NCBI GenBank assembly: GCA_009702045.1 | Contig: WLIV01000004.1 | Coordinates: forward strand, 124,001 to 188,000 | Reading direction: 5' to 3' | Source: Actinomycetota bacterium | Lineage (GTDB): Bacteria > Actinomycetota > Acidimicrobiia > Acidimicrobiales > Ilumatobacteraceae | Length of the DNA: 64,000 nt | Part shown: piece by piece, positions 1-64,000 of the stretch | Layout: each line of letters starts with the position of its first letter | Position numbering within the stretch: position 1 is the first letter of the stretch | Translations under genes and position numbers: made by a program | The notes under the pieces: generated by a model | What the model saw: the letters and a program-made list of their open reading frames with translations, nothing else | Told to the model about the DNA's origin: nothing | Database searches by the model: none

Positions 1-1599
1 CGGCCCGGTCAGGTCACTGTTCCCGAGGCTGCGGCCATCGCACAGGACAACCCGACTCACATCCGCGCGGACCTCGCTGAGGCGTTGGCGCGCCACGAGG
101 TGGGTCTCGACCAGTCGCGTCCGGAGGCAGTCGCCAAGCGCCGTTCCACCGGTCGACGTACCGCTCGCGAGAACGTGAACGACTTGCTCGACGAGGGCTC
201 GTTCGTGGAATACGGTCCGGTCGTCATCGCTCCACAGCGGCGGCGACGTTCGCTCGACGACCTCATCGCCCGCACTCCGGCCGACGGCATGGTGGGTGGT
301 CTGGGCAAGGTGGGCGGACATCCGGTCGTAGCGATGAGCTACGACTACACCGTGCTCGCCGGTACCCAGGGTGGCCAGAACCATCGGAAGAAGGATCGAC
401 TGTTCGAACTTGCCGAGCAGTTGCGCCTGCCGGTGGTGTTCTTCACCGAAGGCGGGGGAGGGCGACCCGGCGACACCGACACGATGGGGGTGACCGGCCT
501 CGATTGTTCGGCATTCATGTACTTCGCGCAGCTCTCGGGCCTCGTACCGTTGGTGGGCATCAACGCCGGCTACTGCTTCGCAGGAAACGCCGCACTCCTG
601 GGCTGCTGCGATGTGGTGATCGCCACCGCCGACAGCAACATCGGCATGGGCGGGCCAGCGATGATCGAGGGCGGTGGCCTGGGTGTGTTTGATCCCACTG
701 AGATCGGGCCGATGTCGGTGCAGACCGTGAACGGTGTGGTCGACATCGCTGTCGCCGATGAAGCTGAGGCCGTAGTTGCCGCCAAGCAGTACCTTGGCTT
801 TTTCACCGATCGCGCGCAGCCGCAGTGGGAATGTGCCGATCAGCGCGAGCTTCGCCACGTGATTCCCGAAGACCGCAAACGGGCGTACGACGTGCACGCC
901 GTGATCCAACGGCTGTTCGACAGCGGCAGCGTGCTCGAACTTCGCCGCGACTTCGGACTCGGTATGGTCACTGCGCTCGCCCGTGTGGAAGGTCGGCCCG
1001 TTGGTGTGGTCGCGAACAACCCCGGTCACCTCGCCGGTGCCATCGACAGTGACGGTGCCGACAAGGCCGCACGCTTCCTGCAGCTCTGCGACGCATTCGA
1101 CATCCCGATCGTCACCCTCGTCGACACACCCGGGATGATGGTCGGCCCGGAGGTGGAGAAGACGGCCCTCGTGCGTCATTGCACGCGCTTGTTCGTCACC
1201 GGTGCCAATGTCAGCGTGCCGATCGTCAGCATTGTGCTGCGCAAGAGCTACGGCCTGGGGGCTCAGGCGATGATGGGCGGGAGCACGAAGGCCCCACAGG
1301 CGTGTGTTGCGTGGCCGACGGGCGAGTTCGGCGGGATGGGGCTGGAAGGTGCCGTGCGGCTTGGCTACCGCAACGAGTTGGAGGCCATCGCCGACCCTCA
1401 CGAACGCGAGACCACGTTCCAACAGATGGTCGACAAGATGTATCAGGTGGGCAAGGCGGTCAACATCGCCAGCCATTACGAGATCGACGATGTCATCGAC
1501 CCAGTCGACTCACGTCGCTGGATCTCGGCAATTCTGCAGGCGGTCCCTGCACCTCCTGCCCGCACCGGAAAGAAACGGGCCAACATCGACACCTGGTAG
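1..1599 (+). CDS. Acyl-CoA carboxylase carboxyltransferase (5' end outside window)
   Basis: Carboxyltransferase of a biotin-dependent acyl-CoA carboxylase; it moves the carboxyl group from carboxybiotin to an acyl-CoA (acetyl- or propionyl-CoA type). Both halves of the crotonase-like fold are visible: an N-half with GGGGGRPGDTD, GINAGYCFAGNAALLG and NIGMGGPAMIEGGG, and a C-half with DTPGMMVGPEVEK, SYGLGAQAMMGG and WPTGEFGGMGLEGAV. The frame is open from base 1, about 28 codons before the first possible internal start (TTG at 85), so the true start lies upstream. The sequence type resembles the carboxyltransferase half of single-chain biotin carboxylase-BCCP-carboxyltransferase proteins, so a fusion is possible (inference). 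The acyl substrate cannot be read from the sequence. Confidence 0.88.
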   Translation, partial: RPGQVTVPEAAAIAQDNPTHIRADLAEALARHEVGLDQSRPEAVAKRRSTGRRTARENVNDLLDEGSFVEYGPVVIAPQRRRRSLDDLIARTPADGMVGGLGKVGGHPVVAMSYDYTVLAGTQGGQNHRKKDRLFELAEQLRLPVVFFTEGGGGRPGDTDTMGVTGLDCSAFMYFAQLSGLVPLVGINAGYCFAGNAALLGCCDVVIATADSNIGMGGPAMIEGGGLGVFDPTEIGPMSVQTVNGVVDIAVADEAEAVVAAKQYLGFFTDRAQPQWECADQRELRHVIPEDRKRAYDVHAVIQRLFDSGSVLELRRDFGLGMVTALARVEGRPVGVVANNPGHLAGAIDSDGADKAARFLQLCDAFDIPIVTLVDTPGMMVGPEVEKTALVRHCTRLFVTGANVSVPIVSIVLRKSYGLGAQAMMGGSTKAPQACVAWPTGEFGGMGLEGAVRLGYRNELEAIADPHERETTFQQMVDKMYQVGKAVNIASHYEIDDVIDPVDSRRWISAILQAVPAPPARTGKKRANIDTW

Positions 1600-1608
1600 A
1601 ACCACATC

Positions 1609-2712
1609 ATGCGCATTGATGAAGTCGAGCTGCGGCTCGTCGAGCTCCCGTATCGAATGCCTTTCAAGACGTCGTTCTCCTCGGAGGAGGGCAAGGTGGC
1701 GATCATCGTCACCGTGCGCTCTGAGGGGATGGAGGGGTACGGCGAGGGCACTATGGACCCGTTCCCGTTCTACCGCGAGGAATGCACGGTGGGCGCCTGG
1801 CATCTGTTGCAGCACGCCTTCGCCCCTGATCTGCTGCAGCACGGGTGCGAGCACCCTTCGGAGCTCAGCGCCCGCTGGGCACGCTGGCGTGGCAACCCGA
1901 TGGCGAAGACCGCGCTCGAAGCCGCCGTGTGGGACTGTTACGCACGTCAACGGGGTGTGCCACTGCGCTCACTGTTGGGTGGAGAGCGCACCGAAATCCC
2001 TGTGGGCGCCAGCCTCGGCATGAGCTCGATTCCCGAGACCGTGGAGAACGTGGCGCGCCATGTCGAGCAGGGCTACAAGCGAGTGAAGCTGAAGATCGAG
2101 CCCGGTTGGGACATCGATCTGCTGGCGGCTGTGCGCGGTCGGTTCCCCGACATCGAGTTGACGGTGGATGCCAACTCCGCCTACACGCTCGGCCAGATCG
2201 ACACGCTGCGAGCGATCGACGAATTCGGTCTGCACTACATCGAACAGCCGCTGCACTGGGACGACATGGTCGAGCATGCGCAGCTGGCAACGATGATCCG
2301 CACCGAGCTGTGCCTCGACGAGACACTCACGTCACCCACCCGCGTGCGGGATGCACTCGACATGAAGGCCTGCTCCGTGGTCAACGTCAAGGTTGCTCGC
2401 GTCGGTGGTGTGCAGTCCGTTCGAGAGATCCACGAGATGTGCGTCGCCCGCAACGTCCCGATGTGGTGCGGCGGCATGTTGGAGACGGGCGTCGGTCGTT
2501 CCCTCAACATCCACCTGGCCACTATGCCCGGCTTTGTGTTCCCCGGCGACACGGCGTCGGCCAGCCGCACGTATGTGCGCGACATCGTCGAGCAGCACCT
2601 CGAGGCCACCAATGGCATCATGCCCGTTCCGGAAGGTGCCGGAACCGGCGTCACGCTCGATCGCCCATTCCTGGACGAGGTCACTTCCATGACAGAGGTC
2701 GTGCGCGCGTGA
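1609..2712 (+). CDS. MenC / N-acylamino-acid racemase-like enolase-superfamily enzyme
   Basis: 367-residue member of the muconate-lactonizing subgroup of the enolase superfamily, closest in pattern to o-succinylbenzoate synthase / N-acylamino-acid racemase (MenC type 2). The catalytic KxK (VKLKIEPG), the three metal ligands (Asp in VDANSAY, Glu in YIEQPL, Asp in CLDET) and the second lysine in VVNVKVARVGG are all present. It starts 9 nt after the carboxyltransferase stop and its own stop overlaps the next GNAT gene by GTGA, so the genes are probably co-transcribed. No other men gene is in the window, so racemase activity on N-acylated amino acids is as likely as menaquinone synthesis. Confidence 0.82.
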   Translation: MRIDEVELRLVELPYRMPFKTSFSSEEGKVAIIVTVRSEGMEGYGEGTMDPFPFYREECTVGAWHLLQHAFAPDLLQHGCEHPSELSARWARWRGNPMAKTALEAAVWDCYARQRGVPLRSLLGGERTEIPVGASLGMSSIPETVENVARHVEQGYKRVKLKIEPGWDIDLLAAVRGRFPDIELTVDANSAYTLGQIDTLRAIDEFGLHYIEQPLHWDDMVEHAQLATMIRTELCLDETLTSPTRVRDALDMKACSVVNVKVARVGGVQSVREIHEMCVARNVPMWCGGMLETGVGRSLNIHLATMPGFVFPGDTASASRTYVRDIVEQHLEATNGIMPVPEGAGTGVTLDRPFLDEVTSMTEVVRA

Positions 2713-3383
2713 CCATCGAGTTTCGCGTGTTGCGCACCGCCGACGAGGTGGCGGAACTGCCGGTGTTCGAAGACCGCATCTGGGGCGGCGAGGACGAGCG
2801 CGTCTCGGTCAACATGATGGTTGCGTGCATCGACGAGGGTGGCATGGCGCTCGGCGCATACGACGCGGACCGACTGGTCGGCTCAGCGTTCGGGTTCCGC
2901 ACGTCCGACAGCCGCGTACTGCACTCGCACTACATCGCTGTCGACCCCGAGTACCGCCGCTCCGGGCTTGGTGAGCAGTTGAAGCATCGCCAGGCTGAAT
3001 GGTGCAGTGACAACGGTGTCACCGCCATGCGCTGGACGTTCGATCCGTTACAGCTCACCAACGCGCACCTCAACCTCAACAAACTCGGTGCGCTGGGCGT
3101 GTCGTACCGCGTCAACCACTATGGGTCGCTCGGTGGCATCAACGGTTCGCTACCCTCCGATCGGCTCACGGTGCAGTGGGAACTCGAACGTCCTCGTCCC
3201 CTGTTTGGTGAGCACTACGTGCTCACTGTGCCGTCGGTGTCGCCAGAGCAGATCGCTGCCGCTGCGCCGGAGGCCCTGCGGGCCCGGCTCGCGATCCGCG
3301 ATGCAATGGGCCCGCACTTGAGCGATGGTTGGAAGGTCACCGGCGTCGACCGCCACGAACGCACTTACACGCTGTCGCGCTGA
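2709..3383 (+). CDS. GNAT-family N-acetyltransferase (COG3375-like)
   Basis: 224-residue acetyltransferase-like protein. The acetyl-CoA binding core is visible as HSHYIAVDPEYRRSGLGEQL (Q/RxxGxG/A type loop), followed by MRWTFDPLQLTNAHLNLNKLG, a signature of the COG3375 branch of predicted GNAT proteins. The GTG start overlaps the stop of the upstream enolase-superfamily gene, which indicates translational coupling. Family members often sit beside MenC/NAAAR-like genes, so it may act on the same N-acyl amino acid pathway (inference). Acceptor substrate unknown. Confidence 0.75.
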   Translation: MTIEFRVLRTADEVAELPVFEDRIWGGEDERVSVNMMVACIDEGGMALGAYDADRLVGSAFGFRTSDSRVLHSHYIAVDPEYRRSGLGEQLKHRQAEWCSDNGVTAMRWTFDPLQLTNAHLNLNKLGALGVSYRVNHYGSLGGINGSLPSDRLTVQWELERPRPLFGEHYVLTVPSVSPEQIAAAAPEALRARLAIRDAMGPHLSDGWKVTGVDRHERTYTLSR

Positions 3384-3388
3384 CCAGC

Positions 3389-4135
3389 GTGGCAGACTCG
3401 CTGGTCGTGACTACCGGCCAGCTGATCGTCGTCGGACTGGCGGTCGCTGTGGCGGCGTTCGTGCAGGTGATCGCCGGTTTTGGCTTCGGTTTGCTGGCGA
3501 TGCCGATCATGACCCTCGCGATCCCGGTGGAGAAAGCGGTCGTGGTCAGCACGTTGTTGAGCGCCATCACCACCAGCTGGCAGTCGTGGTTCATGCGCAA
3601 GGATGCGGACCCGGCGCTGGTGAAACGATTGACGATCAGCGCCTATCTGGGCATGCCACTTGGGATCGCGGTCCTGGAGTTGGCGGCCGACGGCACATTG
3701 AAGATCGCTCTCGGGGTGGCCGTGCTGGTGGCGACGCTCATGTTGGCAGCGCGGCTCGACCTTCGTCACGCAGGGCCGGGGGTGGACATGGCTGCCGGTT
3801 TCATCTCCGGGGTGCTGAGCACATCGCTGTCCACCAACGGCCCGCCGCTGGTATTCGACCTGCAGGCTCGACACCTGGAAGCGGCTCGTTTCCGGGCGAC
3901 GATCTCCGCCGTGTTCGCACTCTGCAACGTCGGGGCGATTGCACTCTTCGCGTTCCGAGGAAAATTGACCCAGGGCGGTCTGCACGCCGCATTGGTGGCG
4001 CTGCCAGCGTGGGCGCTCGGACAATTGGTCGGGTGGCCGATCCGCAAGCACATGCACGGTCAGCGTTTCCGCGTACTCGTGTTGGCGCTACTTGGGTTGG
4101 CAGGAGCTACGTCGATCGTGTTCGCGGTGGTCTAG
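3389..4135 (+). CDS. TauE/SafE family membrane permease
   Basis: 248-residue integral membrane protein of the TauE/SafE (DUF81) family, which exports sulfite, sulfoacetate or other small organic anions. The first helices carry the family pattern (IVVGLAVAVAAFVQVIAGFG, then LLAMPIMTLAIP) and STNGPPLVFDL starts the second half; roughly eight hydrophobic segments can be counted. The start is uncertain: GTG at 3389 is used here, and an in-frame GTG at 3407 would give a product six residues shorter beginning just before helix 1. It follows the GNAT gene by 5 nt, so it probably ends the same operon; its cargo may be a product of that pathway (inference). Confidence 0.78.
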   Translation: MADSLVVTTGQLIVVGLAVAVAAFVQVIAGFGFGLLAMPIMTLAIPVEKAVVVSTLLSAITTSWQSWFMRKDADPALVKRLTISAYLGMPLGIAVLELAADGTLKIALGVAVLVATLMLAARLDLRHAGPGVDMAAGFISGVLSTSLSTNGPPLVFDLQARHLEAARFRATISAVFALCNVGAIALFAFRGKLTQGGLHAALVALPAWALGQLVGWPIRKHMHGQRFRVLVLALLGLAGATSIVFAVV

Positions 4136-4140
4136 CCAGT

Positions 4141-4860
4141 TCACGAACCGAACATCATCAGCCATTGTTCCTTGGTCCGCGGACGGAAGACATAGTTGCT
4201 CTCGCGGATCTCGTCGATGGTGGCACTGGCCGGCGCCGAGTAGCGGTGACCGGGAAACACCACCGTGCCGTCGGGCATCGCCGCCAGCATCTGCAGGCTG
4301 TCGAACATCGCCTCCGGGTCGCTGCCCGGGAAATCGGTGCGACCGCAGCCGTCGAGAAAGAGCGTGTCGCCGCTCACCAAGCGACCGTCGACATGGAAGC
4401 ACTGGCTCCCCGGTGTGTGGCCTGGCGTATGCACGAGCGTGATCGAGATGTCGCCAACCTGCACTACGTCGCCGCCCTGGTGCTGCACCAGATCGCCCTC
4501 GGAGAGTCCGCTGGTCTTCAGTACCCACGGTGTCTCGTCGCGCTGCACGTGCACGGGGCAACTGCACCGCTCCAGCAGCGTCGCCACACCTTCCACCGGG
4601 TGGCCCATCATGTTCCCGCCGATGTGGTCGGCGTGGAAGTGGGTGGCGAGCACCCCGGTCACCTTCATACCGTCGGCCTCCACGAGGTCGAGGAGCTCGT
4701 TGACGGCGTAGGCAGGATCGATCAGCACGCACTCGTTCGTCGCCCTGTCGCCGATGGCGTAGGTGAAGTTGACCATCTGTTGCGCAATCGCATTTTGCGT
4801 CGCGAAGTCTCGCCCCGAAAGCAGTTGGCGAAAGTAGAAGCGGTCGGAAGACATGGCCAT
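4141..4860 (-). CDS. MBL-fold metallo-hydrolase (glyoxalase II / ETHE1-like)
   Basis: 239-residue metallo-beta-lactamase-fold hydrolase. The metal ligands are in THFHADHIGG, HTPGHTPGS, SGDTLFLDGCGRTDF and FPGHRYS, the order seen in glyoxalase II, persulfide dioxygenase and related thioester hydrolases. There is no rhodanese domain. The ATG at 4860 is chosen because TACCGT lies 6 nt upstream on this strand (leaderless spacing); an ATG two codons later (4854) is possible. It is divergent from the ProA-like gene with only 20 nt between start codons. Substrate unknown; a glutathione role is unlikely in an actinobacterium, where mycothiol or persulfides would be more likely (inference). Confidence 0.82.
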   Translation of the reverse strand: MAMSSDRFYFRQLLSGRDFATQNAIAQQMVNFTYAIGDRATNECVLIDPAYAVNELLDLVEADGMKVTGVLATHFHADHIGGNMMGHPVEGVATLLERCSCPVHVQRDETPWVLKTSGLSEGDLVQHQGGDVVQVGDISITLVHTPGHTPGSQCFHVDGRLVSGDTLFLDGCGRTDFPGSDPEAMFDSLQMLAAMPDGTVVFPGHRYSAPASATIDEIRESNYVFRPRTKEQWLMMFGS

Positions 4861-4865
4861 CACGC

Positions 4866-4872
4866 TACGGTA
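4866..4872. promoter_or_regulatory. Overlapping bidirectional -10 elements
   Basis: The heptamer TACGGTA reads as TACGGT on the plus strand, 9 nt before the ATG at 4881, and as TACCGT on the minus strand, 6 nt before the ATG at 4860. Both fit TAnnnT leaderless promoters, so two divergent genes may share one almost symmetric -10 box. Confidence 0.5.
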
Positions 4873-4880
4873 CTGACCTG

Positions 4881-6290
4881 ATGAGCGAACAGTTGCAGTC
4901 ACTCACCGCTGGCGAGCGGATCGTGTTCGGTGGCGACAGGTTCGCCACAGTGTCGTCCCAGCTGGCGGCCAAGTTCGTTGCCGGCGATCGGCTGGTTGTG
5001 GTGCACGAGACCGGCGATCTGCTCCATTTACCCGCTGCCGAGCATGCCGTCGCGGCCGCTGCCGTGGCTCGCGCGTTCGAAGCCTTCGTTGCGCTCAGCA
5101 CCGTCACCGACGACCAGATCAGCGACTTCTTCGGCCGCTTCTCCGACCTGCTCGCCGACGATCTGGTCTTCGCTTCGATCGCCGCAGCCAACGCTGCAGA
5201 CGTGCAACAGGCCACCACCCGTGGCCGTGCAACCGGTCGGCTCGTGCTCGCTCCGAAGATGCGCGCCGACATGATCGAGGGGTTGCGTACCTGGCGCGAC
5301 ATTCCTACTCGTCGTAGCCAGCAGATGACGGAAGTACGTCACGACCGCTGGTCAGTGCAGCAATGGCGCGATCCGCTGGGTGTGGTGGGGTTCGTGTTCG
5401 AAGGACGCCCGAACGTGTTCGCCGACGCCACCGGGGTACTGCGCACCGGCAACACGGTTGTCTTCCGCATCGGCAGTGATGCACTGGGAACTGCTCGGGC
5501 CATCATGTCGGCCGCCGTGGAGCCGGCGTTGGCCGCTGCCGGGTTGCCCGTCGGTGCCGTGGCACTGGTCGACAGTGCCGCCCATGCGGCCGGTTGGGCA
5601 CTGTTCGCCGATACGCGTGTAGGTCTCGCCGTGGCGCGTGGTTCAGGTGCGGCGGTTGCCCAACTGGGTGCGGTCGCTCGTCAACATGGTGTTCCCGTCA
5701 GCCTGCACGGGACAGGCGGGGCGTGGCTCGTCGCTGGTGCCTCGGCCGACGCCGAGCGTTTCCGGTTGTCCGTGCTGCATTCGCTGGATCGCAAGGTGTG
5801 CAACACGGTGAACGTGGTGTGTATCCCTCGCGACCGCGCCCACGACCTGGTGCCGGTGTTGCGTTCGGCTGCCGGCGAGGCCGCTGCCGGCAGGGGAGTA
5901 CAGCCGATCATCCACGAGTTGGCGATCGACGACACGCAGTTGGGCCACGAGTTCGAGTGGGACACGGTGCCTGAGTTGGCGTTGCTGATCGTCGACAACG
6001 TGGCCCAGGCAGTGCAGCAGTGCAATACGTTCAGCCCGCACTTCGTGGCCTCGCTGATCAGCGCCGATCCTGCGGAACACGAGTGGTTCTATCGCTCGAT
6101 CGATGCCCCGTTCGTGGGCGACGGTTTCACCCGTTGGGTGGACGGTCAGTTCGCGCTGCTGCAGCCGGAACTCGGACTCTCGAACTGGCAAGCCGGTCGA
6201 CTATTCGGTCGCGGTGGTGTGCTGTCGGGCGATTCCGTCTACACCGTGCGGTTGCGGGCGTCGATCAGCGACCCCGAACTGCATCGTTGA
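4881..6290 (+). CDS. Glutamate-5-semialdehyde dehydrogenase (ProA)-like aldehyde dehydrogenase
   Basis: 469-residue member of the aldehyde dehydrogenase superfamily, closest in pattern to gamma-glutamyl phosphate reductase. ProA-like features are PLGVVGFVFEGRPNVFADA (residues about 168-186), an LHGTGG segment, and RKVCNTVNV with the presumed catalytic Cys at about residue 307. The N-terminal 80 residues and the C-terminus are divergent and the protein is longer than typical ProA (about 415-430), so it may be a paralogue acting on another acyl phosphate or semialdehyde. No proB is in the window. Leaderless-type start with TACGGT 9 nt upstream; its stop directly abuts the stop of the convergent CAP gene. 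Confidence 0.65.
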   Translation: MSEQLQSLTAGERIVFGGDRFATVSSQLAAKFVAGDRLVVVHETGDLLHLPAAEHAVAAAAVARAFEAFVALSTVTDDQISDFFGRFSDLLADDLVFASIAAANAADVQQATTRGRATGRLVLAPKMRADMIEGLRTWRDIPTRRSQQMTEVRHDRWSVQQWRDPLGVVGFVFEGRPNVFADATGVLRTGNTVVFRIGSDALGTARAIMSAAVEPALAAAGLPVGAVALVDSAAHAAGWALFADTRVGLAVARGSGAAVAQLGAVARQHGVPVSLHGTGGAWLVAGASADAERFRLSVLHSLDRKVCNTVNVVCIPRDRAHDLVPVLRSAAGEAAAGRGVQPIIHELAIDDTQLGHEFEWDTVPELALLIVDNVAQAVQQCNTFSPHFVASLISADPAEHEWFYRSIDAPFVGDGFTRWVDGQFALLQPELGLSNWQAGRLFGRGGVLSGDSVYTVRLRASISDPELHR

Positions 6291-8312
6291 TCAGTTCCAC
6301 CAACCGGTCACGTCGACAATGACGTGCAACTGGGTGGAGGACCGCAAGCAGATTTCCCCGGAGGTTCCAACTTTGACTTGCAACCCGCTGGCGATGATCG
6401 TGCCGGCGGGGAAGTTGACGCTCTCGGAGGCAGGTTCTGCTCCGCAACCCCAGATCTTCAAGGTGCCGTTGGCCACGGTGTTGGCGACGGTGAGGTTCAG
6501 CGACAGCGCCTTGACGCTCCCCGGGATCCCGCGGTGGCCAGCCAGTGAGACCGTCACTGTGGTGTTGGCCGGCAGGTACTGGCCGTCGGTTCCGGCGTTC
6601 ATGTCGGGGCGATACAGGTCGCGAGTGTCGATCACGCGAGTAGGGGTGGTGGGCACGATGGAGCCGGTTCCCGAGGTGGTGAAATACCCGAGCAGCGTCA
6701 CCTTCACGTCTTCGGCGGTCAACGTGTAGAGGCACATCTCGTCGATGGCGGACAGCGGGACGATGGCGAAGTTCGATCGCACTGAACCCACCACGGGGTT
6801 CACCGAGGAGACGAACGGCTTGCTCCCTGTGCAGGGGTAGGTGGTGATGAAGCCATCGGCCGCAGGATTGATGCCAGCGATGGCGATGGCCACTGCGGTT
6901 GCCCCGTCGGGGACGCCGTATCGATTGGCGAAGCTGATCGAGGCAGTCTCGTGTGCACCCAGCCGCCCGGAGGAGTTGAGTCCGCTGATGGTGTCGAACA
7001 CCGGCGTGGGCGTGGTCGCGGTGAAGCTGTCGCCGCGTGCGGTGCGGAAGTACCCGGAGATGTCGATGACCAGTTGGCCCGATCCCATCGAGTAGATGCA
7101 GATGTAGCCGCTGGGACTCACCGGGAAGACCCCGGCATTCGCAACGATCGCCCCTGTGGTGTAGTTCAGGGTCGATGCGACGGGGCGCGGGTCGGTGCAG
7201 TCGTACACCGTCAGGTAGCCGGCCTGGTTCGGTTTGACAAACGTGAAGTTGGCGCTGATCGCAGTGATGTCACTGGGGAGGCCCGCAATACCGGCGAGCT
7301 TGATCATCTTGATCGAGGTGCCAATGACGGGTGAGATGCGCAGGGTTTCGCGACTGTCGGCGAAGCGGAACGGGGCGATGTGGGTGTACGACGACGGCGC
7401 TCCCGAGGGTACGACCGTCGGCAGCGGCATGATTCCGGTGGAAGCCGTCGGGTCGACCGTGAACGACCAGGTCACGGTACGGGCCTGGGTGGTGACCGTG
7501 ACCGTGTACGTGCCAGGGGTCAGGGCGGCACGAGGGATCACGCTCACGGCGTTGTCGTGGTCGAGGATCGCCTGAGCGGTCCCTGTCGTGTTCGCCTTGG
7601 AGATCGAGCAGACCGGCACCGGCCCGTTCGGACCGGTCATGGTTGCTGAGGCGGCCGTGACGGTCTCGGGCATCATTGCAATGACCGGAAGACCGGCCGA
7701 ACCGGTCCAACCGCAGAAGTCCAACGGGTTTGGCGACTCGGTGATGAAGGCGCTGAGGTTCGTGGTCGTGCCGTCGCCGGGGAAGAGGATCGGGGTGGCC
7801 GGCCGCGGTGCACTGACCAGGCCGCTCAAGACGTTGAGGGTTGCTCCAGAGTGCCAACTCGTAGGCGTCGAGGCCAGATCGCACTTGCCGAAGCCCACAT
7901 TGTTGAGGTTGTAGCGCAGGATGCCGATCGCATGGAACGGCCCGGTCATCCACAGCTCGATGTGGCTGCGTGCGGTGGCGCCCAGAGCGCTGCTCACGGC
8001 GACATTGCCGCTGTTGCCGGCGATGTCGCCGTTGCTGGTGTAACCCGGCTTGGTCGGCAACTCGTCGTGCGAAATACCGTTGTACAGCATGTAGCACGAG
8101 TGGTTGTAGGCCCCAGGGTTGAGCGCGGCATTCTCCGTGACCGGTGCCAAGCCAGACATCGTGCGGTAGTAGTTCACCGTTTCCAGCCAACCGGCGCTGG
8201 GCGGGATGAACGGGGGAACCGGATCGGCGGCGCGGACAGGGGCAACCGGAACGCAGAGCAATACCGACAGCGCTGCTGCTGTGCTGGCTAGAAATCGTCG
8301 TGCGCGTGTCAT
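6291..8312 (-). CDS. Secreted CAP-domain protein with C-terminal beta-repeat modules
   Basis: 673-residue exported protein. A Sec signal peptide (RARRFLASTAAALSVLLC.., predicted cut after about residue 28, APVRA) is followed by a CAP/SCP-like domain (about 35-165; TVNYYRTMSGLAPV, HSCYMLYNGISHDE, HIELWMTGPFHAIGIL). After an Ig-like stretch (about 190-285) come three copies of a roughly 120-residue module, each starting with a D-[ST]-R or similar motif (FRFADSRE, PVFDTISG, RVIDTRDL) and ending in an I-D-[IV]-[ST]-G-Y/W type strand. That module is common in actinobacterial surface proteins. CAP domains bind lipids or cell-wall material; the function here is unknown. The leader contains a small hairpin. 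Confidence 0.8.
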   Translation of the reverse strand: MTRARRFLASTAAALSVLLCVPVAPVRAADPVPPFIPPSAGWLETVNYYRTMSGLAPVTENAALNPGAYNHSCYMLYNGISHDELPTKPGYTSNGDIAGNSGNVAVSSALGATARSHIELWMTGPFHAIGILRYNLNNVGFGKCDLASTPTSWHSGATLNVLSGLVSAPRPATPILFPGDGTTTNLSAFITESPNPLDFCGWTGSAGLPVIAMMPETVTAASATMTGPNGPVPVCSISKANTTGTAQAILDHDNAVSVIPRAALTPGTYTVTVTTQARTVTWSFTVDPTASTGIMPLPTVVPSGAPSSYTHIAPFRFADSRETLRISPVIGTSIKMIKLAGIAGLPSDITAISANFTFVKPNQAGYLTVYDCTDPRPVASTLNYTTGAIVANAGVFPVSPSGYICIYSMGSGQLVIDISGYFRTARGDSFTATTPTPVFDTISGLNSSGRLGAHETASISFANRYGVPDGATAVAIAIAGINPAADGFITTYPCTGSKPFVSSVNPVVGSVRSNFAIVPLSAIDEMCLYTLTAEDVKVTLLGYFTTSGTGSIVPTTPTRVIDTRDLYRPDMNAGTDGQYLPANTTVTVSLAGHRGIPGSVKALSLNLTVANTVANGTLKIWGCGAEPASESVNFPAGTIIASGLQVKVGTSGEICLRSSTQLHVIVDVTGWWN

Positions 8313-8327
8313 GGTCAGTCCAACTCG

Positions 8328-8345
8328 GGTGGAGTTCTCTCCACC
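8328..8345 (-). other. Small hairpin in the leader of the CAP gene
   Basis: GGTGGAG and CTCCACC form a perfect 7-bp stem with a TTCT loop on the plus strand, 16-33 nt upstream of the ATG at 8312 of the minus-strand gene. No TAnnnT lies at leaderless spacing before this gene, so a true leader carrying this hairpin is plausible. Confidence 0.35.
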
Positions 8346-8444
8346 ATTTCATCGGTTTGCATGGGCAGGTACTGGAGCAATTTGGAAAACTTTATGGAAC
8401 TCTTGATGAGACCCGCCTGCCAGATGCCGATGCTGGGGCCGAAG

Positions 8445-8450
8445 TAGGCT
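8445..8450 (+). promoter_or_regulatory. Leaderless-type -10 (TAGGCT) for M1 peptidase gene
   Basis: TAGGCT lies 6 nt before the GTG at 8457; it supports that GTG as both transcription and translation start. Confidence 0.5.
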
Positions 8451-8456
8451 GCTCAG

Positions 8457-9914
8457 GTGCGTCGTCGATGGATGCTTCTCGCCGTCGGGTGTGCCCTGGT
8501 TGCCTGTTCAACGTCGGCAGGTGTCTCCGTCCGGGGTTCGCAGACCCTCGACACCGGCACCGTTCCCGTCGCACCCGTCTCGAGTGTCCCCAGTACTTCG
8601 TCGAATGGGGCAGACCAGCCTGGCGACGGGGTCGGCGATGAACTGTTCCCCGGGCTCGGAAACCCGGGCGTCGATGTGACGAACTACGACGTGCAGTTGG
8701 CGTTCGATCCTGCCACCGAGGTGCTGCAGGCGACGGTGGTGATCGACCTGACGCTCACCACGGACCGACAGGGCATCACTCTCGATGCTGCCGGGCCCCA
8801 GATCGACTCGGTAGTGGTGGATGACCAGGTAGTGACGTTCCGTCAGGATGATCCCGAGCTGCGGGTCAGTCTGCCGGGTCCCGGTCATGTCGGCGACCAG
8901 CTGCGGGTGACAGTCGCGTATCACCTGTCGCCGCAGTCCCAGGAGTCGATCGTCGGTCTGTCGAATGGATGGTTCAACACCGTTGGCGGGGCCTACGTGT
9001 TGAACGAACCTGATGCAGCGCACACCTGGCTGCCATGCAACGACCATCCCAGCGACAAGGCGACGTTCACGGTTGCTGTCACGGTGCCTGCCGGCCTCAC
9101 CGCGATTGCTAACGGCGAACTCACCGACCACCATTCCGAAGGTGCGAACGAGGTCTGGGTGTGGCGCGAGCAACGGCCGATGACCACCTACTTGATGCAG
9201 CTGTTCGTCGGCGACTACCAGCTGGTGACGGGCGTTGGCCCCCATGGGCTGCCGCTCGTCAGTGCTGTCCTGCGCAGTGATCAGCTGACGATGCAGTCGT
9301 CCATCGATCAGATTCCTGCGCAGATCGCGTTCTTCGAGCGCTTCTTCGGCGCCTATCCGCTCGATCGATACGGCATCGCCATCACCGACAGCTCCGCGGG
9401 GCTGGCGATGGAGACCCAGGAGCGTTCGTACTTCAGCCGTGACGACTTCGTGCAGGGGCCGGATCAGTCGTTGCTGGCACACGAGTTGGCGCACCAGTGG
9501 TTCGGTGATGCGGTGTCGCCGCAGCGATGGTCGGATGTGTGGCTGAACGAGTCGTTCGCCACCTACGGCGAATGGATGTGGATGGAGCATCTCGGGGAAC
9601 TCACCGTCGACGAGATGGCGAAAGAGGCGCTCAATGGCCGATACCCGGGAAGCACTGCTCACCCGAGTGCCCAGGAGTTGTTCGGCTACAACAGCTACGA
9701 AGGTGGAGCCGTCGTAGTTCACGCATTACGCAAAGAACTTGGTGACGAGCTGTTCTTCACACTGCTGCAGCGATGGGTCGCGGGCTACAACGGCACCTCG
9801 CGAACAACTGAAGACTTCACTGCGCTTGCCGAGAAGGTCGCCGGGCGTTCGCTCTCCGACTTCTTCGCCGCCTGGCTGTATGCAGCTCAGACGCCTAGTG
9901 CGTTCCCCCAGTGA
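8457..9914 (+). CDS. M1-family zinc metallopeptidase, lipoprotein
   Basis: 485-residue aminopeptidase N-like peptidase. Zinc ligands are H342 and H346 in HELAHQWFGD and E365 in LNESFATY, which is the HExxH-x18-E signature. The exopeptidase motif usually written GxMEN appears as AMETQE. The N-terminus RRRWMLLAVGCALVACSTS is a lipoprotein signal with LVAC as lipobox, so the enzyme is probably anchored outside the membrane. It lacks the long C-terminal helical domain of classical PepN (about 850 residues), like other short secreted actinobacterial M1 enzymes. Its 3' end overlaps the convergent FAD oxidase gene by 20 nt. Likely role: trimming extracellular peptides (inference). Confidence 0.88.
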   Translation: MRRRWMLLAVGCALVACSTSAGVSVRGSQTLDTGTVPVAPVSSVPSTSSNGADQPGDGVGDELFPGLGNPGVDVTNYDVQLAFDPATEVLQATVVIDLTLTTDRQGITLDAAGPQIDSVVVDDQVVTFRQDDPELRVSLPGPGHVGDQLRVTVAYHLSPQSQESIVGLSNGWFNTVGGAYVLNEPDAAHTWLPCNDHPSDKATFTVAVTVPAGLTAIANGELTDHHSEGANEVWVWREQRPMTTYLMQLFVGDYQLVTGVGPHGLPLVSAVLRSDQLTMQSSIDQIPAQIAFFERFFGAYPLDRYGIAITDSSAGLAMETQERSYFSRDDFVQGPDQSLLAHELAHQWFGDAVSPQRWSDVWLNESFATYGEWMWMEHLGELTVDEMAKEALNGRYPGSTAHPSAQELFGYNSYEGGAVVVHALRKELGDELFFTLLQRWVAGYNGTSRTTEDFTALAEKVAGRSLSDFFAAWLYAAQTPSAFPQ

Positions 9915-11286
9915 GTCGTGCCAGTGCCGCCTCACGCCAGGCCGAGCGCCGCCCCGTTCGCTGTTCGCGATGATCGGTGTTCTTGGGTAACACCATCAGC
10001 GAGTTGATCCCGAGGTAACGGAACGGCTCGGGCTCCCAACGACGTGAGCGGTGACCGACCCACGGCATCGTCACCAGGTCGCTGTCGGTGCCGGTGATGA
10101 GATCGGCCAGAGTTCGGCCGGCGAGGTTCGTGGTGCCCACACCGTCGCCGACATAGTTGCCCGCAGAGGCCAGGCCGGTAGTGCTGTCGAATGCCACATG
10201 GCACCACCAGTCGCGTGCGGTGGCGACCGGTCCGCCCCATCGGTGGGTGATCGCAGCTTCACCGAGATGTGGGAACAGTTCACGCAGTGCCTCGTGAATC
10301 TTGTCGTGCACTCTGGGGTTGCGCTCGAACTCGGCGGCCGTGCGACTTCCCCAGTGGTACCAGGCGCCCCGGCCGCCGAACGCGATGCGGTCGTCGGCGG
10401 TGCGTTGTCCGTAGACGATCATGAACCGTTCGTCATTGAAGGTTTCGCGCTCGTGAAGGCCGGTCTGTTCCCAGAACTCCGCTGACAGCGGCTCGGTCGC
10501 GATCATCAGTGAGTAGATCGGCGCCATCTCGCGGCGGCGCTGTGCGAGCGTTCCGGTGAAGGCTTCGGTCGCCCGCACGACGACTCGTGCGTTCACCGTG
10601 CCGTGCTCGGTACGCACGCGGTGTGGGGCGATCTCCACGACTGGGGAGTGCTCGTAGATTGTGGCCCCGTGTCGTTCGACGACGCAGGCGAGCCCGCGTG
10701 CCAGCCGCGCCGGCTGGATGGCTGCGCAATGAGGTGTGTACTCGCCGCCGATCACCCCGGTTGCGGCACAGCGCCGGCGGGCTTCGTCGGCGCTCAGCAC
10801 CCGGTAGTCGTCCTCGCCGAAACCGTACGAATGGAGGTGCGCAACATGGTGGTGCGAGCGGGCAAGCTGTGCAGGGTTGCGAGCGACTGCCACGTACCCG
10901 CCGTGCGCGAAATCGCACTCGATACCTTCCGCCGTGGCCACTCGCCCGATCTCTCCAACCGTCGCGTGCATCGCCGTCTGCAGGCGTATCGCGTCGTCTC
11001 GGGAGTACTTCGCTGCCATCGCATCGAGACCCATCGGCAGCAGGGCGGAGCACCAGCCGCCGTTGCGTCCGCTCGCGCCGAACGCCACAGTGCGGGCCTC
11101 GAGTACGACGACGCGCAGTGAGGGGTCGCGCTGGAGCAGGTAGTACGCGGTCCACAGGCCTGTGTATCCCGCACCGACGATCGCAATGTCGGCGTCGACC
11201 GCACCTGACAACGCAGCGCGGGATGCACCCCACTCCTGTGCATCGATAGCCGAGTGCCACAGCGAGAGATCGGCGAGCTCATGCAT
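9895..11286 (-). CDS. FAD-dependent amino-acid/amine oxidase (DAO family)
   Basis: 463-residue flavoprotein with an N-terminal dinucleotide fold (DIAIVGAGYTGLWTAYYL) and a second FAD contact, VAFGASGRNGGWCSALLP, typical of the DAO/PuuB-OrdL group that oxidises gamma-glutamyl-amines or other secondary amines; the C-terminal FAD motif is GYVGDGVGTTNLAGRTLAD-like. The ATG at 11286 follows the panC stop by one nucleotide, so it is the third gene of a panB-panC operon. A link to pantothenate synthesis is not established; oxidation of an amine towards beta-alanine would be a possible rationale (speculative). The coding sequence overlaps the convergent M1 peptidase gene by 20 nt. Confidence 0.8.
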   Translation of the reverse strand: MHELADLSLWHSAIDAQEWGASRAALSGAVDADIAIVGAGYTGLWTAYYLLQRDPSLRVVVLEARTVAFGASGRNGGWCSALLPMGLDAMAAKYSRDDAIRLQTAMHATVGEIGRVATAEGIECDFAHGGYVAVARNPAQLARSHHHVAHLHSYGFGEDDYRVLSADEARRRCAATGVIGGEYTPHCAAIQPARLARGLACVVERHGATIYEHSPVVEIAPHRVRTEHGTVNARVVVRATEAFTGTLAQRRREMAPIYSLMIATEPLSAEFWEQTGLHERETFNDERFMIVYGQRTADDRIAFGGRGAWYHWGSRTAAEFERNPRVHDKIHEALRELFPHLGEAAITHRWGGPVATARDWWCHVAFDSTTGLASAGNYVGDGVGTTNLAGRTLADLITGTDSDLVTMPWVGHRSRRWEPEPFRYLGINSLMVLPKNTDHREQRTGRRSAWREAALARLTGGTH

Positions 11287-11287
11287 G

Positions 11288-12133
11288 TCAGACCGAGAGC
11301 ACTTGGTTGTCGATGAGTCGAACCTCGTCGAACCACACGGCGGTGACGGCCACGGCTCGATCCGTGATCGTGTCGAGCGACTGGAGCGTGTCGGGGTGCA
11401 CGATCTCGAGATGCTCGAAACGGGCGAGCGGCTCTGCATCGACGACTGAGCGGGCAAGCTCGATCAGTCGATCGGTGTCGCGTTCTCCCGCCGAGCAGGC
11501 CTCGGCGATGCGATCGAGGGCGCGGGGTACGCAGGTGGCGGCAGTTCTCTGTGCAGAGGTCAGACGACGGTTGCGGCTGGACAGTGCCAGTCCGTCGGCT
11601 TCGCGCACCGTGGGCATTCCGATGATCTCGATGCCCATGTCGAGGTCGATGGTCATGCGCTGGATGATCGCCAGTTGCTGGAAGTCTTTCTGGCCGAACA
11701 CGGCAACGTGCGGCCGAGCAGCACCGAACAACTTGGCCACCACGGTGGTGACTCCCCGGAAATGGCCCGGCCGTTGCGCACCTTCGAGGATGTTGGCCAG
11801 TGCACCCGGCTCGACATGCGTCTCGAATCCGGCCGGGTACATGTCGGCGGCGGTGGGAACGTACACGGCGTCGACGCCGTGAGATCGACACACGGACAGG
11901 TCGTCGTCGATCGGTCGGGGATAGGCGGTGAAGTCGTCTGGCCGGTTGAACTGCAACGGATTGACGAAGATGCTCAAGGCCACGACATCGGCGTGTCGGC
12001 GGGCCTCATCGACGAGCGCAAGGTGTCCTTCGTGCAATGCGCCCATGGTTGGGACGAGCACGACGCGGCGGCCAGCGACTCGGTGAGCGTCGCTCCATGC
12101 CGACATCGCAACCGGCGTCGTGATGACGTACAT
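11288..12133 (-). CDS. panC: Pantothenate synthetase (pantoate--beta-alanine ligase)
   Basis: 281-residue cytosolic enzyme that condenses pantoate with beta-alanine using ATP to give pantothenate for coenzyme A. The family motifs are present: PTMGALHEGHLALV (ATP-binding HxGH), SIFVNPLQFN, FRGVTTVVAKLF, FGQKDFQQL and the KMSKS-equivalent LALSSRNRRL. Length matches the family. The ATG at 12133 lies 8 nt after the panB stop and one nucleotide separates its stop from the FAD oxidase start, giving a panB-panC-oxidase operon. Confidence 0.95.
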   Translation of the reverse strand: MYVITTPVAMSAWSDAHRVAGRRVVLVPTMGALHEGHLALVDEARRHADVVALSIFVNPLQFNRPDDFTAYPRPIDDDLSVCRSHGVDAVYVPTAADMYPAGFETHVEPGALANILEGAQRPGHFRGVTTVVAKLFGAARPHVAVFGQKDFQQLAIIQRMTIDLDMGIEIIGMPTVREADGLALSSRNRRLTSAQRTAATCVPRALDRIAEACSAGERDTDRLIELARSVVDAEPLARFEHLEIVHPDTLQSLDTITDRAVAVTAVWFDEVRLIDNQVLSV

Positions 12134-12141
12134 CTGAGCGG

Positions 12142-12972
12142 TCAGTGGAAGCTGTGCGCGTCGTCGGGCCACGTGCCGTCGCGCACTTCCGACACGAAGG
12201 CCCGCGTGGCATTGATGGCGTCAGTGCGCAGTTCGGCGTAGTGCTTGGTGAACTTCAACGACATTTCGCTAAGGCCCAGCACATCGTGCAACACCAACAC
12301 CTGACCGTCGCAATCCGGTCCGGCGCCGATGCCGATGGTGGGGATGGAGAGCTTCTGGGTGATTTCCTTGGCCAGATCGCGCGGGATACCTTCGACGACC
12401 ACGGCGAATGCACCCGCCTGCTCGACCGCATGGGCATCCTCCAGGAGACGCTCGCGGCCGCCAGCCTCGGATCCGCTCTTCTTGCCCTGCACCTTGTGTC
12501 CGCCCATGCGGTGGTAGCTCTGTGGTGTGAGCCCGATGTGGCCCACCACAGGGATGTCGACGCGCGTGATGGCCTGGATCGTCTCGGCCATCACCAGGCC
12601 GCCCTCGAGTTTCACGCACTCGGCGCCCTCCTTCATCAGCCGGATGGAACTCTCCACCGCCTGCTGCGGGCTGACTTGGTAGCTACCGAACGGCAGATCG
12701 CCGACGACCATTGCTTTGGGCTGAGAACGTGCAACAAGCCGCACGTGATAGGCCATCTCGTCGAGTTCTACCGGGATCGTGTTGGCCGTGCCCTGCACCA
12801 CCATGCCCACGCTGTCGCCGACGAGGATCATGTCGACCCCGGCCATATCTACGAGGCGCGCAAACGTCGCGTCGTACGCCGTGATCATCGTGATTCGTTC
12901 TTCGAGCGCTTTCATGCGGCCAAGGTCGGGAAGGGTGACCTTGCTGCGATCCCCATGCGTCGTACTGGTCAT
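12142..12972 (-). CDS. panB: Ketopantoate hydroxymethyltransferase
   Basis: 276-residue enzyme that transfers a hydroxymethyl group from 5,10-methylene-tetrahydrofolate to alpha-ketoisovalerate, the first step of pantothenate synthesis. Signatures: ITAYDATFARLVDMAG, DMILVGDSVGMVVQG, EGGLVMAETI, GHIGLTPQSYHRMGG and TIGIGAGPDCDGQVLV. The ATG at 12972 is chosen over an upstream in-frame ATG (13008) because a good Shine-Dalgarno (GGGAGG) sits just upstream of it. First gene of the panB-panC operon. A TAGGTT at about 13025-13030 on this strand could serve as -10 for a leader of about 45 nt. Confidence 0.95.
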   Translation of the reverse strand: MTSTTHGDRSKVTLPDLGRMKALEERITMITAYDATFARLVDMAGVDMILVGDSVGMVVQGTANTIPVELDEMAYHVRLVARSQPKAMVVGDLPFGSYQVSPQQAVESSIRLMKEGAECVKLEGGLVMAETIQAITRVDIPVVGHIGLTPQSYHRMGGHKVQGKKSGSEAGGRERLLEDAHAVEQAGAFAVVVEGIPRDLAKEITQKLSIPTIGIGAGPDCDGQVLVLHDVLGLSEMSLKFTKHYAELRTDAINATRAFVSEVRDGTWPDDAHSFH

Positions 12973-13058
12973 GAAGCGATTGCCTCCCTGGACCGGGGTG
13001 CCGTTCACCCCGACGCAGTGAGCAACCTAGCGAAGTTCTACCGTGTTGCGAAAGCGCG

Positions 13059-13841
13059 TCACAGCAGGGTGCTGTGTTCGACCGTCTCGAGGCGTTGGTG
13101 GGCATCTGAGCCGCCGCCGATCGTGCGCCACACACCGACGCCAACGATGTACGCAGGGCAGGCCACGATGAAGTATCGCGCAACCTCGTTGTGGCTCGGC
13201 AGGTCTGCGGTCATTGCCAGCATGATCGCCAGCCAAGCGATAGTGACCGTGACGGTGATCGGACGGAAGCGCTTGACCTGCATCGGGTGCAGGAACTTCC
13301 AGTTGGTGAGCTGTGTGAGCGCGAGTGCAACGCAGATGATGCCCGTGACCCACGGCTTGGAATCGAGCAGATAAAGGGTGGGGACGATCATGTTCCACTC
13401 GCACGGGAACCCGTTGAAGAAGTGGTCGTCGGTCATCTGATCGGTGCGCGACATCCACAGCGCCGACATGAAGAGCACGAAGGCGCCGATCACGAGCGAC
13501 CAACCTCGGGGCAACATCCCGAAGCGGTGCATGAACAGCACCGGGATGACGATGCAGGTCACGAAATCGATGATCAGGTCGAGGGTGTAGCCATCGATCC
13601 GAGGGACGTTCTTGGCGACGGCCCAGGCTCGCGCTGCCGGGCCGTCGATGCCGTCAAGCACCATCGCCACCGCGAGCCAGATGATGGCTTGCTTGGCCTC
13701 GCCGTCAGCGACAGCGATAAGTCCGAACATGCCACACACTGCACCGAGCGCAGTGAAACAGTGGACCAAGTAGCCCTTCAACACTGGATGATTCAGGGTC
13801 TTCGCCGGCGCAGGCGCCGGCTGAGGAGTTGGAGTGGACAT
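13059..13841 (-). CDS. pcs: Phosphatidylcholine synthase (CDP-DAG:choline O-phosphatidyltransferase)
   Basis: 260-residue membrane protein with about eight hydrophobic segments. It carries a CDP-alcohol phosphatidyltransferase motif, D63-G-I-D66-G67-x2-A70-R71-x12-G84-x3-D88-x3-D92. The x12 spacing (rather than the usual x8) is the variant described for bacterial Pcs. FFNGFPCEWN and the HRFG and WMSRTDQM region also match Pcs. The enzyme joins choline directly to CDP-diacylglycerol. The ATG at 13841 lacks a clear Shine-Dalgarno; a TATCAT about 55 nt upstream might be the -10. Monocistronic and divergent from the acyltransferase. The main alternative is another CDP-alcohol transferase, but the spacing argues for Pcs. 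Confidence 0.82.
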   Translation of the reverse strand: MSTPTPQPAPAPAKTLNHPVLKGYLVHCFTALGAVCGMFGLIAVADGEAKQAIIWLAVAMVLDGIDGPAARAWAVAKNVPRIDGYTLDLIIDFVTCIVIPVLFMHRFGMLPRGWSLVIGAFVLFMSALWMSRTDQMTDDHFFNGFPCEWNMIVPTLYLLDSKPWVTGIICVALALTQLTNWKFLHPMQVKRFRPITVTVTIAWLAIMLAMTADLPSHNEVARYFIVACPAYIVGVGVWRTIGGGSDAHQRLETVEHSTLL

Positions 13842-13915
13842 ACCGAGGAGGCTCGTTCCGCAGGGGCCGCCCCGCCGGGCGGCCATTCGGTACCCATGAT
13901 AACCCCGTCAGCCGG

Positions 13916-13921
13916 TAGCGT
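13916..13921 (+). promoter_or_regulatory. Leaderless-type -10 (TAGCGT) for hexapeptide acyltransferase
   Basis: TAGCGT lies 8 nt before the ATG at 13930. Confidence 0.5.
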
Positions 13922-13929
13922 CGCCGCTC

Positions 13930-14568
13930 ATGCGGCATCGAGCGCGGGCGGTTGCCTATCGGGTGGGCGGAGAATGGATTCGGCGGACCTGGGACTGGCT
14001 CGGACGCGTCGCCGCAATCGGCCCGAACGATCGCTCAGGGCAGCGTTTTGGCCGCTTTGGCGCAGGCAGCATCATCTGCTTTCCGCAGAACACGATCTTC
14101 AACGAGCGCTACATCCACATCGGGTCGGGAACGATGATCGGGCCCCACACCACGCTGTCCGCCGGGATGATGCCCGGTCAGCAGTGCCTCACCGATCCAG
14201 TGGTGCGCATCGGCGACCGGTGCCTGATCGGCAAGGGGAGCGGCATCGTCGGCCATTTCTCGATCGATATCGGCGATGACGTGTGGACTGGTCACCATGT
14301 GTACATCACTGACCAGAACCACGGCTATGAGGACGTGAACCTGCCGATTTCGCAACAGACGCAACCCGAACGGGCCGTCAGCATCGGCAATGGTTCGTGG
14401 CTCGGTTATGGCACCGTCGTGCTCCCCGGAGCGACCATCGGCGAACACGTCACCATCGGCGCGAACTCGGTGGTCACCGGCGATATCCCGTCCTACAGCG
14501 TGGCCGTCGGCGCCCCGGCGAAGGTGATCCGCCGCTACGTAGCCGGTGAAGGCTGGGTGAAGGTCTAG
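13930..14568 (+). CDS. Left-handed beta-helix (hexapeptide) acyltransferase
   Basis: 212-residue cytosolic acyl/acetyltransferase. Imperfect hexapeptide repeats run from about residue 50 to 195 (IHIGSGTMIGPHTTL, VRIGDRCLIGKGS, IDIGDDVWTGHHVYI, VSIGNGSWLGYGTVVLPGA). The HHVYITDQNHGYEDV segment supplies the catalytic His of the NodL/WbbJ/maltose-acetyltransferase group, and VAVGAPAKVIRRY is the usual C-terminal element. Probably modifies a sugar in envelope polysaccharide or lipid (inference). The 3' end overlaps the convergent gene by 4 nt. Confidence 0.82.
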   Translation: MRHRARAVAYRVGGEWIRRTWDWLGRVAAIGPNDRSGQRFGRFGAGSIICFPQNTIFNERYIHIGSGTMIGPHTTLSAGMMPGQQCLTDPVVRIGDRCLIGKGSGIVGHFSIDIGDDVWTGHHVYITDQNHGYEDVNLPISQQTQPERAVSIGNGSWLGYGTVVLPGATIGEHVTIGANSVVTGDIPSYSVAVGAPAKVIRRYVAGEGWVKV

Positions 14569-15146
14569 GGCTGCACGTCGCCGCCGAGTTCACCCGGAGG
14601 TGAGCACAGCGGTAGGTCGTTGCCTTTCACGCCGGCGGTGAAATCGAGAACGACATTGGAGACCGGGCCGCCACCGACGACGGTCTCGGTATACGGGGCG
14701 AGCTTGAACTCTCGCAGTGCCGCGGTGTAACGCCGACGATCCTTGATGATGATGCGGTAGTTGTCCTCGAACACCTGCAGCCGTGCACGGTCGTTGTCGT
14801 TGTTGACCGGGATGGCGACCAGATCAGTGATCATCTGGTCGAGCATGTCGGTTGCAGTGTCCACGATGTCGGCCCGCTGCAGCATCTGCTCGTGGGTGGG
14901 GTGGGCGATGTACCCGCCGGTGGTGTCCTCGAGCGCAGAACGGCGCGTGTCGACCGCGGCGCAGACCTGCAGTGCCTGCGGACGCCACGAGGCATCCTCG
15001 ATTTGGTAGACGCCCTTGTCGGTGGCGAAGAAGAAGTAGAAGACCCACATCGCGGCCACTGCCAGGCAGCACGCGCCGAGGATGAGCTTTACCCACAGCC
15101 GCACCGGGGTGGGTGCGGGGACGGCGCCGTCGACGAGTGGCGTCAC
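14565..15146 (-). CDS. Single-pass membrane protein of unknown function, DoxX partner
   Basis: 193-residue protein with one transmembrane helix (residues about 12-35, LWVKLILGACCLAVAAMWVFYFFFA) and an extracytoplasmic C-terminal domain with two cysteines (VCAAVDTRR and PLCSPP) that could form a disulfide. A helical segment with HPTHEQMLQRADIVDTATDMLDQMI lies in the middle. The GTG start overlaps the DoxX stop by 4 nt (GTGA), so the two are translationally coupled. I do not recognise the family; the context suggests a DoxX-associated envelope protein. Confidence 0.65.
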   Translation of the reverse strand: MTPLVDGAVPAPTPVRLWVKLILGACCLAVAAMWVFYFFFATDKGVYQIEDASWRPQALQVCAAVDTRRSALEDTTGGYIAHPTHEQMLQRADIVDTATDMLDQMITDLVAIPVNNDNDRARLQVFEDNYRIIIKDRRRYTAALREFKLAPYTETVVGGGPVSNVVLDFTAGVKGNDLPLCSPPGELGGDVQP

Positions 15147-15655
15147 TCGGCGACCGTCTTGGGCGGCCGGTAGCAGATCGCCAACTGCAGTAGGCCCCCG
15201 CCGATGCCGACGACAGCGGCGGTAGCGGCGCCCCACCAACTCTTGAATGCGATGTCGAGGCCGTGATCGACCGACCAGCGGCCGGGGCCCATCGTGGCCA
15301 CGACGAGGGCGAGGACTGCGATCGACATGCAGTACTCCCAGCCCTGTTTGGGTCTGAACACGAAGAAGCCAACCTTCCAGTGCTCGGCCCAGATGGCGAC
15401 CAGCATGATGGCGATCATGCCTGCTGCGGCGAGTGGCGTGAGCAGCCCGATGGCGAACAGTAGGCCAGCGCTGACCTCGGTGCTGGCGGCGATGCGTGCC
15501 TGCCACTTGGGCCACTTCATGCCCATCGAGCCGAACCAACCGGCGGTTCCCTTGAGGCGGCCGCCGCCGAAGAACTTGTTGTACCCGTGGGCGGCGAGGA
15601 ATACACCGAAGACCACCCGGAGTACAAGGACGCCGATGTCAAACTGTTGCTGCAT
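15143..15655 (-). CDS. DoxX-family membrane protein
   Basis: 170-residue protein with four predicted helices of the DoxX family (VLRVVFGVFLAAHGYNKFFGG at the start; GMIAIMLVAIWAEHWKVGFF in the middle). DoxX proteins are linked to thiol redox homeostasis and envelope stress in actinobacteria, and some partner membrane oxidases. The ATG at 15655 is preferred to the one at 15661 because TAGCCT ends 7 nt before it, the leaderless spacing seen across this window. First gene of a two-gene operon with the single-pass protein downstream. Confidence 0.78.
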   Translation of the reverse strand: MQQQFDIGVLVLRVVFGVFLAAHGYNKFFGGGRLKGTAGWFGSMGMKWPKWQARIAASTEVSAGLLFAIGLLTPLAAAGMIAIMLVAIWAEHWKVGFFVFRPKQGWEYCMSIAVLALVVATMGPGRWSVDHGLDIAFKSWWGAATAAVVGIGGGLLQLAICYRPPKTVAE

Positions 15656-15662
15656 GGGCATG

Positions 15663-15668
15663 AGGCTA
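15663..15668 (-). promoter_or_regulatory. Leaderless-type -10 (TAGCCT) for DoxX gene
   Basis: TAGCCT on the minus strand lies 7 nt before the ATG at 15655 and only 1 nt before the alternative ATG at 15661, so it selects the second ATG. Confidence 0.45.
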
Positions 15669-15733
15669 CGGCCATGACCGACGACCCGCATAGTTCGTCC
15701 AGCGGCACCCGCAGTCCTGCTAAAACTCGCTGA

Positions 15734-17518
15734 GTGGGGAACGGGACACAGATTTCGGTCGCTGGCGGTCGCATGCGTCAGGCGCTACGACTCGTGCGCG
15801 CCCTGTTGCGGCATCACCACCGCACGTTCTTCGTCGCCGTCGGCGGTGCCGCTGTCTTCGCAGCATGCACCGTGTACTCGGCCGTCGTCGTGCGAATGAT
15901 TACCGACGAGGTGATCGACCCCCGATTCCGCAGGGGCACAGTTTCATCGAGCAAGGTCGTCGTGGTGCTCGGGGCGCTCATCCTGCTGGGGTGTGTGCGG
16001 GCTGCAGGTGTTGTGGTGCGCCGCACGTTCGCCGGCCGCACGCAGTGGCGTGCGGCAGAATCGATCTCGGCGGAAGTGATCGACCGTTTGAGCGAGCAGG
16101 CGGTGCCGTGGCATCGCAGCCAAAGCACCGGAGATCTCGTCACCGGCGCCGGTGTCGATGCCGAGGCCGCCACCGCTGTGCTGTCGCCGCTGCCGTTCGC
16201 CTCAGGAGTCGTGGTGCTGGTGGGGCTGTCCTCGGTGTTGCTCGTGGCGACCGACCTGTGGCTAGGGCTCGCTGCCGTGGCGGTGTTCCCGCTACTCATC
16301 GTGATCAGCGTGAAATATCAGCTTCGCGTCGAGGCGCACTACGACACAGCGCAGGACGAACTCGGCCGCCTCAGTGCAGCAGTGCATGAGAGTTTCGATG
16401 GTGTGGCGGTGGTGAAGTCGTTCGGGGCCGAGCGGCGTGAGACCGAACGACTGGCGGTCATCGCCAGTCGGTTACGTGAGGCACGACTCGGCGCCGTGCG
16501 ACTGCGGAGCACGTTCGAGGCGCTGCTCGATGCGCTCCCCACTGTCGTGAACATCCTCTTGCTCGTAGGTGGCGCCTACCGGGTTCGAGCCGGAGCGATG
16601 ACGGTGGGTGAACTGACGAGCTGTATCTACCTGTTTACCCTGCTGGTGTTTCCGCTACGACTCATCGGCTACACACTGTCCGAGGTGCCTCACTCGCTGG
16701 CCGGCTGGAACCGGATCCGCGCGCTCCTCGACCAACCGGTAGCACCCAATCCTGCGGACACCTTGCTGCAGGGCGTCGACCGCAATATCGGCGTGGCCGA
16801 ACTTCATTTCGCTCACGATGGCGAGCGTGAAGTGCTGGCCGGCGTCGATGCGGTGATCGAAGGCGGGCGCACCACCGCCGTCGTGGGTGCCACCGGAAGC
16901 GGCAAGACCACATTGCTGCACCTGATTGCCGGCCTGATTCCTGCCGGACGCGGCACCATCACCGTGCCGACCGGCGGCATCCGACTCGTCTTCCAGGAGC
17001 CGTTTCTGTTTGCCAGCACGATCCGCGAGAACATCACCATGGGCGAGGACTTCACCGAGCACGCGATCGATGCCGCACTCGCGGTTGCCGAGGCGGGCTT
17101 CGTACACGACTTGCCGGACGGCCTGGACACCGAGGTTGGCGAGCGCGGTGTCAGCTTGTCGGGAGGGCAACGGCAACGGCTCGCCCTTGCCCGCGCTCTC
17201 GTGCGCCGACCCGCTGTACTGCTGCTGGATGACACGACCTCTGCGCTCGATCCCAATACCGAGGCCAAGGTCCTCGCCAACCTCCGGGCGACGCTGGGCA
17301 ACACCACCGTGGTGGTTGTCGCTAGCCGGCCTTCCACCATCTCGCTGGCGGATGATGTCCTGTTCCTCGACGGCGGTGTCGTGGTCGCCCACGGTCGCCA
17401 CGACGAGCTGATGCAGAACGTGCCCCGGTACCGCCGTCTGATCGAGGCGTTCGAGCACGATCGTGCCGCGCTCGATGCTGACGCCGACGCTGACGCGACC
17501 TCAGGAGGTGGCGTGTGA
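15734..17518 (+). CDS. ABC exporter half-transporter, degenerate ATP site subunit
   Basis: 594 residues: six-helix exporter membrane domain (about 15-320) and a nucleotide-binding domain (about 350-575). Walker A is GATGSGKTT (about 384-392), the Q-loop is FQEPFLF and the signature is a canonical LSGGQRQRL. In Walker B the catalytic glutamate is an aspartate (LLLDDTTSALD), and the switch histidine is replaced by serine (VASRPST where AHRLST is usual). This is the pattern of the inactive-site subunit of heterodimeric exporters such as TM287/288. The C-terminus has an unusual Asp/Ala tail (LDADADADAT). GTG at 15734 follows TAAAAC by 7 nt; an in-frame ATG at 15773 is the alternative. It overlaps its partner by GTGA. 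Confidence 0.88.
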   Translation: MGNGTQISVAGGRMRQALRLVRALLRHHHRTFFVAVGGAAVFAACTVYSAVVVRMITDEVIDPRFRRGTVSSSKVVVVLGALILLGCVRAAGVVVRRTFAGRTQWRAAESISAEVIDRLSEQAVPWHRSQSTGDLVTGAGVDAEAATAVLSPLPFASGVVVLVGLSSVLLVATDLWLGLAAVAVFPLLIVISVKYQLRVEAHYDTAQDELGRLSAAVHESFDGVAVVKSFGAERRETERLAVIASRLREARLGAVRLRSTFEALLDALPTVVNILLLVGGAYRVRAGAMTVGELTSCIYLFTLLVFPLRLIGYTLSEVPHSLAGWNRIRALLDQPVAPNPADTLLQGVDRNIGVAELHFAHDGEREVLAGVDAVIEGGRTTAVVGATGSGKTTLLHLIAGLIPAGRGTITVPTGGIRLVFQEPFLFASTIRENITMGEDFTEHAIDAALAVAEAGFVHDLPDGLDTEVGERGVSLSGGQRQRLALARALVRRPAVLLLDDTTSALDPNTEAKVLANLRATLGNTTVVVVASRPSTISLADDVLFLDGGVVVAHGRHDELMQNVPRYRRLIEAFEHDRAALDADADADATSGGGV

Positions 17519-19302
17519 GCGAACCCACGAGCCGCTGGACAACAGTCGAAACCATCGGGCGCGGTGTGCGTGCCGCACCTGCGTTGCGCAGTGGGTTCGG
17601 GCTCACGCTCGGCCTGGCGCTACTCGGCGCCGCTGGTCGGGTGGTCATCCCGATCCTCGTGCAGCAGACCATCGATCGCGGGTTCACCGACTCGGGGGTT
17701 GAGGTCGACACGATCGCGCTGCTGGCAGGTATTGCGCTCATCCTCGTGCTACTCGCCACCTGGGCGCAGCGCACCGCTGTCCTCCGCTTGGGCCGTCGCA
17801 GCGAGGAGGCCTTGTACGGATTGCGGGTGCGTCTCTTCGAACACATCCACCGCCTCAGCATCGCCGACCACAGCGAAGAGCGAAAGGGAGCGTTGGTCGC
17901 TCGCGTCACCAGCGACGTCGAGACGCTCGCCCAGTTCTTCCAATGGGGTGGTCTCGCCTGGCTGCTCGACGGGACCCTGATGTTGCTTGTCGCTGCCGTG
18001 ATGCTGTCCTACGACTGGGTGCTGGCGGTCGTTGCTTTCATCGCCGCCGCACCGCTGGCACTGGTGCTGCAACGCGTACAACGCCACCTCGTGAGCGCGT
18101 ACGACCTTGCTCGCAGTCGTAACGCCAATGTGATGACCCAGATCAGCGAGGTGGTCGCAGGAGCAGAGACGATCCGGGCCTACGAGGCGGGCCCGCACTT
18201 CGTACGTGCCGCAAAGCGGGCCAGCAAGGAACGATCCGACTCGTTCATCACGGCAGGCACCATCGGCGCCTTTCTGTTCCCCTCGGGTGAGGTCTTCAGC
18301 GTGTTCACGGTGTCGGCTGTGGTGGGTGTCGGGGTGCTGCGCGGGCCCGGTAGCGGGCTAACTGCCGGAGCGATGGTGGGGTTTGTGTTCCTCACCTACC
18401 GCTTCCTCGAGCCGATTGCGGAGTTCACCGAGGTGCTGGAGCAGACCCAGACGGCGGTCGCTGGTATGCGTCGCGTCCTTGGGGTGCTGGAGATTCCGAT
18501 CGGCCCACCGGAGCCGGAGACTCCGATATCGCTCCCGTCTGGCCCGCTCGCCGTCACCATCGACCGGGTCGACTTCAGCTATCGCACCCGCGGCGACGAG
18601 GATGAGGCGCCGGTCCTTATCGGCCTCAGTGCGCACATCCCCGCCGGTCAGCAAGTCGCAGTGGTGGGGGAGACCGGCTCCGGCAAAACGACGCTCGGGC
18701 GACTGATCGCCCGCCTCGCCGACCCCTCGGCTGGCACCGTATCGGTGGGCGGCGTGTCGCTCACGAGGGTGGCCAACGCCGAACTCCGGAGGCGGGTCAC
18801 GGTCGTCCCGCAGGAGCCGTTCCTGTTCGAGGGCAGCATCGCAGCGAACCTGTCCTTCGCTCGGCCGAAGCTGTCGCTTGCCGAACTGGACGACGCGGTG
18901 GACGCGCTCGACCTACGCGACTGGCTGGACACGCTCCCGGAAGGTATTGAGACCCAGGTTGGCCAACGCGGTGCCCAGCTCTCTGCAGGCGAGCGCCAGC
19001 TCGTCGCCCTGATTCGGGCGTCGCTGGTTGATCCGGCAGTGCTGCTGCTCGACGAGGCCACTTCCTCGGTGGACGCGCTCACCGAGGTGCGGCTCACGCG
19101 TGCACTCGAGCGTCTTGCTCGTGGCCGCACCACTATCGCCATTGCCCACCGATTGTCGACCGCCGCCCGCGCCGATCGGGTACTCGTGCTCGACCGAGGT
19201 CGCCTTGTGGAGGACGGGCCGCATCGCGTGCTGATCGAGGCGGGAGGCGTCTACTCGCGAATGTATGAAAGTTGGGTGGCCGCGACCACCTCTACGGACT
19301 GA
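17515..19302 (+). CDS. ABC exporter half-transporter, catalytic subunit
   Basis: 595-residue partner of the upstream exporter gene. Exporter membrane domain about 20-320; nucleotide-binding domain about 340-585 with Walker A GETGSGKTT (about 384-392), Walker B VLLLDEATSSVD with the normal catalytic Glu, and the switch His in AIAHRLSTA. Its ABC signature is altered to LSAGERQL (usual LSGGQ), which would complete the degenerate site built with the upstream subunit. The GTG start overlaps the upstream stop by 4 nt. Likely exports lipids, drugs or peptides; cargo unknown. The 3' end overlaps the convergent DUF2510 gene by 11 nt. Confidence 0.88.
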   Translation: MSEPTSRWTTVETIGRGVRAAPALRSGFGLTLGLALLGAAGRVVIPILVQQTIDRGFTDSGVEVDTIALLAGIALILVLLATWAQRTAVLRLGRRSEEALYGLRVRLFEHIHRLSIADHSEERKGALVARVTSDVETLAQFFQWGGLAWLLDGTLMLLVAAVMLSYDWVLAVVAFIAAAPLALVLQRVQRHLVSAYDLARSRNANVMTQISEVVAGAETIRAYEAGPHFVRAAKRASKERSDSFITAGTIGAFLFPSGEVFSVFTVSAVVGVGVLRGPGSGLTAGAMVGFVFLTYRFLEPIAEFTEVLEQTQTAVAGMRRVLGVLEIPIGPPEPETPISLPSGPLAVTIDRVDFSYRTRGDEDEAPVLIGLSAHIPAGQQVAVVGETGSGKTTLGRLIARLADPSAGTVSVGGVSLTRVANAELRRRVTVVPQEPFLFEGSIAANLSFARPKLSLAELDDAVDALDLRDWLDTLPEGIETQVGQRGAQLSAGERQLVALIRASLVDPAVLLLDEATSSVDALTEVRLTRALERLARGRTTIAIAHRLSTAARADRVLVLDRGRLVEDGPHRVLIEAGGVYSRMYESWVAATTSTD

Positions 19303-20020
19303 CACCCTCTACGTCGGTGATCGTGCAGGTCACGTCGGTGAGCGCCCGGTCGACGAAGGTGGTGGAGTGGATGGTGCCCTTCGTCAACGGGGCCACTCGT
19401 CGAACCGTCACGCTGTCGGAGTCGACGACCTTGGCACCGGCCATGTAACGCACGTAGACGGTGTAATCGCGGTACGTCGCTTCTTGGTTGAGTATCGTGG
19501 CGTCCAGCGTCACGAAGCCGTCGTTGTTGCTGCAAGTGCCGACGGATGTCTGGTACTTTCCGGGATCGAAGTACCTGCTCACCTCGCGCACGACGGCCAC
19601 GGTGAACACCCCGCCCACGACGCACAGGCCGGCGGCAAGCACCGAGATCACCACGCCCCACACCGCCAAGTTGCGGCCAGTGGCGCTGCCACGGCGGATA
19701 CGGCTGAGCGACAGCACGCCGAACGTACAGGCCGTGATCGCGCCGATCGCTCCCAGCACGAACAGGAACGGTACCCAGGCGACCGCAAACGAGCTCAGCG
19801 CGACGACGAAGGAAGTGACGGCGGCAGAGCGTCCAACGGGGCGAGAGGGGTCGGCCACCGAGGCCGCGGCGAGCAGTTCGAGCTGGTCGATGAAACGTTG
19901 GCCATGCAACGAGACATCGGCCGTCCAACGCTCACCGTTCCAGTAGCGGAACTCAAACCGACCGGAGGGGTCCGGATGCCAGCCTGGTGCGGCACCGTTG
20001 GGTGGCTGGTGGGTCGTCAC
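19292..20020 (-). CDS. DUF2510 / DUF4190-type membrane protein
   Basis: 242-residue protein. The N-terminus has a DUF2510 motif (GWHPDPSGRFEFRYWNGERWT, residues about 13-33), a short Trp-rich fold largely restricted to actinobacteria. Two or three hydrophobic segments follow (about 67-100 and 118-145), then an extracytoplasmic domain with two cysteines (GTCSNNDGF and VTCTITDV) that resembles an Ig-like FxLyD-type fold. Function unknown. GTG at 20020 is preceded by TATCGT at 7 nt. It is divergent from the histidine phosphatase with 38 nt between starts. Confidence 0.72.
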   Translation of the reverse strand: MTTHQPPNGAAPGWHPDPSGRFEFRYWNGERWTADVSLHGQRFIDQLELLAAASVADPSRPVGRSAAVTSFVVALSSFAVAWVPFLFVLGAIGAITACTFGVLSLSRIRRGSATGRNLAVWGVVISVLAAGLCVVGGVFTVAVVREVSRYFDPGKYQTSVGTCSNNDGFVTLDATILNQEATYRDYTVYVRYMAGAKVVDSDSVTVRRVAPLTKGTIHSTTFVDRALTDVTCTITDVEGVSP

Positions 20021-20027
20021 CGCGAGG

Positions 20028-20033
20028 ACGATA
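20028..20033 (-). promoter_or_regulatory. Leaderless-type -10 (TATCGT) for DUF2510 gene
   Basis: TATCGT on the minus strand lies 7 nt before the GTG at 20020. Confidence 0.5.
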
Positions 20034-20044
20034 CAGCGGGGCTC

Positions 20045-20050
20045 TACGCT
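20045..20050 (+). promoter_or_regulatory. Leaderless-type -10 (TACGCT) for histidine phosphatase
   Basis: TACGCT lies 8 nt before the ATG at 20059 and argues against an earlier in-frame start at 19987. Confidence 0.5.
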
Positions 20051-20058
20051 GGCGGCAT

Positions 20059-20739
20059 ATGGAGATCACCCTCATCCGCCACGGTGAACCCGAGTGGGTC
20101 CGCGATGGACTCAACGTCGTCGACCCACCGCTCACAGAACGGGGTCGTCTGCAGGCCGAGCGAGTCGCTGAGGTGCTGAGTTCCGAACAGTTCGACGCGG
20201 TGATCGTCTCGCCCTTGCGGCGCGCCCGCCAGACCGCTGCGCCGCTGCTCGCAGCACTTGGCCAGGTGGAGGTCGTCGAAGCGTTCCTGCACGAAATCCG
20301 CGAACCCGACTGGCATGGCACTCCAGTGGAGCTCGCCCGGACGGCGTACGCCGAGGAGCGCTCGCGTGCCGCCGAAGATCGGTGGTCCGGTTTACAGGGC
20401 GGCGGTGAACCGCCTCGCGAGTTCGTCGAGCGTGTGCGCTCCGGCGCTGCCGGGTACTGGGGCGCTCTGGGAATGTTCCGTGCCAAGCAGACACTGCCCT
20501 TGTGGCACATCGAACGCCCAGAGCACCGAGTTGCGGTCATCGCTCACGCAGGCACCAACGGTGTCCTGCTCTGCCAGTTGTTGGGTCTCGAGCCGGTGCC
20601 GTGGGAGTGGGACCGGTTCGTCACCCGCCATGCCAGCATCACGCGACTCTCGTCGATGCACATGCGCGACGGGCACACGTTCTCCCTCAGCCGCCTCAGC
20701 GACGTCGAGCACCTGCCGCTCGATGCCCGAACGATGTAG
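20059..20739 (+). CDS. Histidine phosphatase family protein
   Basis: 226-residue member of the phosphoglycerate mutase-like histidine phosphatases. The catalytic signature is LIRHGEPEW (His in RHG, residues about 6-8), followed by PLTERGRLQAERVAEVL, SPLRRARQTAAPL, and the second active-site histidine in VIAHAGTNGVLL. Members dephosphorylate sugars, nucleotides or other small phosphoesters; substrate cannot be read. Its TAG stop is followed immediately, with no gap, by the stop of the convergent P450 gene. Confidence 0.85.
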   Translation: MEITLIRHGEPEWVRDGLNVVDPPLTERGRLQAERVAEVLSSEQFDAVIVSPLRRARQTAAPLLAALGQVEVVEAFLHEIREPDWHGTPVELARTAYAEERSRAAEDRWSGLQGGGEPPREFVERVRSGAAGYWGALGMFRAKQTLPLWHIERPEHRVAVIAHAGTNGVLLCQLLGLEPVPWEWDRFVTRHASITRLSSMHMRDGHTFSLSRLSDVEHLPLDARTM

Positions 20740-21993
20740 CTACCAGGCGCACTTCAGTCGCTTGATGCCGTTGATGAAGTTGCTCTGCAGGTAGTCGGGT
20801 TCTCCGATGGTGTGCAGCGTGGGGATGCGACGGCGGATCTCGTCGAACATCACAGCAATCTCGCGACGGGCGAGGTTCGCTCCCAAACAGAAGTGCGGGC
20901 CGCCGGCGCCGAACCCCACTTGGTTCGGCTGCAGCGGGCGCAGCACGTCGAAGCGGTACGGGTCGGTATACACCTTCTCGTCGCGGTTCGCAGAGTTGTA
21001 CCACATCACCAACTTGTCACCGGCCGCGATCTGCTGGCCTCCCACCACGGTGTCCTCAGTCGCTGTGCGCCGGAAGTGCACGACCGGGCTGGCCATGCGC
21101 ACGATCTCGTCGACCGCGGTGCGGGTGTGGGCCTCGAAGTCGTTCCACCACAGGTCGCGCTGATCGGGGTGCTGTGTCAGTAGGTGCATGCCGTGACTGA
21201 TTGCGTTGCGGGTGGTTTCGTTGCCGGCAACGACGAGCAGAATGAAGAACGAACCGAACTCCTGGGCGGTGATGCGTTCGCCGTCGACGACGGCGTGCAT
21301 CAGCAGTGAGGTGAGGTCGTCTGTGGGGTTGGCCAGGCGGTCTTCGCCCATTGCCTGGGCGTAGTTGAACGCGCCGAGCCCGGCGGCGATCAGGTCGTCG
21401 AAGGTGCCGGTGAATTCGGGGTCGCCGACGCCGAGGATGACGTTCGTCCACCGGAAGACCTGTTCCTCGTCCTCCTTGGGAATTCCCATCATCTCGCAGA
21501 TGATCTGCAGCGGCATCGGGGCCGCGACTTCGAGCACGAAGTCGCATTCACGTTGCGGGAAGTCGCTCAGTAGGTGGTCGACCACGCTGGCGGCCCTGTC
21601 GCGCACATACTGCTCCACACGGGCAATCTCCTTGGGAGTGAACCCCTTGGAGACGATCGAGCGCAGTCGGAAATGCCGGGGATCGTCCATCGCGATCATC
21701 GAGCCGAAGAACTCGGCGATCTCCATCGGCAGGTCGGCGATGTTCACTCCGCGCCCACTCTGGAACAGTTGCGGATTGCGGCTGACGTGCCAGACGTCCT
21801 CGTGAGCAGTGAGTGCCCAGTAGCCCGGTCCTTTGGGAATCGGCGCATCGGGGAAGTCCCATTCCTCCCAGTAGCTGATGGGGGCGTCTCGGCGCAGTGT
21901 GCGAAAGGCCCCCTCCCGGTACTCGCGAGGTGCGGTCCAGAATTCGGGATCGGACAGCTGGAAGGATCCGAGGGCGACTTCGGCGACAGACAT
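20740..21993 (-). CDS. Cytochrome P450
   Basis: 417-residue soluble bacterial P450. The haem ligand is Cys369 in FGAGGPHFCLGANLAR; the I-helix oxygen-activation motif is VVAGNETTRN and the ExxR of the K-helix is DEIVRM. The GGPHFCLG haem loop resembles the CYP125/CYP142/CYP124-type actinobacterial hydroxylases of steroid side chains and branched lipids, but family assignment needs alignment. It needs a ferredoxin and reductase, neither of which is in the window. ATG at 21993 has TACTGT 6 nt upstream. Divergent from the PIG-L gene. Confidence 0.9.
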   Translation of the reverse strand: MSVAEVALGSFQLSDPEFWTAPREYREGAFRTLRRDAPISYWEEWDFPDAPIPKGPGYWALTAHEDVWHVSRNPQLFQSGRGVNIADLPMEIAEFFGSMIAMDDPRHFRLRSIVSKGFTPKEIARVEQYVRDRAASVVDHLLSDFPQRECDFVLEVAAPMPLQIICEMMGIPKEDEEQVFRWTNVILGVGDPEFTGTFDDLIAAGLGAFNYAQAMGEDRLANPTDDLTSLLMHAVVDGERITAQEFGSFFILLVVAGNETTRNAISHGMHLLTQHPDQRDLWWNDFEAHTRTAVDEIVRMASPVVHFRRTATEDTVVGGQQIAAGDKLVMWYNSANRDEKVYTDPYRFDVLRPLQPNQVGFGAGGPHFCLGANLARREIAVMFDEIRRRIPTLHTIGEPDYLQSNFINGIKRLKCAW

Positions 21994-21999
21994 CCTTCG

Positions 22000-22005
22000 A
22001 CAGTA
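22000..22005 (-). promoter_or_regulatory. Leaderless-type -10 (TACTGT) for P450 gene
   Basis: TACTGT on the minus strand lies 6 nt before the ATG at 21993. Confidence 0.5.
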
Positions 22006-22014
22006 GTCAACAGT

Positions 22015-22020
22015 TAGGCT
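22015..22020 (+). promoter_or_regulatory. Leaderless-type -10 (TAGGCT) for PIG-L deacetylase
   Basis: TAGGCT lies 7 nt before the ATG at 22028; only 34 nt separate the two divergent start codons, so the P450 and deacetylase promoters are nearly superimposed. Confidence 0.5.
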
Positions 22021-22027
22021 GGCCTAC

Positions 22028-22744
22028 ATGCTTGGAGCGACCGACATCGAACGACTGTTGGTCGTGACCGCACACCCTGATGATGTTGATTTCGGTTCGG
22101 CTGGCACGGTTGCCACGCTCACTGCTCAGGGTGTTCAGATTACATACTGCCTGGTCACTGACGGGGACGCAGGGGGCAGCGACCGCGCTGTCTCCCGTGC
22201 GGAAATGGCCTCGTTGCGTCGCGCCGAGCAGACCTCCGCAGCGGCGCATGTCGGTGTCCACGACCTGATTTTCCTCGGTCATCCCGACGGCCGCGTCGTC
22301 GCCGACCTGTCGCTTCGGCGAGATATCAGCCGGGTCATTCGCCATGTGCGTCCGAACGTCGTGTTGGGGCAGTCGCCAGAACGCAACCTCGACCGCATCT
22401 ACGCAAGCCACCCCGACCACCTGGCCGCCGGCGAGGCGACAATGTGCGCGGTCTACCCGGACGCCCGTAATCCGTTCGCCTTCCCCGAACTCCTCGAAGA
22501 GGGTCTCGAGCCCTGGGCCGTGAAGGAGTTGTGGATCTCCGGTCACGCCACGGTCAGCGATGTCGTCGATGTCACGGAGCACATCGACGCGAAGTTCGCG
22601 GCGTTGCTCTGCCACGCCAGCCAGCACCCCGATCCAGAGGGGATGCAGATCCGAGTCAAGGCCTGGATGGCGGACACGGCACAGGCTCACGGCCTGCCCG
22701 AGGGTCGCTACGCCGAGGGCTATCGAGTCGTCAGTAACCTCTGA
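22028..22744 (+). CDS. PIG-L / LmbE-family zinc deacetylase
   Basis: 238-residue deacetylase of the PIG-L/LmbE family, which includes MshB (mycothiol synthesis) and Mca (mycothiol conjugate amidase). The zinc-site motif is TAHPDDVDFGSAGTV (residues about 14-28) and the second ligand lies in the SHPDH region (about 136-140). SFLGHPDGRV-like LIFLGHPDGRV is also typical. It is shorter than MshB or Mca (about 290-300), so a general N-acyl deacetylase is the safer call. Confidence 0.85.
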   Translation: MLGATDIERLLVVTAHPDDVDFGSAGTVATLTAQGVQITYCLVTDGDAGGSDRAVSRAEMASLRRAEQTSAAAHVGVHDLIFLGHPDGRVVADLSLRRDISRVIRHVRPNVVLGQSPERNLDRIYASHPDHLAAGEATMCAVYPDARNPFAFPELLEEGLEPWAVKELWISGHATVSDVVDVTEHIDAKFAALLCHASQHPDPEGMQIRVKAWMADTAQAHGLPEGRYAEGYRVVSNL

Positions 22745-22759
22745 CCGCTGTCGGCGAGA

Positions 22760-23470
22760 TTACGACCTGAGCTGAAGGTAGACCTCGCACCGACGGTTCA
22801 ACGCAAGACCCGTCGGGGTGTTCTGATCGACACCAGGCAGCGGTTCGGTATCACCCTTGCCAGCTCGCTGAATGGATCCAGCGGGACGACCCAGGAGCGT
22901 TTCCAGGGCCCCGGCGAGGTTGGCGGCGCGCTCGTCGCTGAGCGACTGGCGCCGTTCGACCTTGCCATCGGCGGACGAGTGGCAGACCACAATGATCGGC
23001 AAAGTGGGATCCTGCACGGTGCTGGCCACGGCCTGCAAACTCTCCTTGGACTGAACGGAGAGCACGCTGGAGTTGGCACCGAAGAGCAAGCTGGCGGGGA
23101 TCAGCAGTCGTTGATACTGGTCGGCCAGCGTCGACGCAGTGGGGTCGGTGGTCGCCGGGTCGAGCGGTGAAGCTCCTGCGTCCACCGTGATCTGGCCCCA
23201 CACATCGGCCGAGGCGCCGGCCCACCAGAAGTGGGTCGGGACGGCAGCGCCGACATCGACACCCTCAGCGCCGTGCAGGCGACTTGCCGGTGCCGACACG
23301 CCATCGGACGGCGTGCCGTTCGACGAGAGTAGCGAGTCCAGCGCGCCCTTCGAGTACGCAAAGGCGCCACCCGCGAGTGCCAGGACCGCGACAAAGATCC
23401 CCGAGTACAGGGGAGCTCTGCTCTTTCGTCTCCTTCGTCGGCTCCCACGCCGACGCCGACTGCTACCCAT
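22760..23470 (-). CDS. OmpA-like peptidoglycan-binding membrane protein
   Basis: 236-residue protein. A very basic cytoplasmic N-terminus (about 17 residues, mostly Arg/Lys) is followed by one helix (about 20-40), a linker, and a C-terminal OmpA-like domain (about 120-236). Family residues are visible: HSSADGK (Asp), LSDERAANLAGAL (Arg of the RAxxV motif), GKGDTEPLPG and the closing NRRCEVYLQL. Those residues contact diaminopimelate in peptidoglycan. It is the last gene of the module 24834-23506-22760 on the minus strand and begins 35 nt after the preceding stop, so it probably anchors the module to the wall (inference). Confidence 0.8.
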   Translation of the reverse strand: MGSSRRRRGSRRRRRKSRAPLYSGIFVAVLALAGGAFAYSKGALDSLLSSNGTPSDGVSAPASRLHGAEGVDVGAAVPTHFWWAGASADVWGQITVDAGASPLDPATTDPTASTLADQYQRLLIPASLLFGANSSVLSVQSKESLQAVASTVQDPTLPIIVVCHSSADGKVERRQSLSDERAANLAGALETLLGRPAGSIQRAGKGDTEPLPGVDQNTPTGLALNRRCEVYLQLRS

Positions 23471-23505
23471 TCAGTGGCTCGCTCTCGCCGGTGAGCGGTC
23501 GCGGC

Positions 23506-24816
23506 TCACGAACCTACCGCCACGCGCGTTGGGGTTGGGGTCTTGCCGTTGGTGCCGTTGAACCAAGTCGGCTCTTGCCCCATCTCGTTGATCTCGCGCT
23601 CGACGAGCGGCCAGACGAGGCTCTGCTGCTGTGCGGCACCGTTGGGGAGCGCATCTTCCGGGGCGACGTCGTCCTGGTCGATGATGTCGAGATACGCGGT
23701 CAGGTCCGGCCAATCCACGTCGGGCATGCGCTGCTTCAGCAGCCAGTGGCCACCCTTCTGTGCGATACCGATTGCCTCGCTATTGGCAGACATCGCCGCT
23801 GCGGCGCCGGCCAGCGTCATGTGCCAGGCGGCCTCAGCGCGCTGCCGGTGCTCACGGACGATGTGCTTGGCAGACTCGATGTTGGCGTTGTGCTCTTCGA
23901 TCGCGTCCATCTCGGCGGAGCGCCAGATGTCTTCGGCCTCGATCACGGCCTGTTGCGTCAGATCAATGAACGTGCGGGCTGGGTCGCAGTAGTACCACGA
24001 GCAGGCAAACGATCCGGCGCCGATCATCAGTGCCCACATGCCGAAGGACAGGCCGACACCGAACGAACCTTCGTAGGAGCGGTAGACGGTGATGGCAGCA
24101 CCTGCCAACATTGAGGTTCCCATGAACGCGTACAGGACGCGACGGTTGAGCTTGAGGCTTGCATCGTCCACGCCGAACACGGCTTCCACGACGCGGAGCG
24201 TCTCCTCGTCGCCGCCCTCGTCGCCGAGCTCGTTGCTGCGCTTCACGAACGACTCTCGCCGCAGCTCCTCACCGAGCTTGCCGGAGACCACCACGGCTGC
24301 ACCGACCGCAAGTGCCATGACGGCGGCGATGACCGGCGACTCGCCGCCATAAGTGAGCGCCAACGTCATTCCTGCGGCGTCGCCCATCAGGAACAACAAG
24401 ACCCACAGGTTCTTGCCGACGGCGCCGCTGAAGCGCACGTGCGGTCCGAGGATGCGCTGTGCGTCTGCTTGACGCTGCAGCGCTGCGCGGTAGCTCTGCA
24501 GCATCAGTCGGCGAGCCTTGGCTTGCTGCACTGCTTCGAAACGACGCGACTTGGCGTCGGCCAGCAGTTCGCGGATCGCGGCGCTCGCCCCGGCAGCGTA
24601 GTCGGCGACCTGAGCGCGACCCTGCGCGACGTATTGCGCGGCAACGTGGAGCACGCTGTCGGCTTCGAGTTCGAGCGGCACATCGGCGCCAGGACGCACG
24701 ATGCGAACACCGTTCGCCCATTCGATCGGATCTCGGTCAAGGGTCCGTTCCACAGAGCGGACAGGGGCTGACGTGGCGTCGTCGTTGGTGCGGTTTCGAT
24801 TGCCAAACAAGGACAT
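23506..24816 (-). CDS. Four-helix membrane protein with long cytosolic helices, unknown family
   Basis: 436 residues. Residues 50-125 are helical and charged (probable coiled coil, AAQYVAQGRAQVADYAAGAS...). Helices are predicted at about 135-155, 159-178, 227-245 and 252-274, then a second long helical region (285-360) with many Ala, Glu and His, and a C-terminal tail ending TPTPTRVAVGS. I do not recognise a named family. The start is ATG 24816, with GGAGA about 10 nt upstream on its strand; an ATG at 24837 is the alternative. It lies between a lipoprotein gene and an OmpA-like gene on the same strand and they probably form one envelope complex. Confidence 0.65.
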   Translation of the reverse strand: MSLFGNRNRTNDDATSAPVRSVERTLDRDPIEWANGVRIVRPGADVPLELEADSVLHVAAQYVAQGRAQVADYAAGASAAIRELLADAKSRRFEAVQQAKARRLMLQSYRAALQRQADAQRILGPHVRFSGAVGKNLWVLLFLMGDAAGMTLALTYGGESPVIAAVMALAVGAAVVVSGKLGEELRRESFVKRSNELGDEGGDEETLRVVEAVFGVDDASLKLNRRVLYAFMGTSMLAGAAITVYRSYEGSFGVGLSFGMWALMIGAGSFACSWYYCDPARTFIDLTQQAVIEAEDIWRSAEMDAIEEHNANIESAKHIVREHRQRAEAAWHMTLAGAAAAMSANSEAIGIAQKGGHWLLKQRMPDVDWPDLTAYLDIIDQDDVAPEDALPNGAAQQQSLVWPLVEREINEMGQEPTWFNGTNGKTPTPTRVAVGS

Positions 24817-24833
24817 GTTTGATGATCTCCAGC

Positions 24834-25583
24834 TCATGAGGCGATGTTGGTGGTGAAGACCGAGCACTTTGCTCCGGTCGAGTTGCACAGCTGTTGGGCG
24901 TACTCGGTTGCCACGGCCACGACCTGTTGCGGTGGCTGATCGGCGCCGCCGACGCGACCGATCCCATAGAGGCTGATCTCAATGTCGGACAGATCGGGGA
25001 GCTGCTGTTGCGAGACGATCGTGGCCACTTGGTCGCTGGTGAGGAAGGGAAGGTTGATCGAGCCGGAGCCGACCGTCGAGATCCCGTCAGCGAACACGTG
25101 GACCGACAGGGTGTTGGTCGCCAAGGAGTGGGACCTCGCGAAGTCGTTGATGATCGAGAAGGCTGCGACCAGATCATGCCCTGACGCCGGAGCCTTGGCG
25201 AACAGGTCGTTGAGTTTGCCGCGGATGTCGTTCATGACACCACTAACAACTTCTGGAAGCCTGCGGTCGCGGCCGATTTCGGAGGCGCCGGTCGTGGTGA
25301 TGGAACCCTTGTACAGCACGGCGGACGTAGAGGAGGATTCGCTCCAGGCCACCACGGTGAGGTCTCCCTCGCAATCGGCGACGCGCTCTGCGTCGACCTG
25401 GATGGCGTCGAGTCGCTCGCCGAGCAAGGTCTCGTCGCGGCCGTCGGCGGAGACGTCGAGCAGGGAGAGTTGCATCAGGCGTTGTGCGGGACAGGCGAAG
25501 TTGTAATCGCTGTTACTGGCCGCGCCGCAGCCAGTCAAGGCTCCTGCGAGCACAGAAAAAGACAACAATGACAATAGACGCAC
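24834..25583 (-). CDS. Lipoprotein with vWA-like domain, unknown function
   Basis: 249-residue predicted lipoprotein: RLLSLLSFSVLAGALTGCG with lipobox LTGC. The mature part looks like a von Willebrand A-type fold: a first strand with LSLLDVSADGRD (MIDAS-like D-x-S), a hydrophobic strand LTVVAWSES, then LSVHVFADGISTVG and IEISLYGIGRVGG. The MIDAS is imperfect, so metal binding is doubtful. GTG at 25583 is chosen because it gives a compact signal peptide and has TAGTGT 7 nt upstream; TTG at 25619 would add 12 residues. First gene of the three-gene module, divergent from the thiolase across an 18-bp palindrome. Confidence 0.62.
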   Translation of the reverse strand: MRLLSLLSFSVLAGALTGCGAASNSDYNFACPAQRLMQLSLLDVSADGRDETLLGERLDAIQVDAERVADCEGDLTVVAWSESSSTSAVLYKGSITTTGASEIGRDRRLPEVVSGVMNDIRGKLNDLFAKAPASGHDLVAAFSIINDFARSHSLATNTLSVHVFADGISTVGSGSINLPFLTSDQVATIVSQQQLPDLSDIEISLYGIGRVGGADQPPQQVVAVATEYAQQLCNSTGAKCSVFTTNIAS

Positions 25584-25590
25584 GCAATAT

Positions 25591-25596
25591 ACACTA
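25591..25596 (-). promoter_or_regulatory. Leaderless-type -10 (TAGTGT) for lipoprotein gene
   Basis: TAGTGT on the minus strand lies 7 nt before the GTG at 25583, in a locally AT-rich stretch. Confidence 0.4.
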
Positions 25597-25650
25597 CTAA
25601 GCACAGGACCCGACAACAAGCAAATCTGTGATTTCTCGCGCCGAAAGTGG

Positions 25651-25668
25651 TCGAACGTGCACGTTCGA
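25651..25668. promoter_or_regulatory. Perfect 18-bp palindrome, candidate operator
   Basis: TCGAACGTGCACGTTCGA is its own reverse complement. It sits between the divergent lipoprotein module (start 25583) and thiolase (start 25743), about 60 bp upstream of the thiolase -10. Perfect symmetry of this length suggests a homodimeric regulator (TetR, MarR or similar). The half-sites resemble an actinobacterial LexA box, but the spacer is 6 rather than 4 nt. Confidence 0.55.
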
Positions 25669-25730
25669 TGAAAGAGACGTCACTCTCGGTGCGTCCGTCG
25701 TTCGATCCTGCGCAGCCGGCTACCGGTGGG

Positions 25731-25736
25731 TACAGT
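25731..25736 (+). promoter_or_regulatory. Leaderless-type -10 (TACAGT) for thiolase
   Basis: TACAGT lies 6 nt before the ATG at 25743, which supports that start over an in-frame upstream one at 25647. Confidence 0.5.
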
Positions 25737-25742
25737 TTTGCC

Positions 25743-26945
25743 ATGACTGAAGCAGTGATCGTCGCTACCGCCCGCAGCCCCATCGGACGTGCCAACAAGG
25801 GCTCCCTTGCCAGCATGCGCCCAGACGACATGAGCGCCCAGATCGTGAAGGCACTGATGGCCAAGGTGCCTCAGGTTGGCCAGAACGTGGACGACGTGAT
25901 GTGGGGTATCGGACAACCCGCTGGCGAGGGTGGCTTCAACATTGCTCGCGTGGTTGCGCTGCTCGCCGGCCTCGACAACGTGCCCGGTGTGCAGGTCAAC
26001 CGCTATTGCTCGTCCAGCCTGCAGACCATTCGTATGGCGTTCCATGCGATCAAGGCAGGCGAGGGCGACTGCTTCATTGCCGGCGGCGTCGAGACCGTCA
26101 GCCGCTACATGCACGGTGCCAGCGACACCGCGCCGAACCCGATCTTCAAGCCGGCCGGTGCTCGCACCCAGCAGCGAGCACAGGGCGGCCAGGGAACATG
26201 GGCCCCAGCCGAGGGTCTGCCGGATGTGTACATCGCGATGGGTCAGACGGCTGAAAATGTGGTGGAGAAGGAAGGGATTACCCGCGAGGAGATGGACCGC
26301 TTCGGCGTCCGCAGCCAGAATCTGGCCTGCGCGCACGTGGAGAACGGGTTCTTCGATCGCGAGATCACGCCGTTGACATTGGAGGATGGCACGGTCATCT
26401 CCAAGGACGATGGCCCCCGCCCCGGCACGAACTACGAGGCCGTCAGTCAGCTCAAGCCGGTGTTCCGTCCCGACGGCACGATCACCGCTGGCAACGCCTG
26501 CCCGTTGAACGACGGCGCCGCCGCGGTGCTCGTGATGAGTGACACGAAGGCCAAGGAACTGGGACTCACCCCGCTGGCCCGCATCGTGTCGAGTGGCGTG
26601 TCCGGCCTGAACCCCGAGATCATGGGCCTCGGCCCGATCGAGGCCATTCGTCAGGCGCTCGGCCGCGCCAAGATGACGATCGATCAGATCGACCTCGTCG
26701 AGATCAACGAGGCCTTCGCCTGTCAGGTCATCGGCTCGGCCAAGCACTTGGGTATCGACATCGACCGCCAACTGAACAAGCACGGTGGTGCGATCGCACT
26801 CGGTCACCCATTCGGCATGACCGGCGCCCGCATCATGACCACGCTGATCAACGGCCTGCAGTGGGAAGACAAGACCTACGGCCTCGAGAGCATGTGCATC
26901 GGTGGTGGCCAGGGTCTGGCGATGGTGGTCGAGCGCCTCAGCTGA
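25743..26945 (+). CDS. Acetyl-CoA acyltransferase (thiolase)
   Basis: 400-residue thiolase of the FadA type; it cleaves 3-ketoacyl-CoA with CoA to release acetyl-CoA in beta-oxidation, or runs in reverse. The nucleophilic Cys is in NRYCSSSLQTI (residue about 90), with the NEAFA loop, the GGAIALGHPFGMTGAR histidine and the second Cys in CIGGGQG. Length is normal. No other fad gene is adjacent, so the pathway (fatty acid or sterol side chain) is open. The 3' end overlaps the convergent MFS gene by 8 nt. Confidence 0.92.
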   Translation: MTEAVIVATARSPIGRANKGSLASMRPDDMSAQIVKALMAKVPQVGQNVDDVMWGIGQPAGEGGFNIARVVALLAGLDNVPGVQVNRYCSSSLQTIRMAFHAIKAGEGDCFIAGGVETVSRYMHGASDTAPNPIFKPAGARTQQRAQGGQGTWAPAEGLPDVYIAMGQTAENVVEKEGITREEMDRFGVRSQNLACAHVENGFFDREITPLTLEDGTVISKDDGPRPGTNYEAVSQLKPVFRPDGTITAGNACPLNDGAAAVLVMSDTKAKELGLTPLARIVSSGVSGLNPEIMGLGPIEAIRQALGRAKMTIDQIDLVEINEAFACQVIGSAKHLGIDIDRQLNKHGGAIALGHPFGMTGARIMTTLINGLQWEDKTYGLESMCIGGGQGLAMVVERLS

Positions 26946-28086
26946 GGGCGACGGCTCGACGGTGCTGCGACACCGCAAGCATCACGAACAGCACGACGCC
27001 CGATCCGGCGATCAGGAACATCCATTCCGGTCCGACCGCGCCGTACAGGCCGCCTGCTGAATAGGCGGTGACCGCGGCGACCAACAGCGTCGCCGAACCT
27101 GCCAGGCCCTGTGCGGCAGCGGCGCGCCCGACCGGGGCGCCGGCGGCGACCAGACCTTGGCTGGCCGGAACGGCGAGCGCTTGGACGACACCCTCGACCG
27201 CGCTGATTCCCACGATCATCAGCGGGAAGTGCACGAAGCCGTACACGGCCGTCAGCGGTGCCACGAACAGTGTGCCGAACACGGCCACTCGCATGGGACC
27301 TCGTCGGGAAGCAAGCGCGCCGCCGCGAGCGGCGAGCAAGGCAAACGGAACGCCGTAGGCGAGGAAGCTGAAACCAATCAGGCGGTCGGATGCGCCGAGG
27401 TCGGTGAGGAAGCGGTCGAGCGTCGCGTCGTAGAAACCGACCGGTAGGAAGAGCGCGACGCACATGAACACGGCTGCGCGGATCTGTGGCAGGCGCAGCA
27501 AGTCGAAGGCCATCCGGCGCTCCGTGTCGCGTGGTGGTTGGGGGAGCGCTCGTGGGGCAAGCATCAGCATTCCGGCCAGAGCGAAGCCGCCAGCGACGAG
27601 GAAGGGTGTGCGCAGCCCGAACGGACCCACGAGCATGCCGCCGACAACCGGTCCGGTGACGAACCCCGCCAGTTCCATGCCAGTCAACGATCCAAGGCGC
27701 TGCGGAATGTTGTCGGGGCCGATGCTGATCACGATTGCCCGCGCTGCCGGGCCGAACAGACTGTTGGACAGCCCAACGATCATTCGTGCCAGGACAAGTG
27801 TGAGCAGCGATCCGGCCAGCGCGAACATCACGCTGCCAAGTACCGCGGTGCCGAGACCCGCGAGGAGCAGGCGTTTGGAGTGGCCGTGATCCGCGAGTGG
27901 CGCGAGCAGCACCTGGCCGACGAGGCCAACAACAAAGCCCGACCCAGCGATCAGACCAAGACCCGCGTCGTTGAACCCGTATTTGTCCTGCAGGTTGCTG
28001 AGCAGCGAGAAGACGACGCTGTTGGCAATGCCGACGCTGGCGGTGGCGATGAGGAGCGGGTACCAGCCGGAGACGCGGCGGCTCAC
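26938..28086 (-). CDS. MFS transporter
   Basis: 382-residue major facilitator with 11-12 hydrophobic segments. Helix 1-2 and the loop ADHGHSKRLLLAGLG match the MFS motif A position, and LARMIVGLSNSLFGPAARAI is typical of drug/metabolite efflux members. The GTG start at 28086 overlaps the stop of the upstream small gene (GTGA). It is last in a run DAHP synthase - serine hydrolase - unknown - MFS on the minus strand. Cargo unknown. Confidence 0.85.
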   Translation of the reverse strand: MSRRVSGWYPLLIATASVGIANSVVFSLLSNLQDKYGFNDAGLGLIAGSGFVVGLVGQVLLAPLADHGHSKRLLLAGLGTAVLGSVMFALAGSLLTLVLARMIVGLSNSLFGPAARAIVISIGPDNIPQRLGSLTGMELAGFVTGPVVGGMLVGPFGLRTPFLVAGGFALAGMLMLAPRALPQPPRDTERRMAFDLLRLPQIRAAVFMCVALFLPVGFYDATLDRFLTDLGASDRLIGFSFLAYGVPFALLAARGGALASRRGPMRVAVFGTLFVAPLTAVYGFVHFPLMIVGISAVEGVVQALAVPASQGLVAAGAPVGRAAAAQGLAGSATLLVAAVTAYSAGGLYGAVGPEWMFLIAGSGVVLFVMLAVSQHRRAVALS

Positions 28087-28526
28087 ACGTGCTCGGCGCG
28101 GATCCGCACCATCTCCGACTCGTGTGGCAACTGCACGGCACGAAGCACGTAGCGCTCGCCGCCGGCGATCAGCTCGGCCAGGCACCACCCGCCGGGCGAG
28201 TCGCACTCACCGTCGCCGTACAGGTTCAGCGCGTCGACATCGAGGCCGGCCGTGTCGGCCTCGGCGCTCCACAACGAGACCAGGCCTCGCCGGAGTTCCG
28301 GTTCATCGATCAGGTCGGTGCCATGTAGCAGCAGTTCGACGGTAGTTACGGTGACCGGCTGCAACTGCGATTCATGCACGACGTCGCCGCTGAGTTCGCC
28401 ATCGAGCATCACGACGACCGGTCCGGCGCTGCCGGCGATGCCGCCGATGAAGCCGTACCGCACGAGCGGTAACCCGTCGTCACCTTCGCACTCGTAGCGA
28501 ATGCGGTCTCCGGGTGAGAAGGTCAT
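28083..28526 (-). CDS. Small conserved-looking protein of unknown function
   Basis: 147 residues, acidic, no signal peptide or membrane helix. The N-terminal 60 residues (SPGDRIRYECEGDDG.., VRYGFIGGIAG, VVVMLDGELSGDVV) look like an SH3-like/KOW beta barrel. The C-terminal half has SPGGWCLAELIAGGERYVLRAV. I do not recognise a family. The ATG at 28526 overlaps the serine hydrolase stop (ATGA) and its own stop overlaps the MFS start, so it is certainly inside an operon. Confidence 0.65.
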   Translation of the reverse strand: MTFSPGDRIRYECEGDDGLPLVRYGFIGGIAGSAGPVVVMLDGELSGDVVHESQLQPVTVTTVELLLHGTDLIDEPELRRGLVSLWSAEADTAGLDVDALNLYGDGECDSPGGWCLAELIAGGERYVLRAVQLPHESEMVRIRAEHV

Positions 28527-29359
28527 GCCGCTCCTCTGGTGGCGGCGACCTCATCGAGCACCGCGTCGGCGAGTTCAGGCCAACGCACGAGCGCCTCGGC
28601 CGACCACTCATCGAACGCCCGGTCGGTGAGCGCCAGACATGCGACGTGCGCCCCCGTATCCACCCACAGGAGGGTACCTGATCCACCGAAGTGTCCGAAC
28701 GTGCCGGGTGAGTTCCGACGACCGGTCCAGTGGGGATCCTTCTCGCCGCGAATTTCGGTGGCCAGGCCCCACGGGCAGTCGGCGTAGCGACCGACGCCAG
28801 GCACCAGTCCTGGCAGCCCGGGGAACTGCACACTGCGGTATGCAAGCGCACTTTCGGCGCTGAGAAGGGTGGGCGAGCGCAACTCGTGCACGAACCGTAC
28901 GAGATCGTCGACGGTGCTGGACACCTCGTGTGCCGGAGAGCCGTGAACGATGGTCGCAGTCATGCCGAGGGGCTCGAGTACCGCTTCGTATTGGTACTCG
29001 GCGTAGGGCATCCCTGCCGCCTCGGCCACTACTTCGGCTGCCATCTCGATACCGGTGTTGCTGTAGTTGCGACGGAGTCCGGGCGAAGCGATCGGCGTCG
29101 TGCCGCTGAACGGATATCCGCCGGTGTGGGCCAATAGGTGGCGCAACGTGCAGCCGTTCTGTCCGGCCGGTTGGTCGAGGTGCACCGTGCCTTCCTCGAC
29201 GGCGACGAGCACGGTCCACCCGACGAGCATCTTGGCCACAGACGCGATGCGGTACGGGCGAGATGCGTCGCCAATGGTCGCGATGCTCCCATCAGGGAGC
29301 ACTGCAGCCGCAGCCACGTGTGGCACGGGCCATGCCGCGGTGAGGGCCAACGCCCGCAT
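28523..29359 (-). CDS. Serine hydrolase, beta-lactamase class C / DD-peptidase family (S12)
   Basis: 278-residue penicillin-recognising-type serine hydrolase. Active-site elements: SxxK in RIASVAKML (Ser and Lys, about residues 40-43), the YxN motif as NYSNTGIEM, and the HFGGSG segment in place of the KTG/HTG box. It is shorter than AmpC (about 360) and has no clear signal peptide, so a cytosolic esterase or peptidase is as likely as a wall enzyme. The ATG at 29359 is 7 nt after the DAHP synthase stop. Confidence 0.82.
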   Translation of the reverse strand: MRALALTAAWPVPHVAAAAVLPDGSIATIGDASRPYRIASVAKMLVGWTVLVAVEEGTVHLDQPAGQNGCTLRHLLAHTGGYPFSGTTPIASPGLRRNYSNTGIEMAAEVVAEAAGMPYAEYQYEAVLEPLGMTATIVHGSPAHEVSSTVDDLVRFVHELRSPTLLSAESALAYRSVQFPGLPGLVPGVGRYADCPWGLATEIRGEKDPHWTGRRNSPGTFGHFGGSGTLLWVDTGAHVACLALTDRAFDEWSAEALVRWPELADAVLDEVAATRGAA

Positions 29360-29366
29360 GTGGGGT

Positions 29367-30722
29367 TCAGGCAAGCCCGGTGGCGCGAAGACTCTCGGCC
29401 ACCGTGAAGGCCAGATCGAGGCTCTGGCGACCGTTGAGACGCGGGTCGCACACCGTCTGGTAGCGATCATCGAGTTGGCTGTCGAGAATGTTGTCGGCGC
29501 CGCCGATGCATTCGGTGACGTCATCGCCGGTGAGTTCGACATGGATGCCGCCGGGCCATGTTCCCTCGGCTTTGTGTGCACGGACGAAGCCGTCGATCTC
29601 GGCGCAGATCCGGTCGAAGATGCGTGTCTTTCGGCCGCCAACGCTGTTGACCGTGTTGCCGTGCATCGGATCGCAGGCCCACACCACCGGGTGGCCGGAG
29701 TCGCGAACCGCCCGCAGTAGCGGCCGTAACGCGTCTTCTACCTTGTCGGCGCCCATTCGGCTGATCAGCGTGAGCCGGCCGGGAATGCGTGCGGGGTTCA
29801 GCCTTTCGCACAGTTCGAGCACATAGTCGGCGTCGGTGGTGGGGCCGACCTTGCAGCCCAGCGGGTTGCCGACGCCACGGAGGAACTCAATGTGGGCACT
29901 GTCGAGTTGGCGGGTGCGCTCGCCGATCCAGAGCATGTGCGCCGAGCAGTCGTACCATGCGCCGGTCAAGGAATCCTGACGGGTGAGGGCCTCCTCGTAG
30001 CCGAGGAGCAAGGCTTCATGGCTGGTGTAGACGTTCGTCTCGTGCAGGCTGTGGTTGGATTCGGTGTCCACACCGCAGGCGCGCATGAACTTCAACGCGC
30101 GATCGATCTCGCTGGCGATCTGTTCGTAGCGCTGACCCTCGGGGCTGCTGGCCACGAACTCCTGTGTCCATGCGTGCACCCGGCTGAGGTCGGCGAAACC
30201 GCCCTTGGTGAAGGCCCGCAACAGGTTCAGCGTGGCGGCCGACTGGTTGTACGCCTGCACCAGACGATCGGGACTCGGGGTGCGCGCCGACTCGGTGAAA
30301 GCATCGCTGTTGACGATGTGGCCGCGGAAGCTGGGCAACTCGACGTCGCCGACCTTCTCCATGTTGCTCGACCGTGGCTTGGCGAACTGACCGGCGATCC
30401 GGCCGACCTTCACCACCGGCACACCGAGCGAGTAGGTGAGCACGACCGACATCTGCAGAATGACGCGCAACTTCTCACGGATGTTGTTCGCGGAGAACTC
30501 TTCGAAACTTTCAGCGCAGTCGCCGGCCTGCAGGAGGAACGCGTTCCCGGCGCACACCTGGGCGAGCGACGCCTGCAGTGAGCGGGCTTCGCCGGCGAAC
30601 ACCAGCGGGGGATACGAGGCGATCTGCTTCAGCGCGCGGTCAAGTTCGCCTTGGTCTGGCCACTGGGGCTGCTGGTTGACAGGGAACGCCTGCCAGGAAG
30701 TCGGTGTCCACGCTTTTGCCAC
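29367..30722 (-). CDS. aroG: Class II 3-deoxy-D-arabino-heptulosonate 7-phosphate synthase
   Basis: 451-residue first enzyme of the shikimate pathway: phosphoenolpyruvate plus erythrose 4-phosphate gives DAHP. Class II signatures: QAGDCAESFEEF, KVGRIAGQFAKPRS, the metal Cys in AGDC, WACDPMHGNT, GGIHVELTGDDVTECIGG and YQTVCDPRLNGRQSLDLAF. GTG at 30722 has TAGGCT 7 nt upstream. Symbol follows the Mycobacterium class II enzyme. First gene of the operon that continues into the serine hydrolase. Confidence 0.95.
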   Translation of the reverse strand: MAKAWTPTSWQAFPVNQQPQWPDQGELDRALKQIASYPPLVFAGEARSLQASLAQVCAGNAFLLQAGDCAESFEEFSANNIREKLRVILQMSVVLTYSLGVPVVKVGRIAGQFAKPRSSNMEKVGDVELPSFRGHIVNSDAFTESARTPSPDRLVQAYNQSAATLNLLRAFTKGGFADLSRVHAWTQEFVASSPEGQRYEQIASEIDRALKFMRACGVDTESNHSLHETNVYTSHEALLLGYEEALTRQDSLTGAWYDCSAHMLWIGERTRQLDSAHIEFLRGVGNPLGCKVGPTTDADYVLELCERLNPARIPGRLTLISRMGADKVEDALRPLLRAVRDSGHPVVWACDPMHGNTVNSVGGRKTRIFDRICAEIDGFVRAHKAEGTWPGGIHVELTGDDVTECIGGADNILDSQLDDRYQTVCDPRLNGRQSLDLAFTVAESLRATGLA

Positions 30723-30729
30723 GCCGGAA

Positions 30730-30735
30730 AGCCTA
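30730..30735 (-). promoter_or_regulatory. Leaderless-type -10 (TAGGCT) for DAHP synthase
   Basis: TAGGCT on the minus strand ends 7 nt before the GTG at 30722 and touches the last base of the upstream hairpin. Confidence 0.5.
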
Positions 30736-30766
30736 ACGGCCGGACCCCCGAAGGGGCCCGGCCGTT
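30735..30766 (-). terminator. Strong hairpin between sigma factor and DAHP synthase
   Basis: A 32-nt inverted repeat: 9-bp outer stem (AACGGCCGG with CCGGCCGTT), one mismatch, 4-bp inner stem (CCCC/GGGG) and CGAA loop as read on the plus strand. It starts 26 nt after the sigma factor stop. No U-run follows, which is common in high-GC actinobacteria. Likely terminator for the sigma factor transcript. Confidence 0.6.
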
Positions 30767-30791
30767 ACGGACGACTGAACGCGGTAGTGGT

Positions 30792-31619
30792 TCAGACAGC
30801 GAGGATGCGGACTGCGTCTTCGCGCAGACCAGCTACCGCCCGGCTGACGAGCCGACGGGCAGCCTCGGCCGTGACGCCCAGGTTCTCGCCGACTTCGCGG
30901 AAGCTCTTGCGCTCACCGTCGAGCAGGCCGAAGCGAGCCTCGACTGCGTAGCGGGCCCGCTTGTCGAGGGTGCCGAGCAGTTCGTCGAGCAGCTCGTTGT
31001 CGACCATCGACATCACGGCGTCCTCAGGGGTGCCGTCGCCATTAGCCATGAGGTCGCCGAGAGTGGCGTCGCCGTCGTCGCCGATCGTCTTGTCGAGCGA
31101 GACCGGGGTGGTGAGGCGGTGCAGTTCGGCATTGCCGACATCAAGCGTCTCACCGTCGCCGCTGGCCTGGCGCAGGGCAGCGCGCAGGCTGGCCGAACGG
31201 TCACCCGGGATACGGATGAGGCTGGCCTTCTGGTCGAGCGCACGGCCAATGGCCTGGCGGATCCAGAATGTGGCGTAGGTGGAGAACTTGAAGCCACGGC
31301 GCCAGTCGAACTTGTCGACGGCGTGTTCGAGGCCGAGGTTGCCTTCCTGGATGAGATCCAGCAGGTCCATGCCCTGGGGCAGTGGGTACCGGCGGGCGAT
31401 GCTCACCACGAGGCGCAGGTTGGCGCGGATGAAGCGATCCTTTGCCTCGGCGGCCTTGGCGACTGACGCCTTGAGCGCAGCGCCCTTCTCGCCAGCGGCG
31501 AGGCGATCGGACGCGTCGCGTCCGGCCTCAATCACACGCGACAGTTCGCGTTCTTCCTCCGCATTTAACAGGGACACCTTGCCGATGTCGTTCAGGTAGA
31601 GACCGATGGAGTCATTCAT
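30792..31619 (-). CDS. Sigma-70 family RNA polymerase sigma factor (group 1/2-like)
   Basis: 275 residues with regions 1.2 (IGLYLNDIGKVSLLNAEEE), 2 (NLRLVVSIARRYPLPQGMDLLDLIQEGNLGLEHAVDKFDWRRGFKFSTYATFWIRQAI split over 2.1-2.4), 3 (GDGETLDVGNAELHRL...VSLDKTIGDDG) and 4 (RARYAVEARFGLLDGERKSFREVGENLGVTAEAAR). It lacks the long region 1.1 of a housekeeping SigA, so it is probably an alternative (group 2, SigB/HrdA-type) sigma factor. ATG at 31619 is used; an in-frame start five codons earlier is possible. The upstream region holds two inverted repeats. Confidence 0.85.
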   Translation of the reverse strand: MNDSIGLYLNDIGKVSLLNAEEERELSRVIEAGRDASDRLAAGEKGAALKASVAKAAEAKDRFIRANLRLVVSIARRYPLPQGMDLLDLIQEGNLGLEHAVDKFDWRRGFKFSTYATFWIRQAIGRALDQKASLIRIPGDRSASLRAALRQASGDGETLDVGNAELHRLTTPVSLDKTIGDDGDATLGDLMANGDGTPEDAVMSMVDNELLDELLGTLDKRARYAVEARFGLLDGERKSFREVGENLGVTAEAARRLVSRAVAGLREDAVRILAV

Positions 31620-31667
31620 GGCGCTTGTTCTCAACTTCTTGGGTCGTCGTCAGATTCCGCGGATGGG

Positions 31668-31708
31668 TGTGTCGTCTGACACATCGCCCCGGCTGTCCGG
31701 CCGGGGCG
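31668..31708. other. Two adjacent inverted repeats upstream of the sigma factor
   Basis: TGTGTC-gtct-GACACA at 31668-31683 is a perfect 6-bp inverted repeat. One base later CGCCCCGGC-N6-GCCGGGGCG (31685-31708 on the plus strand) forms a perfect 9-bp stem with a 6-nt loop. Both lie 49-89 nt before the sigma factor start and 183 nt before nadD. They could be a leader structure, a terminator-like attenuator or an operator. Confidence 0.45.
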
Positions 31709-31877
31709 CCCTTCGCGACAAAGGAAGTACGGTTTCGCCATGTTGGCGGTGGGTCCGTACATCCCGATCATGGGGCTTATTGGGGGGGACATGTCACAGT
31801 ACTACATCGGTCAAGTTCTGTCATAGCAATAGCGAAAATTCCGATAAGGTGAACGATGGTCCGCACGCGCAGGCACC

Positions 31878-31883
31878 TACACT
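31878..31883 (+). promoter_or_regulatory. Leaderless-type -10 (TACACT) for nadD
   Basis: TACACT lies 7 nt before the GTG at 31891 and favours that start over an in-frame GTG at 31849. Confidence 0.45.
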
Positions 31884-31890
31884 CGCCGCC

Positions 31891-32511
31891 GTGCAGCACG
31901 CGAACGAGCAGGTCGGCGCCTTTACAGGTCGGCGGATCGGACTGTTCGGGGGCACCTTCGACCCGCCGCACGTCGGCCACCTGGTCACCGCCGTCAACGT
32001 GCGCCATGCGCTGCGTCTGGACGAGATCATCCTGATGGTGGCCAACGAGCCCTGGCAAAAAGTCGGCTCGCGGCCCATCAGCTCGGCCGCCGCCCGGTTG
32101 GCGATGGTGGAGGCGGCTGTCGCGGATGTGCCCGGTGTCGTGGCCGGGCGCCACGAGATCGAGCAGGGCGGCCCCAGCTTCACGGCCGATACATTGTCAG
32201 CCTTGGCTCACGCTTGTTCTGGCGCAACTCTGTTCACGATCATGGGCGACGACGCTGCGGCGCGCTTCGAGACATGGGATCGCTACACCGATGTGGCGCG
32301 GGCAAGCACCCTGGTGGTCGTCGACCGCCCCGGAGCCCCGGTGCATCTCTCTGCCAACTTCGCCTGGGAGCGTGTAGAGGTTCCCCGCCTCGACGTTTCC
32401 AGCACCGACCTGCGCGACCGGGTGCGAGATGGGCGGCCGCTCGACTACCTGGTGACGACGCCGGTACTCGAGCTGATCTCTCAGTTGGGTCTGTACCGGG
32501 AGGGCGGATGA
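31891..32511 (+). CDS. nadD: Nicotinate-nucleotide adenylyltransferase
   Basis: 206-residue enzyme of NAD synthesis that adenylates nicotinate mononucleotide. Nucleotidyltransferase motifs: LFGGTFDPPHVGHL near the N-terminus, ANEPWQKVG, FTIMGDDAAARFETW and the ISSTxxR equivalent VSSTDLRDRV followed by YLVTTPVLELI. The start at 31891 is supported by TACACT at 7 nt. The nadD-(LytR-like)-rsfS order is a common actinobacterial arrangement. Its stop overlaps the next ATG (ATGA). Confidence 0.92.
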   Translation: MQHANEQVGAFTGRRIGLFGGTFDPPHVGHLVTAVNVRHALRLDEIILMVANEPWQKVGSRPISSAAARLAMVEAAVADVPGVVAGRHEIEQGGPSFTADTLSALAHACSGATLFTIMGDDAAARFETWDRYTDVARASTLVVVDRPGAPVHLSANFAWERVEVPRLDVSSTDLRDRVRDGRPLDYLVTTPVLELISQLGLYREGG

Positions 32512-33719
32512 CCGCGTTCGACAATGTGCGCCGCAAGCGCACGACGGTGATGCTGGGAGCCTGTTTGGCCGTGCTGCTGGGGGTCGGCGGGCTCGCCTAC
32601 GCCGGCGTGAAAGCGCTGCGCAAGTACGAGGGTGCGACCAAGGTCGGTCACAAGGAGATTCGCATTCCCAGCACGCCGGTGGGCATGTTGGCGACGGTCG
32701 ATGCGCAGAATCGGCTGACATCGATCGAGATCTTGGTGCTGCTGCCGAAGTCGAACCTTGGAGGAAGCATCGTGTCGGTGCCGGTCTCGGCCGATACGAC
32801 GCTCGGCACCGGTACGGACCGGATTCCGTTCACCGAGGTCTACGCCACTGGTGGTATCGACGAACTGGCGTTGTCGGTGGAGAGCGCTCTGTCGGTGACG
32901 CTCGATGTCTACCAAGTCGCTGATCCGGCGACGTTGGCGGCGCTGCTAGGTCCGCTCGGCACGATCGATGCGACGTTGCCCAACGCAGCCGGTGACACAT
33001 TCCCGGCCGGTGCCATCTCGTTGACGGCCGACCAGGCTGCTCAGGTGATCAACCACACCGAGGTCGGTCAGACCGACAGCGTCCGCCGTGGTGATGTCGA
33101 GGCCGTGTGGGCAGCGGTTGCTGCAGCGGTCGGGTCGGGTGTCGCAACGGTCGACGCGTCGGCTCCCGGCACCACCACTGCCGGTGCAACGCTGGCCATC
33201 GCCAGTGTCGGCGACCTGCTAGCTCGATTGTTCGCCGGTCCAGTAGGAGCGCGGGCGATTCCGGCCGAGCCGGTGGATGCAGCCACGAACCCCGGCGGCA
33301 AGGATGTCGAGGCACTCGACCGCGTCGACGCAATCATGGTGCTGGCATCGATCGCTCCTCGGGCGATGTCCGCCCCGGCACCCGGTCTGGTGTTCCGTAT
33401 CGAAGCGCCGGCGGGCTACGAGGCGCAGGTGCGGGTCGCTGTTGCGATCGTTCTGCTCGGAGGCGGCAACGTGCAGTCGGTGTACCTGAATGGCCCATCC
33501 CAGGCCAACACGAATGTGCTCATTCGCGATACGCGCCTCGAGGACCAGACGGGCGGCGCGAATACTGGATTGTTCGGCCCTACCGATGTGTCCGAGCCGA
33601 AGACGTCGATCGAGGGGATCGACGTCATCGTGCAGCTTGGCGGTACCTGGCTCGACGACCCTGCGTCGCTCGGCCAGACTGCGGCGAGCACCACGGTCCC
33701 GGCGACGGCGACCACCTGA
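32508..33719 (+). CDS. LCP/LytR-C-like membrane-anchored protein
   Basis: 403 residues. A basic N-terminus (NVRRKRTT) and one helix (about 13-35) anchor an extracytoplasmic region. Residues about 60-185 resemble a LytR-CpsA-Psr domain (ILVLLPKSN, EVYATGGIDELALSVESAL, TLDVYQVAD), but I cannot see the conserved arginines and acidic residues that bind polyprenyl phosphate, so this part may be inactive. The C-terminus (about 295-385; FRIEAPAGYEA.., VQSVYLNGP, IDVIVQLGGTWL) looks like a LytR_C domain. Located between nadD and rsfS with overlapping codons on both sides. Role in wall assembly is inferred. Confidence 0.62.
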   Translation: MTAFDNVRRKRTTVMLGACLAVLLGVGGLAYAGVKALRKYEGATKVGHKEIRIPSTPVGMLATVDAQNRLTSIEILVLLPKSNLGGSIVSVPVSADTTLGTGTDRIPFTEVYATGGIDELALSVESALSVTLDVYQVADPATLAALLGPLGTIDATLPNAAGDTFPAGAISLTADQAAQVINHTEVGQTDSVRRGDVEAVWAAVAAAVGSGVATVDASAPGTTTAGATLAIASVGDLLARLFAGPVGARAIPAEPVDAATNPGGKDVEALDRVDAIMVLASIAPRAMSAPAPGLVFRIEAPAGYEAQVRVAVAIVLLGGGNVQSVYLNGPSQANTNVLIRDTRLEDQTGGANTGLFGPTDVSEPKTSIEGIDVIVQLGGTWLDDPASLGQTAASTTVPATATT

Positions 33720-34084
33720 TGAACACTCCCACCGGTGCCCAACTGGCACTCGAACTGGCCAAAGTTGCGGCGAAGGCTGCCGACGACAAGAAGGCCGACC
33801 ACACACTCGTCCTGGAAGTGGGGGAGGTGCTGTCCATCACCGACTACTTCGTGATCACCAGCGCCAACAACCGACGAATGGTGAAGTCCGTGGTCGATGC
33901 CGTCGAGGATGCCGTTCGCGAGCAACTCGGCCGTACTCCACTCCGTAGCGAGGGCGTGGGCGAACAGCAATGGGTGCTCATCGACTACGGCGACGTGGTG
34001 GTGCACGTGTTCGCGGAAGAGATGCGCATGTACTACGAGATCGAGCGTCTGTACCGCGACGTGCCCAAGATCGCATGGTCCTGA
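33719..34084 (+). CDS. rsfS: Ribosomal silencing factor RsfS
   Basis: 121-residue protein that binds ribosomal protein uL14 and blocks subunit joining during starvation. Family signatures: KKADHTLVLEVGEVLSITDYFVITSANN, VVDAVEDAVRE, EGVGEQQWVLIDYGDVVVHVF and REYY-type MRMYYEIERLY. It starts within the stop of the LytR-like gene (TGATG). Adjacent to nadD as in many bacteria. Confidence 0.94.
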   Translation: MNTPTGAQLALELAKVAAKAADDKKADHTLVLEVGEVLSITDYFVITSANNRRMVKSVVDAVEDAVREQLGRTPLRSEGVGEQQWVLIDYGDVVVHVFAEEMRMYYEIERLYRDVPKIAWS

Positions 34085-34108
34085 CCTACGTGAACATGTG
34101 AATTTGAC

Positions 34109-34114
34109 TAACGT
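34109..34114 (+). promoter_or_regulatory. Leaderless-type -10 (TAACGT) for ABM-domain gene
   Basis: TAACGT lies 9 nt before the ATG at 34124. Confidence 0.4.
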
Positions 34115-34123
34115 GGGCGTGCT

Positions 34124-34702
34124 ATGTCGCTCCCGCTCTCAGGTTCCTTCGATACCTCACAACTGCCCCGGATCGCCGCCGATCCGGTGACGGTCACGGT
34201 GGCGCGCCGGGTCACGCCAGGGCATGAGGCGCAGTATCTGCGCTGGGCAGATCAGGTAGTGGCCACGCTGCGCACGGTGCACGGCTGTCTGGGCGCAGGG
34301 GTACTGCACCCCGGGCCGGACGGGGGAGAGCACCAGATCGTGTTCCGCTTCATCGACGGTGTGCACCTGCGCAAGTGGGAACGCTCGCCCGAGCGCGAGG
34401 CGCTGATGGCGCAGGCGAAGGGGTTCGTGCTCACCGAACGGATTCAGCGCACGGTGGGCGTCGAGGCATGGTTCGAGCTGCCTGAGCGGGCCGAACCCAA
34501 GCGCTCGTTCTGGCACCGTGTGGTCACCGATGTGCTGTGGGTCTATCCCGTGGCCATCATCAGCTCGCTGTTCATTGCTCCCAGGCTTGCGCGGCTCTCG
34601 GTGGAGGTACGGGTGGTCATTTCGACGCTGTTGATCACAGTAGTGATGCGCATGGCCGTTGGACCGCTTCGTTCTCGGTTGCGCGCTCGTCGCACGTTGT
34701 GA
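34124..34702 (+). CDS. Antibiotic biosynthesis monooxygenase (ABM)-domain membrane protein
   Basis: 192 residues. The first about 105 form an ABM/dimeric alpha-beta barrel domain of the COG3224 type (VTVTVARRVTPGHEAQYLRWADQV, HPGPDGGEHQIVFRF, LRKWERSPEREALM). Two C-terminal hydrophobic segments follow (about 138-155 and 162-180). ABM domains occur in cofactor-less monooxygenases and haem-degrading enzymes, and the membrane-tailed version has no assigned reaction. The stop overlaps the candidate -35 of the tRNA promoter. Confidence 0.75.
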   Translation: MSLPLSGSFDTSQLPRIAADPVTVTVARRVTPGHEAQYLRWADQVVATLRTVHGCLGAGVLHPGPDGGEHQIVFRFIDGVHLRKWERSPEREALMAQAKGFVLTERIQRTVGVEAWFELPERAEPKRSFWHRVVTDVLWVYPVAIISSLFIAPRLARLSVEVRVVISTLLITVVMRMAVGPLRSRLRARRTL

Positions 34703-34725
34703 GCGACAGCCCGCGCTGTTATCGT
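34697..34725 (+). promoter_or_regulatory. Candidate promoter of tRNA-Ala
   Basis: -35 TTGTGA (34697-34702) and -10 TATCGT (34720-34725) are separated by 17 nt; the predicted start near 34732 is about 7 nt before the mature tRNA. Confidence 0.5.
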
Positions 34726-34738
34726 CACCCCCTCGTTC

Positions 34739-34811
34739 GGGGCTGTAGCTCAGTTGGCAGAGCGCTTCCATGGCATGGAAGAGGTCTGGGGTTCAATTCC
34801 CCACAGCTCCA
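34739..34811 (+). tRNA. tRNA-Ala (anticodon GGC)
   Basis: A 73-nt cloverleaf: acceptor GGGGCTG pairs with CAGCTCC (one G-U), D arm GCTC/GAGC, anticodon stem CTTCC/GGAAG with loop ATGGCAT (anticodon GGC), T stem TGGGG/CCCCA with loop TTCAATT, discriminator A. The 3' CCA is not encoded (A is followed by CGG). Confidence 0.95.
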
Positions 34812-34816
34812 CGGAC

Positions 34817-34846
34817 AAAGGCCCAGGTCACAGCACCTGGGCCTTT
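34817..34846 (+). terminator. Rho-independent-type terminator after tRNA-Ala
   Basis: AAAGGCCCAGGT and ACCTGGGCCTTT form a perfect 12-bp stem with a CACAGC loop, starting 5 nt after the tRNA. The run after it is short (TTTCTCGTT). Confidence 0.8.
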
Positions 34847-34890
34847 CTCGTTCCCGCACTCGGAACGTGGCTGGGGTTCTACCGGGTGAC

Positions 34891-34918
34891 GCGGGCCGTT
34901 GCCGTTTTCGGGTCAGCC
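34891..34918. repeat. 28-bp direct repeat, copy 1
   Basis: Identical over 28 bp and in the same orientation to 35600-35627. This copy begins about 45 bp after the tRNA terminator and contains the stop codon (34913-34915) of the pentapeptide-repeat gene. Confidence 0.85.
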
Positions 34919-35560
34919 CGGCTGGAGGACGCCGCGGACGAGCACCCAGCCGGTGGGCAGCGCGACCGGTGTGCCGATGATGCCCCCTGAGATCACGCCG
35001 GTGAGGTTGACGTCGGTGAGGTTGGCGCGGGTGAGCCAGGCGCCGGTGAGGTTGGCGCCGGTGAGGTTGGCGCCGGTGAGGTCGGCGCCGCCGAGGTAGG
35101 CGGTACCGAGGTCGGTGTCGGGGAGGTTGGCGCCGTGGAGGTTGGCGCCGTGGAGGTTGGCGCTGCCGAGGAGGGCGCCGCGGAGGTCGGCACCGCCGAG
35201 CTCGGCGTCGGTGAGGTAGGCGTTGCGGAGGTCGGCGCCGGTGAGGTTGGCGCCGGTGAGGTCGGCGCCGCGGAGGTAGGCGCCGGTGAGGTCGGCGCCG
35301 GTGAGGTCGGCGCCGGTGAAGTCGGCGCCGCTGAGGAAGGCGTTGCCGAGGTTGGCGCCGGTGAGGTCGGCGCCCGGGCATTGAGCGTTCGGGCCGATGT
35401 CGCAGGTGCCGACCATCGTGCCGGAGCGGCTGCCGCCCGAGACCGTGATCGCGACCACGGTGCCGGTGATGGCGAGCACCGCGGCGACCGCGGCGATCAG
35501 GTTGCGGCGTCGGCGACGGCTGCTCGGGCGGGTTTCGAGTGCGTCAGTGTTCGGGATCAT
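34913..35560 (-). CDS. Exported pentapeptide-repeat protein
   Basis: 215 residues. A basic patch ([10 protein letters not shown]) precedes one helix (about 21-40), so the rest is probably outside the membrane. Twenty-five consecutive A(D/N)LxG-type pentads run from residue 63 to 187 ([10 protein letters not shown] and variants) and should form a right-handed quadrilateral beta-helix of about six coils. The C-terminus [19 protein letters not shown] is typical of actinobacterial members. ATG at 35560. There is a Cys at 53 and one at 61, a possible disulfide before the helix. The gene lies between two perfect 28-bp repeats next to a tRNA. Function unknown; this is not a Qnr/MfpA-like cytosolic gyrase mimic. 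Confidence 0.82.
35000..35374. repeat. Tandem 15-bp repeats encoding the pentapeptide array
   Basis: Twenty-five imperfect 15-bp units, as read on the plus strand mostly GGCGCCGGTGAGGTC-like. They encode the pentads and are prone to slippage in multiples of 15 bp, so length may vary between strains. Confidence 0.8.
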
Positions 35561-35599
35561 CGGGCACCATAGCCGTAAACTGTCCTGCACCGTGGTGGT

Positions 35600-35627
35600 G
35601 CGGGCCGTTGCCGTTTTCGGGTCAGCC
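35600..35627. repeat. 28-bp direct repeat, copy 2
   Basis: Second perfect copy, 40 bp upstream of the pentapeptide gene start and 709 bp from copy 1. It contains no start or stop used by any gene here. Confidence 0.85.
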
Positions 35628-35978
35628 TCGCTGAGTCTGGCGTAGACGAGTGTGACGCCGTCGGCTCGATCGATGTGACCTGCCCGGCGAGAACTCGCGG
35701 CCCTTGACGCGTTCCGGCGAAATTTCTTCAGCTCCGCCGCCGGCGGCCCAGCTACCAGGACATTTACGCTTGTTTGCAGCGTAGGGTGCGTGCTACCTGC
35801 GGTGATCGCAGCGGGGCCTCAGGACAGTTCGCTGCCACAAAGACAGCGGACGCTGTGGTTCCTAAACGGATTCCATAATTTGTCGACACTTCTCCTTCAG
35901 AATGTGCCGTGGTAAACCGAAGTAATGCCATGATTTCCTTGCAGCCGGCTGGGAATTGTCCGGAGCAGAGGTAGAGCC
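35628..35978. other. Non-coding region upstream of the pilus operon
   Basis: About 350 bp with no convincing gene. The half nearer pilB is lower in GC than its surroundings, as expected for a promoter/leader. Two small stems are visible: ACGCT-N7-AGCGT at 35766-35782 and ACAGC-GGAC-GCTGT at 35843-35856. I found no match to a c-di-GMP riboswitch core. The pilB Shine-Dalgarno (AGAGG) lies at its right end. Confidence 0.5.
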
Positions 35979-37808
35979 GTGAGCGAAGAGCATCAATCCA
36001 GCACCATCCAGACTGACGTCGCGCCCGACCCGGACTCAGGTCGTGGGGGGCGTTGGTTGACCAGAACTCGGTCGTCGTCGGCCGGCGGCACTCCGTTGCC
36101 GTTGTCCCCCATGTCCGGGGCCATGGTCCCGATGCGATTGGGCGACTTACTCGCGGCGCGTGGCAAGGTCACCGGCGACCAGATCCGCGACGCATTGCTC
36201 GCGCAGAACTCGGGCGGCGGTCGGCTCGGTGCCACCCTGGTGGCGTTGGGCTTGTTGACCGAGCGGGAACTCGCCGAAGCGCTGTCTGAGCAGTCTGGTC
36301 TCGACCTGATCGACTTGGCGCGCGAGGAGATCGACCGCGACATCGCCATGTTGCTGCCCGAGAGCGACGCCCTGCGCTTGGTGGCGCTTCCGATCCGTAG
36401 CGACGGCCAGCGCATCGACGTTGCAGTCGCCGACCCGTATGCGGCCGACCTGCAGCCCAACTTGATCGAGTTGCTGGGCAAACCGGTACGTCTCCATGTT
36501 GCTGCCTCGCCCGACATCCTCGACTCCATTTCTGCGTTGTACGTCCGTAGCGGCGACATGGACGATGTGCTCAAGGTGTTCGAGACCCGCGCCCAGTCGC
36601 GCAAGCGCACCGCCGACGGTGCCGGTGTCACGGTGGTGGATGAGAACGCTCCCATCGTGCGAGTCATCAACCTGATTCTCGAACAGGCAATGCGTGAGCG
36701 GGCCAGCGACGTGCACATCGAACCCCAGGAAGACTCCGTGCGCATCCGCGTGCGCACCGACGGAGCGCTGCACCAGATCATGACGCTGCCCGATGGGATG
36801 GGCGCCCCGTTGATGTCGCGAATCAAGGTGATGGCCAATCTCAACATCGTCGAGCGTCGTCGCCCGCAGGACGGCAACTTCACCGTCGAGGTGCTGGGGA
36901 AGGATGTCGACGTGCGCGTTGCCACGTCACCAACGGTCTTCGGTGAGATGGCGGTGCTGCGACTGCTCGACAAGAGCCGTAGCTTCTTCGAGTTGTCCCG
37001 CCTGGGTATGTCGCCTGAGACCGAGGCCCGCTACCAGGAACTGATTCGGATGCCGTTCGGTCTCGTGGTGTGTGCCGGCCCGACGGGAGCTGGGAAGACC
37101 ACGACGCTGTACGCAACGTTGGCGGCAGTGAACGGCGACCACCTCAAGGTCTCCACCATTGAGGATCCGGTCGAGTACGTCATCCCCGGTATCAGCCAGA
37201 TCCAGATCCACGAACAGTCGGGTCTCACCTTCGCCACCGGTCTGCGGGCCATCCTGCGTCAAGACCCCGACACGGTGCTGGTCGGCGAGATTCGCGACGT
37301 CGAGACCGCTCGGATCGCGGTGCAGGCCGCCCTCACCGGTCACTTCGTGATGTCCTCGCTGCACGCCACCGACGCCAGCGCGGCGCTGCACCGCTTCCTC
37401 GACATGGGTATTGAGCCGTATCTGCTGGCGTCATCGCTGACAGGTGTGGTGGGGCAACGTCTGCTGCGACGCAACTGTCCGAGATGTTCCGTCAGCTACA
37501 CCCCGCCCGTGGCTGAGGTCGCGTTCCTTGAGCGGGTGTTGGGCCACACGCTGGAAGGAACGTTCACGCGTGGCGAAGGGTGCAACCTGTGTCGCAACAC
37601 CGGGTACTTCGAGCGAGTCGGCGTGTACGAGGTGCTCGCCGTGACCGATGAGATCCGCGAGCTGATGGTGCGTCATGCCACTCAATCCGAAGTGCGTGAC
37701 CTGGCTCAACAACAAGGTATGCGCACACTCGCCCGCCAAGCGGTCGAGTTGGCGTTGGAAGGTGCGACGACCTTGTCTGAGGTCCTGAGAACAGTGGCGG
37801 TGGTCTGA
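35979..37808 (+). CDS. pilB: Type IV pilus assembly ATPase PilB (GspE family)
   Basis: 609-residue hexameric ATPase that powers pilus extension from the cytosolic face. An N-terminal T2SSE_N/MshEN-like domain (about 50-190; LGDLLAARGKVTGDQIRDAL) precedes the ATPase: ASDVHIEPQED, Walker A GPTGAGKTTT (about 367-376), Asp box TIEDPVEY, Walker B RQDPDTVLVGEIRD and His box SSLHATDA. The tetracysteine zinc site CPRC...CNLC (near 500-535) is characteristic of PilB/GspE rather than PilT. GTG at 35979 with AGAGG upstream. First gene of a six-gene operon with overlapping codons. Confidence 0.93.
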   Translation: MSEEHQSSTIQTDVAPDPDSGRGGRWLTRTRSSSAGGTPLPLSPMSGAMVPMRLGDLLAARGKVTGDQIRDALLAQNSGGGRLGATLVALGLLTERELAEALSEQSGLDLIDLAREEIDRDIAMLLPESDALRLVALPIRSDGQRIDVAVADPYAADLQPNLIELLGKPVRLHVAASPDILDSISALYVRSGDMDDVLKVFETRAQSRKRTADGAGVTVVDENAPIVRVINLILEQAMRERASDVHIEPQEDSVRIRVRTDGALHQIMTLPDGMGAPLMSRIKVMANLNIVERRRPQDGNFTVEVLGKDVDVRVATSPTVFGEMAVLRLLDKSRSFFELSRLGMSPETEARYQELIRMPFGLVVCAGPTGAGKTTTLYATLAAVNGDHLKVSTIEDPVEYVIPGISQIQIHEQSGLTFATGLRAILRQDPDTVLVGEIRDVETARIAVQAALTGHFVMSSLHATDASAALHRFLDMGIEPYLLASSLTGVVGQRLLRRNCPRCSVSYTPPVAEVAFLERVLGHTLEGTFTRGEGCNLCRNTGYFERVGVYEVLAVTDEIRELMVRHATQSEVRDLAQQQGMRTLARQAVELALEGATTLSEVLRTVAVV

Positions 37809-39019
37809 TGACTGCGTTCGTGTATACCGCCGTCGATGTCGACGGCAAGGACGTGAAGGGCAAGATCGATGCGGTCGACGAGCCGGATGCTCGCCGACTG
37901 CTGATGCTGCAGAACCTCGATGTTCGTCATGTCAGCGGTCGCATTCCGCTGATGCAGCGCGAGCTCGGCGGTAAGGAGAAGGTCAAGCAGACCGACATCC
38001 TGCACTTCAGCCGCCAGATGGCGGCGTTCGTGCACGCCGGCCTGCCGGTGATCGATGGTCTCGACATCATCTCCCGTTCCACATCGAACAAGACGTTCGC
38101 CGACGCGTTGCACGACATGCGCGACCAGATTCGTCAGGGCGTGCCCTTCGTTGATGCGCTTGCGCAGCATGAATCAATGCTGCCCAGTTACTACTTGGGC
38201 ATCGTGCGCTCGTCAGAGCTAACAGGCCGCCTCGATGTAGCCCTCGAGCATCTCGCTGTCTACATGGAGCGCGAGCATGAGGCGCGCAGTCGCATCAAGT
38301 CGGCGCTGGCATATCCATCGGTCATCGTTGGTATGTCGGTGGTGTCGGTGATCGTGCTGTCCGTGTTCGTGTTGCCCAAGTTCGTGTCGCTCTTCGAGGA
38401 GCTGCACGCGACGTTGCCGCTCACCACGCGCATGCTGATGAACTTTGCCAACTTCTCGTCGAGCTACTGGTGGACGTACCTCGTGGCGATCGGCGGCTTC
38501 GTCATCGGTGTGCAATGGATGCGCAAGCAGGCAGCGACCAAGCGCTTTCTCGACCGAATGCTCTTGAAGGTGCCACTCATCGGTGAAGTGGTGCTGTTCT
38601 CCGGAGTCGAGCGTGTCTGCCGGATTCTGGCCACGATGTGGGAGGCCGGTGTGCCGATCGACAACGCGATGGTGGCTGCCATCCAGAGTTCGAACAACAC
38701 GGTCATCGCCGGCAAGCTCCGAACGATCCAGGAGGCGGTGCTGGAAGGCGACGGCCTGGCCGAGCCGTTCGCTGCCGCCGACATCTTCCCCGATGCCGCC
38801 GTGCAAATGATCACTGTCGGTGAGGCCACTGGAACGCTCGCCGACCAGTTGCTCGGGGCAGCCGACTTCTACGAGCGAGAGATCGAGTTCAAGCTCAAGC
38901 GCCTCACTACGTACTTCGAGCCGCTGATCATCATCATGGTGAGCTTCGTCGTCGGTTTCGTCGCCGTTGCTCTCGTGCAGGCCATGTACGGCTCCCTGAG
39001 CAGTTCGCAGCTGAAGTGA
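37808..39019 (+). CDS. pilC: Type IV pilus inner-membrane platform protein PilC (GspF family)
   Basis: 403-residue polytopic platform protein. Two GspF domains are visible, with FSRQMAAFVHAGLPVIDGLDI in the first and FSGVERVCRILATMWEAGVPIDNAM in the second; helices lie near 165-190, 215-235 and 372-395. It couples PilB rotation to pilin extraction. Its ATG uses the last base of the pilB stop. Confidence 0.93.
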   Translation: MTAFVYTAVDVDGKDVKGKIDAVDEPDARRLLMLQNLDVRHVSGRIPLMQRELGGKEKVKQTDILHFSRQMAAFVHAGLPVIDGLDIISRSTSNKTFADALHDMRDQIRQGVPFVDALAQHESMLPSYYLGIVRSSELTGRLDVALEHLAVYMEREHEARSRIKSALAYPSVIVGMSVVSVIVLSVFVLPKFVSLFEELHATLPLTTRMLMNFANFSSSYWWTYLVAIGGFVIGVQWMRKQAATKRFLDRMLLKVPLIGEVVLFSGVERVCRILATMWEAGVPIDNAMVAAIQSSNNTVIAGKLRTIQEAVLEGDGLAEPFAAADIFPDAAVQMITVGEATGTLADQLLGAADFYEREIEFKLKRLTTYFEPLIIIMVSFVVGFVAVALVQAMYGSLSSSQLK

Positions 39020-39450
39020 TGAACCGGCCAGACCCTCGCGACCGTGGCTACACGTTGCTGGAACTGCTGGCAGCCATGGCCATCATGAGCATCGCGTTCG
39101 CCGCCATCTTCGCGGGCCTGGGTATGTTCTTGCGTACCGAGAGGGTGCAGGGTGCCCAGGCGCAACTCGACGTGAGCCTGCGCTCGTACGCGGAGCAACT
39201 GTTGGGCGTTACCTACGTCAACTGTGCCACCCCGTCAACGGCCACATATGCCGCGGTGACGGTCCCGACGGACGTGCACGCCAAGGCCTACACAAAGTCG
39301 GTCACGATCAAGTACTGGAACGGCGATCTGCCGGCCACATGGGCGTCGTCGTGCACTACCGGGAACGACAAAGGGTTGCAGCAGATCACCATCCAACTGA
39401 CCGGTAGCGATGGCGAGAAGGGCACCTTGACGATCGGTAAGGCGCAATGA
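39019..39450 (+). CDS. Type IV prepilin-like protein (minor pilin 1)
   Basis: 143 residues with a class III signal: DRGYTLLELLAAMAIMSIAF, with cleavage expected after the glycine and Glu at mature position 5. The C-terminal domain has a possible disulfide (NCATPS and SSCTTG). ATG at 39019 shares the pilC stop; GTG at 39016 is an alternative. A pseudopilin or minor pilin. Confidence 0.85.
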   Translation: MNRPDPRDRGYTLLELLAAMAIMSIAFAAIFAGLGMFLRTERVQGAQAQLDVSLRSYAEQLLGVTYVNCATPSTATYAAVTVPTDVHAKAYTKSVTIKYWNGDLPATWASSCTTGNDKGLQQITIQLTGSDGEKGTLTIGKAQ

Positions 39451-39998
39451 AGCGCGATCGAGGGTTCACGCTCACCGAGCTGATCGTTGCCGTCGCGATC
39501 GTCGCGATCATCTCCACCAGCGTCGGTGCGGCACTGATCACTGGGTTGCGGATCACTTCCAACACCTACTCGAAGTTCGATCAGAGCAACGCTGAGCTGG
39601 CCGTCACCCGCTTCTTGTCCGGCGACATCTACGCTGCTGAAGGGCCAATCGTCTACAACAGCTCCAGTGATGCCACCTGTGGCGGTGTGGCCAACCCGGG
39701 GCTGAAGCTCAAGTCGCGTACTGACGCCACGGCCGATCTGGCGGGAACCAACATCACCACCGTGGTGTGGGCGTTGTCGGGCACCGACGTGATGCGCCGC
39801 ACGTGTGTGAATGGTGTGCAGACCGATTCGTTCCGAGTTGCGGGTGGCATCAGCGCGTTCACGCCCACCGGGTGCTCGAACCCGTGCAGGAACCTGACGG
39901 TCAGTGTCACGTTCAAGGCTGCAGCGGTGGGCACCAACGGGAAAGTCCCCGAGCGGTCATGGACCCTCAAGGTCACTCGTCGTGGAGTCACCGCGTGA
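39447..39998 (+). CDS. Type IV prepilin-like protein (PilW-like minor pilin 2)
   Basis: 183 residues; prepilin signal KRDRGFTLTELIVAVAIVAI with Glu+5. The C-terminal domain has four or more cysteines (ATCGG, RRTCVNG, TGCSNPCRN). PilW/GspJ-like by size and position. Overlaps its neighbours by 4 nt on both sides. Confidence 0.85.
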   Translation: MKRDRGFTLTELIVAVAIVAIISTSVGAALITGLRITSNTYSKFDQSNAELAVTRFLSGDIYAAEGPIVYNSSSDATCGGVANPGLKLKSRTDATADLAGTNITTVVWALSGTDVMRRTCVNGVQTDSFRVAGGISAFTPTGCSNPCRNLTVSVTFKAAAVGTNGKVPERSWTLKVTRRGVTA

Positions 39999-40321
39999 AA
40001 CGTTCACCTACTGCCACCGACCGGGGCTTCACGCTCATCGAGATCATCGTTGCCATCGTGATCGTGGGCATTATCTCCACCGTGGTCACCTTCTCGATGC
40101 GCGCCCTGTTGAGCAACAGCAGCAAGAAGACCTGCACCGTGGAGGTTCACAAGGTGAACACCGCAATTCAGGCGTATTATTCTGAGAACAAGGTCTGGAT
40201 CACCACCCTGACCCTCAGTTCTCTGGTGCCCGATTACCTGACCACTGCGCCGTCAGCATCCTCCCCGTCTGGTGCAGGAACTGTTGACGCCGCTCACACC
40301 TACAAGGGGTCGAAGTGTTGA
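39995..40321 (+). CDS. Type IV prepilin-like protein (major-pilin-like 3)
   Basis: 108 residues; signal DRGFTLIEIIVAIVIVGIIS with Glu+5, then an N-terminal helix and a short globular part (CTVEVHKVNTAIQAYYSEN, LSSLVPDYL, GSKC at the end) like small PilA/GspG-type pilins. This is the best candidate in the operon for a major subunit, although its position among minor pilins leaves that open. GTG at 39995. Confidence 0.83.
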   Translation: MKRSPTATDRGFTLIEIIVAIVIVGIISTVVTFSMRALLSNSSKKTCTVEVHKVNTAIQAYYSENKVWITTLTLSSLVPDYLTTAPSASSPSGAGTVDAAHTYKGSKC

Positions 40322-42369
40322 ACAACGAACAGCACACACACGAACGACATGGCAGAGACGAGGGCGCTGCACTCGTCATGGCGATCGCGTTCGTCACCGT
40401 CATTGGGCTACTCCTTGCCGGATCGCTGAGCTATGCAGCGGTGAGCATGAAAGCCTCGTCGCACCGGTACACGCCGGCGCGCAATCGGCTCTACGGTGCC
40501 GATGCAGCCACCAAGGCAGCGATGCACTATGTGGGCGACCACCCTGAAGCTGGTCAGGCGCTGCCCGGTGTCACGTGTAATGCATCCAAGACCTACGGCA
40601 CCGTGGGCACGGAGTCGGTCGGCGTTCAGATTTGTCCGCAAGGCGTTGGCGCCGCAGGTTCGTTCCCCACACCGGGTTCGGTCTTCTGGGGTCTGGTGAC
40701 GCTCGCCACCGGCTCCGATAAGGGTCTCACGATGACGGGGAACAACCCGTTCCAGATCAACGGCAACGTGTACTCGAACACCGATGTCAACGTCGCTGGC
40801 ACCGGCTCGCTGATCGTGAAGCAGGGCAGCCTGTATGCGGGCAGTTGCGCTGGAACCGGCACGATCACCGTCGACGGCACGAAGAATTGTGCTGCCACTG
40901 GGAAGGGCACCGCGAATGATCCGGATTACCTGCCGGGCATCACTGCTCAGCCCAGCGATGCCACGATCGTCAAGGCCTGTGGCAGCTCCGGGACTGCGTC
41001 CACGCGCGTGGTGGAGATCGGGCCAGGGAACTGGACGGCCGCGATTTTCACCGCGGTGAAGGGGTGCGCCAATGTCTGGCTGAAGCCCGGTATCCATTAC
41101 CTAGAAGGCCTCGGTTCCTGGTCGATCACCAACAAGGTGGTTGCCGGCGCCACGACCAACGGCACCTCTTCCGGCATTCCGGCGGCGGCGGTACCGGGGG
41201 GCTGCGACGACACCAAAGATGGTGCGATGCTCTTTCTGGCGGGTAACACCACCATCACTGTGGCGACGGCCGTCAGCCCAGCAACGAGCAGCAGTCTGCA
41301 GGTGTGCGGCAAGAACGTCCTGCAGGCAAGCGGTCGCACGGTGGAGATCCCGTTGTACGACTCCACCACCGATATCGGCGGGCACACCGACTCTGACACG
41401 CTGACGACCGGCTCCAACAGCACCGTCAGCGACAGTTCGTGCTCGACCGACAACAGCCACGGTGACAGCAACGGCAACGGTGGAGGCGGCGGCGTCTCGA
41501 GAGCCATCCATCAGCCCGGCAAAGTGGGCGACGGCGGTGGCGGCGACGGTGGCGGTGGCGGTGGCACCACCACCTGTGAGTGGTCGAACCGTAACAATGC
41601 CAAGTTGATCGACACCACCATCGCTACGGACACGGGCGTTACCAAGAGCGCTCGTACCTCCACGCTCACCATCACCAAGTACGCCGGTGCCGGAGCGATC
41701 CCGTCTTCGGTCGATCAGCTCACGGTCAAGGTCACGGCCCTCGCCACCCGTACCAGCGGCAGCGGCAGCGCCAACGGCAACTACAGCATCAAGGTCCTCA
41801 ACTCCGACGGCACCACCGCGTGTAACGCGTCTGGAGGGCACACCATGGCCACCGGCAGCACGCTGCCGACAACGCCCGATACGTTCACCGTGAACTGCAA
41901 CACCGGGATGACTGCGCCACTGCAGGTTGAGTTCTATGCGACCGCCAGCAACTCGGACGGAACGCGCGCCGTAAAACTTGACGGTATCGAACTCAGCTAT
42001 AGCGTTGATGTGGCCGGGACGTTGCTCAAGCACACCGCAGGTCTCACCTCGATCACCGCCACTACCAGCAGTGCCCCAGTGTGGTTCGGCGGCGAGATCT
42101 ACCTTCCCGCATCGGCGATGTCGCTGAAGGCCAGTGCACTCAACGGTGTGGTCTCGACGTTGGGTGCCGTGATGTACCGCCTGATCTACAGCGCCGACCA
42201 CAGCGCGGCGGATGTGCTGGCCTCGGCCAACAACGTCTACACCGCGGGTGGCGACATCCTGGTCAAGACCCAGGTGGGTGCCAAAGACTGGGTGACCTGT
42301 CGCATCGCATTGGCCCTAGCGAGTGGCCTCGGCACCCCGACACTCAAGGGCTGTACCGTCCCGCGCTGA
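40315..42369 (+). CDS. Large PilX-like surface protein, Gly/Ser/Thr-rich
   Basis: 684 residues. After a basic leader the helix DEGAALVMAIAFVTVIGLLLAG (about 13-34) matches the PilX N-terminus (no cleavage Gly-Phe with Glu+5). The ectodomain has paired cysteines and low-complexity linkers: NGNGGGGG and VGDGGGGDGGGGGGTTT near residues 383-420. The C-terminal part looks like beta-sandwich repeats (SARTSTLTITKYAG, VDQLTVKVTALATR). Probably a pilus-tip or pilus-associated adhesin (inference). GTG at 40315 overlaps the upstream stop; TTG at 40318 is possible. Confidence 0.75.
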   Translation: MLNNEQHTHERHGRDEGAALVMAIAFVTVIGLLLAGSLSYAAVSMKASSHRYTPARNRLYGADAATKAAMHYVGDHPEAGQALPGVTCNASKTYGTVGTESVGVQICPQGVGAAGSFPTPGSVFWGLVTLATGSDKGLTMTGNNPFQINGNVYSNTDVNVAGTGSLIVKQGSLYAGSCAGTGTITVDGTKNCAATGKGTANDPDYLPGITAQPSDATIVKACGSSGTASTRVVEIGPGNWTAAIFTAVKGCANVWLKPGIHYLEGLGSWSITNKVVAGATTNGTSSGIPAAAVPGGCDDTKDGAMLFLAGNTTITVATAVSPATSSSLQVCGKNVLQASGRTVEIPLYDSTTDIGGHTDSDTLTTGSNSTVSDSSCSTDNSHGDSNGNGGGGGVSRAIHQPGKVGDGGGGDGGGGGGTTTCEWSNRNNAKLIDTTIATDTGVTKSARTSTLTITKYAGAGAIPSSVDQLTVKVTALATRTSGSGSANGNYSIKVLNSDGTTACNASGGHTMATGSTLPTTPDTFTVNCNTGMTAPLQVEFYATASNSDGTRAVKLDGIELSYSVDVAGTLLKHTAGLTSITATTSSAPVWFGGEIYLPASAMSLKASALNGVVSTLGAVMYRLIYSADHSAADVLASANNVYTAGGDILVKTQVGAKDWVTCRIALALASGLGTPTLKGCTVPR

Positions 42370-42417
42370 TGTGATGAATCCTGGTACGAGTGTTCCGTCT
42401 TGGCCGGGCACTCGGGC

Positions 42418-42423
42418 TAACAT
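42418..42423 (+). promoter_or_regulatory. Candidate -10 (TAACAT) for the SDR-kinase-FAD operon
   Basis: TAACAT lies 19 nt before the ATG at 42443, giving a short leader that contains the TGGAG ribosome site. Confidence 0.4.
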
Positions 42424-42442
42424 GCGCCCCCTGGAGCGTGAC

Positions 42443-43219
42443 ATGCACATCAACGACTTTGCACTCGACTGGTTCAGCCTCGCCGGCAAGAACGCGATCG
42501 TGACCGGTGGCAACACCGGCCTCGGTCAGGCGTTCTCGTTGGCGCTCGCCAAGGGTGGCGCCAACGTGCTGGTACCCAGCCTGGCCGACGACGACGGCAC
42601 AACAAGGGCACTCATCGAGGGATGCGGCGTGCGGTACGAGTTCATGACGGCCGACATCACCACAGAGGGTGTGCCGCGCCAGGTGATCGAAGCCTGTATC
42701 GACCGCCTTGGCAGCGTTGATGTGCTGATCAACAGCGCTGGCATCTGCCCGCTCGGGGAAGTGTTGGAGTTCGGTCGCGACAAGTGGGATGCCACCGTGC
42801 AGGTGAACCTCACCGCTGCATTCGAAATGAGCTTCGAAGCCGCCAAGTACATGGTGCCCCAGCGCAGCGGCAAGATCATCAACATCTGTTCGATGTTCAG
42901 CTTCCTCGGTGGCCGGTTGTCGTCGGCGTATGCCGCCACCAAGCACGGCATCGCCGGGTTGACGAAGGCGTACTGCGACGAACTCGCCGAGCACAACATT
43001 CAAGTCAACGGGATTGCACCCGGCTACTACGCCACGGCCATCACCGCCAACACGCGCAGTAACCCCGAGTCCAGCCGTCGCGTACTCGACCACATCCCCG
43101 CCGACCGCTGGGGTGATCCGGGTGATCTGATGGGCACGGTGGTGTTCCTCGCCAGTCGCGCCTCCGACTACGTCAACGGCCACATCCTGGCGGTGGACGG
43201 CGGTTACCTGGTCCGATGA
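42443..43219 (+). CDS. SDR oxidoreductase (KduD/YgcW-like)
   Basis: 258-residue short-chain dehydrogenase. NAD(P) motif VTGGNTGLGQAFSLALA (TGxxxGxG, about 18-25), NSAGICPLGE (NAG equivalent), catalytic Ser in NICSMFSFLGG, YxxxK as YAATKHG, and VNGIAPGYYAT. Resembles 2-deoxy-D-gluconate 3-dehydrogenase/YgcW. ATG at 42443 follows TGGAG; an in-frame ATG at 42422 overlaps the -10. It overlaps the FGGY kinase gene by ATGA. Confidence 0.85.
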   Translation: MHINDFALDWFSLAGKNAIVTGGNTGLGQAFSLALAKGGANVLVPSLADDDGTTRALIEGCGVRYEFMTADITTEGVPRQVIEACIDRLGSVDVLINSAGICPLGEVLEFGRDKWDATVQVNLTAAFEMSFEAAKYMVPQRSGKIINICSMFSFLGGRLSSAYAATKHGIAGLTKAYCDELAEHNIQVNGIAPGYYATAITANTRSNPESSRRVLDHIPADRWGDPGDLMGTVVFLASRASDYVNGHILAVDGGYLVR

Positions 43220-44652
43220 CCGGTCCGTACCTCATTGGCGTCGATTGTGGGACGCAGAGTGCAAAGGTCGTCGTCTACGACGCGGCCGGCACCGCCGTCG
43301 CTGGAGGGCAGCACATGCTGCGCCCGATGAGCCGACCGCAGCACGGTGTGGCCGTACATCCCGACGACGACCTGTGGACCTCCATCGCCGCGGCGAGCCG
43401 CCAAGCACTGGCGGCGTTCACCGGCGATCTCAGTGAGATCGTGGGTGTGGGTATCTGCCCGATTCGCTGCTGCAAGGCGTTCCTGCGGGCCGACGGCTCA
43501 TTGGCCGAGCCACTGATCAGTTGGATGGACGACCGCGCCTACCAGTCCTACATGCCGGCCGATCCGGCTGTGCGGTACGCCACCACTTCCTCGGGTTACA
43601 TCGCGCATCGCTTCACCGGCGAGTTCCGCGACACGGCGGCGAACAACATCCTGTTGCAGTGGCCGATCGACACCGACACCTGGCAATGGAGCGACGATCC
43701 GGCGCTGTACAACGACTTCAACGTGCGCCGCGAGCAACTGCTGGAGCTGCAGATGCCCGGCGACATCATTGGCCAGGTGACCGCTGAGGCATCAGCAGCG
43801 ACGGGTATTCCCGAGGGTGTGCCGGTGGTGGCCACGGCCAACGACAAGGCCGTCGAGATGCTCGGTTCCGGGTCGCTGGGGGAGCGCACCGCACTCGTGT
43901 CACTGGGCACCTACATCGCCGCGATGGTGCACGGGCACGAGAACCACAAGACCCCAGCCAACTTCTGGACGAACTTCGCCTGCCTGCCGCACCGTTACCT
44001 CTACGAGAGCAACGGTGTGCGACGCGGGATGTGGACCCTGACCTGGTTCCTCGACCTGCTCGGCGACGAGATGGCGGAACGAGCAGTGTCGCTGGGTCTG
44101 TCGCGCGAGCAGTACCTCGAGCGCGAGGCTGCGGCCGTGCCGGCCGGCAGCGATGGTTTGATGACCGTGCTGGACTGGTTGGCCACCACCGATAAACCCT
44201 TCCGCAAGGGGATGATGTTGGGCTTCGATGCCCGGCATTCGCGAGGGCATGTGTATCGCAGCATTCTCGAGGCGATTGCGCTGACGATGAAGTTCCACGT
44301 CGACGCGATGTGCACCGAGTTGGGCATCTCCCTCGAGGAGATCGTCATCTCGGGCGGCGGTGCGAACAGTCCGCTGTTCATGCAGATCTTCGCCGATGTG
44401 TTCGGTATCACGGCCTCGCGCAGCATCGACGGCGGGGGAGCGGCACTCGGCTCGGCAATGTGCGCCGCGGCGGCCATGGGTGTGCACCCCGATATCGAAC
44501 GTGCCGCTGCAGCCATGGCCAAGGGGCGCGAGTCGTTCCTGCCCGATGCCGCGAACGGTGAGGTGTACCGGCAGATGGCCGCCACCGTGTACCACGACAT
44601 CCGCAATCACACTGATGCGCTCTTCGAGCGCGCATACCCCATCTTCCACTAA
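43216..44652 (+). CDS. FGGY-family carbohydrate kinase
   Basis: 478-residue sugar kinase of the ASKHA fold. Phosphate-1 motif LIGVDCGTQSAKVVVYD, substrate/phosphate loop ALVSLGTYIA, and the adenosine motif ISGGGANSPLFMQIFADVFG followed by GGGAALGSAMCAA. The substrate could be a keto-sugar or polyol produced by the SDR upstream; order and neighbours recall E. coli ygcE. Substrate unproven. Confidence 0.88.
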   Translation: MTGPYLIGVDCGTQSAKVVVYDAAGTAVAGGQHMLRPMSRPQHGVAVHPDDDLWTSIAAASRQALAAFTGDLSEIVGVGICPIRCCKAFLRADGSLAEPLISWMDDRAYQSYMPADPAVRYATTSSGYIAHRFTGEFRDTAANNILLQWPIDTDTWQWSDDPALYNDFNVRREQLLELQMPGDIIGQVTAEASAATGIPEGVPVVATANDKAVEMLGSGSLGERTALVSLGTYIAAMVHGHENHKTPANFWTNFACLPHRYLYESNGVRRGMWTLTWFLDLLGDEMAERAVSLGLSREQYLEREAAAVPAGSDGLMTVLDWLATTDKPFRKGMMLGFDARHSRGHVYRSILEAIALTMKFHVDAMCTELGISLEEIVISGGGANSPLFMQIFADVFGITASRSIDGGGAALGSAMCAAAAMGVHPDIERAAAAMAKGRESFLPDAANGEVYRQMAATVYHDIRNHTDALFERAYPIFH

Positions 44653-44676
44653 GTCGCGAACAAAGGAACACCCACC

Positions 44677-46122
44677 ATGTCCCTCACCCGATCCGAAATC
44701 GTCGAGCAACTGCGGGCACTCGTCGGCGTCCACCAGGTCGTCATCGACGAGCAGACGCTTCGTGAGCGCAGTATCGACAACTTCCGCAAGCTGCAGAACA
44801 TCTTCAACGTCTACACGGGTCCTTTCCCAGCGGCGGTGGTGAGCGTGCGCAGCACCGCGGAGGCTGCCGCCGTGTTGGCTTTCGCCGACGCGAATGGCGT
44901 GAACGTGGTGGCGCGCACGGGAGGCACCGCCACCGAGGGCGGCCTGGAAACGCCGGTGGAGAACTCGATCGTGCTCGACGGCGGGTTGATGAACCAGATC
45001 CTCACCATCGACACGTACAACATGCAGGCGACTGCGCAGTGCGGTGTTCCCCTCCAACGACTGGAGGACGAGGTGCGCAAGCACGGTCTCACCACCGGCC
45101 ACTCGCCGCAGTCGAAGCCGATTGCCAGCATGGGCGGACTGGTGGCCACGCGGAGCATCGGGCAGTTCTCCACGCTGTACGGCGGTATCGAGGACATGGT
45201 CGTGGGCTGTGAAGTCGTGTTCCCCGGTGGTCAGGTGTCGCGGATCAAGAACGTGCCGCGTCGTGCCGCCGGCCCCGACATCCGCCATCTGGTGATCGGG
45301 AACGAAGGTGCGTTGTGCTTCATCACCGAGGTGACGGTGAAGCTGTTCCCGTACATGCCGGAGAACAACACGTTCGTGGGCTGGACGATGAAGGACATGA
45401 AGGTCGGCTTCGAGGTGCTACGTGAGGTGATGGTGGCCGGCTACAAGCCGTCCGTCGCCCGCCTGTACGACTATGAGGACGGTCAACTGCACTTCTCGAA
45501 CTTCGTGCCTGCTGACGAGTGCATCGTGCTGTTCATGGCCGAGGGCAACGAGGGGATCGTGAAGGCCACTGCAGAAGGCATCCGCGAGATCGCAGCCACG
45601 CATCCGGGATGCACGCCGGTGGAGGCGCATCACCTGGAGGAGTGGTTCGCTGATCTGGTGTGGGGCCCCGACAAGGTGACCCGCGAGGACAATCGCATCC
45701 GCGACACCCGCAACGTCAACCGCACCACTGAGGTGTCTGCTGACTGGAGCTCGATCCAGCAGATCTACGACGCGGTGATCCCGCGCATCCGCGCCGAGAT
45801 CAAGGGCATCACCCTGCTGGGCGGCCACTCGTCGCACAGCTACATCAACGGCACGAACATGTACTTCAACTACTTCTACGACCTCATCGACTGCGAGCCG
45901 GTGGACGAGACCGAGAAGTACTACCTGCCGATCATCAAGATCATCGTCGAGGAGACGTTGCGGTTCGGTGGATCGATCGTGCACCACCACGGCATCGGCA
46001 AGGCACGCGCTCGCTGGGTGAAGGATGAGTACGGGTCGTCGTACCCAATGCTCGCCGCGTTGAAGACTGCCTTCGATCCGAACGGCGTGATGAACATGGG
46101 AACCATCTACCCACTCACGTGA
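44677..46122 (+). CDS. FAD-linked dehydrogenase (YgcU / alkyl-DHAP synthase-like, VAO fold)
   Basis: 481-residue vanillyl-alcohol-oxidase-fold flavoprotein. The FAD domain has ARTGGTATEGGLETP and SKPIASMGGLVATRSIGQFSTLYG; the C-terminal domain has the histidine-rich IVHHHGIGKARARW motif shared with alkyl-dihydroxyacetone-phosphate synthases and YgcU. AAAGGA lies 11 nt before the ATG. It ends the SDR-kinase-FAD operon and overlaps the convergent acyltransferase gene by 8 nt. Probably oxidises a hydroxy acid or keto-sugar phosphate (inference). Confidence 0.85.
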   Translation: MSLTRSEIVEQLRALVGVHQVVIDEQTLRERSIDNFRKLQNIFNVYTGPFPAAVVSVRSTAEAAAVLAFADANGVNVVARTGGTATEGGLETPVENSIVLDGGLMNQILTIDTYNMQATAQCGVPLQRLEDEVRKHGLTTGHSPQSKPIASMGGLVATRSIGQFSTLYGGIEDMVVGCEVVFPGGQVSRIKNVPRRAAGPDIRHLVIGNEGALCFITEVTVKLFPYMPENNTFVGWTMKDMKVGFEVLREVMVAGYKPSVARLYDYEDGQLHFSNFVPADECIVLFMAEGNEGIVKATAEGIREIAATHPGCTPVEAHHLEEWFADLVWGPDKVTREDNRIRDTRNVNRTTEVSADWSSIQQIYDAVIPRIRAEIKGITLLGGHSSHSYINGTNMYFNYFYDLIDCEPVDETEKYYLPIIKIIVEETLRFGGSIVHHHGIGKARARWVKDEYGSSYPMLAALKTAFDPNGVMNMGTIYPLT

Positions 46123-48250
46123 CCTCGAGCGACGCCTTCACCAACAGCGTGAGGTAGGGCGCGAGGAACAGGCTGTAGGTGTTGTTGATGTGGTTCGTGT
46201 CGAGGTACACGGCCATGTTGCCAATCACCGCAGGGCACACGTCGGCGCTGCAGAACCAGTCGCTGGTGTCGTAGAACAGCGCCCCGGTTCGGGCGGCGAG
46301 ATCGCGTTCCAGCTCGTTCTCGCGGGTGTCGACGTTCCTCGTGACGCTCAGGTTGCAGCCGCTGATATGGCGCGGTCGGCTTGCCAGGCAGCGGTCGACC
46401 TGCCGTCCGGCGATCGGAGTGTCGCTGAGCAGCAACACTTTCTTGCCGGCGGCAGTGAGAGTGGTGATCGTGTGCTCCAGTGCCGCGGCCCACGTTGCGT
46501 CGGAGATGGACCGCAACTGGCCGCCTACGTTGCGGAAGTAGTGCTTGCGCCACTGGTTGATGATGACCAACTGGGTGTCGGAGGCGGCGATGGCAGCGAT
46601 CGAATTGGCCCTCCACTTGTCGCACGCCGGATAGGTCGTGGCCTTGTCGCGCATCACGGACATCGTGGCGGCGGAGCAGATCTTCTTGGCGACGACGTCG
46701 AGGCGCCAGTGCTGTTCGGTCGCGGCGGCCTCCAGCCCGGTGAACCATTGCGTGACGTGGCTGTCGCCGAAGATCGTGATCGCCAGCGGCGCGCCGACAT
46801 CGCCGCGCTGGCAGCCGGACGGTGAGGTTCCACTGAAGCTGACGAGGCAGCCATCGGTCCAGATGCCGAAGTCGTCCCCGGCCTGCTTGCTGACCGGGGG
46901 TGTGATGTTCTCTGGCAGCAGATCGTTGGTTGCCGAGGCAGCGATCAGCGGCTGCAACTCCTGGGCGATCTTTGCGTCGAGCTGCTGCTGCCACGAAGGT
47001 GGTGGCACGGTGCTTGCAGTCTCAGCAGTCGTGCTGGTGGCCGTAGTCGTGCTGGTGGATGCACTCGTGCTGGCGGCCGTGGGCGCCACGTAGCCAGTGC
47101 TGAAGTGCACATCGTCGGTCGCCCGACCGACGATCACTGCGCCGCCGAGCACCAGCGCGATCGTCACGGCACCCATGATCAGCGAACGGCGTGCGGATCG
47201 CGTCAACAGTGGATGGTGGCGCAGCGGATTCTCCAGTAACCAGAAGCTCAATGCGGCCAGTGCGACTGCACCGACGAGCACACCGGCCCGCTGCAGAACA
47301 CTGGGAGCGTCGATCCGATCGTGGAGAATCATCAGTAGCGGCCAGTGCCAGAGGTAGATGCCGTACGATCGCCCGCCGATCCACTGCAGCGGGGCGAGCG
47401 ATAGCAGCTGGCCGGGGGCGCCGCTGGCGCCGATCGACAGGATGACGGCCACCGTGCCCAGCACGGGCACGAGCGCGGCGATTCCGGGGAACGGTGTGGC
47501 GGCGTCGAACCGGAAGATGCTGTAACCGATCGCGGCCAGCCCCAACCAGCCCAGCAGCGAGCGCCACGGCAGCCGGTGGCGCGCCGCGAAGGCGAATGCA
47601 CACAACGCACCCAGGGCGAGCTCCCACGCCCGCGACCAACTTGCGAAGTAGCCCCACACCGGGTTCGTGCGAGTGAGGTGGACGCCGAGAGTCAGGCTGG
47701 CTCCGGTGACGACGAGGCACACCGCCACGCCGGCCCGGGTGAGGTTGCGGCCCAGTCGCCAGGTGAGCGCCAGCAGCCCGGGCCACACCACGTAGAACTG
47801 CTCCTCCACGGCCAGCGACCACCAGTGCTGTAGCAACGAGGGTGGGCGAGTGGCTTGCAGGTAGTCGGCGCCGACCGCGGCGAAGTGGAAGTTCGCGAGG
47901 AAGCCGCCGGCCCACAACGTGTCGGTTGCGGTCTGGTGAGCGCGCACCGGGTCGAGCAGCCAGTCGGCCAGCACCAGCGTCACCAGCAGGACGAGCGTGG
48001 CAGTCGGCAGCAGACGGCGGGCGCGACGCGCATAGAAGTTGCGCAATGAGATGCGATGGGTCGATTCGTGCTCGCGCCGCAGCAGTGACGTGATCAGGAA
48101 ACCGGAGACGACGAAGAACACATCGACACCGACGTAGCCGCCGCTGAACCCGAATCCGGCGTGATACAAGAGCACGCTGGCGACAGCGACTGCCCGCAGG
48201 CCTTCAATCTCGCCCAACAGGGGCGACTCCCTCTGGGTGGAGACTGCCAT
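46115..48250 (-). CDS. Acyltransferase-3 / SGNH fusion (OafA/PatA-type O-acyltransferase)
   Basis: 711-residue membrane protein. An Acyl_transf_3 domain with about ten helices (about 10-375) begins with EIEGLRAVAVASVLLYHAGF (catalytic His) and has GGYVGVDVFFVVSGFLI. A Ser/Thr/Ala-rich linker (about 385-420) joins an extracytoplasmic SGNH hydrolase domain (about 440-710) with ITIFGDSHVTQW and the terminal DTNHIN (Asp-His). Such proteins O-acetylate peptidoglycan, polysaccharide or other glycans. ATG at 48250 has TAGGCT 8 nt upstream, overlapping the sensor kinase stop. Confidence 0.88.
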   Translation of the reverse strand: MAVSTQRESPLLGEIEGLRAVAVASVLLYHAGFGFSGGYVGVDVFFVVSGFLITSLLRREHESTHRISLRNFYARRARRLLPTATLVLLVTLVLADWLLDPVRAHQTATDTLWAGGFLANFHFAAVGADYLQATRPPSLLQHWWSLAVEEQFYVVWPGLLALTWRLGRNLTRAGVAVCLVVTGASLTLGVHLTRTNPVWGYFASWSRAWELALGALCAFAFAARHRLPWRSLLGWLGLAAIGYSIFRFDAATPFPGIAALVPVLGTVAVILSIGASGAPGQLLSLAPLQWIGGRSYGIYLWHWPLLMILHDRIDAPSVLQRAGVLVGAVALAALSFWLLENPLRHHPLLTRSARRSLIMGAVTIALVLGGAVIVGRATDDVHFSTGYVAPTAASTSASTSTTTATSTTAETASTVPPPSWQQQLDAKIAQELQPLIAASATNDLLPENITPPVSKQAGDDFGIWTDGCLVSFSGTSPSGCQRGDVGAPLAITIFGDSHVTQWFTGLEAAATEQHWRLDVVAKKICSAATMSVMRDKATTYPACDKWRANSIAAIAASDTQLVIINQWRKHYFRNVGGQLRSISDATWAAALEHTITTLTAAGKKVLLLSDTPIAGRQVDRCLASRPRHISGCNLSVTRNVDTRENELERDLAARTGALFYDTSDWFCSADVCPAVIGNMAVYLDTNHINNTYSLFLAPYLTLLVKASLEVT

Positions 48251-48258
48251 TGAGTCGG

Positions 48259-48264
48259 AGCCTA
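48259..48264 (-). promoter_or_regulatory. Leaderless-type -10 (TAGGCT) for acyltransferase, embedded in kinase stop
   Basis: TAGGCT on the minus strand ends 8 nt before the ATG at 48250; its TAG is the stop codon of the sensor kinase (48262-48264). Confidence 0.45.
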
Positions 48265-49614
48265 ATGGGGGAGGGTGAGCACGACCTGCAATCCGCCTTC
48301 GGGTGCGTCGGCGAGCGTCAGCGATCCACCAGACGCCCTCGCGAGAGAAACGGCGATGGGCAGACCCAGCCCGGTTCCTGTCGCCGTGGGATGCTGGCGC
48401 CAGAACCGACGGGTGGCCCGCTGCTTGTCCTCGTCGGAGAGTCCGGGTCCTTGGTCGCTGACGCTGAGGGTGCACCGGTCGTGTTGCTGCGCTACCCGCA
48501 CCACGATCGTGGAGCCCGACGGTGAGACGTTGAGGGCGTTATCCAACGTGTTGTCGAGGATCTGCTCAACCGCACCAGCGGCAGCGGATGCCAGCACAGG
48601 GGCCTCGGCACCTTCCACTCGCAGCGTCACGCCCGACAGTTCAGCAAGGGCGCTCCAGGTGTCCGTGCGCTGGAGTGCGAGGTTGGCGAGATCCACCTCG
48701 ACAACGGGCTGCGCTTCGTCAGCACGCGCCAGTTGCAGCAGATCGGCCACCAGCGTGGCCAATCGCGTGGTTTCATCAATTGCCGCGTCCAACTCCTCGG
48801 CATCGGCATTGTTCATCCGCGCCTGCAGGTTCTCCAGCCGCAGTCGCATAGCCGTCAGCGGGGTGCGCAATTGGTGCGAGGCATCGGCGACGAACGAGCG
48901 CTGTTCCTCCAGCATGACTGCGAGGCGGTCTGCCATGAGCGTCATGGTGGCCGACAGCGCCCGCAACTCGGGCGGCCCATCGTCGCCGACCTCTTTCGTG
49001 GTGAGATCGCCCTCGGCGAAGCGACGGGCAGCGCGCTCGAGACGACGGATCGGGCGAGTGACGGAACGAGCGATGACCCACCCGACAGAGGCCATCACCG
49101 CCAAGATGGTGAGGCCGATGAGCACCAGACCCAGCCAAAACCGATGCACGGTGGAGTCCACTCGACTGGTAGCGAGTGTGATGCGCAATGCTCCGTGCAC
49201 TGCGTCACCGGACGTGATGGGGAGTGCCACGTAGACGAAGTCGCTCTGAAGTGTGGAGGAGTAGCGAGTGCCGCTCGAATACCGTCCAGCGAGTGCCTCG
49301 GCGATTTCCGGTCTGGTGGACAGATCGCGACGAATCGGTTGCTCGGTGTCGATCAGCGAGGTTCCCTCAGCATCGACCACGACCACCCGGGCGCCCGTGC
49401 GGTCTTCGTACGTCAGAGCGGCCTGCGGGTCGGGGGTGATGCCGTTCTGTAGATCGTCCTCGTAAATGCCAGCGATGACGTACGCGTCATGCTCGATGCC
49501 ACCGGTGAAACGTTCCACCTCGCGCTGCGCGAAGAAGATTGCCAGCGGCAACTCCAGCAACAGCAGTACGACGACCGTGATCGTGAGGTAACCGAGCAGC
49601 AGACGTTTGGTCAC
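48262..49614 (-). CDS. Sensor histidine kinase
   Basis: 450 residues: helix 1 (about 5-28), an extracytoplasmic sensor of about 130 residues (DUF-like, 30-160), helix 2 (about 160-182), HAMP (RSVTRPIRRLERAARRFAEGDL), H-box VADASHQLRTPLTAMRLRLE with the phosphorylated His near residue 247, then N, D and G boxes (NTLDNALNVSP, DQGPGLS, GTGLGLPIAVSLARA). GTG at 49614, 4 nt after the response regulator stop. Signal unknown. Confidence 0.92.
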   Translation of the reverse strand: MTKRLLLGYLTITVVVLLLLELPLAIFFAQREVERFTGGIEHDAYVIAGIYEDDLQNGITPDPQAALTYEDRTGARVVVVDAEGTSLIDTEQPIRRDLSTRPEIAEALAGRYSSGTRYSSTLQSDFVYVALPITSGDAVHGALRITLATSRVDSTVHRFWLGLVLIGLTILAVMASVGWVIARSVTRPIRRLERAARRFAEGDLTTKEVGDDGPPELRALSATMTLMADRLAVMLEEQRSFVADASHQLRTPLTAMRLRLENLQARMNNADAEELDAAIDETTRLATLVADLLQLARADEAQPVVEVDLANLALQRTDTWSALAELSGVTLRVEGAEAPVLASAAAGAVEQILDNTLDNALNVSPSGSTIVVRVAQQHDRCTLSVSDQGPGLSDEDKQRATRRFWRQHPTATGTGLGLPIAVSLARASGGSLTLADAPEGGLQVVLTLPH

Positions 49615-49618
49615 GGTG

Positions 49619-50284
49619 TCAGCCCTCTGTGAGCCGGTAGCCGACCGAGCGCACCGTCTCGATCATCTCGGGACGCAGCTTCTTGCGCAACGAGGCGACA
49701 TGCACGTCGAGTGTCTTGGTGGAGCCCCACCAGTGCTCGTCCCACACTTCGTGGATCAGTTGTTCTCGGCTGCGCACGGCCCCGGGATCGGCAGCCAGGC
49801 ACAGCAGCAGGTCGTACTCCTTGGGGGTCAACGCGATGGTGTCGCCTCCGAGCGTGACGGTCCGCGAACGCTGGTCGAGCACGAGATCACCCACCGTGAT
49901 CGCGCGTGCGGGGACCGCCGCGTCGTCAGTCTTCGTCCGTCTGGTGACGGCGCGGATTCTGGCAACCAACTCTCGGAATCCGAACGGCTTGACGACGTAG
50001 TCGTCCGCACCGAGTTCGAGCAGGATCACGCGGTCGATCTCCTCACCGCGTGCCGACACCACGATGATGGGGACGGCGCTTCGCTCGCGCAGCCGTTGGC
50101 ACACCACTCGACCCTCCAGGTCGGGCAGACCGAGGTCGAGCAACACGATGTCGCACGGTGGCGCAGCCAGCGCGGCGGCACCCGTGGCGGCGACGATGAC
50201 GTCGAACCCCTCGCGAATGAGACCTTCAGCGAGCGGTACTGAGATCGACGGATCGTCCTCGACCAGGAGAAGTTGCACGATCAC
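49619..50284 (-). CDS. OmpR/PhoB-family response regulator
   Basis: 221 residues. Receiver domain with D10-D11, phospho-acceptor D50 (IVLLDLGLPD) and K99 (DDYVVKPFG), then a winged-helix DNA-binding domain (about 125-220; LTPKEYDLLLCLAADPGAVRSREQLIHEVW, TLDVHVASLRKKL, VRSVGYRL). Partner of the downstream kinase. GTG at 50284; a second GTG at 50278 is possible. It is divergent from the redox module, which it might regulate (inference). Confidence 0.92.
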   Translation of the reverse strand: MIVQLLLVEDDPSISVPLAEGLIREGFDVIVAATGAAALAAPPCDIVLLDLGLPDLEGRVVCQRLRERSAVPIIVVSARGEEIDRVILLELGADDYVVKPFGFRELVARIRAVTRRTKTDDAAVPARAITVGDLVLDQRSRTVTLGGDTIALTPKEYDLLLCLAADPGAVRSREQLIHEVWDEHWWGSTKTLDVHVASLRKKLRPEMIETVRSVGYRLTEG

Positions 50285-50368
50285 AGCCTGTCACGCATGG
50301 GAACGGCAATGCCTCGTCCTTGGCCAAACCATTACCTTCAGCTGGCCTCCTGCTCGCCTGACGGGGCG

Positions 50369-50374
50369 TACCGT
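50369..50374 (+). promoter_or_regulatory. Leaderless-type -10 (TACCGT) for the redox module
   Basis: TACCGT lies 7 nt before the ATG at 50382, the first gene of the operon to 52665. Confidence 0.5.
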
Positions 50375-50381
50375 CACCGAC

Positions 50382-50891
50382 ATGAAGCGCAACCAAATCC
50401 TCACCGCAGCAGCGATCCTCGCCGTCGGCGTCTCCGGTGCCGTCGCAGTGGCAGCGAATGTCGGCATTATGAACGCCGCTGACAGCAACTCTGTCGGCAA
50501 CGTCACCTCTGCCACCGACCTGCTCACCAACAACACACAGGTCGTCGACGTCTACCTCGGCTCCGACTCGGTGCCGGGCGGCGGCCAGCAGTTCACGGTC
50601 GATATCGCCGGTGCCGTCACGGTGTCGTCGTCGACGAGCAAGATTCGCCTCGACCAGGTAGAGCCCACCACTGGCTGGACATGGTCGCTGAGCCAATCAC
50701 AGGCAGACACGCTGATGGTGAGCTTCACCAACGGCACCCGCACCATCGAGTTCACCGCCACGGCGGATGCCAACGGCACCATCACGGCGAGCGTCAACGA
50801 GCCGACGATTGTGTTGCCGCCGGCCAACCAGCCCTCCAACAACGGCGGCCACGATGACGACGAGTACGAAGGTGGTGGCGACGATGACTGA
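50382..50891 (+). CDS. Secreted protein with acidic tail, unknown function
   Basis: 169 residues with a Sec signal (KRNQILTAAAILAVGVSGAV.., cleavage near residue 26). The mature part looks like a small beta domain (TSKIRLDQVEPTTGWTWSL, FTNGTRTIEFTATADANGTIT), resembling PepSY-type folds only loosely. It ends in HDDDEYEGGGDDD, a possible metal- or cation-binding tail. First gene of an operon with ApbE and a haem membrane protein, so it may be an electron-transfer or metal partner (inference). Confidence 0.6.
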   Translation: MKRNQILTAAAILAVGVSGAVAVAANVGIMNAADSNSVGNVTSATDLLTNNTQVVDVYLGSDSVPGGGQQFTVDIAGAVTVSSSTSKIRLDQVEPTTGWTWSLSQSQADTLMVSFTNGTRTIEFTATADANGTITASVNEPTIVLPPANQPSNNGGHDDDEYEGGGDDD

Positions 50892-51210
50892 CGCCCCTGT
50901 TCGGACAGTTCGGCGCAAGCCCGCTGCCGGCGCGAAGATCGCAGCGGCAGGTGTTGGCATGACGGTGATGTTCGGTCTGGTGGGAGCAATGGCGCTCGCC
51001 CAGAATCGCGGCTCGTCCACGCCCCAGCCGGCGGCGCCCACTGCCCCTGCGCAAATCGTCGTGGTGATCCACCCGGGAACGGCCACGGGCGCGGTCACCG
51101 GCACACCAACGGTCAACGCCTCCTCGAAGCCAATCCAACTGGCAGCCAAACCGGTCGTGCGCCAGGCACCCGCACAGGCCCCCGCAGCGAAGACCAGTGG
51201 TAGTCGCTGA
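50884..51210 (+). CDS. Small single-pass membrane protein, Ala/Pro-rich
   Basis: 108 residues: cytosolic RTVRRKPAAGAK, one helix (about 19-40, IAAAGVGMTVMFGLVGAMAL) and an Ala/Pro/Thr-rich extracytoplasmic tail. The ATG at 50884 overlaps the previous gene by 8 nt and its 3' end overlaps the ApbE gene by 14 nt. No flavin-acceptor D-x-x-[ST]-G-A-[ST] motif is visible. Function unknown. Confidence 0.55.
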   Translation: MTDAPVRTVRRKPAAGAKIAAAGVGMTVMFGLVGAMALAQNRGSSTPQPAAPTAPAQIVVVIHPGTATGAVTGTPTVNASSKPIQLAAKPVVRQAPAQAPAAKTSGSR

Positions 51211-52120
51211 ACATCGCGGTCGGGTCATGGCATGCGAGTTGCATGTCATGACCGTCGACGCTCCTGAGGGAGCGGTACCCACGGCGATCGCCGACCTGGA
51301 ACGGTTGGAGCGCCTCTGGAGCCGCTTCCTTCCGGACAGCGATGTCAGCCGCGTGAACCTGTCGGCGGGCTTTCCCACCGCCGTGTCGACAGAAACCGTG
51401 ACGCTGGTGCAGACGATGCTCGAGGCGTACCGGCTGACCGAGGGCAGATACGACCCGACCATCCTGCGGGCGCTGGTAGCGCACGGGTACGGCACCAGCC
51501 GTGTCGACGCCACCCGTCAGACGAGCCTGCTCCCCGAGGTGGCACAGCCCGGCATGCTGGCCGACATGGTGGTCGACCCATTGGGTGAGACCGTCACACT
51601 GCCAGCGGGCCTGGCACTCGACCCTGGCGGTATCGGAAAGGGTCTGGCGGCCGATCTGGTGGTGGCTGCACTTCTCGAACGCGGTGCTGCCGGTGCCATG
51701 GTGTCCATCGGCGGCGATCTGGCCATGGCCGGCGAGTCGCCCCAGCAGGAGGGTTGGGTCGTGGAAGTTGAACACGCCGATCCGGCCGACGGAGTGCTGT
51801 GCCGCCTCGCTGTCAGCGGAGGAGGTGTGGCCACGTCGAGCACGGTCTCGCGACGGTGGGTGGCCGACGGCGTCGTGTACCACCACCTCATCGACCCGCG
51901 TACTGGTGGGCAGTCGGACACCGATCTCTTGGCCGTCACTGTCATCGGGCGGTCGGGCTGGTCGGCCGAGGTGCATGCAACGGCATGCCTGCTCTCCGGC
52001 AGCAGCGACGCAGTCGCGTATCTGGAAGTACACGGCCTGTCGGGCCTGGCGATTGCGGGTACGGGTCAGGTGTTGATGACTCACGATCTCGTGGGTCTGA
52101 ACTTGGAAGGAAGCTCATGA
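51197..52120 (+). CDS. apbE: FAD:protein FMN transferase (ApbE family)
   Basis: 307-residue enzyme that cuts FAD and attaches FMN covalently to a Thr/Ser of target proteins. Motifs: LERLERLWSRFLPDSDVSRVN, LTEGRYDPTI, LDPGGIGKGLAADLVV, GAMVSIGGDLAMAG and YHHLIDPRTGGQSDTDLLAVTVIG. GTG at 51197 is used; a later ATG within the frame (about 10 codons downstream) is an alternative. It shares ATGA with the downstream haem-protein gene. No lipoprotein signal is visible, so its compartment is uncertain. Confidence 0.88.
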   Translation: MVVAEHRGRVMACELHVMTVDAPEGAVPTAIADLERLERLWSRFLPDSDVSRVNLSAGFPTAVSTETVTLVQTMLEAYRLTEGRYDPTILRALVAHGYGTSRVDATRQTSLLPEVAQPGMLADMVVDPLGETVTLPAGLALDPGGIGKGLAADLVVAALLERGAAGAMVSIGGDLAMAGESPQQEGWVVEVEHADPADGVLCRLAVSGGGVATSSTVSRRWVADGVVYHHLIDPRTGGQSDTDLLAVTVIGRSGWSAEVHATACLLSGSSDAVAYLEVHGLSGLAIAGTGQVLMTHDLVGLNLEGSS

Positions 52121-52665
52121 ACCCCCAGTTCTGGTGGTATGTCGCTCGCTCGTCGGGCATCATCTCGTGGTTGATGATCACCGGCACGGTGATCTGGGGC
52201 GTGATCCTCTCGACCAAGGCGTTCCCGGAGCAGCGGCGGCCGGCATGGATCCTCGATCTGCATCGCTGGCTCGGCGGACTCGCCGTCGGGTTCCTGGTGC
52301 TGCACCTCGCCGCGCTCATGCTGCATGGCTACCTGAGATTCACTCTTGCGGACGTGTTGGTGCCCGGCCACAGCGCGTGGCGACCCGGGTCGGTGGCGCT
52401 CGGTGTTGTCGCAGCATGGACGCTGGTGGCGGTGGAAGGTACCTCGTTGGCGATCAAGAAGTTGCCCAAGAAGGTGTGGCGCGGCATCCACCTCACCAGT
52501 TACGCGACATTCTGGCTGACCAGCTTGCATGCCGCCTTCGCCGGCAGCGACCGCAGTACGTTCCTCTACCAGATCACTGCGCTGGGCTCGATCGTGGCAG
52601 TGGCATGGGCAGCGATGTACCGAGTGACCAACCGCCGCTCGCTCAGCCGCCGGACTGCCTCGTGA
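52117..52665 (+). CDS. Ferric-reductase-like transmembrane haem protein
   Basis: 182 residues with five predicted helices. Paired histidines at 49/63 and 125/138 (LDLHRWLGG, VLHLAALMLH, GIHLTSYATFW, SLHAAF) fit a transmembrane b-haem arrangement as in ferric reductase/MsrQ-like proteins. It lacks the FAD/NAD domain of full ferric reductases, so electrons must come from a partner, perhaps an ApbE-flavinylated one. The 3' end overlaps the convergent mraY by 23 nt. Confidence 0.75.
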   Translation: MNPQFWWYVARSSGIISWLMITGTVIWGVILSTKAFPEQRRPAWILDLHRWLGGLAVGFLVLHLAALMLHGYLRFTLADVLVPGHSAWRPGSVALGVVAAWTLVAVEGTSLAIKKLPKKVWRGIHLTSYATFWLTSLHAAFAGSDRSTFLYQITALGSIVAVAWAAMYRVTNRRSLSRRTAS

Positions 52666-53698
52666 AGTCGGCGATGTAGATCGCCATCGCACCGCCCACG
52701 CACGCGGCGGAGATCAACCAGAAGCGAATGATGACCTTGGTCTCCGCCCAGCCGGCGAGCTCGAAGTGATGGTGGATCGGCGACAGGCGGAACAGTCGCT
52801 TCTTGCGCCCCGACGCCCGGAACACCACCATCTGCAACGCCACGGAACCAATCTCGATCACGTTGATACCGCAGATCAGGGCCAACAGCAGGTGGGTGTC
52901 GAGTGTGATGGCGAGCAACGACAGCGCAGCACCGATCGCCAACGCACCTACATCGCCCATGAAGATCGTGGCCGGCGCGGCATTGAACCACAGGAAGCCA
53001 CCGCACGCGCCTGCAAACGATGCGGAGAAGACGGTGAGGTCGTACGGGTTGACGATGTCGCCGTAGATCGACGGGTTGCGGAAACCGAGGTAGCCGATGC
53101 CGGTGAACACGGTGAATCCAAGGAGCGCTGAGCCGGCAGCCAAACCATCGAGGCCGTCGGTGACGTTGACGGCATTGGTGGTGGCGAAGATCAGCGCCGA
53201 GGCCCAGATCACGAACACCACCTTGCCTAACTCGATCCCCGGCCAGTCGGCGCGGGTGAGCGACAAGCGAGTGTCGATCTCAGTGGTGGCGACGAGCACG
53301 GTGGCAACCGCCACGGCGACGCCCATCGTGATCCAGCCCTTGCGACTCCACAGCACGCCACGGTTGTGGCGGGTGCGCACCTTGATCAGATCATCGATCA
53401 GCCCGATGGCGGCCATACCAAGCACGCCACCCCACATCACGAGGGTCTGATCGGAGAACACCACGCCGCGGCGGATGTGACTGAACAGATACCCCGCGAG
53501 TGCGGCGACGACGATGGCGATGCCGCCCATGGTGGGCGTACCGGACTTGTGCATGTGCTGGGGGACGACGAGGTTGGCCTCGTTCTTGACCAGGATCGGT
53601 TGGCTACGGCCTCTGGCTGCGAGGTACTTGGTGAGCCACCACGTGCCGAATAGCGACACGAGCAGCGCGATCCCGCCGGCAAGCAGGGGAGCGATCAT
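52643..53698 (-). CDS. mraY: Phospho-N-acetylmuramoyl-pentapeptide transferase
   Basis: 351-residue polytopic enzyme that makes lipid I from UDP-MurNAc-pentapeptide and undecaprenyl phosphate. Motifs: [52 protein letters not shown] and [21 protein letters not shown]. Located here as a stand-alone gene, outside a dcw cluster. TACCCT lies 6 nt before the ATG at 53698. Confidence 0.94.
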   Translation of the reverse strand: [351 protein letters not shown]

Positions 53699-53704
53699 GT
53701 CGCA

Positions 53705-53710
53705 AGGGTA
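53705..53710 (-). promoter_or_regulatory. Leaderless-type -10 (TACCCT) for mraY
   Basis: TACCCT on the minus strand lies 6 nt before the ATG at 53698. Confidence 0.45.
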
Positions 53711-53719
53711 ACCCGCTGG

Positions 53720-55090
53720 TCAGCGGGCGCGCTGTCCACTCTGCTGGCCGCTCGACTGGCGACGACGACTGGCGGGGCCTGCGGGACGACCGCTGCGAGC
53801 GCCAGGCGCACCGGGCCGCCCCTGACCCTGCGGTCGGGCGGCGGCGGGCTGCGGGCGGCCGGGGCGACCATGCTGCGCAATGTGGTCGATCTGAGCGATC
53901 GTGCGCGGCGGCTGCGCCGGACCGGCGAGGCTTTCCAGCAGTGGGTGCTTGCCGTGCACCGCTTCGGTGACGATCGGCTTGATACCCGCCGCGCGGGTCA
54001 TCGAGCGCACGTCCTTGCGCTGCTCGGGGGTCACGACGGTGACGACGAGTCCCTCGGCGCCGGCGCGGGCGGTGCGTCCCGAGCGGTGCAGAAACGCCTT
54101 GTGCTCGGCCGGCGGGTCGACGTGCACGACGAGGCGCACATCGTCGACGTGGATGCCACGAGCGGCGATATCAGTGGCCACCAGCACCTTGACCTGACCA
54201 GAGGAGAAGTCGGCGAGGTTGCGCTCGCGAGCATTCTGCGACAGGTTGCCATGCAGCTCGACAGCAGGAATACCCGACTTGCCGAGTTGCTGTACGAGCT
54301 TCTTCGCGCCGTGCTTGGTGCGGGTGAACAGCAGCGAACGGTCGGGACCGGCCGCGAGGCGGGTGACGACGGCGAGCTTGTCGCCGAGCGTGGTCTCCAC
54401 CTGGTGATGGGTCATTGCCTCGACCGGCGAATCGACCGGGTCGAGCGCATGGTTCACCGGGTTGTGGAGGTAGCGGTCGATGAGCACCTTGACGTCGTTG
54501 TCGAGGGTGGCTGAGAACAGGAGTCGTTGGCTGTCGGACGGTGTGCGGTCCATGATCCGCTTGACGCCGGGCAGGAAGCCCATATCGGCCATATGGTCGG
54601 CCTCGTCGAGGACGGTGACCTGGATGCGGTCGAGGCGGCAGTGGCCCTGACCGATGAGGTCTTCGAGGCGGCCCGGGCAGGCGATGACGATGTCGACGCC
54701 GGACTTCAGTGCGGCGGTCTGGTTGCCGAAGCCGACGCCGCCGTAGACGACGGTGTGGCGCAGACCCATGGCCTTGGCCAGGGGAGCGATGGTGGCCGCG
54801 ACCTGGTTGGCCAGTTCGCGGGTGGGCACGAGGACCAGACCGCGGGGCGAACCCTGACGGGTGCGCTCATCGCTCTTGGCGAGCGCCGTGACCAGCGGGA
54901 TGGCGAAGGCGATGGTCTTGCCGCTACCGGTCTTGCCGCGACCCAGCAGGTCGCGACCTGCCAGCGAGTCGGTGAGGGTGATGGCCTGGATGGGGAACGG
55001 GGCGGTGATGCCACCGGCGGCAAGGGCTGCGACGATGGGCGCGGGGACACCGAGGGACGCGAACGTACGCGTCGGCTGAAGGTCTGACAT
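53720..55090 (-). CDS. DEAD-box RNA helicase
   Basis: 456 residues. Helicase motifs: Q (FASLGV...PFPIQAITL), I GRGKTGSGKT, Ia PTRELANQV, II VLDEADHMADMG, III FSATLD, then V TDIAARGIHVDDV and VI HRSGRTARAG. The C-terminal about 60 residues are Pro/Gly/Arg/Gln-rich, a basic RNA-binding tail. ATG at 55090. Likely acts in ribosome assembly or mRNA turnover (family knowledge). Confidence 0.93.
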   Translation of the reverse strand: MSDLQPTRTFASLGVPAPIVAALAAGGITAPFPIQAITLTDSLAGRDLLGRGKTGSGKTIAFAIPLVTALAKSDERTRQGSPRGLVLVPTRELANQVAATIAPLAKAMGLRHTVVYGGVGFGNQTAALKSGVDIVIACPGRLEDLIGQGHCRLDRIQVTVLDEADHMADMGFLPGVKRIMDRTPSDSQRLLFSATLDNDVKVLIDRYLHNPVNHALDPVDSPVEAMTHHQVETTLGDKLAVVTRLAAGPDRSLLFTRTKHGAKKLVQQLGKSGIPAVELHGNLSQNARERNLADFSSGQVKVLVATDIAARGIHVDDVRLVVHVDPPAEHKAFLHRSGRTARAGAEGLVVTVVTPEQRKDVRSMTRAAGIKPIVTEAVHGKHPLLESLAGPAQPPRTIAQIDHIAQHGRPGRPQPAAARPQGQGRPGAPGARSGRPAGPASRRRQSSGQQSGQRAR

Positions 55091-55206
55091 GGGGGCTTTC
55101 TGTGTAGGGGTGGCCGTGGATGCACTGATCCCGAACAAACGGGGGGCCAACAACCCTGCACTCGACCTCTGCAGCAACCGTGCTACAGGCAGCCCATGTT
55201 AGCGGG

Positions 55207-55212
55207 TATGGT
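55207..55212 (+). promoter_or_regulatory. Leaderless-type -10 (TATGGT) for SDR-MFS operon
   Basis: TATGGT lies 8 nt before the ATG at 55221. Confidence 0.5.
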
Positions 55213-55220
55213 CGCCAATC

Positions 55221-55982
55221 ATGGAGATCTCACTGAATGGCAAGGTGGCGCTGGTCACTGGCGCATCGAAGGGCATCGGCAAGGCGATCGCGGCGACGAT
55301 GGCTGCATCGGGAGCGAAAGTGATGTTGGTGTCGCGCAAGCTGGAGGGTTTGCAGGCAGCCGCAGCGGAGATGACCGGCGAGGTCGACGTGTACGCCGCC
55401 AACGCTGGCGATGTCGAGGCCGGCAAGGCAGCCATCGCGGCGACGATCGAACGCTTCGGTGGGCTCGACATTCTGGTGAACAATGCAGCCACGAACCCGT
55501 ACTTCGGCTTCACCCTGGGCGTCGATGAAGGACGTTTCGACAAGACGTTCGATGTCAACCTGCGCGGTCCGCTGTTCTGGATTCAGGCTGCGTGGGAGCA
55601 GGCGATGAAGGAGTCCACGGCGAACGGTAAGCCCGGTGTGATCATCAACATCGCGTCGGTGGGTGGCCTGCGCGCCGAGTTCGGCCTTGGTGTGTACAAC
55701 CTGTCGAAGGCTGCCATCGTGCACATGACGCGGCAACTGGCCGCCGAGCTCGGCCCCACCCGTGTGGTCGGCATCGCCCCTGGTCTGGTGCAGACCGACT
55801 TCGCGGCGTACCTCGTCGACAACTTTGGCGAGAAGCTCGCCGAGCAACTGCCGACCAAACGCCTTGGCATTCCGCAGGACATCGCCAACCTTGCCGTGTT
55901 CCTGGCGTCCGATGCCGCGTCGTGGATCACCGGCGAGACCTACGTGATCGATGGCGGCGCTGGCGTACGGATCGGCGGCTGA
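55221..55982 (+). CDS. SDR-family oxidoreductase
   Basis: 253-residue short-chain dehydrogenase: VTGASKGIGKAIAATMA (TGxxxGIG), NNAATNPYFG (NNA), INIASVGG with catalytic Ser, YNLSKAAIVH (YxxxK) and IAPGLVQTDFA. Classical NAD(P) enzyme, substrate unknown. Followed after 5 nt by the MFS gene, so they form an operon. Confidence 0.88.
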   Translation: MEISLNGKVALVTGASKGIGKAIAATMAASGAKVMLVSRKLEGLQAAAAEMTGEVDVYAANAGDVEAGKAAIAATIERFGGLDILVNNAATNPYFGFTLGVDEGRFDKTFDVNLRGPLFWIQAAWEQAMKESTANGKPGVIINIASVGGLRAEFGLGVYNLSKAAIVHMTRQLAAELGPTRVVGIAPGLVQTDFAAYLVDNFGEKLAEQLPTKRLGIPQDIANLAVFLASDAASWITGETYVIDGGAGVRIGG

Positions 55983-55987
55983 CACCG

Positions 55988-57256
55988 ATGCAACCCACCG
56001 CCTCACCGGCGGGACGACACCTGGCGCTGGCCACGTGGGGCCTGTTCGCTGGTCTCGCACTGCTGATGGTCTCGGGCGGTCTGTTCTCGACGTTGCTCGG
56101 TGTTCGCTCGGAGCAGCGCGGTTTGCCGACCGTGGTCAGCAGCCTCATCAGCGCCAGCTATTACGTCGGCTTTCTTGTCGGCTCGGTGTTCACATTGCGC
56201 GCACTCGGCCGGGTGGGACACATCCGCGTCTACGCCGCGCTGGCGTCGCTGCTCGGCGCGGCGATCATCGGCATCGGCATCACCGACGATGCGTCGTCGT
56301 GGATCGTGCTGCGACTGATCACCGGACTGTGTTTCGCCGGCATCTACGTGGTCGCTGAGTCCTGGTTGAACGATCTGGCGACGAACGACAACCGTGGTTC
56401 CCTGCTGGCCATCTACGGCGGTCTGACGGTTGCGTGCTTCGGTGTCGGCCAGATCCTCGTCTCGGCGTTCAACCCGCTCACCGTCACAGGGTTCGCCGTG
56501 GCTGCGATCATCACGTCCTTGGCGGTTGCCCCGGTGGCGCTCTCGGAGGCGGCGCAGGCTCCTGGGGTCGAGACCGCCGAGAAGATCTCTTTGCGGGAGC
56601 TGGCGAGGATCGTGCCCACCGGCGTGTTCTCATGCCTCCTGGTAGGGATTGCTCACGGTGCTCTGTTCGGTATGGGGGCGGTCTACGCAACACGTGTCGG
56701 GCTGTCACCCGGCAAAGTAGGTCTGTACGTCGCGCTGCCCAGCCTGGGCAGCATGCTCTTGCAATGGCCGATCTCCGCGGCCAGTGACGACATCGACCGG
56801 CGTGCCGTCGGAGTCGTGGCCGCAACCGGGGCTGCGGGGATGGCTGCGCTGTTGCTTCTGGACTCACCCCACAAACCGATGGCGTTCGTGTTGATCACCC
56901 TCCTCGGTGGGTTCAGCTACCCGCTCTATTCGGTGGTGGGCGCGTACACGAACGACTGGATCGAGCCCGAGCACCTCAGCGCTGCGGCGTCACAGCTGGT
57001 GAAGCTCTACGGACTCGGAGCGATCGCCGGACCGATGCTGGCCGGCGCGGCGATGGGCATCATCGGCCCCACGGGCTTCTATTGGGCGCTGATCGTGATG
57101 CACGTCCTCGTGGCGATCTTCTTCGTCTACCGCATGGTGGCGTGGCGGTCTCCGCTGGCCAAACGTCCGTGGAGCGAGGTGTCGCTGTCGGCGCGTGCGT
57201 TCTACGTGCCGGCCACCATCGTGGCGATCGGTCGCCGCCGCAGTCGGCGCACCTAG
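55988..57256 (+). CDS. MFS transporter (YcaD-like)
   Basis: 422-residue major facilitator with about 12 helices, resembling the YcaD/UMF branch (SYYVGFLVGSVF, YVVAESWLNDLATNDNRGSLLAIYG, GFSYPLYSVVGAYTNDWIEPEHLSAAASQLVKLYGLGAIAGP). The WLNDLAT... and ALGAIAGP segments are typical. It is next to a methylated-amine catabolic locus and could import the substrate (inference). Confidence 0.82.
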   Translation: MQPTASPAGRHLALATWGLFAGLALLMVSGGLFSTLLGVRSEQRGLPTVVSSLISASYYVGFLVGSVFTLRALGRVGHIRVYAALASLLGAAIIGIGITDDASSWIVLRLITGLCFAGIYVVAESWLNDLATNDNRGSLLAIYGGLTVACFGVGQILVSAFNPLTVTGFAVAAIITSLAVAPVALSEAAQAPGVETAEKISLRELARIVPTGVFSCLLVGIAHGALFGMGAVYATRVGLSPGKVGLYVALPSLGSMLLQWPISAASDDIDRRAVGVVAATGAAGMAALLLLDSPHKPMAFVLITLLGGFSYPLYSVVGAYTNDWIEPEHLSAAASQLVKLYGLGAIAGPMLAGAAMGIIGPTGFYWALIVMHVLVAIFFVYRMVAWRSPLAKRPWSEVSLSARAFYVPATIVAIGRRRSRRT

Positions 57257-57257
57257 C

Positions 57258-57968
57258 TCAACCGGCAAGTGGCGATTCGAGGCGGCGCCGCACGGCATTG
57301 CCGATCTGCGTATCGAATGCTCGGATGTGGGCCTCCACCAGCGATGCTGCCCGATCAGCATCCCGCGCCTCGAGCGCATGGAGGATCGCCTCGTGCTCGT
57401 CGACAGCGTCGGCCATGTCGTCGACCTCGGCGAGGTAGATGTGCCACAGGCGGTCGCTCTGGGCGTACAACATGTCGAGCGTGTCGGTGAGGAAGCGGTT
57501 ATTGGCTGCGGCCCACACGATCTCGTGGCACTCACGGTCGTACCCGATCAGTTCATCTGCTGGTGCGCCGCTGCGGCGTGCAGCATCCACCACTTGACGC
57601 ATCTGTGCCCATTGTGCGTCGGTGCCGCGGGCGCAGGCCAAGCGGGTGACGTATGGCTCGAGAACGGCCCTGGTTTCGTAGAGCGTGGACAGCTCGCCGA
57701 CATCGATCGTGCTGACGTACATGCCACGGCGGGGGATGACCGTGACCAGTTGGTCACGCACCAAGCGTTGCAGCGCTTCGCGGATGGGGGTGCGCCCCAG
57801 ACCCAGTCGGGCTTGAAGGTCGTCCTCGTTGATGACTGCTCCGGGCGCGAGTGCGAGGCGCACGATCATGCGTCGGATCTCGTCGTAGGCCCTGTGCGAG
57901 AGCGACTTGGTGACCGGCGGGTGTTTGATATGGTAAAGATATATCACCGCCGTCGAGACGGCAACCAT
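57258..57968 (-). CDS. GntR-family regulator, FCD (FadR) subfamily
   Basis: 236 residues. Winged-helix (about 20-85: SHRAYDEIRRMIVRLALAPGAVINEDDLQARLGLGRTPIREALQRL) followed by an FCD effector domain (about 90-225; TRAVLEPYVTRLA, DRECHEIVWAAANNRFL, EHEAILHALEARDADRAASLVEAHI) with the Asp/His metal ligands. It is divergent from the DMGDH-like gene; starts are 16 nt apart. Start could be ATG 57968 or GTG 57947. Probably represses the catabolic operon. Confidence 0.85.
   Translation of the reverse strand: MVAVSTAVIYLYHIKHPPVTKSLSHRAYDEIRRMIVRLALAPGAVINEDDLQARLGLGRTPIREALQRLVRDQLVTVIPRRGMYVSTIDVGELSTLYETRAVLEPYVTRLACARGTDAQWAQMRQVVDAARRSGAPADELIGYDRECHEIVWAAANNRFLTDTLDMLYAQSDRLWHIYLAEVDDMADAVDEHEAILHALEARDADRAASLVEAHIRAFDTQIGNAVRRRLESPLAG
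57926..57946. promoter_or_regulatory. Candidate GntR operator over the divergent promoter
   Basis: TGATAT-N9-ATATCA forms an inverted repeat that overlaps a possible plus-strand promoter (TTGGTG at 57907-57912, TATGGT at 57929-57934, spacer 16 nt). It lies inside the 5' end of the regulator coding sequence, so autoregulation is possible. Confidence 0.45.
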
Positions 57969-57984
57969 CCCCAGGGGTCATCAC

Positions 57985-60528
57985 ATGAGCGAAGTTCCGT
58001 CCACAGCACGGGTTGTCGTCATCGGTGCCGGCATCGTCGGCAACTGTCTGGTCGGTCATCTCAGCCGATTGGGCTGGACCGACATGGTGCTGCTGGACAA
58101 GGGGCCGCTGCCGAATCCAGGCGGCAGCACGGGCCACGCCTCGAACTTCATCTTCCCCACCGACCACAACAAGGAAATGGCGTTCCTGACGGTCGACAGC
58201 CAGAACCAGTACATCGCAGCCGGAATGAACAACACCTGCGGTGGTATCGAAGTAGCCCGCACTCCTGAGCGCATGGAGGAGTTCAAGCGCCGGATGACGT
58301 CAGCCAAGGCGTGGGGTATCGATGCTCGCCTGGTCACCCCCGCCGAGATCAAGGAGTTGGTGCCGTTCATCAACGAGGAGATCCTCCTCGGGGGCTACTA
58401 CACGCCCAGCGTCTCCGTGGTCGACTCGCTCGCCACCGGCACCCAGATGCGCGACGAGGCCGTCGCCAACGGTGTGCTGTCCGTGTTCGCCAACACCGAA
58501 GTGCTGGATCTGCTCACCGAACCGGCGCCCGGTGGGCCGCGCATCAAGGCCGTCGTCACCGATCGCGGCACGATCGAGGCCGACCACGTGGTCGTCGCCT
58601 GCGGTGTGTGGAGCCCGCGCATCGCCAAGATGGCCGGTGCCAACATTCCGCTCACCCCGGCCGTGCATCAGATGGCCGACGTCGGCCCGATCGACATCCT
58701 GCAGCAGTCCGGTAAGGAACTGGCCTTCCCGATCATCCGCGATATGGACACGTTCTGCTACGAGCGTCAGTCGGCCGGATCGATGGAGGTCGGCAGCTAT
58801 GCCCACCGACCAATCCTGATGCGCCCGGACGACATCCCCTCGATCGCTGCCTCGGCGCTGACCCCAACCGAACTGCCGCTCACCTACGACGATTTCGATC
58901 CGCAGATGGAGCAGGCCATCGAGCTGATGGAGATGCTCGGCGATGCCGAGATCCGCTACGCGATCAACGGTCTGCTCAGCCTCACCCCCGACGCCAACCC
59001 GGTGCTGGGCGAGACCCCCGAGGTGCGCAATCTGTGGAGTGCTGCCGCCGTGTGGATCAAGGAAGGCCCCGGCATCGCGCAGTTGGTGGCCGAGTGGATG
59101 ACATATGGCTACCCGCACATGTGTGATCCGCATGGCAGCGATATCAGCCGCTTCTACCCGCACGAGAAGACCGAGTGGCACATCAACGCTCGGTGCAACG
59201 AGCACTTCAACAAGACCTACGGCATTGTCCACCCGCGTGAGCAGTGGGCCAGTCAGCGTGGCCTGCGACGCAGTCCGTTCTATGCCCGCGAAGAGGCGCT
59301 CGGCGCCACGTTCTTCGACGCCCGTGGCTGGGAGCGTCCGCAGTGGTACTCCAGCAACGAGCAGCTGTTCGCCAAGTTCCCGCAGGCCGCAACGCCGCGC
59401 ACCCACGAGTGGGACGGTCGTTGGTGGAACCCGGTGACCAACGCCGAGCACCTGCAGATGCGCGAGAGCGTCGGTGTGGTGGATCTCACAGCGTTCAACG
59501 AGTTCGACTTCGAGGGCCCCGGCGCGACCGCGTTCTTGAACTACATGTGCGTCAACCAGGTGGAGGTTCCGGTCGGGCGCAGCGTCTACACGCCGTTGCT
59601 CACACCGCATGGTGGTTTCCGTGGCGACCTCACCATCCAGCGCCTCGGTGAGGAGCACTACCGCGTGATCACTGGCGCGTTTGACGGTGGACGCGATCAC
59701 TACTGGTTCAACAAGCACCTGCCGACGGACGGGTCGGTGACGTTCACCGATCGCTCGCAGGGCATCTGCACGATCGGCGTGTGGGGCCCGAACGCAGCCA
59801 AGACGCTGGCCAAGATCGCCACCGACGACACGACCGCCCCCTACGACCTGTCGCAGGGCGGCTTCCCGTACGGCGCGGTCCGCGAGGTGCTGATCAACGG
59901 TGTGCCGTGCACGATGTACCGCATCAGCTACGTCGGGGAGAACGGCTGGGAGATCTACACCCGGATGGAGCACGGCCTCACGCTGTGGGATGCGGTCTTC
60001 GCGGCCGGCCATGAGTTCGAGATCATTCCCGTGGGCATCGGCGTGTACGCCGTGACCGGCCGCATCGAAAAGGGCTATCGCCTGATGGGTTCCGAGCTGG
60101 AGAGTGAGTACAACCCGGTGGAAGCCGGTCTGGCTCGTCCGAAGGTGAAGAGCGCTGACTTCATCGGCAAGGCCGCGTACCTCGCGGCTCGTGCGGAGGC
60201 TCCGGCCGCGGTGATGTGCACACTCTCCATGGACAGTCAGCAGTGCGCCGACGGCTACGACCGGTTCCCCACGGGCGGCAACGAGCCGATTCTGACGCTC
60301 GCGGGCGACCGCATCGTCGATGCCAAGGGCCGCGTCTCGCGAGTCACCACCGCTGGAGCGGGTGTGTCGCTGGGTAAGTACTTGCTGTTGGCGTATCTTC
60401 CGCCCGAACACGCAGTCGTCGGCAACAAGCTGCAGGTGATGTACATGAACGAGTGTTACCCGGTCACCGTTGAAGTTGCCGGCAGCACCCCGCTGTTCGA
60501 CCCCACCGATACCCGCATGAAGGGCTGA
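57985..60528 (+). CDS. Dimethylglycine/sarcosine dehydrogenase-like DAO-GcvT fusion
   Basis: 847 residues. An N-terminal DAO/FAD domain (about 1-380; VVVIGAGIVGNCLVGHLSRLG, GGSTGHASN) is joined to a GcvT-like folate domain (about 430-835; ESVGVVDLTAFNEFDFEGPGA, GVWGPNAAKTL, YVGENGWEIY, VGIGVYAVTGRIEKGYRLMG). The layout is that of dimethylglycine or sarcosine dehydrogenases, which oxidise an N-methyl group and pass the formaldehyde equivalent to tetrahydrofolate. ATG at 57985 follows CAGGGG. Directly upstream of etfBA, its likely electron acceptor. Confidence 0.88.
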   Translation: MSEVPSTARVVVIGAGIVGNCLVGHLSRLGWTDMVLLDKGPLPNPGGSTGHASNFIFPTDHNKEMAFLTVDSQNQYIAAGMNNTCGGIEVARTPERMEEFKRRMTSAKAWGIDARLVTPAEIKELVPFINEEILLGGYYTPSVSVVDSLATGTQMRDEAVANGVLSVFANTEVLDLLTEPAPGGPRIKAVVTDRGTIEADHVVVACGVWSPRIAKMAGANIPLTPAVHQMADVGPIDILQQSGKELAFPIIRDMDTFCYERQSAGSMEVGSYAHRPILMRPDDIPSIAASALTPTELPLTYDDFDPQMEQAIELMEMLGDAEIRYAINGLLSLTPDANPVLGETPEVRNLWSAAAVWIKEGPGIAQLVAEWMTYGYPHMCDPHGSDISRFYPHEKTEWHINARCNEHFNKTYGIVHPREQWASQRGLRRSPFYAREEALGATFFDARGWERPQWYSSNEQLFAKFPQAATPRTHEWDGRWWNPVTNAEHLQMRESVGVVDLTAFNEFDFEGPGATAFLNYMCVNQVEVPVGRSVYTPLLTPHGGFRGDLTIQRLGEEHYRVITGAFDGGRDHYWFNKHLPTDGSVTFTDRSQGICTIGVWGPNAAKTLAKIATDDTTAPYDLSQGGFPYGAVREVLINGVPCTMYRISYVGENGWEIYTRMEHGLTLWDAVFAAGHEFEIIPVGIGVYAVTGRIEKGYRLMGSELESEYNPVEAGLARPKVKSADFIGKAAYLAARAEAPAAVMCTLSMDSQQCADGYDRFPTGGNEPILTLAGDRIVDAKGRVSRVTTAGAGVSLGKYLLLAYLPPEHAVVGNKLQVMYMNECYPVTVEVAGSTPLFDPTDTRMKG

Positions 60529-60529
60529 C

Positions 60530-61297
60530 GTGCGCGTTCTCGTCTGTGTGAAGCGGGTGCCGGCGCCCGGGGCCAAGATCAACCTCACGGCCGACGGACA
60601 GGCCGTCGACACTGCCTACTTGGCGTTCACCACGAGCCCGCATGAGGAGTGCGCGGTGGAGGCGGCTGTGCAACTCGTGGAGCAGCACGGCGGCGAGTCC
60701 ACCGTGCTGACCCTCGGCCCGGCGCAAGCCGACGAGCAGTTGCGTTACGCGGCCAGTATCGGGATCAACAAGGCGGTGCTGTTGCCGATCGAGACTGCGG
60801 AATGGGATCCACAGCGCACGGCATCGGCCATCGCGTCTGCGATCCGCGACGTCGAGGCCACCGACGGCGCCTTTGACATCGTGTTGTTCGGCAACGAGTC
60901 GGCCGACTCGGGCAACTTCCAGGTCGGCGTCCGCGTGGCGCACGCCCTCGGACGCCCAATGGTGAATGGTGTCAAGGGCATTGAGGTCGACGGAGCGTCG
61001 GTGAAGGCCCGTCGCGAAGCGGATGCCGGTGTCGAGGTGTACTCGCTGCAGATGCCCGTGGTGCTGGGTGTCAAGGAGGGCATCAACCTGCCCCGGTACC
61101 CAACGCTGAAGGGTCGTCTGGCATCGAAGAAGGTGGAGGTCGCGCAGGTTGCCCCCGGCGGTGAGCGTGGCGGTCAGCAGATGATCACCCTCGTACAGGC
61201 CGCCGAACAGGTCAGCCAGACCATCGTGTTGGGGCACGGCCCTGAAGCCGCGCCCGCTGTCGTCGACCTCTTGGAAGAGTTGGGGATCCTGAAGTGA
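60530..61297 (+). CDS. etfB: Electron transfer flavoprotein beta subunit
   Basis: 255-residue AMP-binding subunit of ETF. Signatures: VLVCVKRVPAPGAKINL at the N-terminus and SADSGNFQVGVRVAHALGRP; the VLFGNESADSG loop is family-typical. GTG at 60530 is 1 nt after the DMGDH-like stop; its end overlaps etfA by GTGA. ETF carries electrons from the flavoprotein dehydrogenase to the quinone pool. Confidence 0.92.
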   Translation: MRVLVCVKRVPAPGAKINLTADGQAVDTAYLAFTTSPHEECAVEAAVQLVEQHGGESTVLTLGPAQADEQLRYAASIGINKAVLLPIETAEWDPQRTASAIASAIRDVEATDGAFDIVLFGNESADSGNFQVGVRVAHALGRPMVNGVKGIEVDGASVKARREADAGVEVYSLQMPVVLGVKEGINLPRYPTLKGRLASKKVEVAQVAPGGERGGQQMITLVQAAEQVSQTIVLGHGPEAAPAVVDLLEELGILK

Positions 61298-62244
61298 CCG
61301 TGCTCGTCGTCATCGAACATGACCGCGGGACGCTCGCTCCTGCATCGCTCGAGGCACTGGCCGCAGCGCTCCGCCTCGACCCGCACGTCGAGGCGCTCAC
61401 CATCGGCGCAACCGCCGACGCGTTTGCTCCGGAACTTGCCGCGCATGGCGCCGCAGTCGTGCACCAGGTGCACGCCGCCGTGTTGTCCGACTACGGGCCC
61501 GAAGCATGGGGCGAAGTCGTTGCTCAGGCGGTGCGCTCGCTGCGGCCCACCGTTGTGTTGGCCTGCGGTACGGATCGTGGGAACGAGGTCATGGCCCAGG
61601 CGGCTGCGCGTCTCGACCTGCCGATGGTCGCCAACTGCGTGGAGATCGATTCCGCCACCTGGACCATCACTCGCGTTCGCTGGGGTGGTTCATTGCTGGA
61701 GCAGTGCACCTTGTCGGCCGCCACCAAGTTGCTCACCTTCGCGCATCACAGCCACGAGGCCACACCCTCGGCTGCCGCAGGCACGGTGGTCTCGTTGATG
61801 GTGGAACTCGATCCATCGCTGTCGCGCACCGTCGTGACCGAGCGTGTCGAGCGAACGGCGGGCGTGACCCTGGCAACGGCTCCACTGGTCGTCGGCGGGG
61901 GCCGTGCGGTGGGTTCAGCCGAGGGCTTCGCCCCGCTGGAGGCACTGGCGGCTCGCCTCGGCGGTGTCGTCGGTTGCTCACGGGCGGTCACGAACAACGG
62001 ATGGCGCAACCACACCGATCAGGTGGGGCAGACGGGAACGCGCATCGCCCCCGATCTGTACATCGCGTGTGGTATCTCCGGTGCCATCCAGCACTGGGTG
62101 GGCGCCATGGCATCGAAGCAGATCCTCGCGATCAATACCGATCCCGAGGCGAACATGGTCACCAAGGCCGACTACGCCGTGATCGGCGACCTGCACACGG
62201 TGGTGCCGGCCATCACTGCCGAGATCATCCGCCGAAACGGTTGA
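61294..62244 (+). CDS. etfA: Electron transfer flavoprotein alpha subunit
   Basis: 316 residues. The FAD-binding C-terminal segment is intact: VGQTGTRIAPDLYIACGISG, AIQHWVGAMASKQILAIN and NTDPEANMVTKADYAVIGDL. The heterodimer with EtfB accepts electrons from the adjacent dehydrogenase. The 3' end overlaps the convergent metF gene by 20 nt. Confidence 0.93.
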   Translation: MTVLVVIEHDRGTLAPASLEALAAALRLDPHVEALTIGATADAFAPELAAHGAAVVHQVHAAVLSDYGPEAWGEVVAQAVRSLRPTVVLACGTDRGNEVMAQAAARLDLPMVANCVEIDSATWTITRVRWGGSLLEQCTLSAATKLLTFAHHSHEATPSAAAGTVVSLMVELDPSLSRTVVTERVERTAGVTLATAPLVVGGGRAVGSAEGFAPLEALAARLGGVVGCSRAVTNNGWRNHTDQVGQTGTRIAPDLYIACGISGAIQHWVGAMASKQILAINTDPEANMVTKADYAVIGDLHTVVPAITAEIIRRNG

Positions 62245-63067
62245 GCATCTTGCGCTGCCACTCGGCAGTGGCCTGCACGTTGTTGAACGTAAACAAGTGC
62301 AGTCCTTCGATGTTCAGCTCGTCGGCCCGCTTGCTCAGCGGGATGATGAGCTTGTTGGGGTCGTAACCGCCGGGCTTGAACAACCGGCCAAGGACGCCGC
62401 CGTTCTTCTTGACGAAGCGCATGCTGTTGCCGATGCCGAGGCGCATACCCATCGTGAACAACTTGGCCCGGTCGATCACGCCGGGTACGCCGATGTGCAG
62501 CGGCAGGTCGAAACCTGCGGCGCGCTCGGCAGCGGCCCACGTCGTCCACTGGGTGAGGTCGAAGCACATCTGGGTGCTGGCGAACCCTGCCACGCCAGCA
62601 TCCTTCAGCAACTCCTGCTTGGCATGCAGCGCCTCGTGCACCACCTGCGCCGGGATGATTGCGTGGCCATCTGGATAGGCGGTCACACCGATGCGCTGGA
62701 GGCCGTGGTCGCAGCTGAGGAAGTCGCGCAGGAAGCTCACTACACCGTCGTATTTACCGGCAGGCTGTTCAGGATCGCCGGCGATGAGGAACACTTCCTT
62801 GATGCCATGGGAACGGCAGAACTCGGCGAGTCGCTTGACCTCGGCCTCGTCGGGGCACAGACGGGCCGAGATGTGCGGTACCGCCATGTGGCCGAGGTCG
62901 GCCAATCTGGAAGTCAGGTCGAGCGTCGGTTGCTGCCCCTTGGCTGGGCTGCACGTAACCGAGACCGAGGCGCCCGCCGGGATGTGTTCGAGCTGCGTTT
63001 CGAGGTTCTTCATCGGGATGACTTCGTAGCGAGCGTCAGCGATGAGGTGGTGCAGTGAGGAACTCAT
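62225..63067 (-). CDS. Methylenetetrahydrofolate reductase-like protein
   Basis: 280 residues, MTHFR fold: FLIAGDPEQPAGKYDGVVSFLRDF, RIGVTAYPDGHAIIPAQ, SKQELLKDAGVAGFASTQMCFDL and FNNVQATAEWQRKML. Reduces or oxidises 5,10-methylene-THF, NAD(P)H- or FAD-linked; it lacks the C-terminal extension of eukaryotic MTHFR. The ATG at 63067 is 1 nt after the MttB-family stop, so the two are co-transcribed. Likely links methyl groups removed by MttB to folate. Confidence 0.85.
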   Translation of the reverse strand: MSSSLHHLIADARYEVIPMKNLETQLEHIPAGASVSVTCSPAKGQQPTLDLTSRLADLGHMAVPHISARLCPDEAEVKRLAEFCRSHGIKEVFLIAGDPEQPAGKYDGVVSFLRDFLSCDHGLQRIGVTAYPDGHAIIPAQVVHEALHAKQELLKDAGVAGFASTQMCFDLTQWTTWAAAERAAGFDLPLHIGVPGVIDRAKLFTMGMRLGIGNSMRFVKKNGGVLGRLFKPGGYDPNKLIIPLSKRADELNIEGLHLFTFNNVQATAEWQRKMLNRFGG

Positions 63068-63068
63068 A

Positions 63069-64000
63069 TCATCCAAACTCGTTGGGCAGTTCTGCCGTAC
63101 GGCGGGTGACGAACTCCCGCATGGCGTCATCAATCGCCGGGTCCAGCGCCGGTGGTTCGTACTCGGCGAGGCGTCGTTTCCAGAGGGCGTTGGCTCGCTG
63201 CGCAGCGTCGAGGCCACCCTCTTCGCTCCATTGTTCAAAGCTCGAGTTGTCGGCGGTGTCGCTGCGATAGAAGGCGGTCTCGAAATTGGCCAGTGTGTGC
63301 GCCGTGCCCAGGAAATGGTTCCCCGGAGGATTGGTGCGCAGCGCGTCGAGCGCCAATCCGTTTTCGGTGGCGTCGAGGCCACGCACGAACGTCGTCATCA
63401 TGCCCAGCTGATCGCAGTCGAGTACGAACTTCTCGTAGCCGATTGCCAGACCACCTTCCAGCCAACCGGCGGCATGGAGTACGAAGTTGACGCCGCCCAA
63501 GACCGTGGGCTGCAGGGTGTTGGCGCTCTCGTAGGCGGCCTGCGCGTCGGGCAGCTTGCTGGCAGTCAGAGACCCACCTGAACGGAACGGCACACCGAGG
63601 CGGCGAGCGAGCGCGGCCATCGTGTACAGCACGATCGCCGGCTCGGGTGTGCCGAACGTGGGGGCGCCGGTTTGCATACTCATCGAGCTGGCGAACGAGC
63701 CGAACACCACTGGGGCGCCGGGGAGCACCAACTGCACGAAGGTCATTCCGGCAAGCGCTTCGGCCAGGGTCTGCACGGCGACCCCGGCGCTGGTGGACGG
63801 AGCCATGGCCCCAGCGAGGATGAACGGTGTGATGATGCACGCCTGGTTGTGCTCCGCATAGCACTGGGCGGCGGCCAGCATCGTGCCGTCCCACACCAGG
63901 GGTGAACTGGCATTGATCAGGCTGGTCAGCACCGTACGGTCGCCGAGATCGCCGCCGAACCCGAGACGTGCCAGCTCCACACTGTCGGCCGCACGCGACC
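63069..64000 (-). CDS. MttB-family (trimethylamine methyltransferase-like) protein, 5' end outside window
   Basis: The last 310 residues of an MttB/COG5598 corrinoid methyltransferase. Visible: SLINASSPLVWDGTMLAAA, QACIITPFILAGAMAPST, GGSLTASKLPDAQAAYES, GGVNFVLHAAGWLEGGLAIGYEKFVLDCD and LRTNPPGNHFLGTAHTLANFE. No in-frame TAG is seen, so it is a non-pyrrolysine member, like the glycine-betaine methyltransferase MtgB. The frame is open to base 64000. No corrinoid protein is in the window. Substrate (betaine, carnitine, proline betaine or similar) unknown. Confidence 0.85.
   Translation of the reverse strand, partial: SRAADSVELARLGFGGDLGDRTVLTSLINASSPLVWDGTMLAAAQCYAEHNQACIITPFILAGAMAPSTSAGVAVQTLAEALAGMTFVQLVLPGAPVVFGSFASSMSMQTGAPTFGTPEPAIVLYTMAALARRLGVPFRSGGSLTASKLPDAQAAYESANTLQPTVLGGVNFVLHAAGWLEGGLAIGYEKFVLDCDQLGMMTTFVRGLDATENGLALDALRTNPPGNHFLGTAHTLANFETAFYRSDTADNSSFEQWSEEGGLDAAQRANALWKRRLAEYEPPALDPAIDDAMREFVTRRTAELPNEFG

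Follow-up and report, generated by a model that had tools for sequence, protein, structure and literature searches.

A stretch of 64,000 nucleotides (the window; G000:C34:124001-188000, from a 3.65-Mb genome that is 99% complete) contains three consecutive genes that raise the question of whether they form one envelope module, how they came to this locus, and what their products might do together. The genes, P0001, P0002, and P0003, are arranged head to tail on the minus strand from 25583 to 22760 in the ORF list, with gaps of 17 bp and 35 bp between consecutive ORFs. All three ORFs were thus found where the sequence-only reading had placed three same-strand genes.

Gain and distribution of the cassette

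In the closest relative (G349, with a thiolase 99.8% identical), 36 bp separate PIG-L from thiolase, compared with 2,995 bp in the window. Homology to G349 in blastn ends at window position 22744 and restarts at 25704, and a comparison with G335 agrees within about 13 bases, delimiting an inserted segment at 22745 to 25703 that holds the entire cassette. PIG-L adjoins thiolase in 9 of the 14 relatives, and because these genes are adjacent in nine relatives, the cassette was most likely gained in the window genome. The alignments accordingly describe what is most likely a clean gain of ~2.96 kb between the PIG-L and thiolase genes. Spread of the cassette probably occurred by horizontal transfer. 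The G+C content of the cassette is 0.64, and both this value and third-position G+C match those of the host. A transposon origin was considered and rejected, as the segment ends have neither terminal repeats nor a transposase. The intergenic stretch 5' of P0001 (25584 to 25703), which lies between divergent genes and inside the inserted segment, presumably contains the cassette promoter; the sole sigma-70-like match in a consensus scan is at 25568 to 25595 on the opposite strand and carries no evidence of function. In another species of the genus (G211:C17, 4725-11597), the PIG-L-thiolase interval holds ~7 kb with genes for a permease, two TrkA-like proteins, and a large protein whose start resembles a cyclase, indicating that this interval varies between species.

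We found P0002 homologues in 5 of 221 genomes of the family (the window genome, G392, G440, G453, and G488), with the cassette present in 1 of 15 genomes of its own genus and in 4 of 29 genomes of a second genus (g173). No second copy of P0002 was found in the window's own genome. Beyond the window genome, we detected no true match in overlapping samples drawn from the order (298 genomes), the class (395), and the phylum (396). The idea that the gene order might be conserved across the Acidimicrobiia was therefore not borne out; the module is rare and patchy, with the window's own copy as the single true match among the 395 class genomes. Where the cassette occurs, its three-gene order and direction are identical in all five copies across two genera, and P0001 was never found without P0002 in 150 genomes of the family. 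These findings support the earlier proposal that the genes are one module, with no stand-alone vWA gene in those 150 genomes and no independent scattering of the three genes in relatives. Since the cassette has different flanking genes in each genus (KatG and aldo-keto reductase genes are also among the neighbors), the triplet itself is the conserved unit. The dN/dS values were 0.03 to 0.18 among the g173 copies for all three genes, which are therefore real genes under purifying selection.

In three g173 genomes, a TetR gene lies divergently next to the cassette. We rejected it as a fourth part of the module: the window lacks it, stop codons interrupt it in G392, and G467 carries a homologue despite having no cassette. 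The stop codons in G392 lie within a TetR-family gene at G392:C37:7904-8422, and the cassette in that genome is intact.

Scans of genome contigs, viral contigs, and plasmids returned no real relatives of P0001 or P0002, and a phage set scanned for P0002 alone returned no relative of this protein. The genome-contig scans used single sequences and exact peptide patterns and so miss moderately diverged relatives; the evidence for the absence of the cassette elsewhere comes from samples and from pattern scans blind to distant sequences. Three weak matches were discarded. A plasmid match to P0001 (E 0.3) is antisense to an annotated gene, a weak P0002 profile match in G322 is prenyltransferase-like (MenA-type) by sequence, and a weak match in G338 (E 7.8e-4) covers the same profile stretch as that in G322 and was taken to be of the same kind. 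In two Rhodobacterales plasmids (CP049030 and NZ_CP109790), we observed OmpA-family proteins beside caspase-family and DUF4384 proteins, with ExbD genes in one of the two; this neighborhood differs from that of the cassette and looks conflict-like.

The patchy presence of the cassette (1 of 15 and 4 of 29 genomes) and its gain as a compact unit are in keeping with a phage-defense or conflict cassette, in which P0003 and the vWA-like lipoprotein would detect an envelope breach and P0002 would permeabilize the membrane or recruit a cytosolic partner. The exposed parts also change faster. Moreover, Zorya defense requires peptidoglycan binding by ZorB (PMC11890865), described conflict systems include OmpA, extracellular vWA, and SLATT membrane parts (PMC7159879), and three P0002 homologues gave very weak holin-like Pfam matches (best E 0.049). 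However, none of the three proteins has a PADLOC match, the cassette encodes no nuclease, NTPase, or toxin domain, and no copies were found in the phage, plasmid, and viral contig sets. The neighbors are metabolic (P450, PIG-L, and thiolase in the window; KatG and aldo-keto reductase at other loci) rather than a defense island. Taken together, we consider a role in conflict unlikely.

The OmpA-domain protein and the four-helix membrane protein

P0003 (22760 to 23470, minus strand), delineated from its ORF, PF00691, a PDB profile, and a five-copy alignment, is a protein of 236 residues with an Arg/Lys-rich N terminus, one membrane helix at about residues 21 to 39, a linker, and an OmpA-like domain at about residues 121 to 236. 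The profile matches leave the presence of an OmpA domain certain. PF00691 matched residues 129 to 211 with an E value of 3.4e-9 (37.4 bits, compared with a curated cutoff of 27.2), and a PDB profile search matched the OprF C-terminal domain (5u1h; E 3.2e-9), with matches to OprF, YiaD, YfiB, and Rv0899 ranging from 3e-9 to 1e-5. Both the Arg/Lys-rich tail and the OmpA domain of the earlier reading thus stand, whereas the peptidoglycan-binding site is atypical. P0003 carries H164-S165-S166 where most OmpA domains carry His-Thr-Asp, and S166 replaces the usual diaminopimelate-binding Asp in all five copies. H164, R181, and a C-terminal NRR, all of which serve peptidoglycan binding in this domain type, are kept, with R181 and NRR present in 5 of 5 copies. 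ZorB of Zorya II likewise has a Ser in this position (S143, which the paper pairs with D188 of ZorB I) and yet binds peptidoglycan in vitro (PMC11890865), so the loss of the Asp in P0003 does not exclude wall binding. Other proteins with an OmpA fold, such as YiaD, YfiB, OprF, and mycobacterial Rv0899/OmpATb, differ from P0003, which has an N-terminal membrane helix and a basic cytosolic tail and lacks the diaminopimelate-binding Asp.

P0002 (23506 to 24816, minus strand; ORF, single-sequence fold, and five-copy hydropathy) encodes an orphan membrane protein of 436 residues, with membrane helices near residues 131 to 156, 161 to 187, 218 to 246, and 252 to 274. Two of these helices passed the hydropathy cutoff in the window copy and all four passed in the g173 copies. 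A single-sequence AlphaFold model, poor overall (pLDDT 48) but with clear secondary structure, runs from a helix of 75 residues through two successive membrane hairpins to a helix of 64 residues. The helical arms (residues 49 to 123 and 279 to 342) thereby flank the membrane part, and the loop between helices 2 and 3 is short. Hydropathy on five copies and this low-confidence model agree on the four membrane helices that had been proposed, and the model also shows the long arms, which are likely cytosolic. The arms are also the best-conserved part of P0002, with 68 to 75% and 61 to 63% identity to the g173 copies, compared with 47 to 53% for the second hairpin. Within the first membrane helix, Asp146 is invariant.

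We detected no catalytic motif in P0002, no family among Pfam, NCBIfam, PHROGs, PADLOC, and PDB, and no significant match in a fold search with the model. A match to an unrelated known enzyme family, which would have overturned the proposed module, was not observed in these profile searches. By these comparisons, P0002 is a family of its own, within no known family. SLATT effectors, which are predicted pore formers of conflict systems (PMC7159879), resemble P0002 in having a membrane hairpin with long helices, but P0002 differs in having two hairpins and did not match SLATT in Pfam.

A helical membrane protein with a cytosolic extension and a single-helix OmpA protein with a cytosolic tail broadly repeat the parts list of a 5:2 ion-driven stator or energizer, in which P0002 would take the place of the A subunit and P0003 that of the B subunit. 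The invariant Asp146 that P0002 carries in its first membrane helix would suit such an assembly. ZorAB of Zorya, MotAB, ExbBD, and TolQR share this pairing of a helical membrane protein that has a long cytosolic part with a tailed, single-helix protein of the OmpA type, and a Ser in place of the wall-binding Asp is common to ZorB II and P0003. Nevertheless, MotA_ExbB (PF01618) was unmatched by P0002 and three of its homologues even at E 10, which upholds the initial impression that no MotA/ExbB homology is visible. All five copies of P0003 lack Asp and Glu in the membrane helix, although Asp24 of ZorB and its equivalents are essential (PMC11890865). Furthermore, the arms of P0002 are at both ends of the protein, and just a short loop connects helices 2 and 3. 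Compared with Zorya and other 5:2 motors, the cassette also adds a vWA-like lipoprotein and lacks ZorC, ZorD, and ZorE, and its proteins have no PADLOC match to Zorya. The likeness to stators and wall-linking energizers was therefore not supported, and we regard an ion-driven motor as highly improbable.

The lipoprotein and its vWA-like motifs

P0001 (24834 to 25583, minus strand; ORF, alignments, and single-sequence fold) encodes a protein of 249 residues that begins at a GTG start and has a signal peptide followed by the lipobox LTGC, with Cys19 predicted to be lipidated. The lipobox conforms to the bacterial lipoprotein pattern of [LVI][ASTVI][GAS]C behind a signal peptide. Across the five copies, the lipoboxes are LTGC, LAGC, LAGC, and LVGC, with a less regular MASC in G392. 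Besides the lipidated Cys, Cys 31, 71, 233, and 240 of P0001 are invariant in all copies, as are Cys 163 and 228 of P0003, which fits an extracytoplasmic place for both exported domains.

In the window copy, vWA-like motifs are found at residues 43 to 47 (motif 1, DVSAD), 135 to 138 (motif 2, GHDL), and D166 (motif 3). Compared with the MIDAS pattern of DxSxS, Thr, and Asp, the g173 copies read DLSSS...GSDL...TD and the window copy DVSAD...GHDL...AD. A single-sequence AlphaFold model of low confidence (pLDDT 39) predicts a beta-alpha order of strands and helices of the vWA type; in a Foldseek search, this model had no significant fold match and no vWA structure among the matches listed. P0001 did not match vWA in Pfam even at E 10, vWA homology was not detected against PDB profiles, and an HMM of the host's own vWA domains gave no score above those of shuffled sequences. 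An hhalign comparison with vWA placed motifs 2 and 3 in register, but with an E value of 0.19. The vWA-like fold thus appears at the level of motifs and of predicted strand-helix order, with every profile test negative, and is unproven. Of the lipoprotein with a MIDAS-like vWA domain that had been proposed for P0001, the lipoprotein was substantiated by the signal peptide and LTGC; the MIDAS-like vWA domain was not, as the motif is incomplete in the window copy and has no profile match.

Several described systems combine comparable parts. FtsZ-like 1 (FtsZl1) operons (PMC2875224) and GAP1-N2 GTPase-centered systems (PMC7159879) join exported vWA proteins, in some cases with OmpA-family and unassigned membrane proteins, and occur in Actinobacteria as well. 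The cassette might then be a reduced relative whose tubulin-like or GTPase partner is encoded elsewhere in the genome or has been lost, which we consider quite improbable. No tubulin-type signature (GG[GTSA]G[ST]G) was found in the window or in the regions flanking the homologous loci, and genes for a GTPase, a kinase, or GAP1 are not evident beside the cassette. The comparison also established no sequence similarity between the cassette proteins and the vWA or membrane proteins that those operons encode. TolQ-linked vWA force transducers (PMC12204202) likewise pair an extracytoplasmic vWA domain with a helical membrane protein; their vWA domain forms a fusion with a transpore or SHLS helix, and the partner is a TolQ homologue, whereas the cassette has a lipoprotein and an orphan. 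The nearest described systems therefore have different gene sets, defined by tubulin, GTPase, kinase, or TolQ genes that the cassette lacks, in line with the earlier view that no named system has this composition, and the cassette is a genuine orphan module.

A possible wall-coupled complex

The reading that we tentatively favor, with less than even confidence, is that the cassette encodes a wall-coupled sensor or gate in the form of a peptidoglycan-tethered transmembrane complex. P0003 would sit in the cytoplasmic membrane and grip the cell wall via its OmpA domain, and P0001 would be lipid anchored on the outer face of this membrane, where its vWA-like domain may bind a ligand or partner; if the host had an outer membrane, P0001 could be located there instead. 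P0002 would be the membrane hub, with its two antiparallel helical arms forming a cytosolic stalk. A change in the distance to the wall, or binding of an outside ligand, might be relayed by P0003 and P0001 to the P0002 helices, which could respond by altering the cytosolic arms or a path through the membrane helices. The arms are the best-conserved segments of P0002, as expected if they carry the output. Several points count against a sensor or gate: none of the genes next to the cassette encodes a cytosolic partner, NTPase, kinase, or effector enzyme that could serve as its output, both structural models are of low confidence, no profile search supports the vWA fold, and the MIDAS-like motif is degenerate in the window copy.

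A purely structural tether fits nearly as well. As a passive wall tether or surface attachment, the cassette would use P0002 as a scaffold, P0003 to fix it to the wall, and P0001 as an adhesin-like vWA protein, with no signaling or ion flow. OmpA domains serve as tethers in known systems, P0002 has neither a catalytic motif nor a family match, and the two exported proteins diverge faster than P0002 (about 40% versus 56% identity), which is frequent in surface proteins. Such a tether has no obvious need for long, strongly conserved cytosolic arms or for an invariant Asp146 inside a membrane helix, and we find this explanation plausible but somewhat unlikely.

Because P0002 forms its own family and all three genes are passed on together, the cassette is a candidate for a new membrane complex coupled to the wall, and one that is both small and testable. 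Its broad parts, an OmpA domain, a likely vWA lipoprotein, and a helical hub, recur in motors, phage defense, and membrane-remodeling operons, but the cassette lacks the ion-carrying residue and the NTPases on which those systems depend. A sensor or gate of this kind, if real, would work with fewer parts than known systems. More speculatively, and in our estimation with a low probability, the cassette could be an undescribed, mobile, and minimal sensor-gate tethered to the wall, with a core formed by a new family of four-helix proteins whose paired arms reach into the cytosol. It would sense wall damage or an outside ligand (for example, during phage entry) and act through the membrane without an NTPase or nuclease.

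The window also encodes other envelope-related functions. A type IV pilus or type II secretion-like cluster at 35979 to 42369 includes genes for an MshEN-domain ATPase, an inner-membrane platform protein, and pseudopilin-like proteins. An acyltransferase-3 membrane domain fused to an SGNH domain, encoded at 46115 to 48475, is likely a surface-glycan O-acyltransferase.
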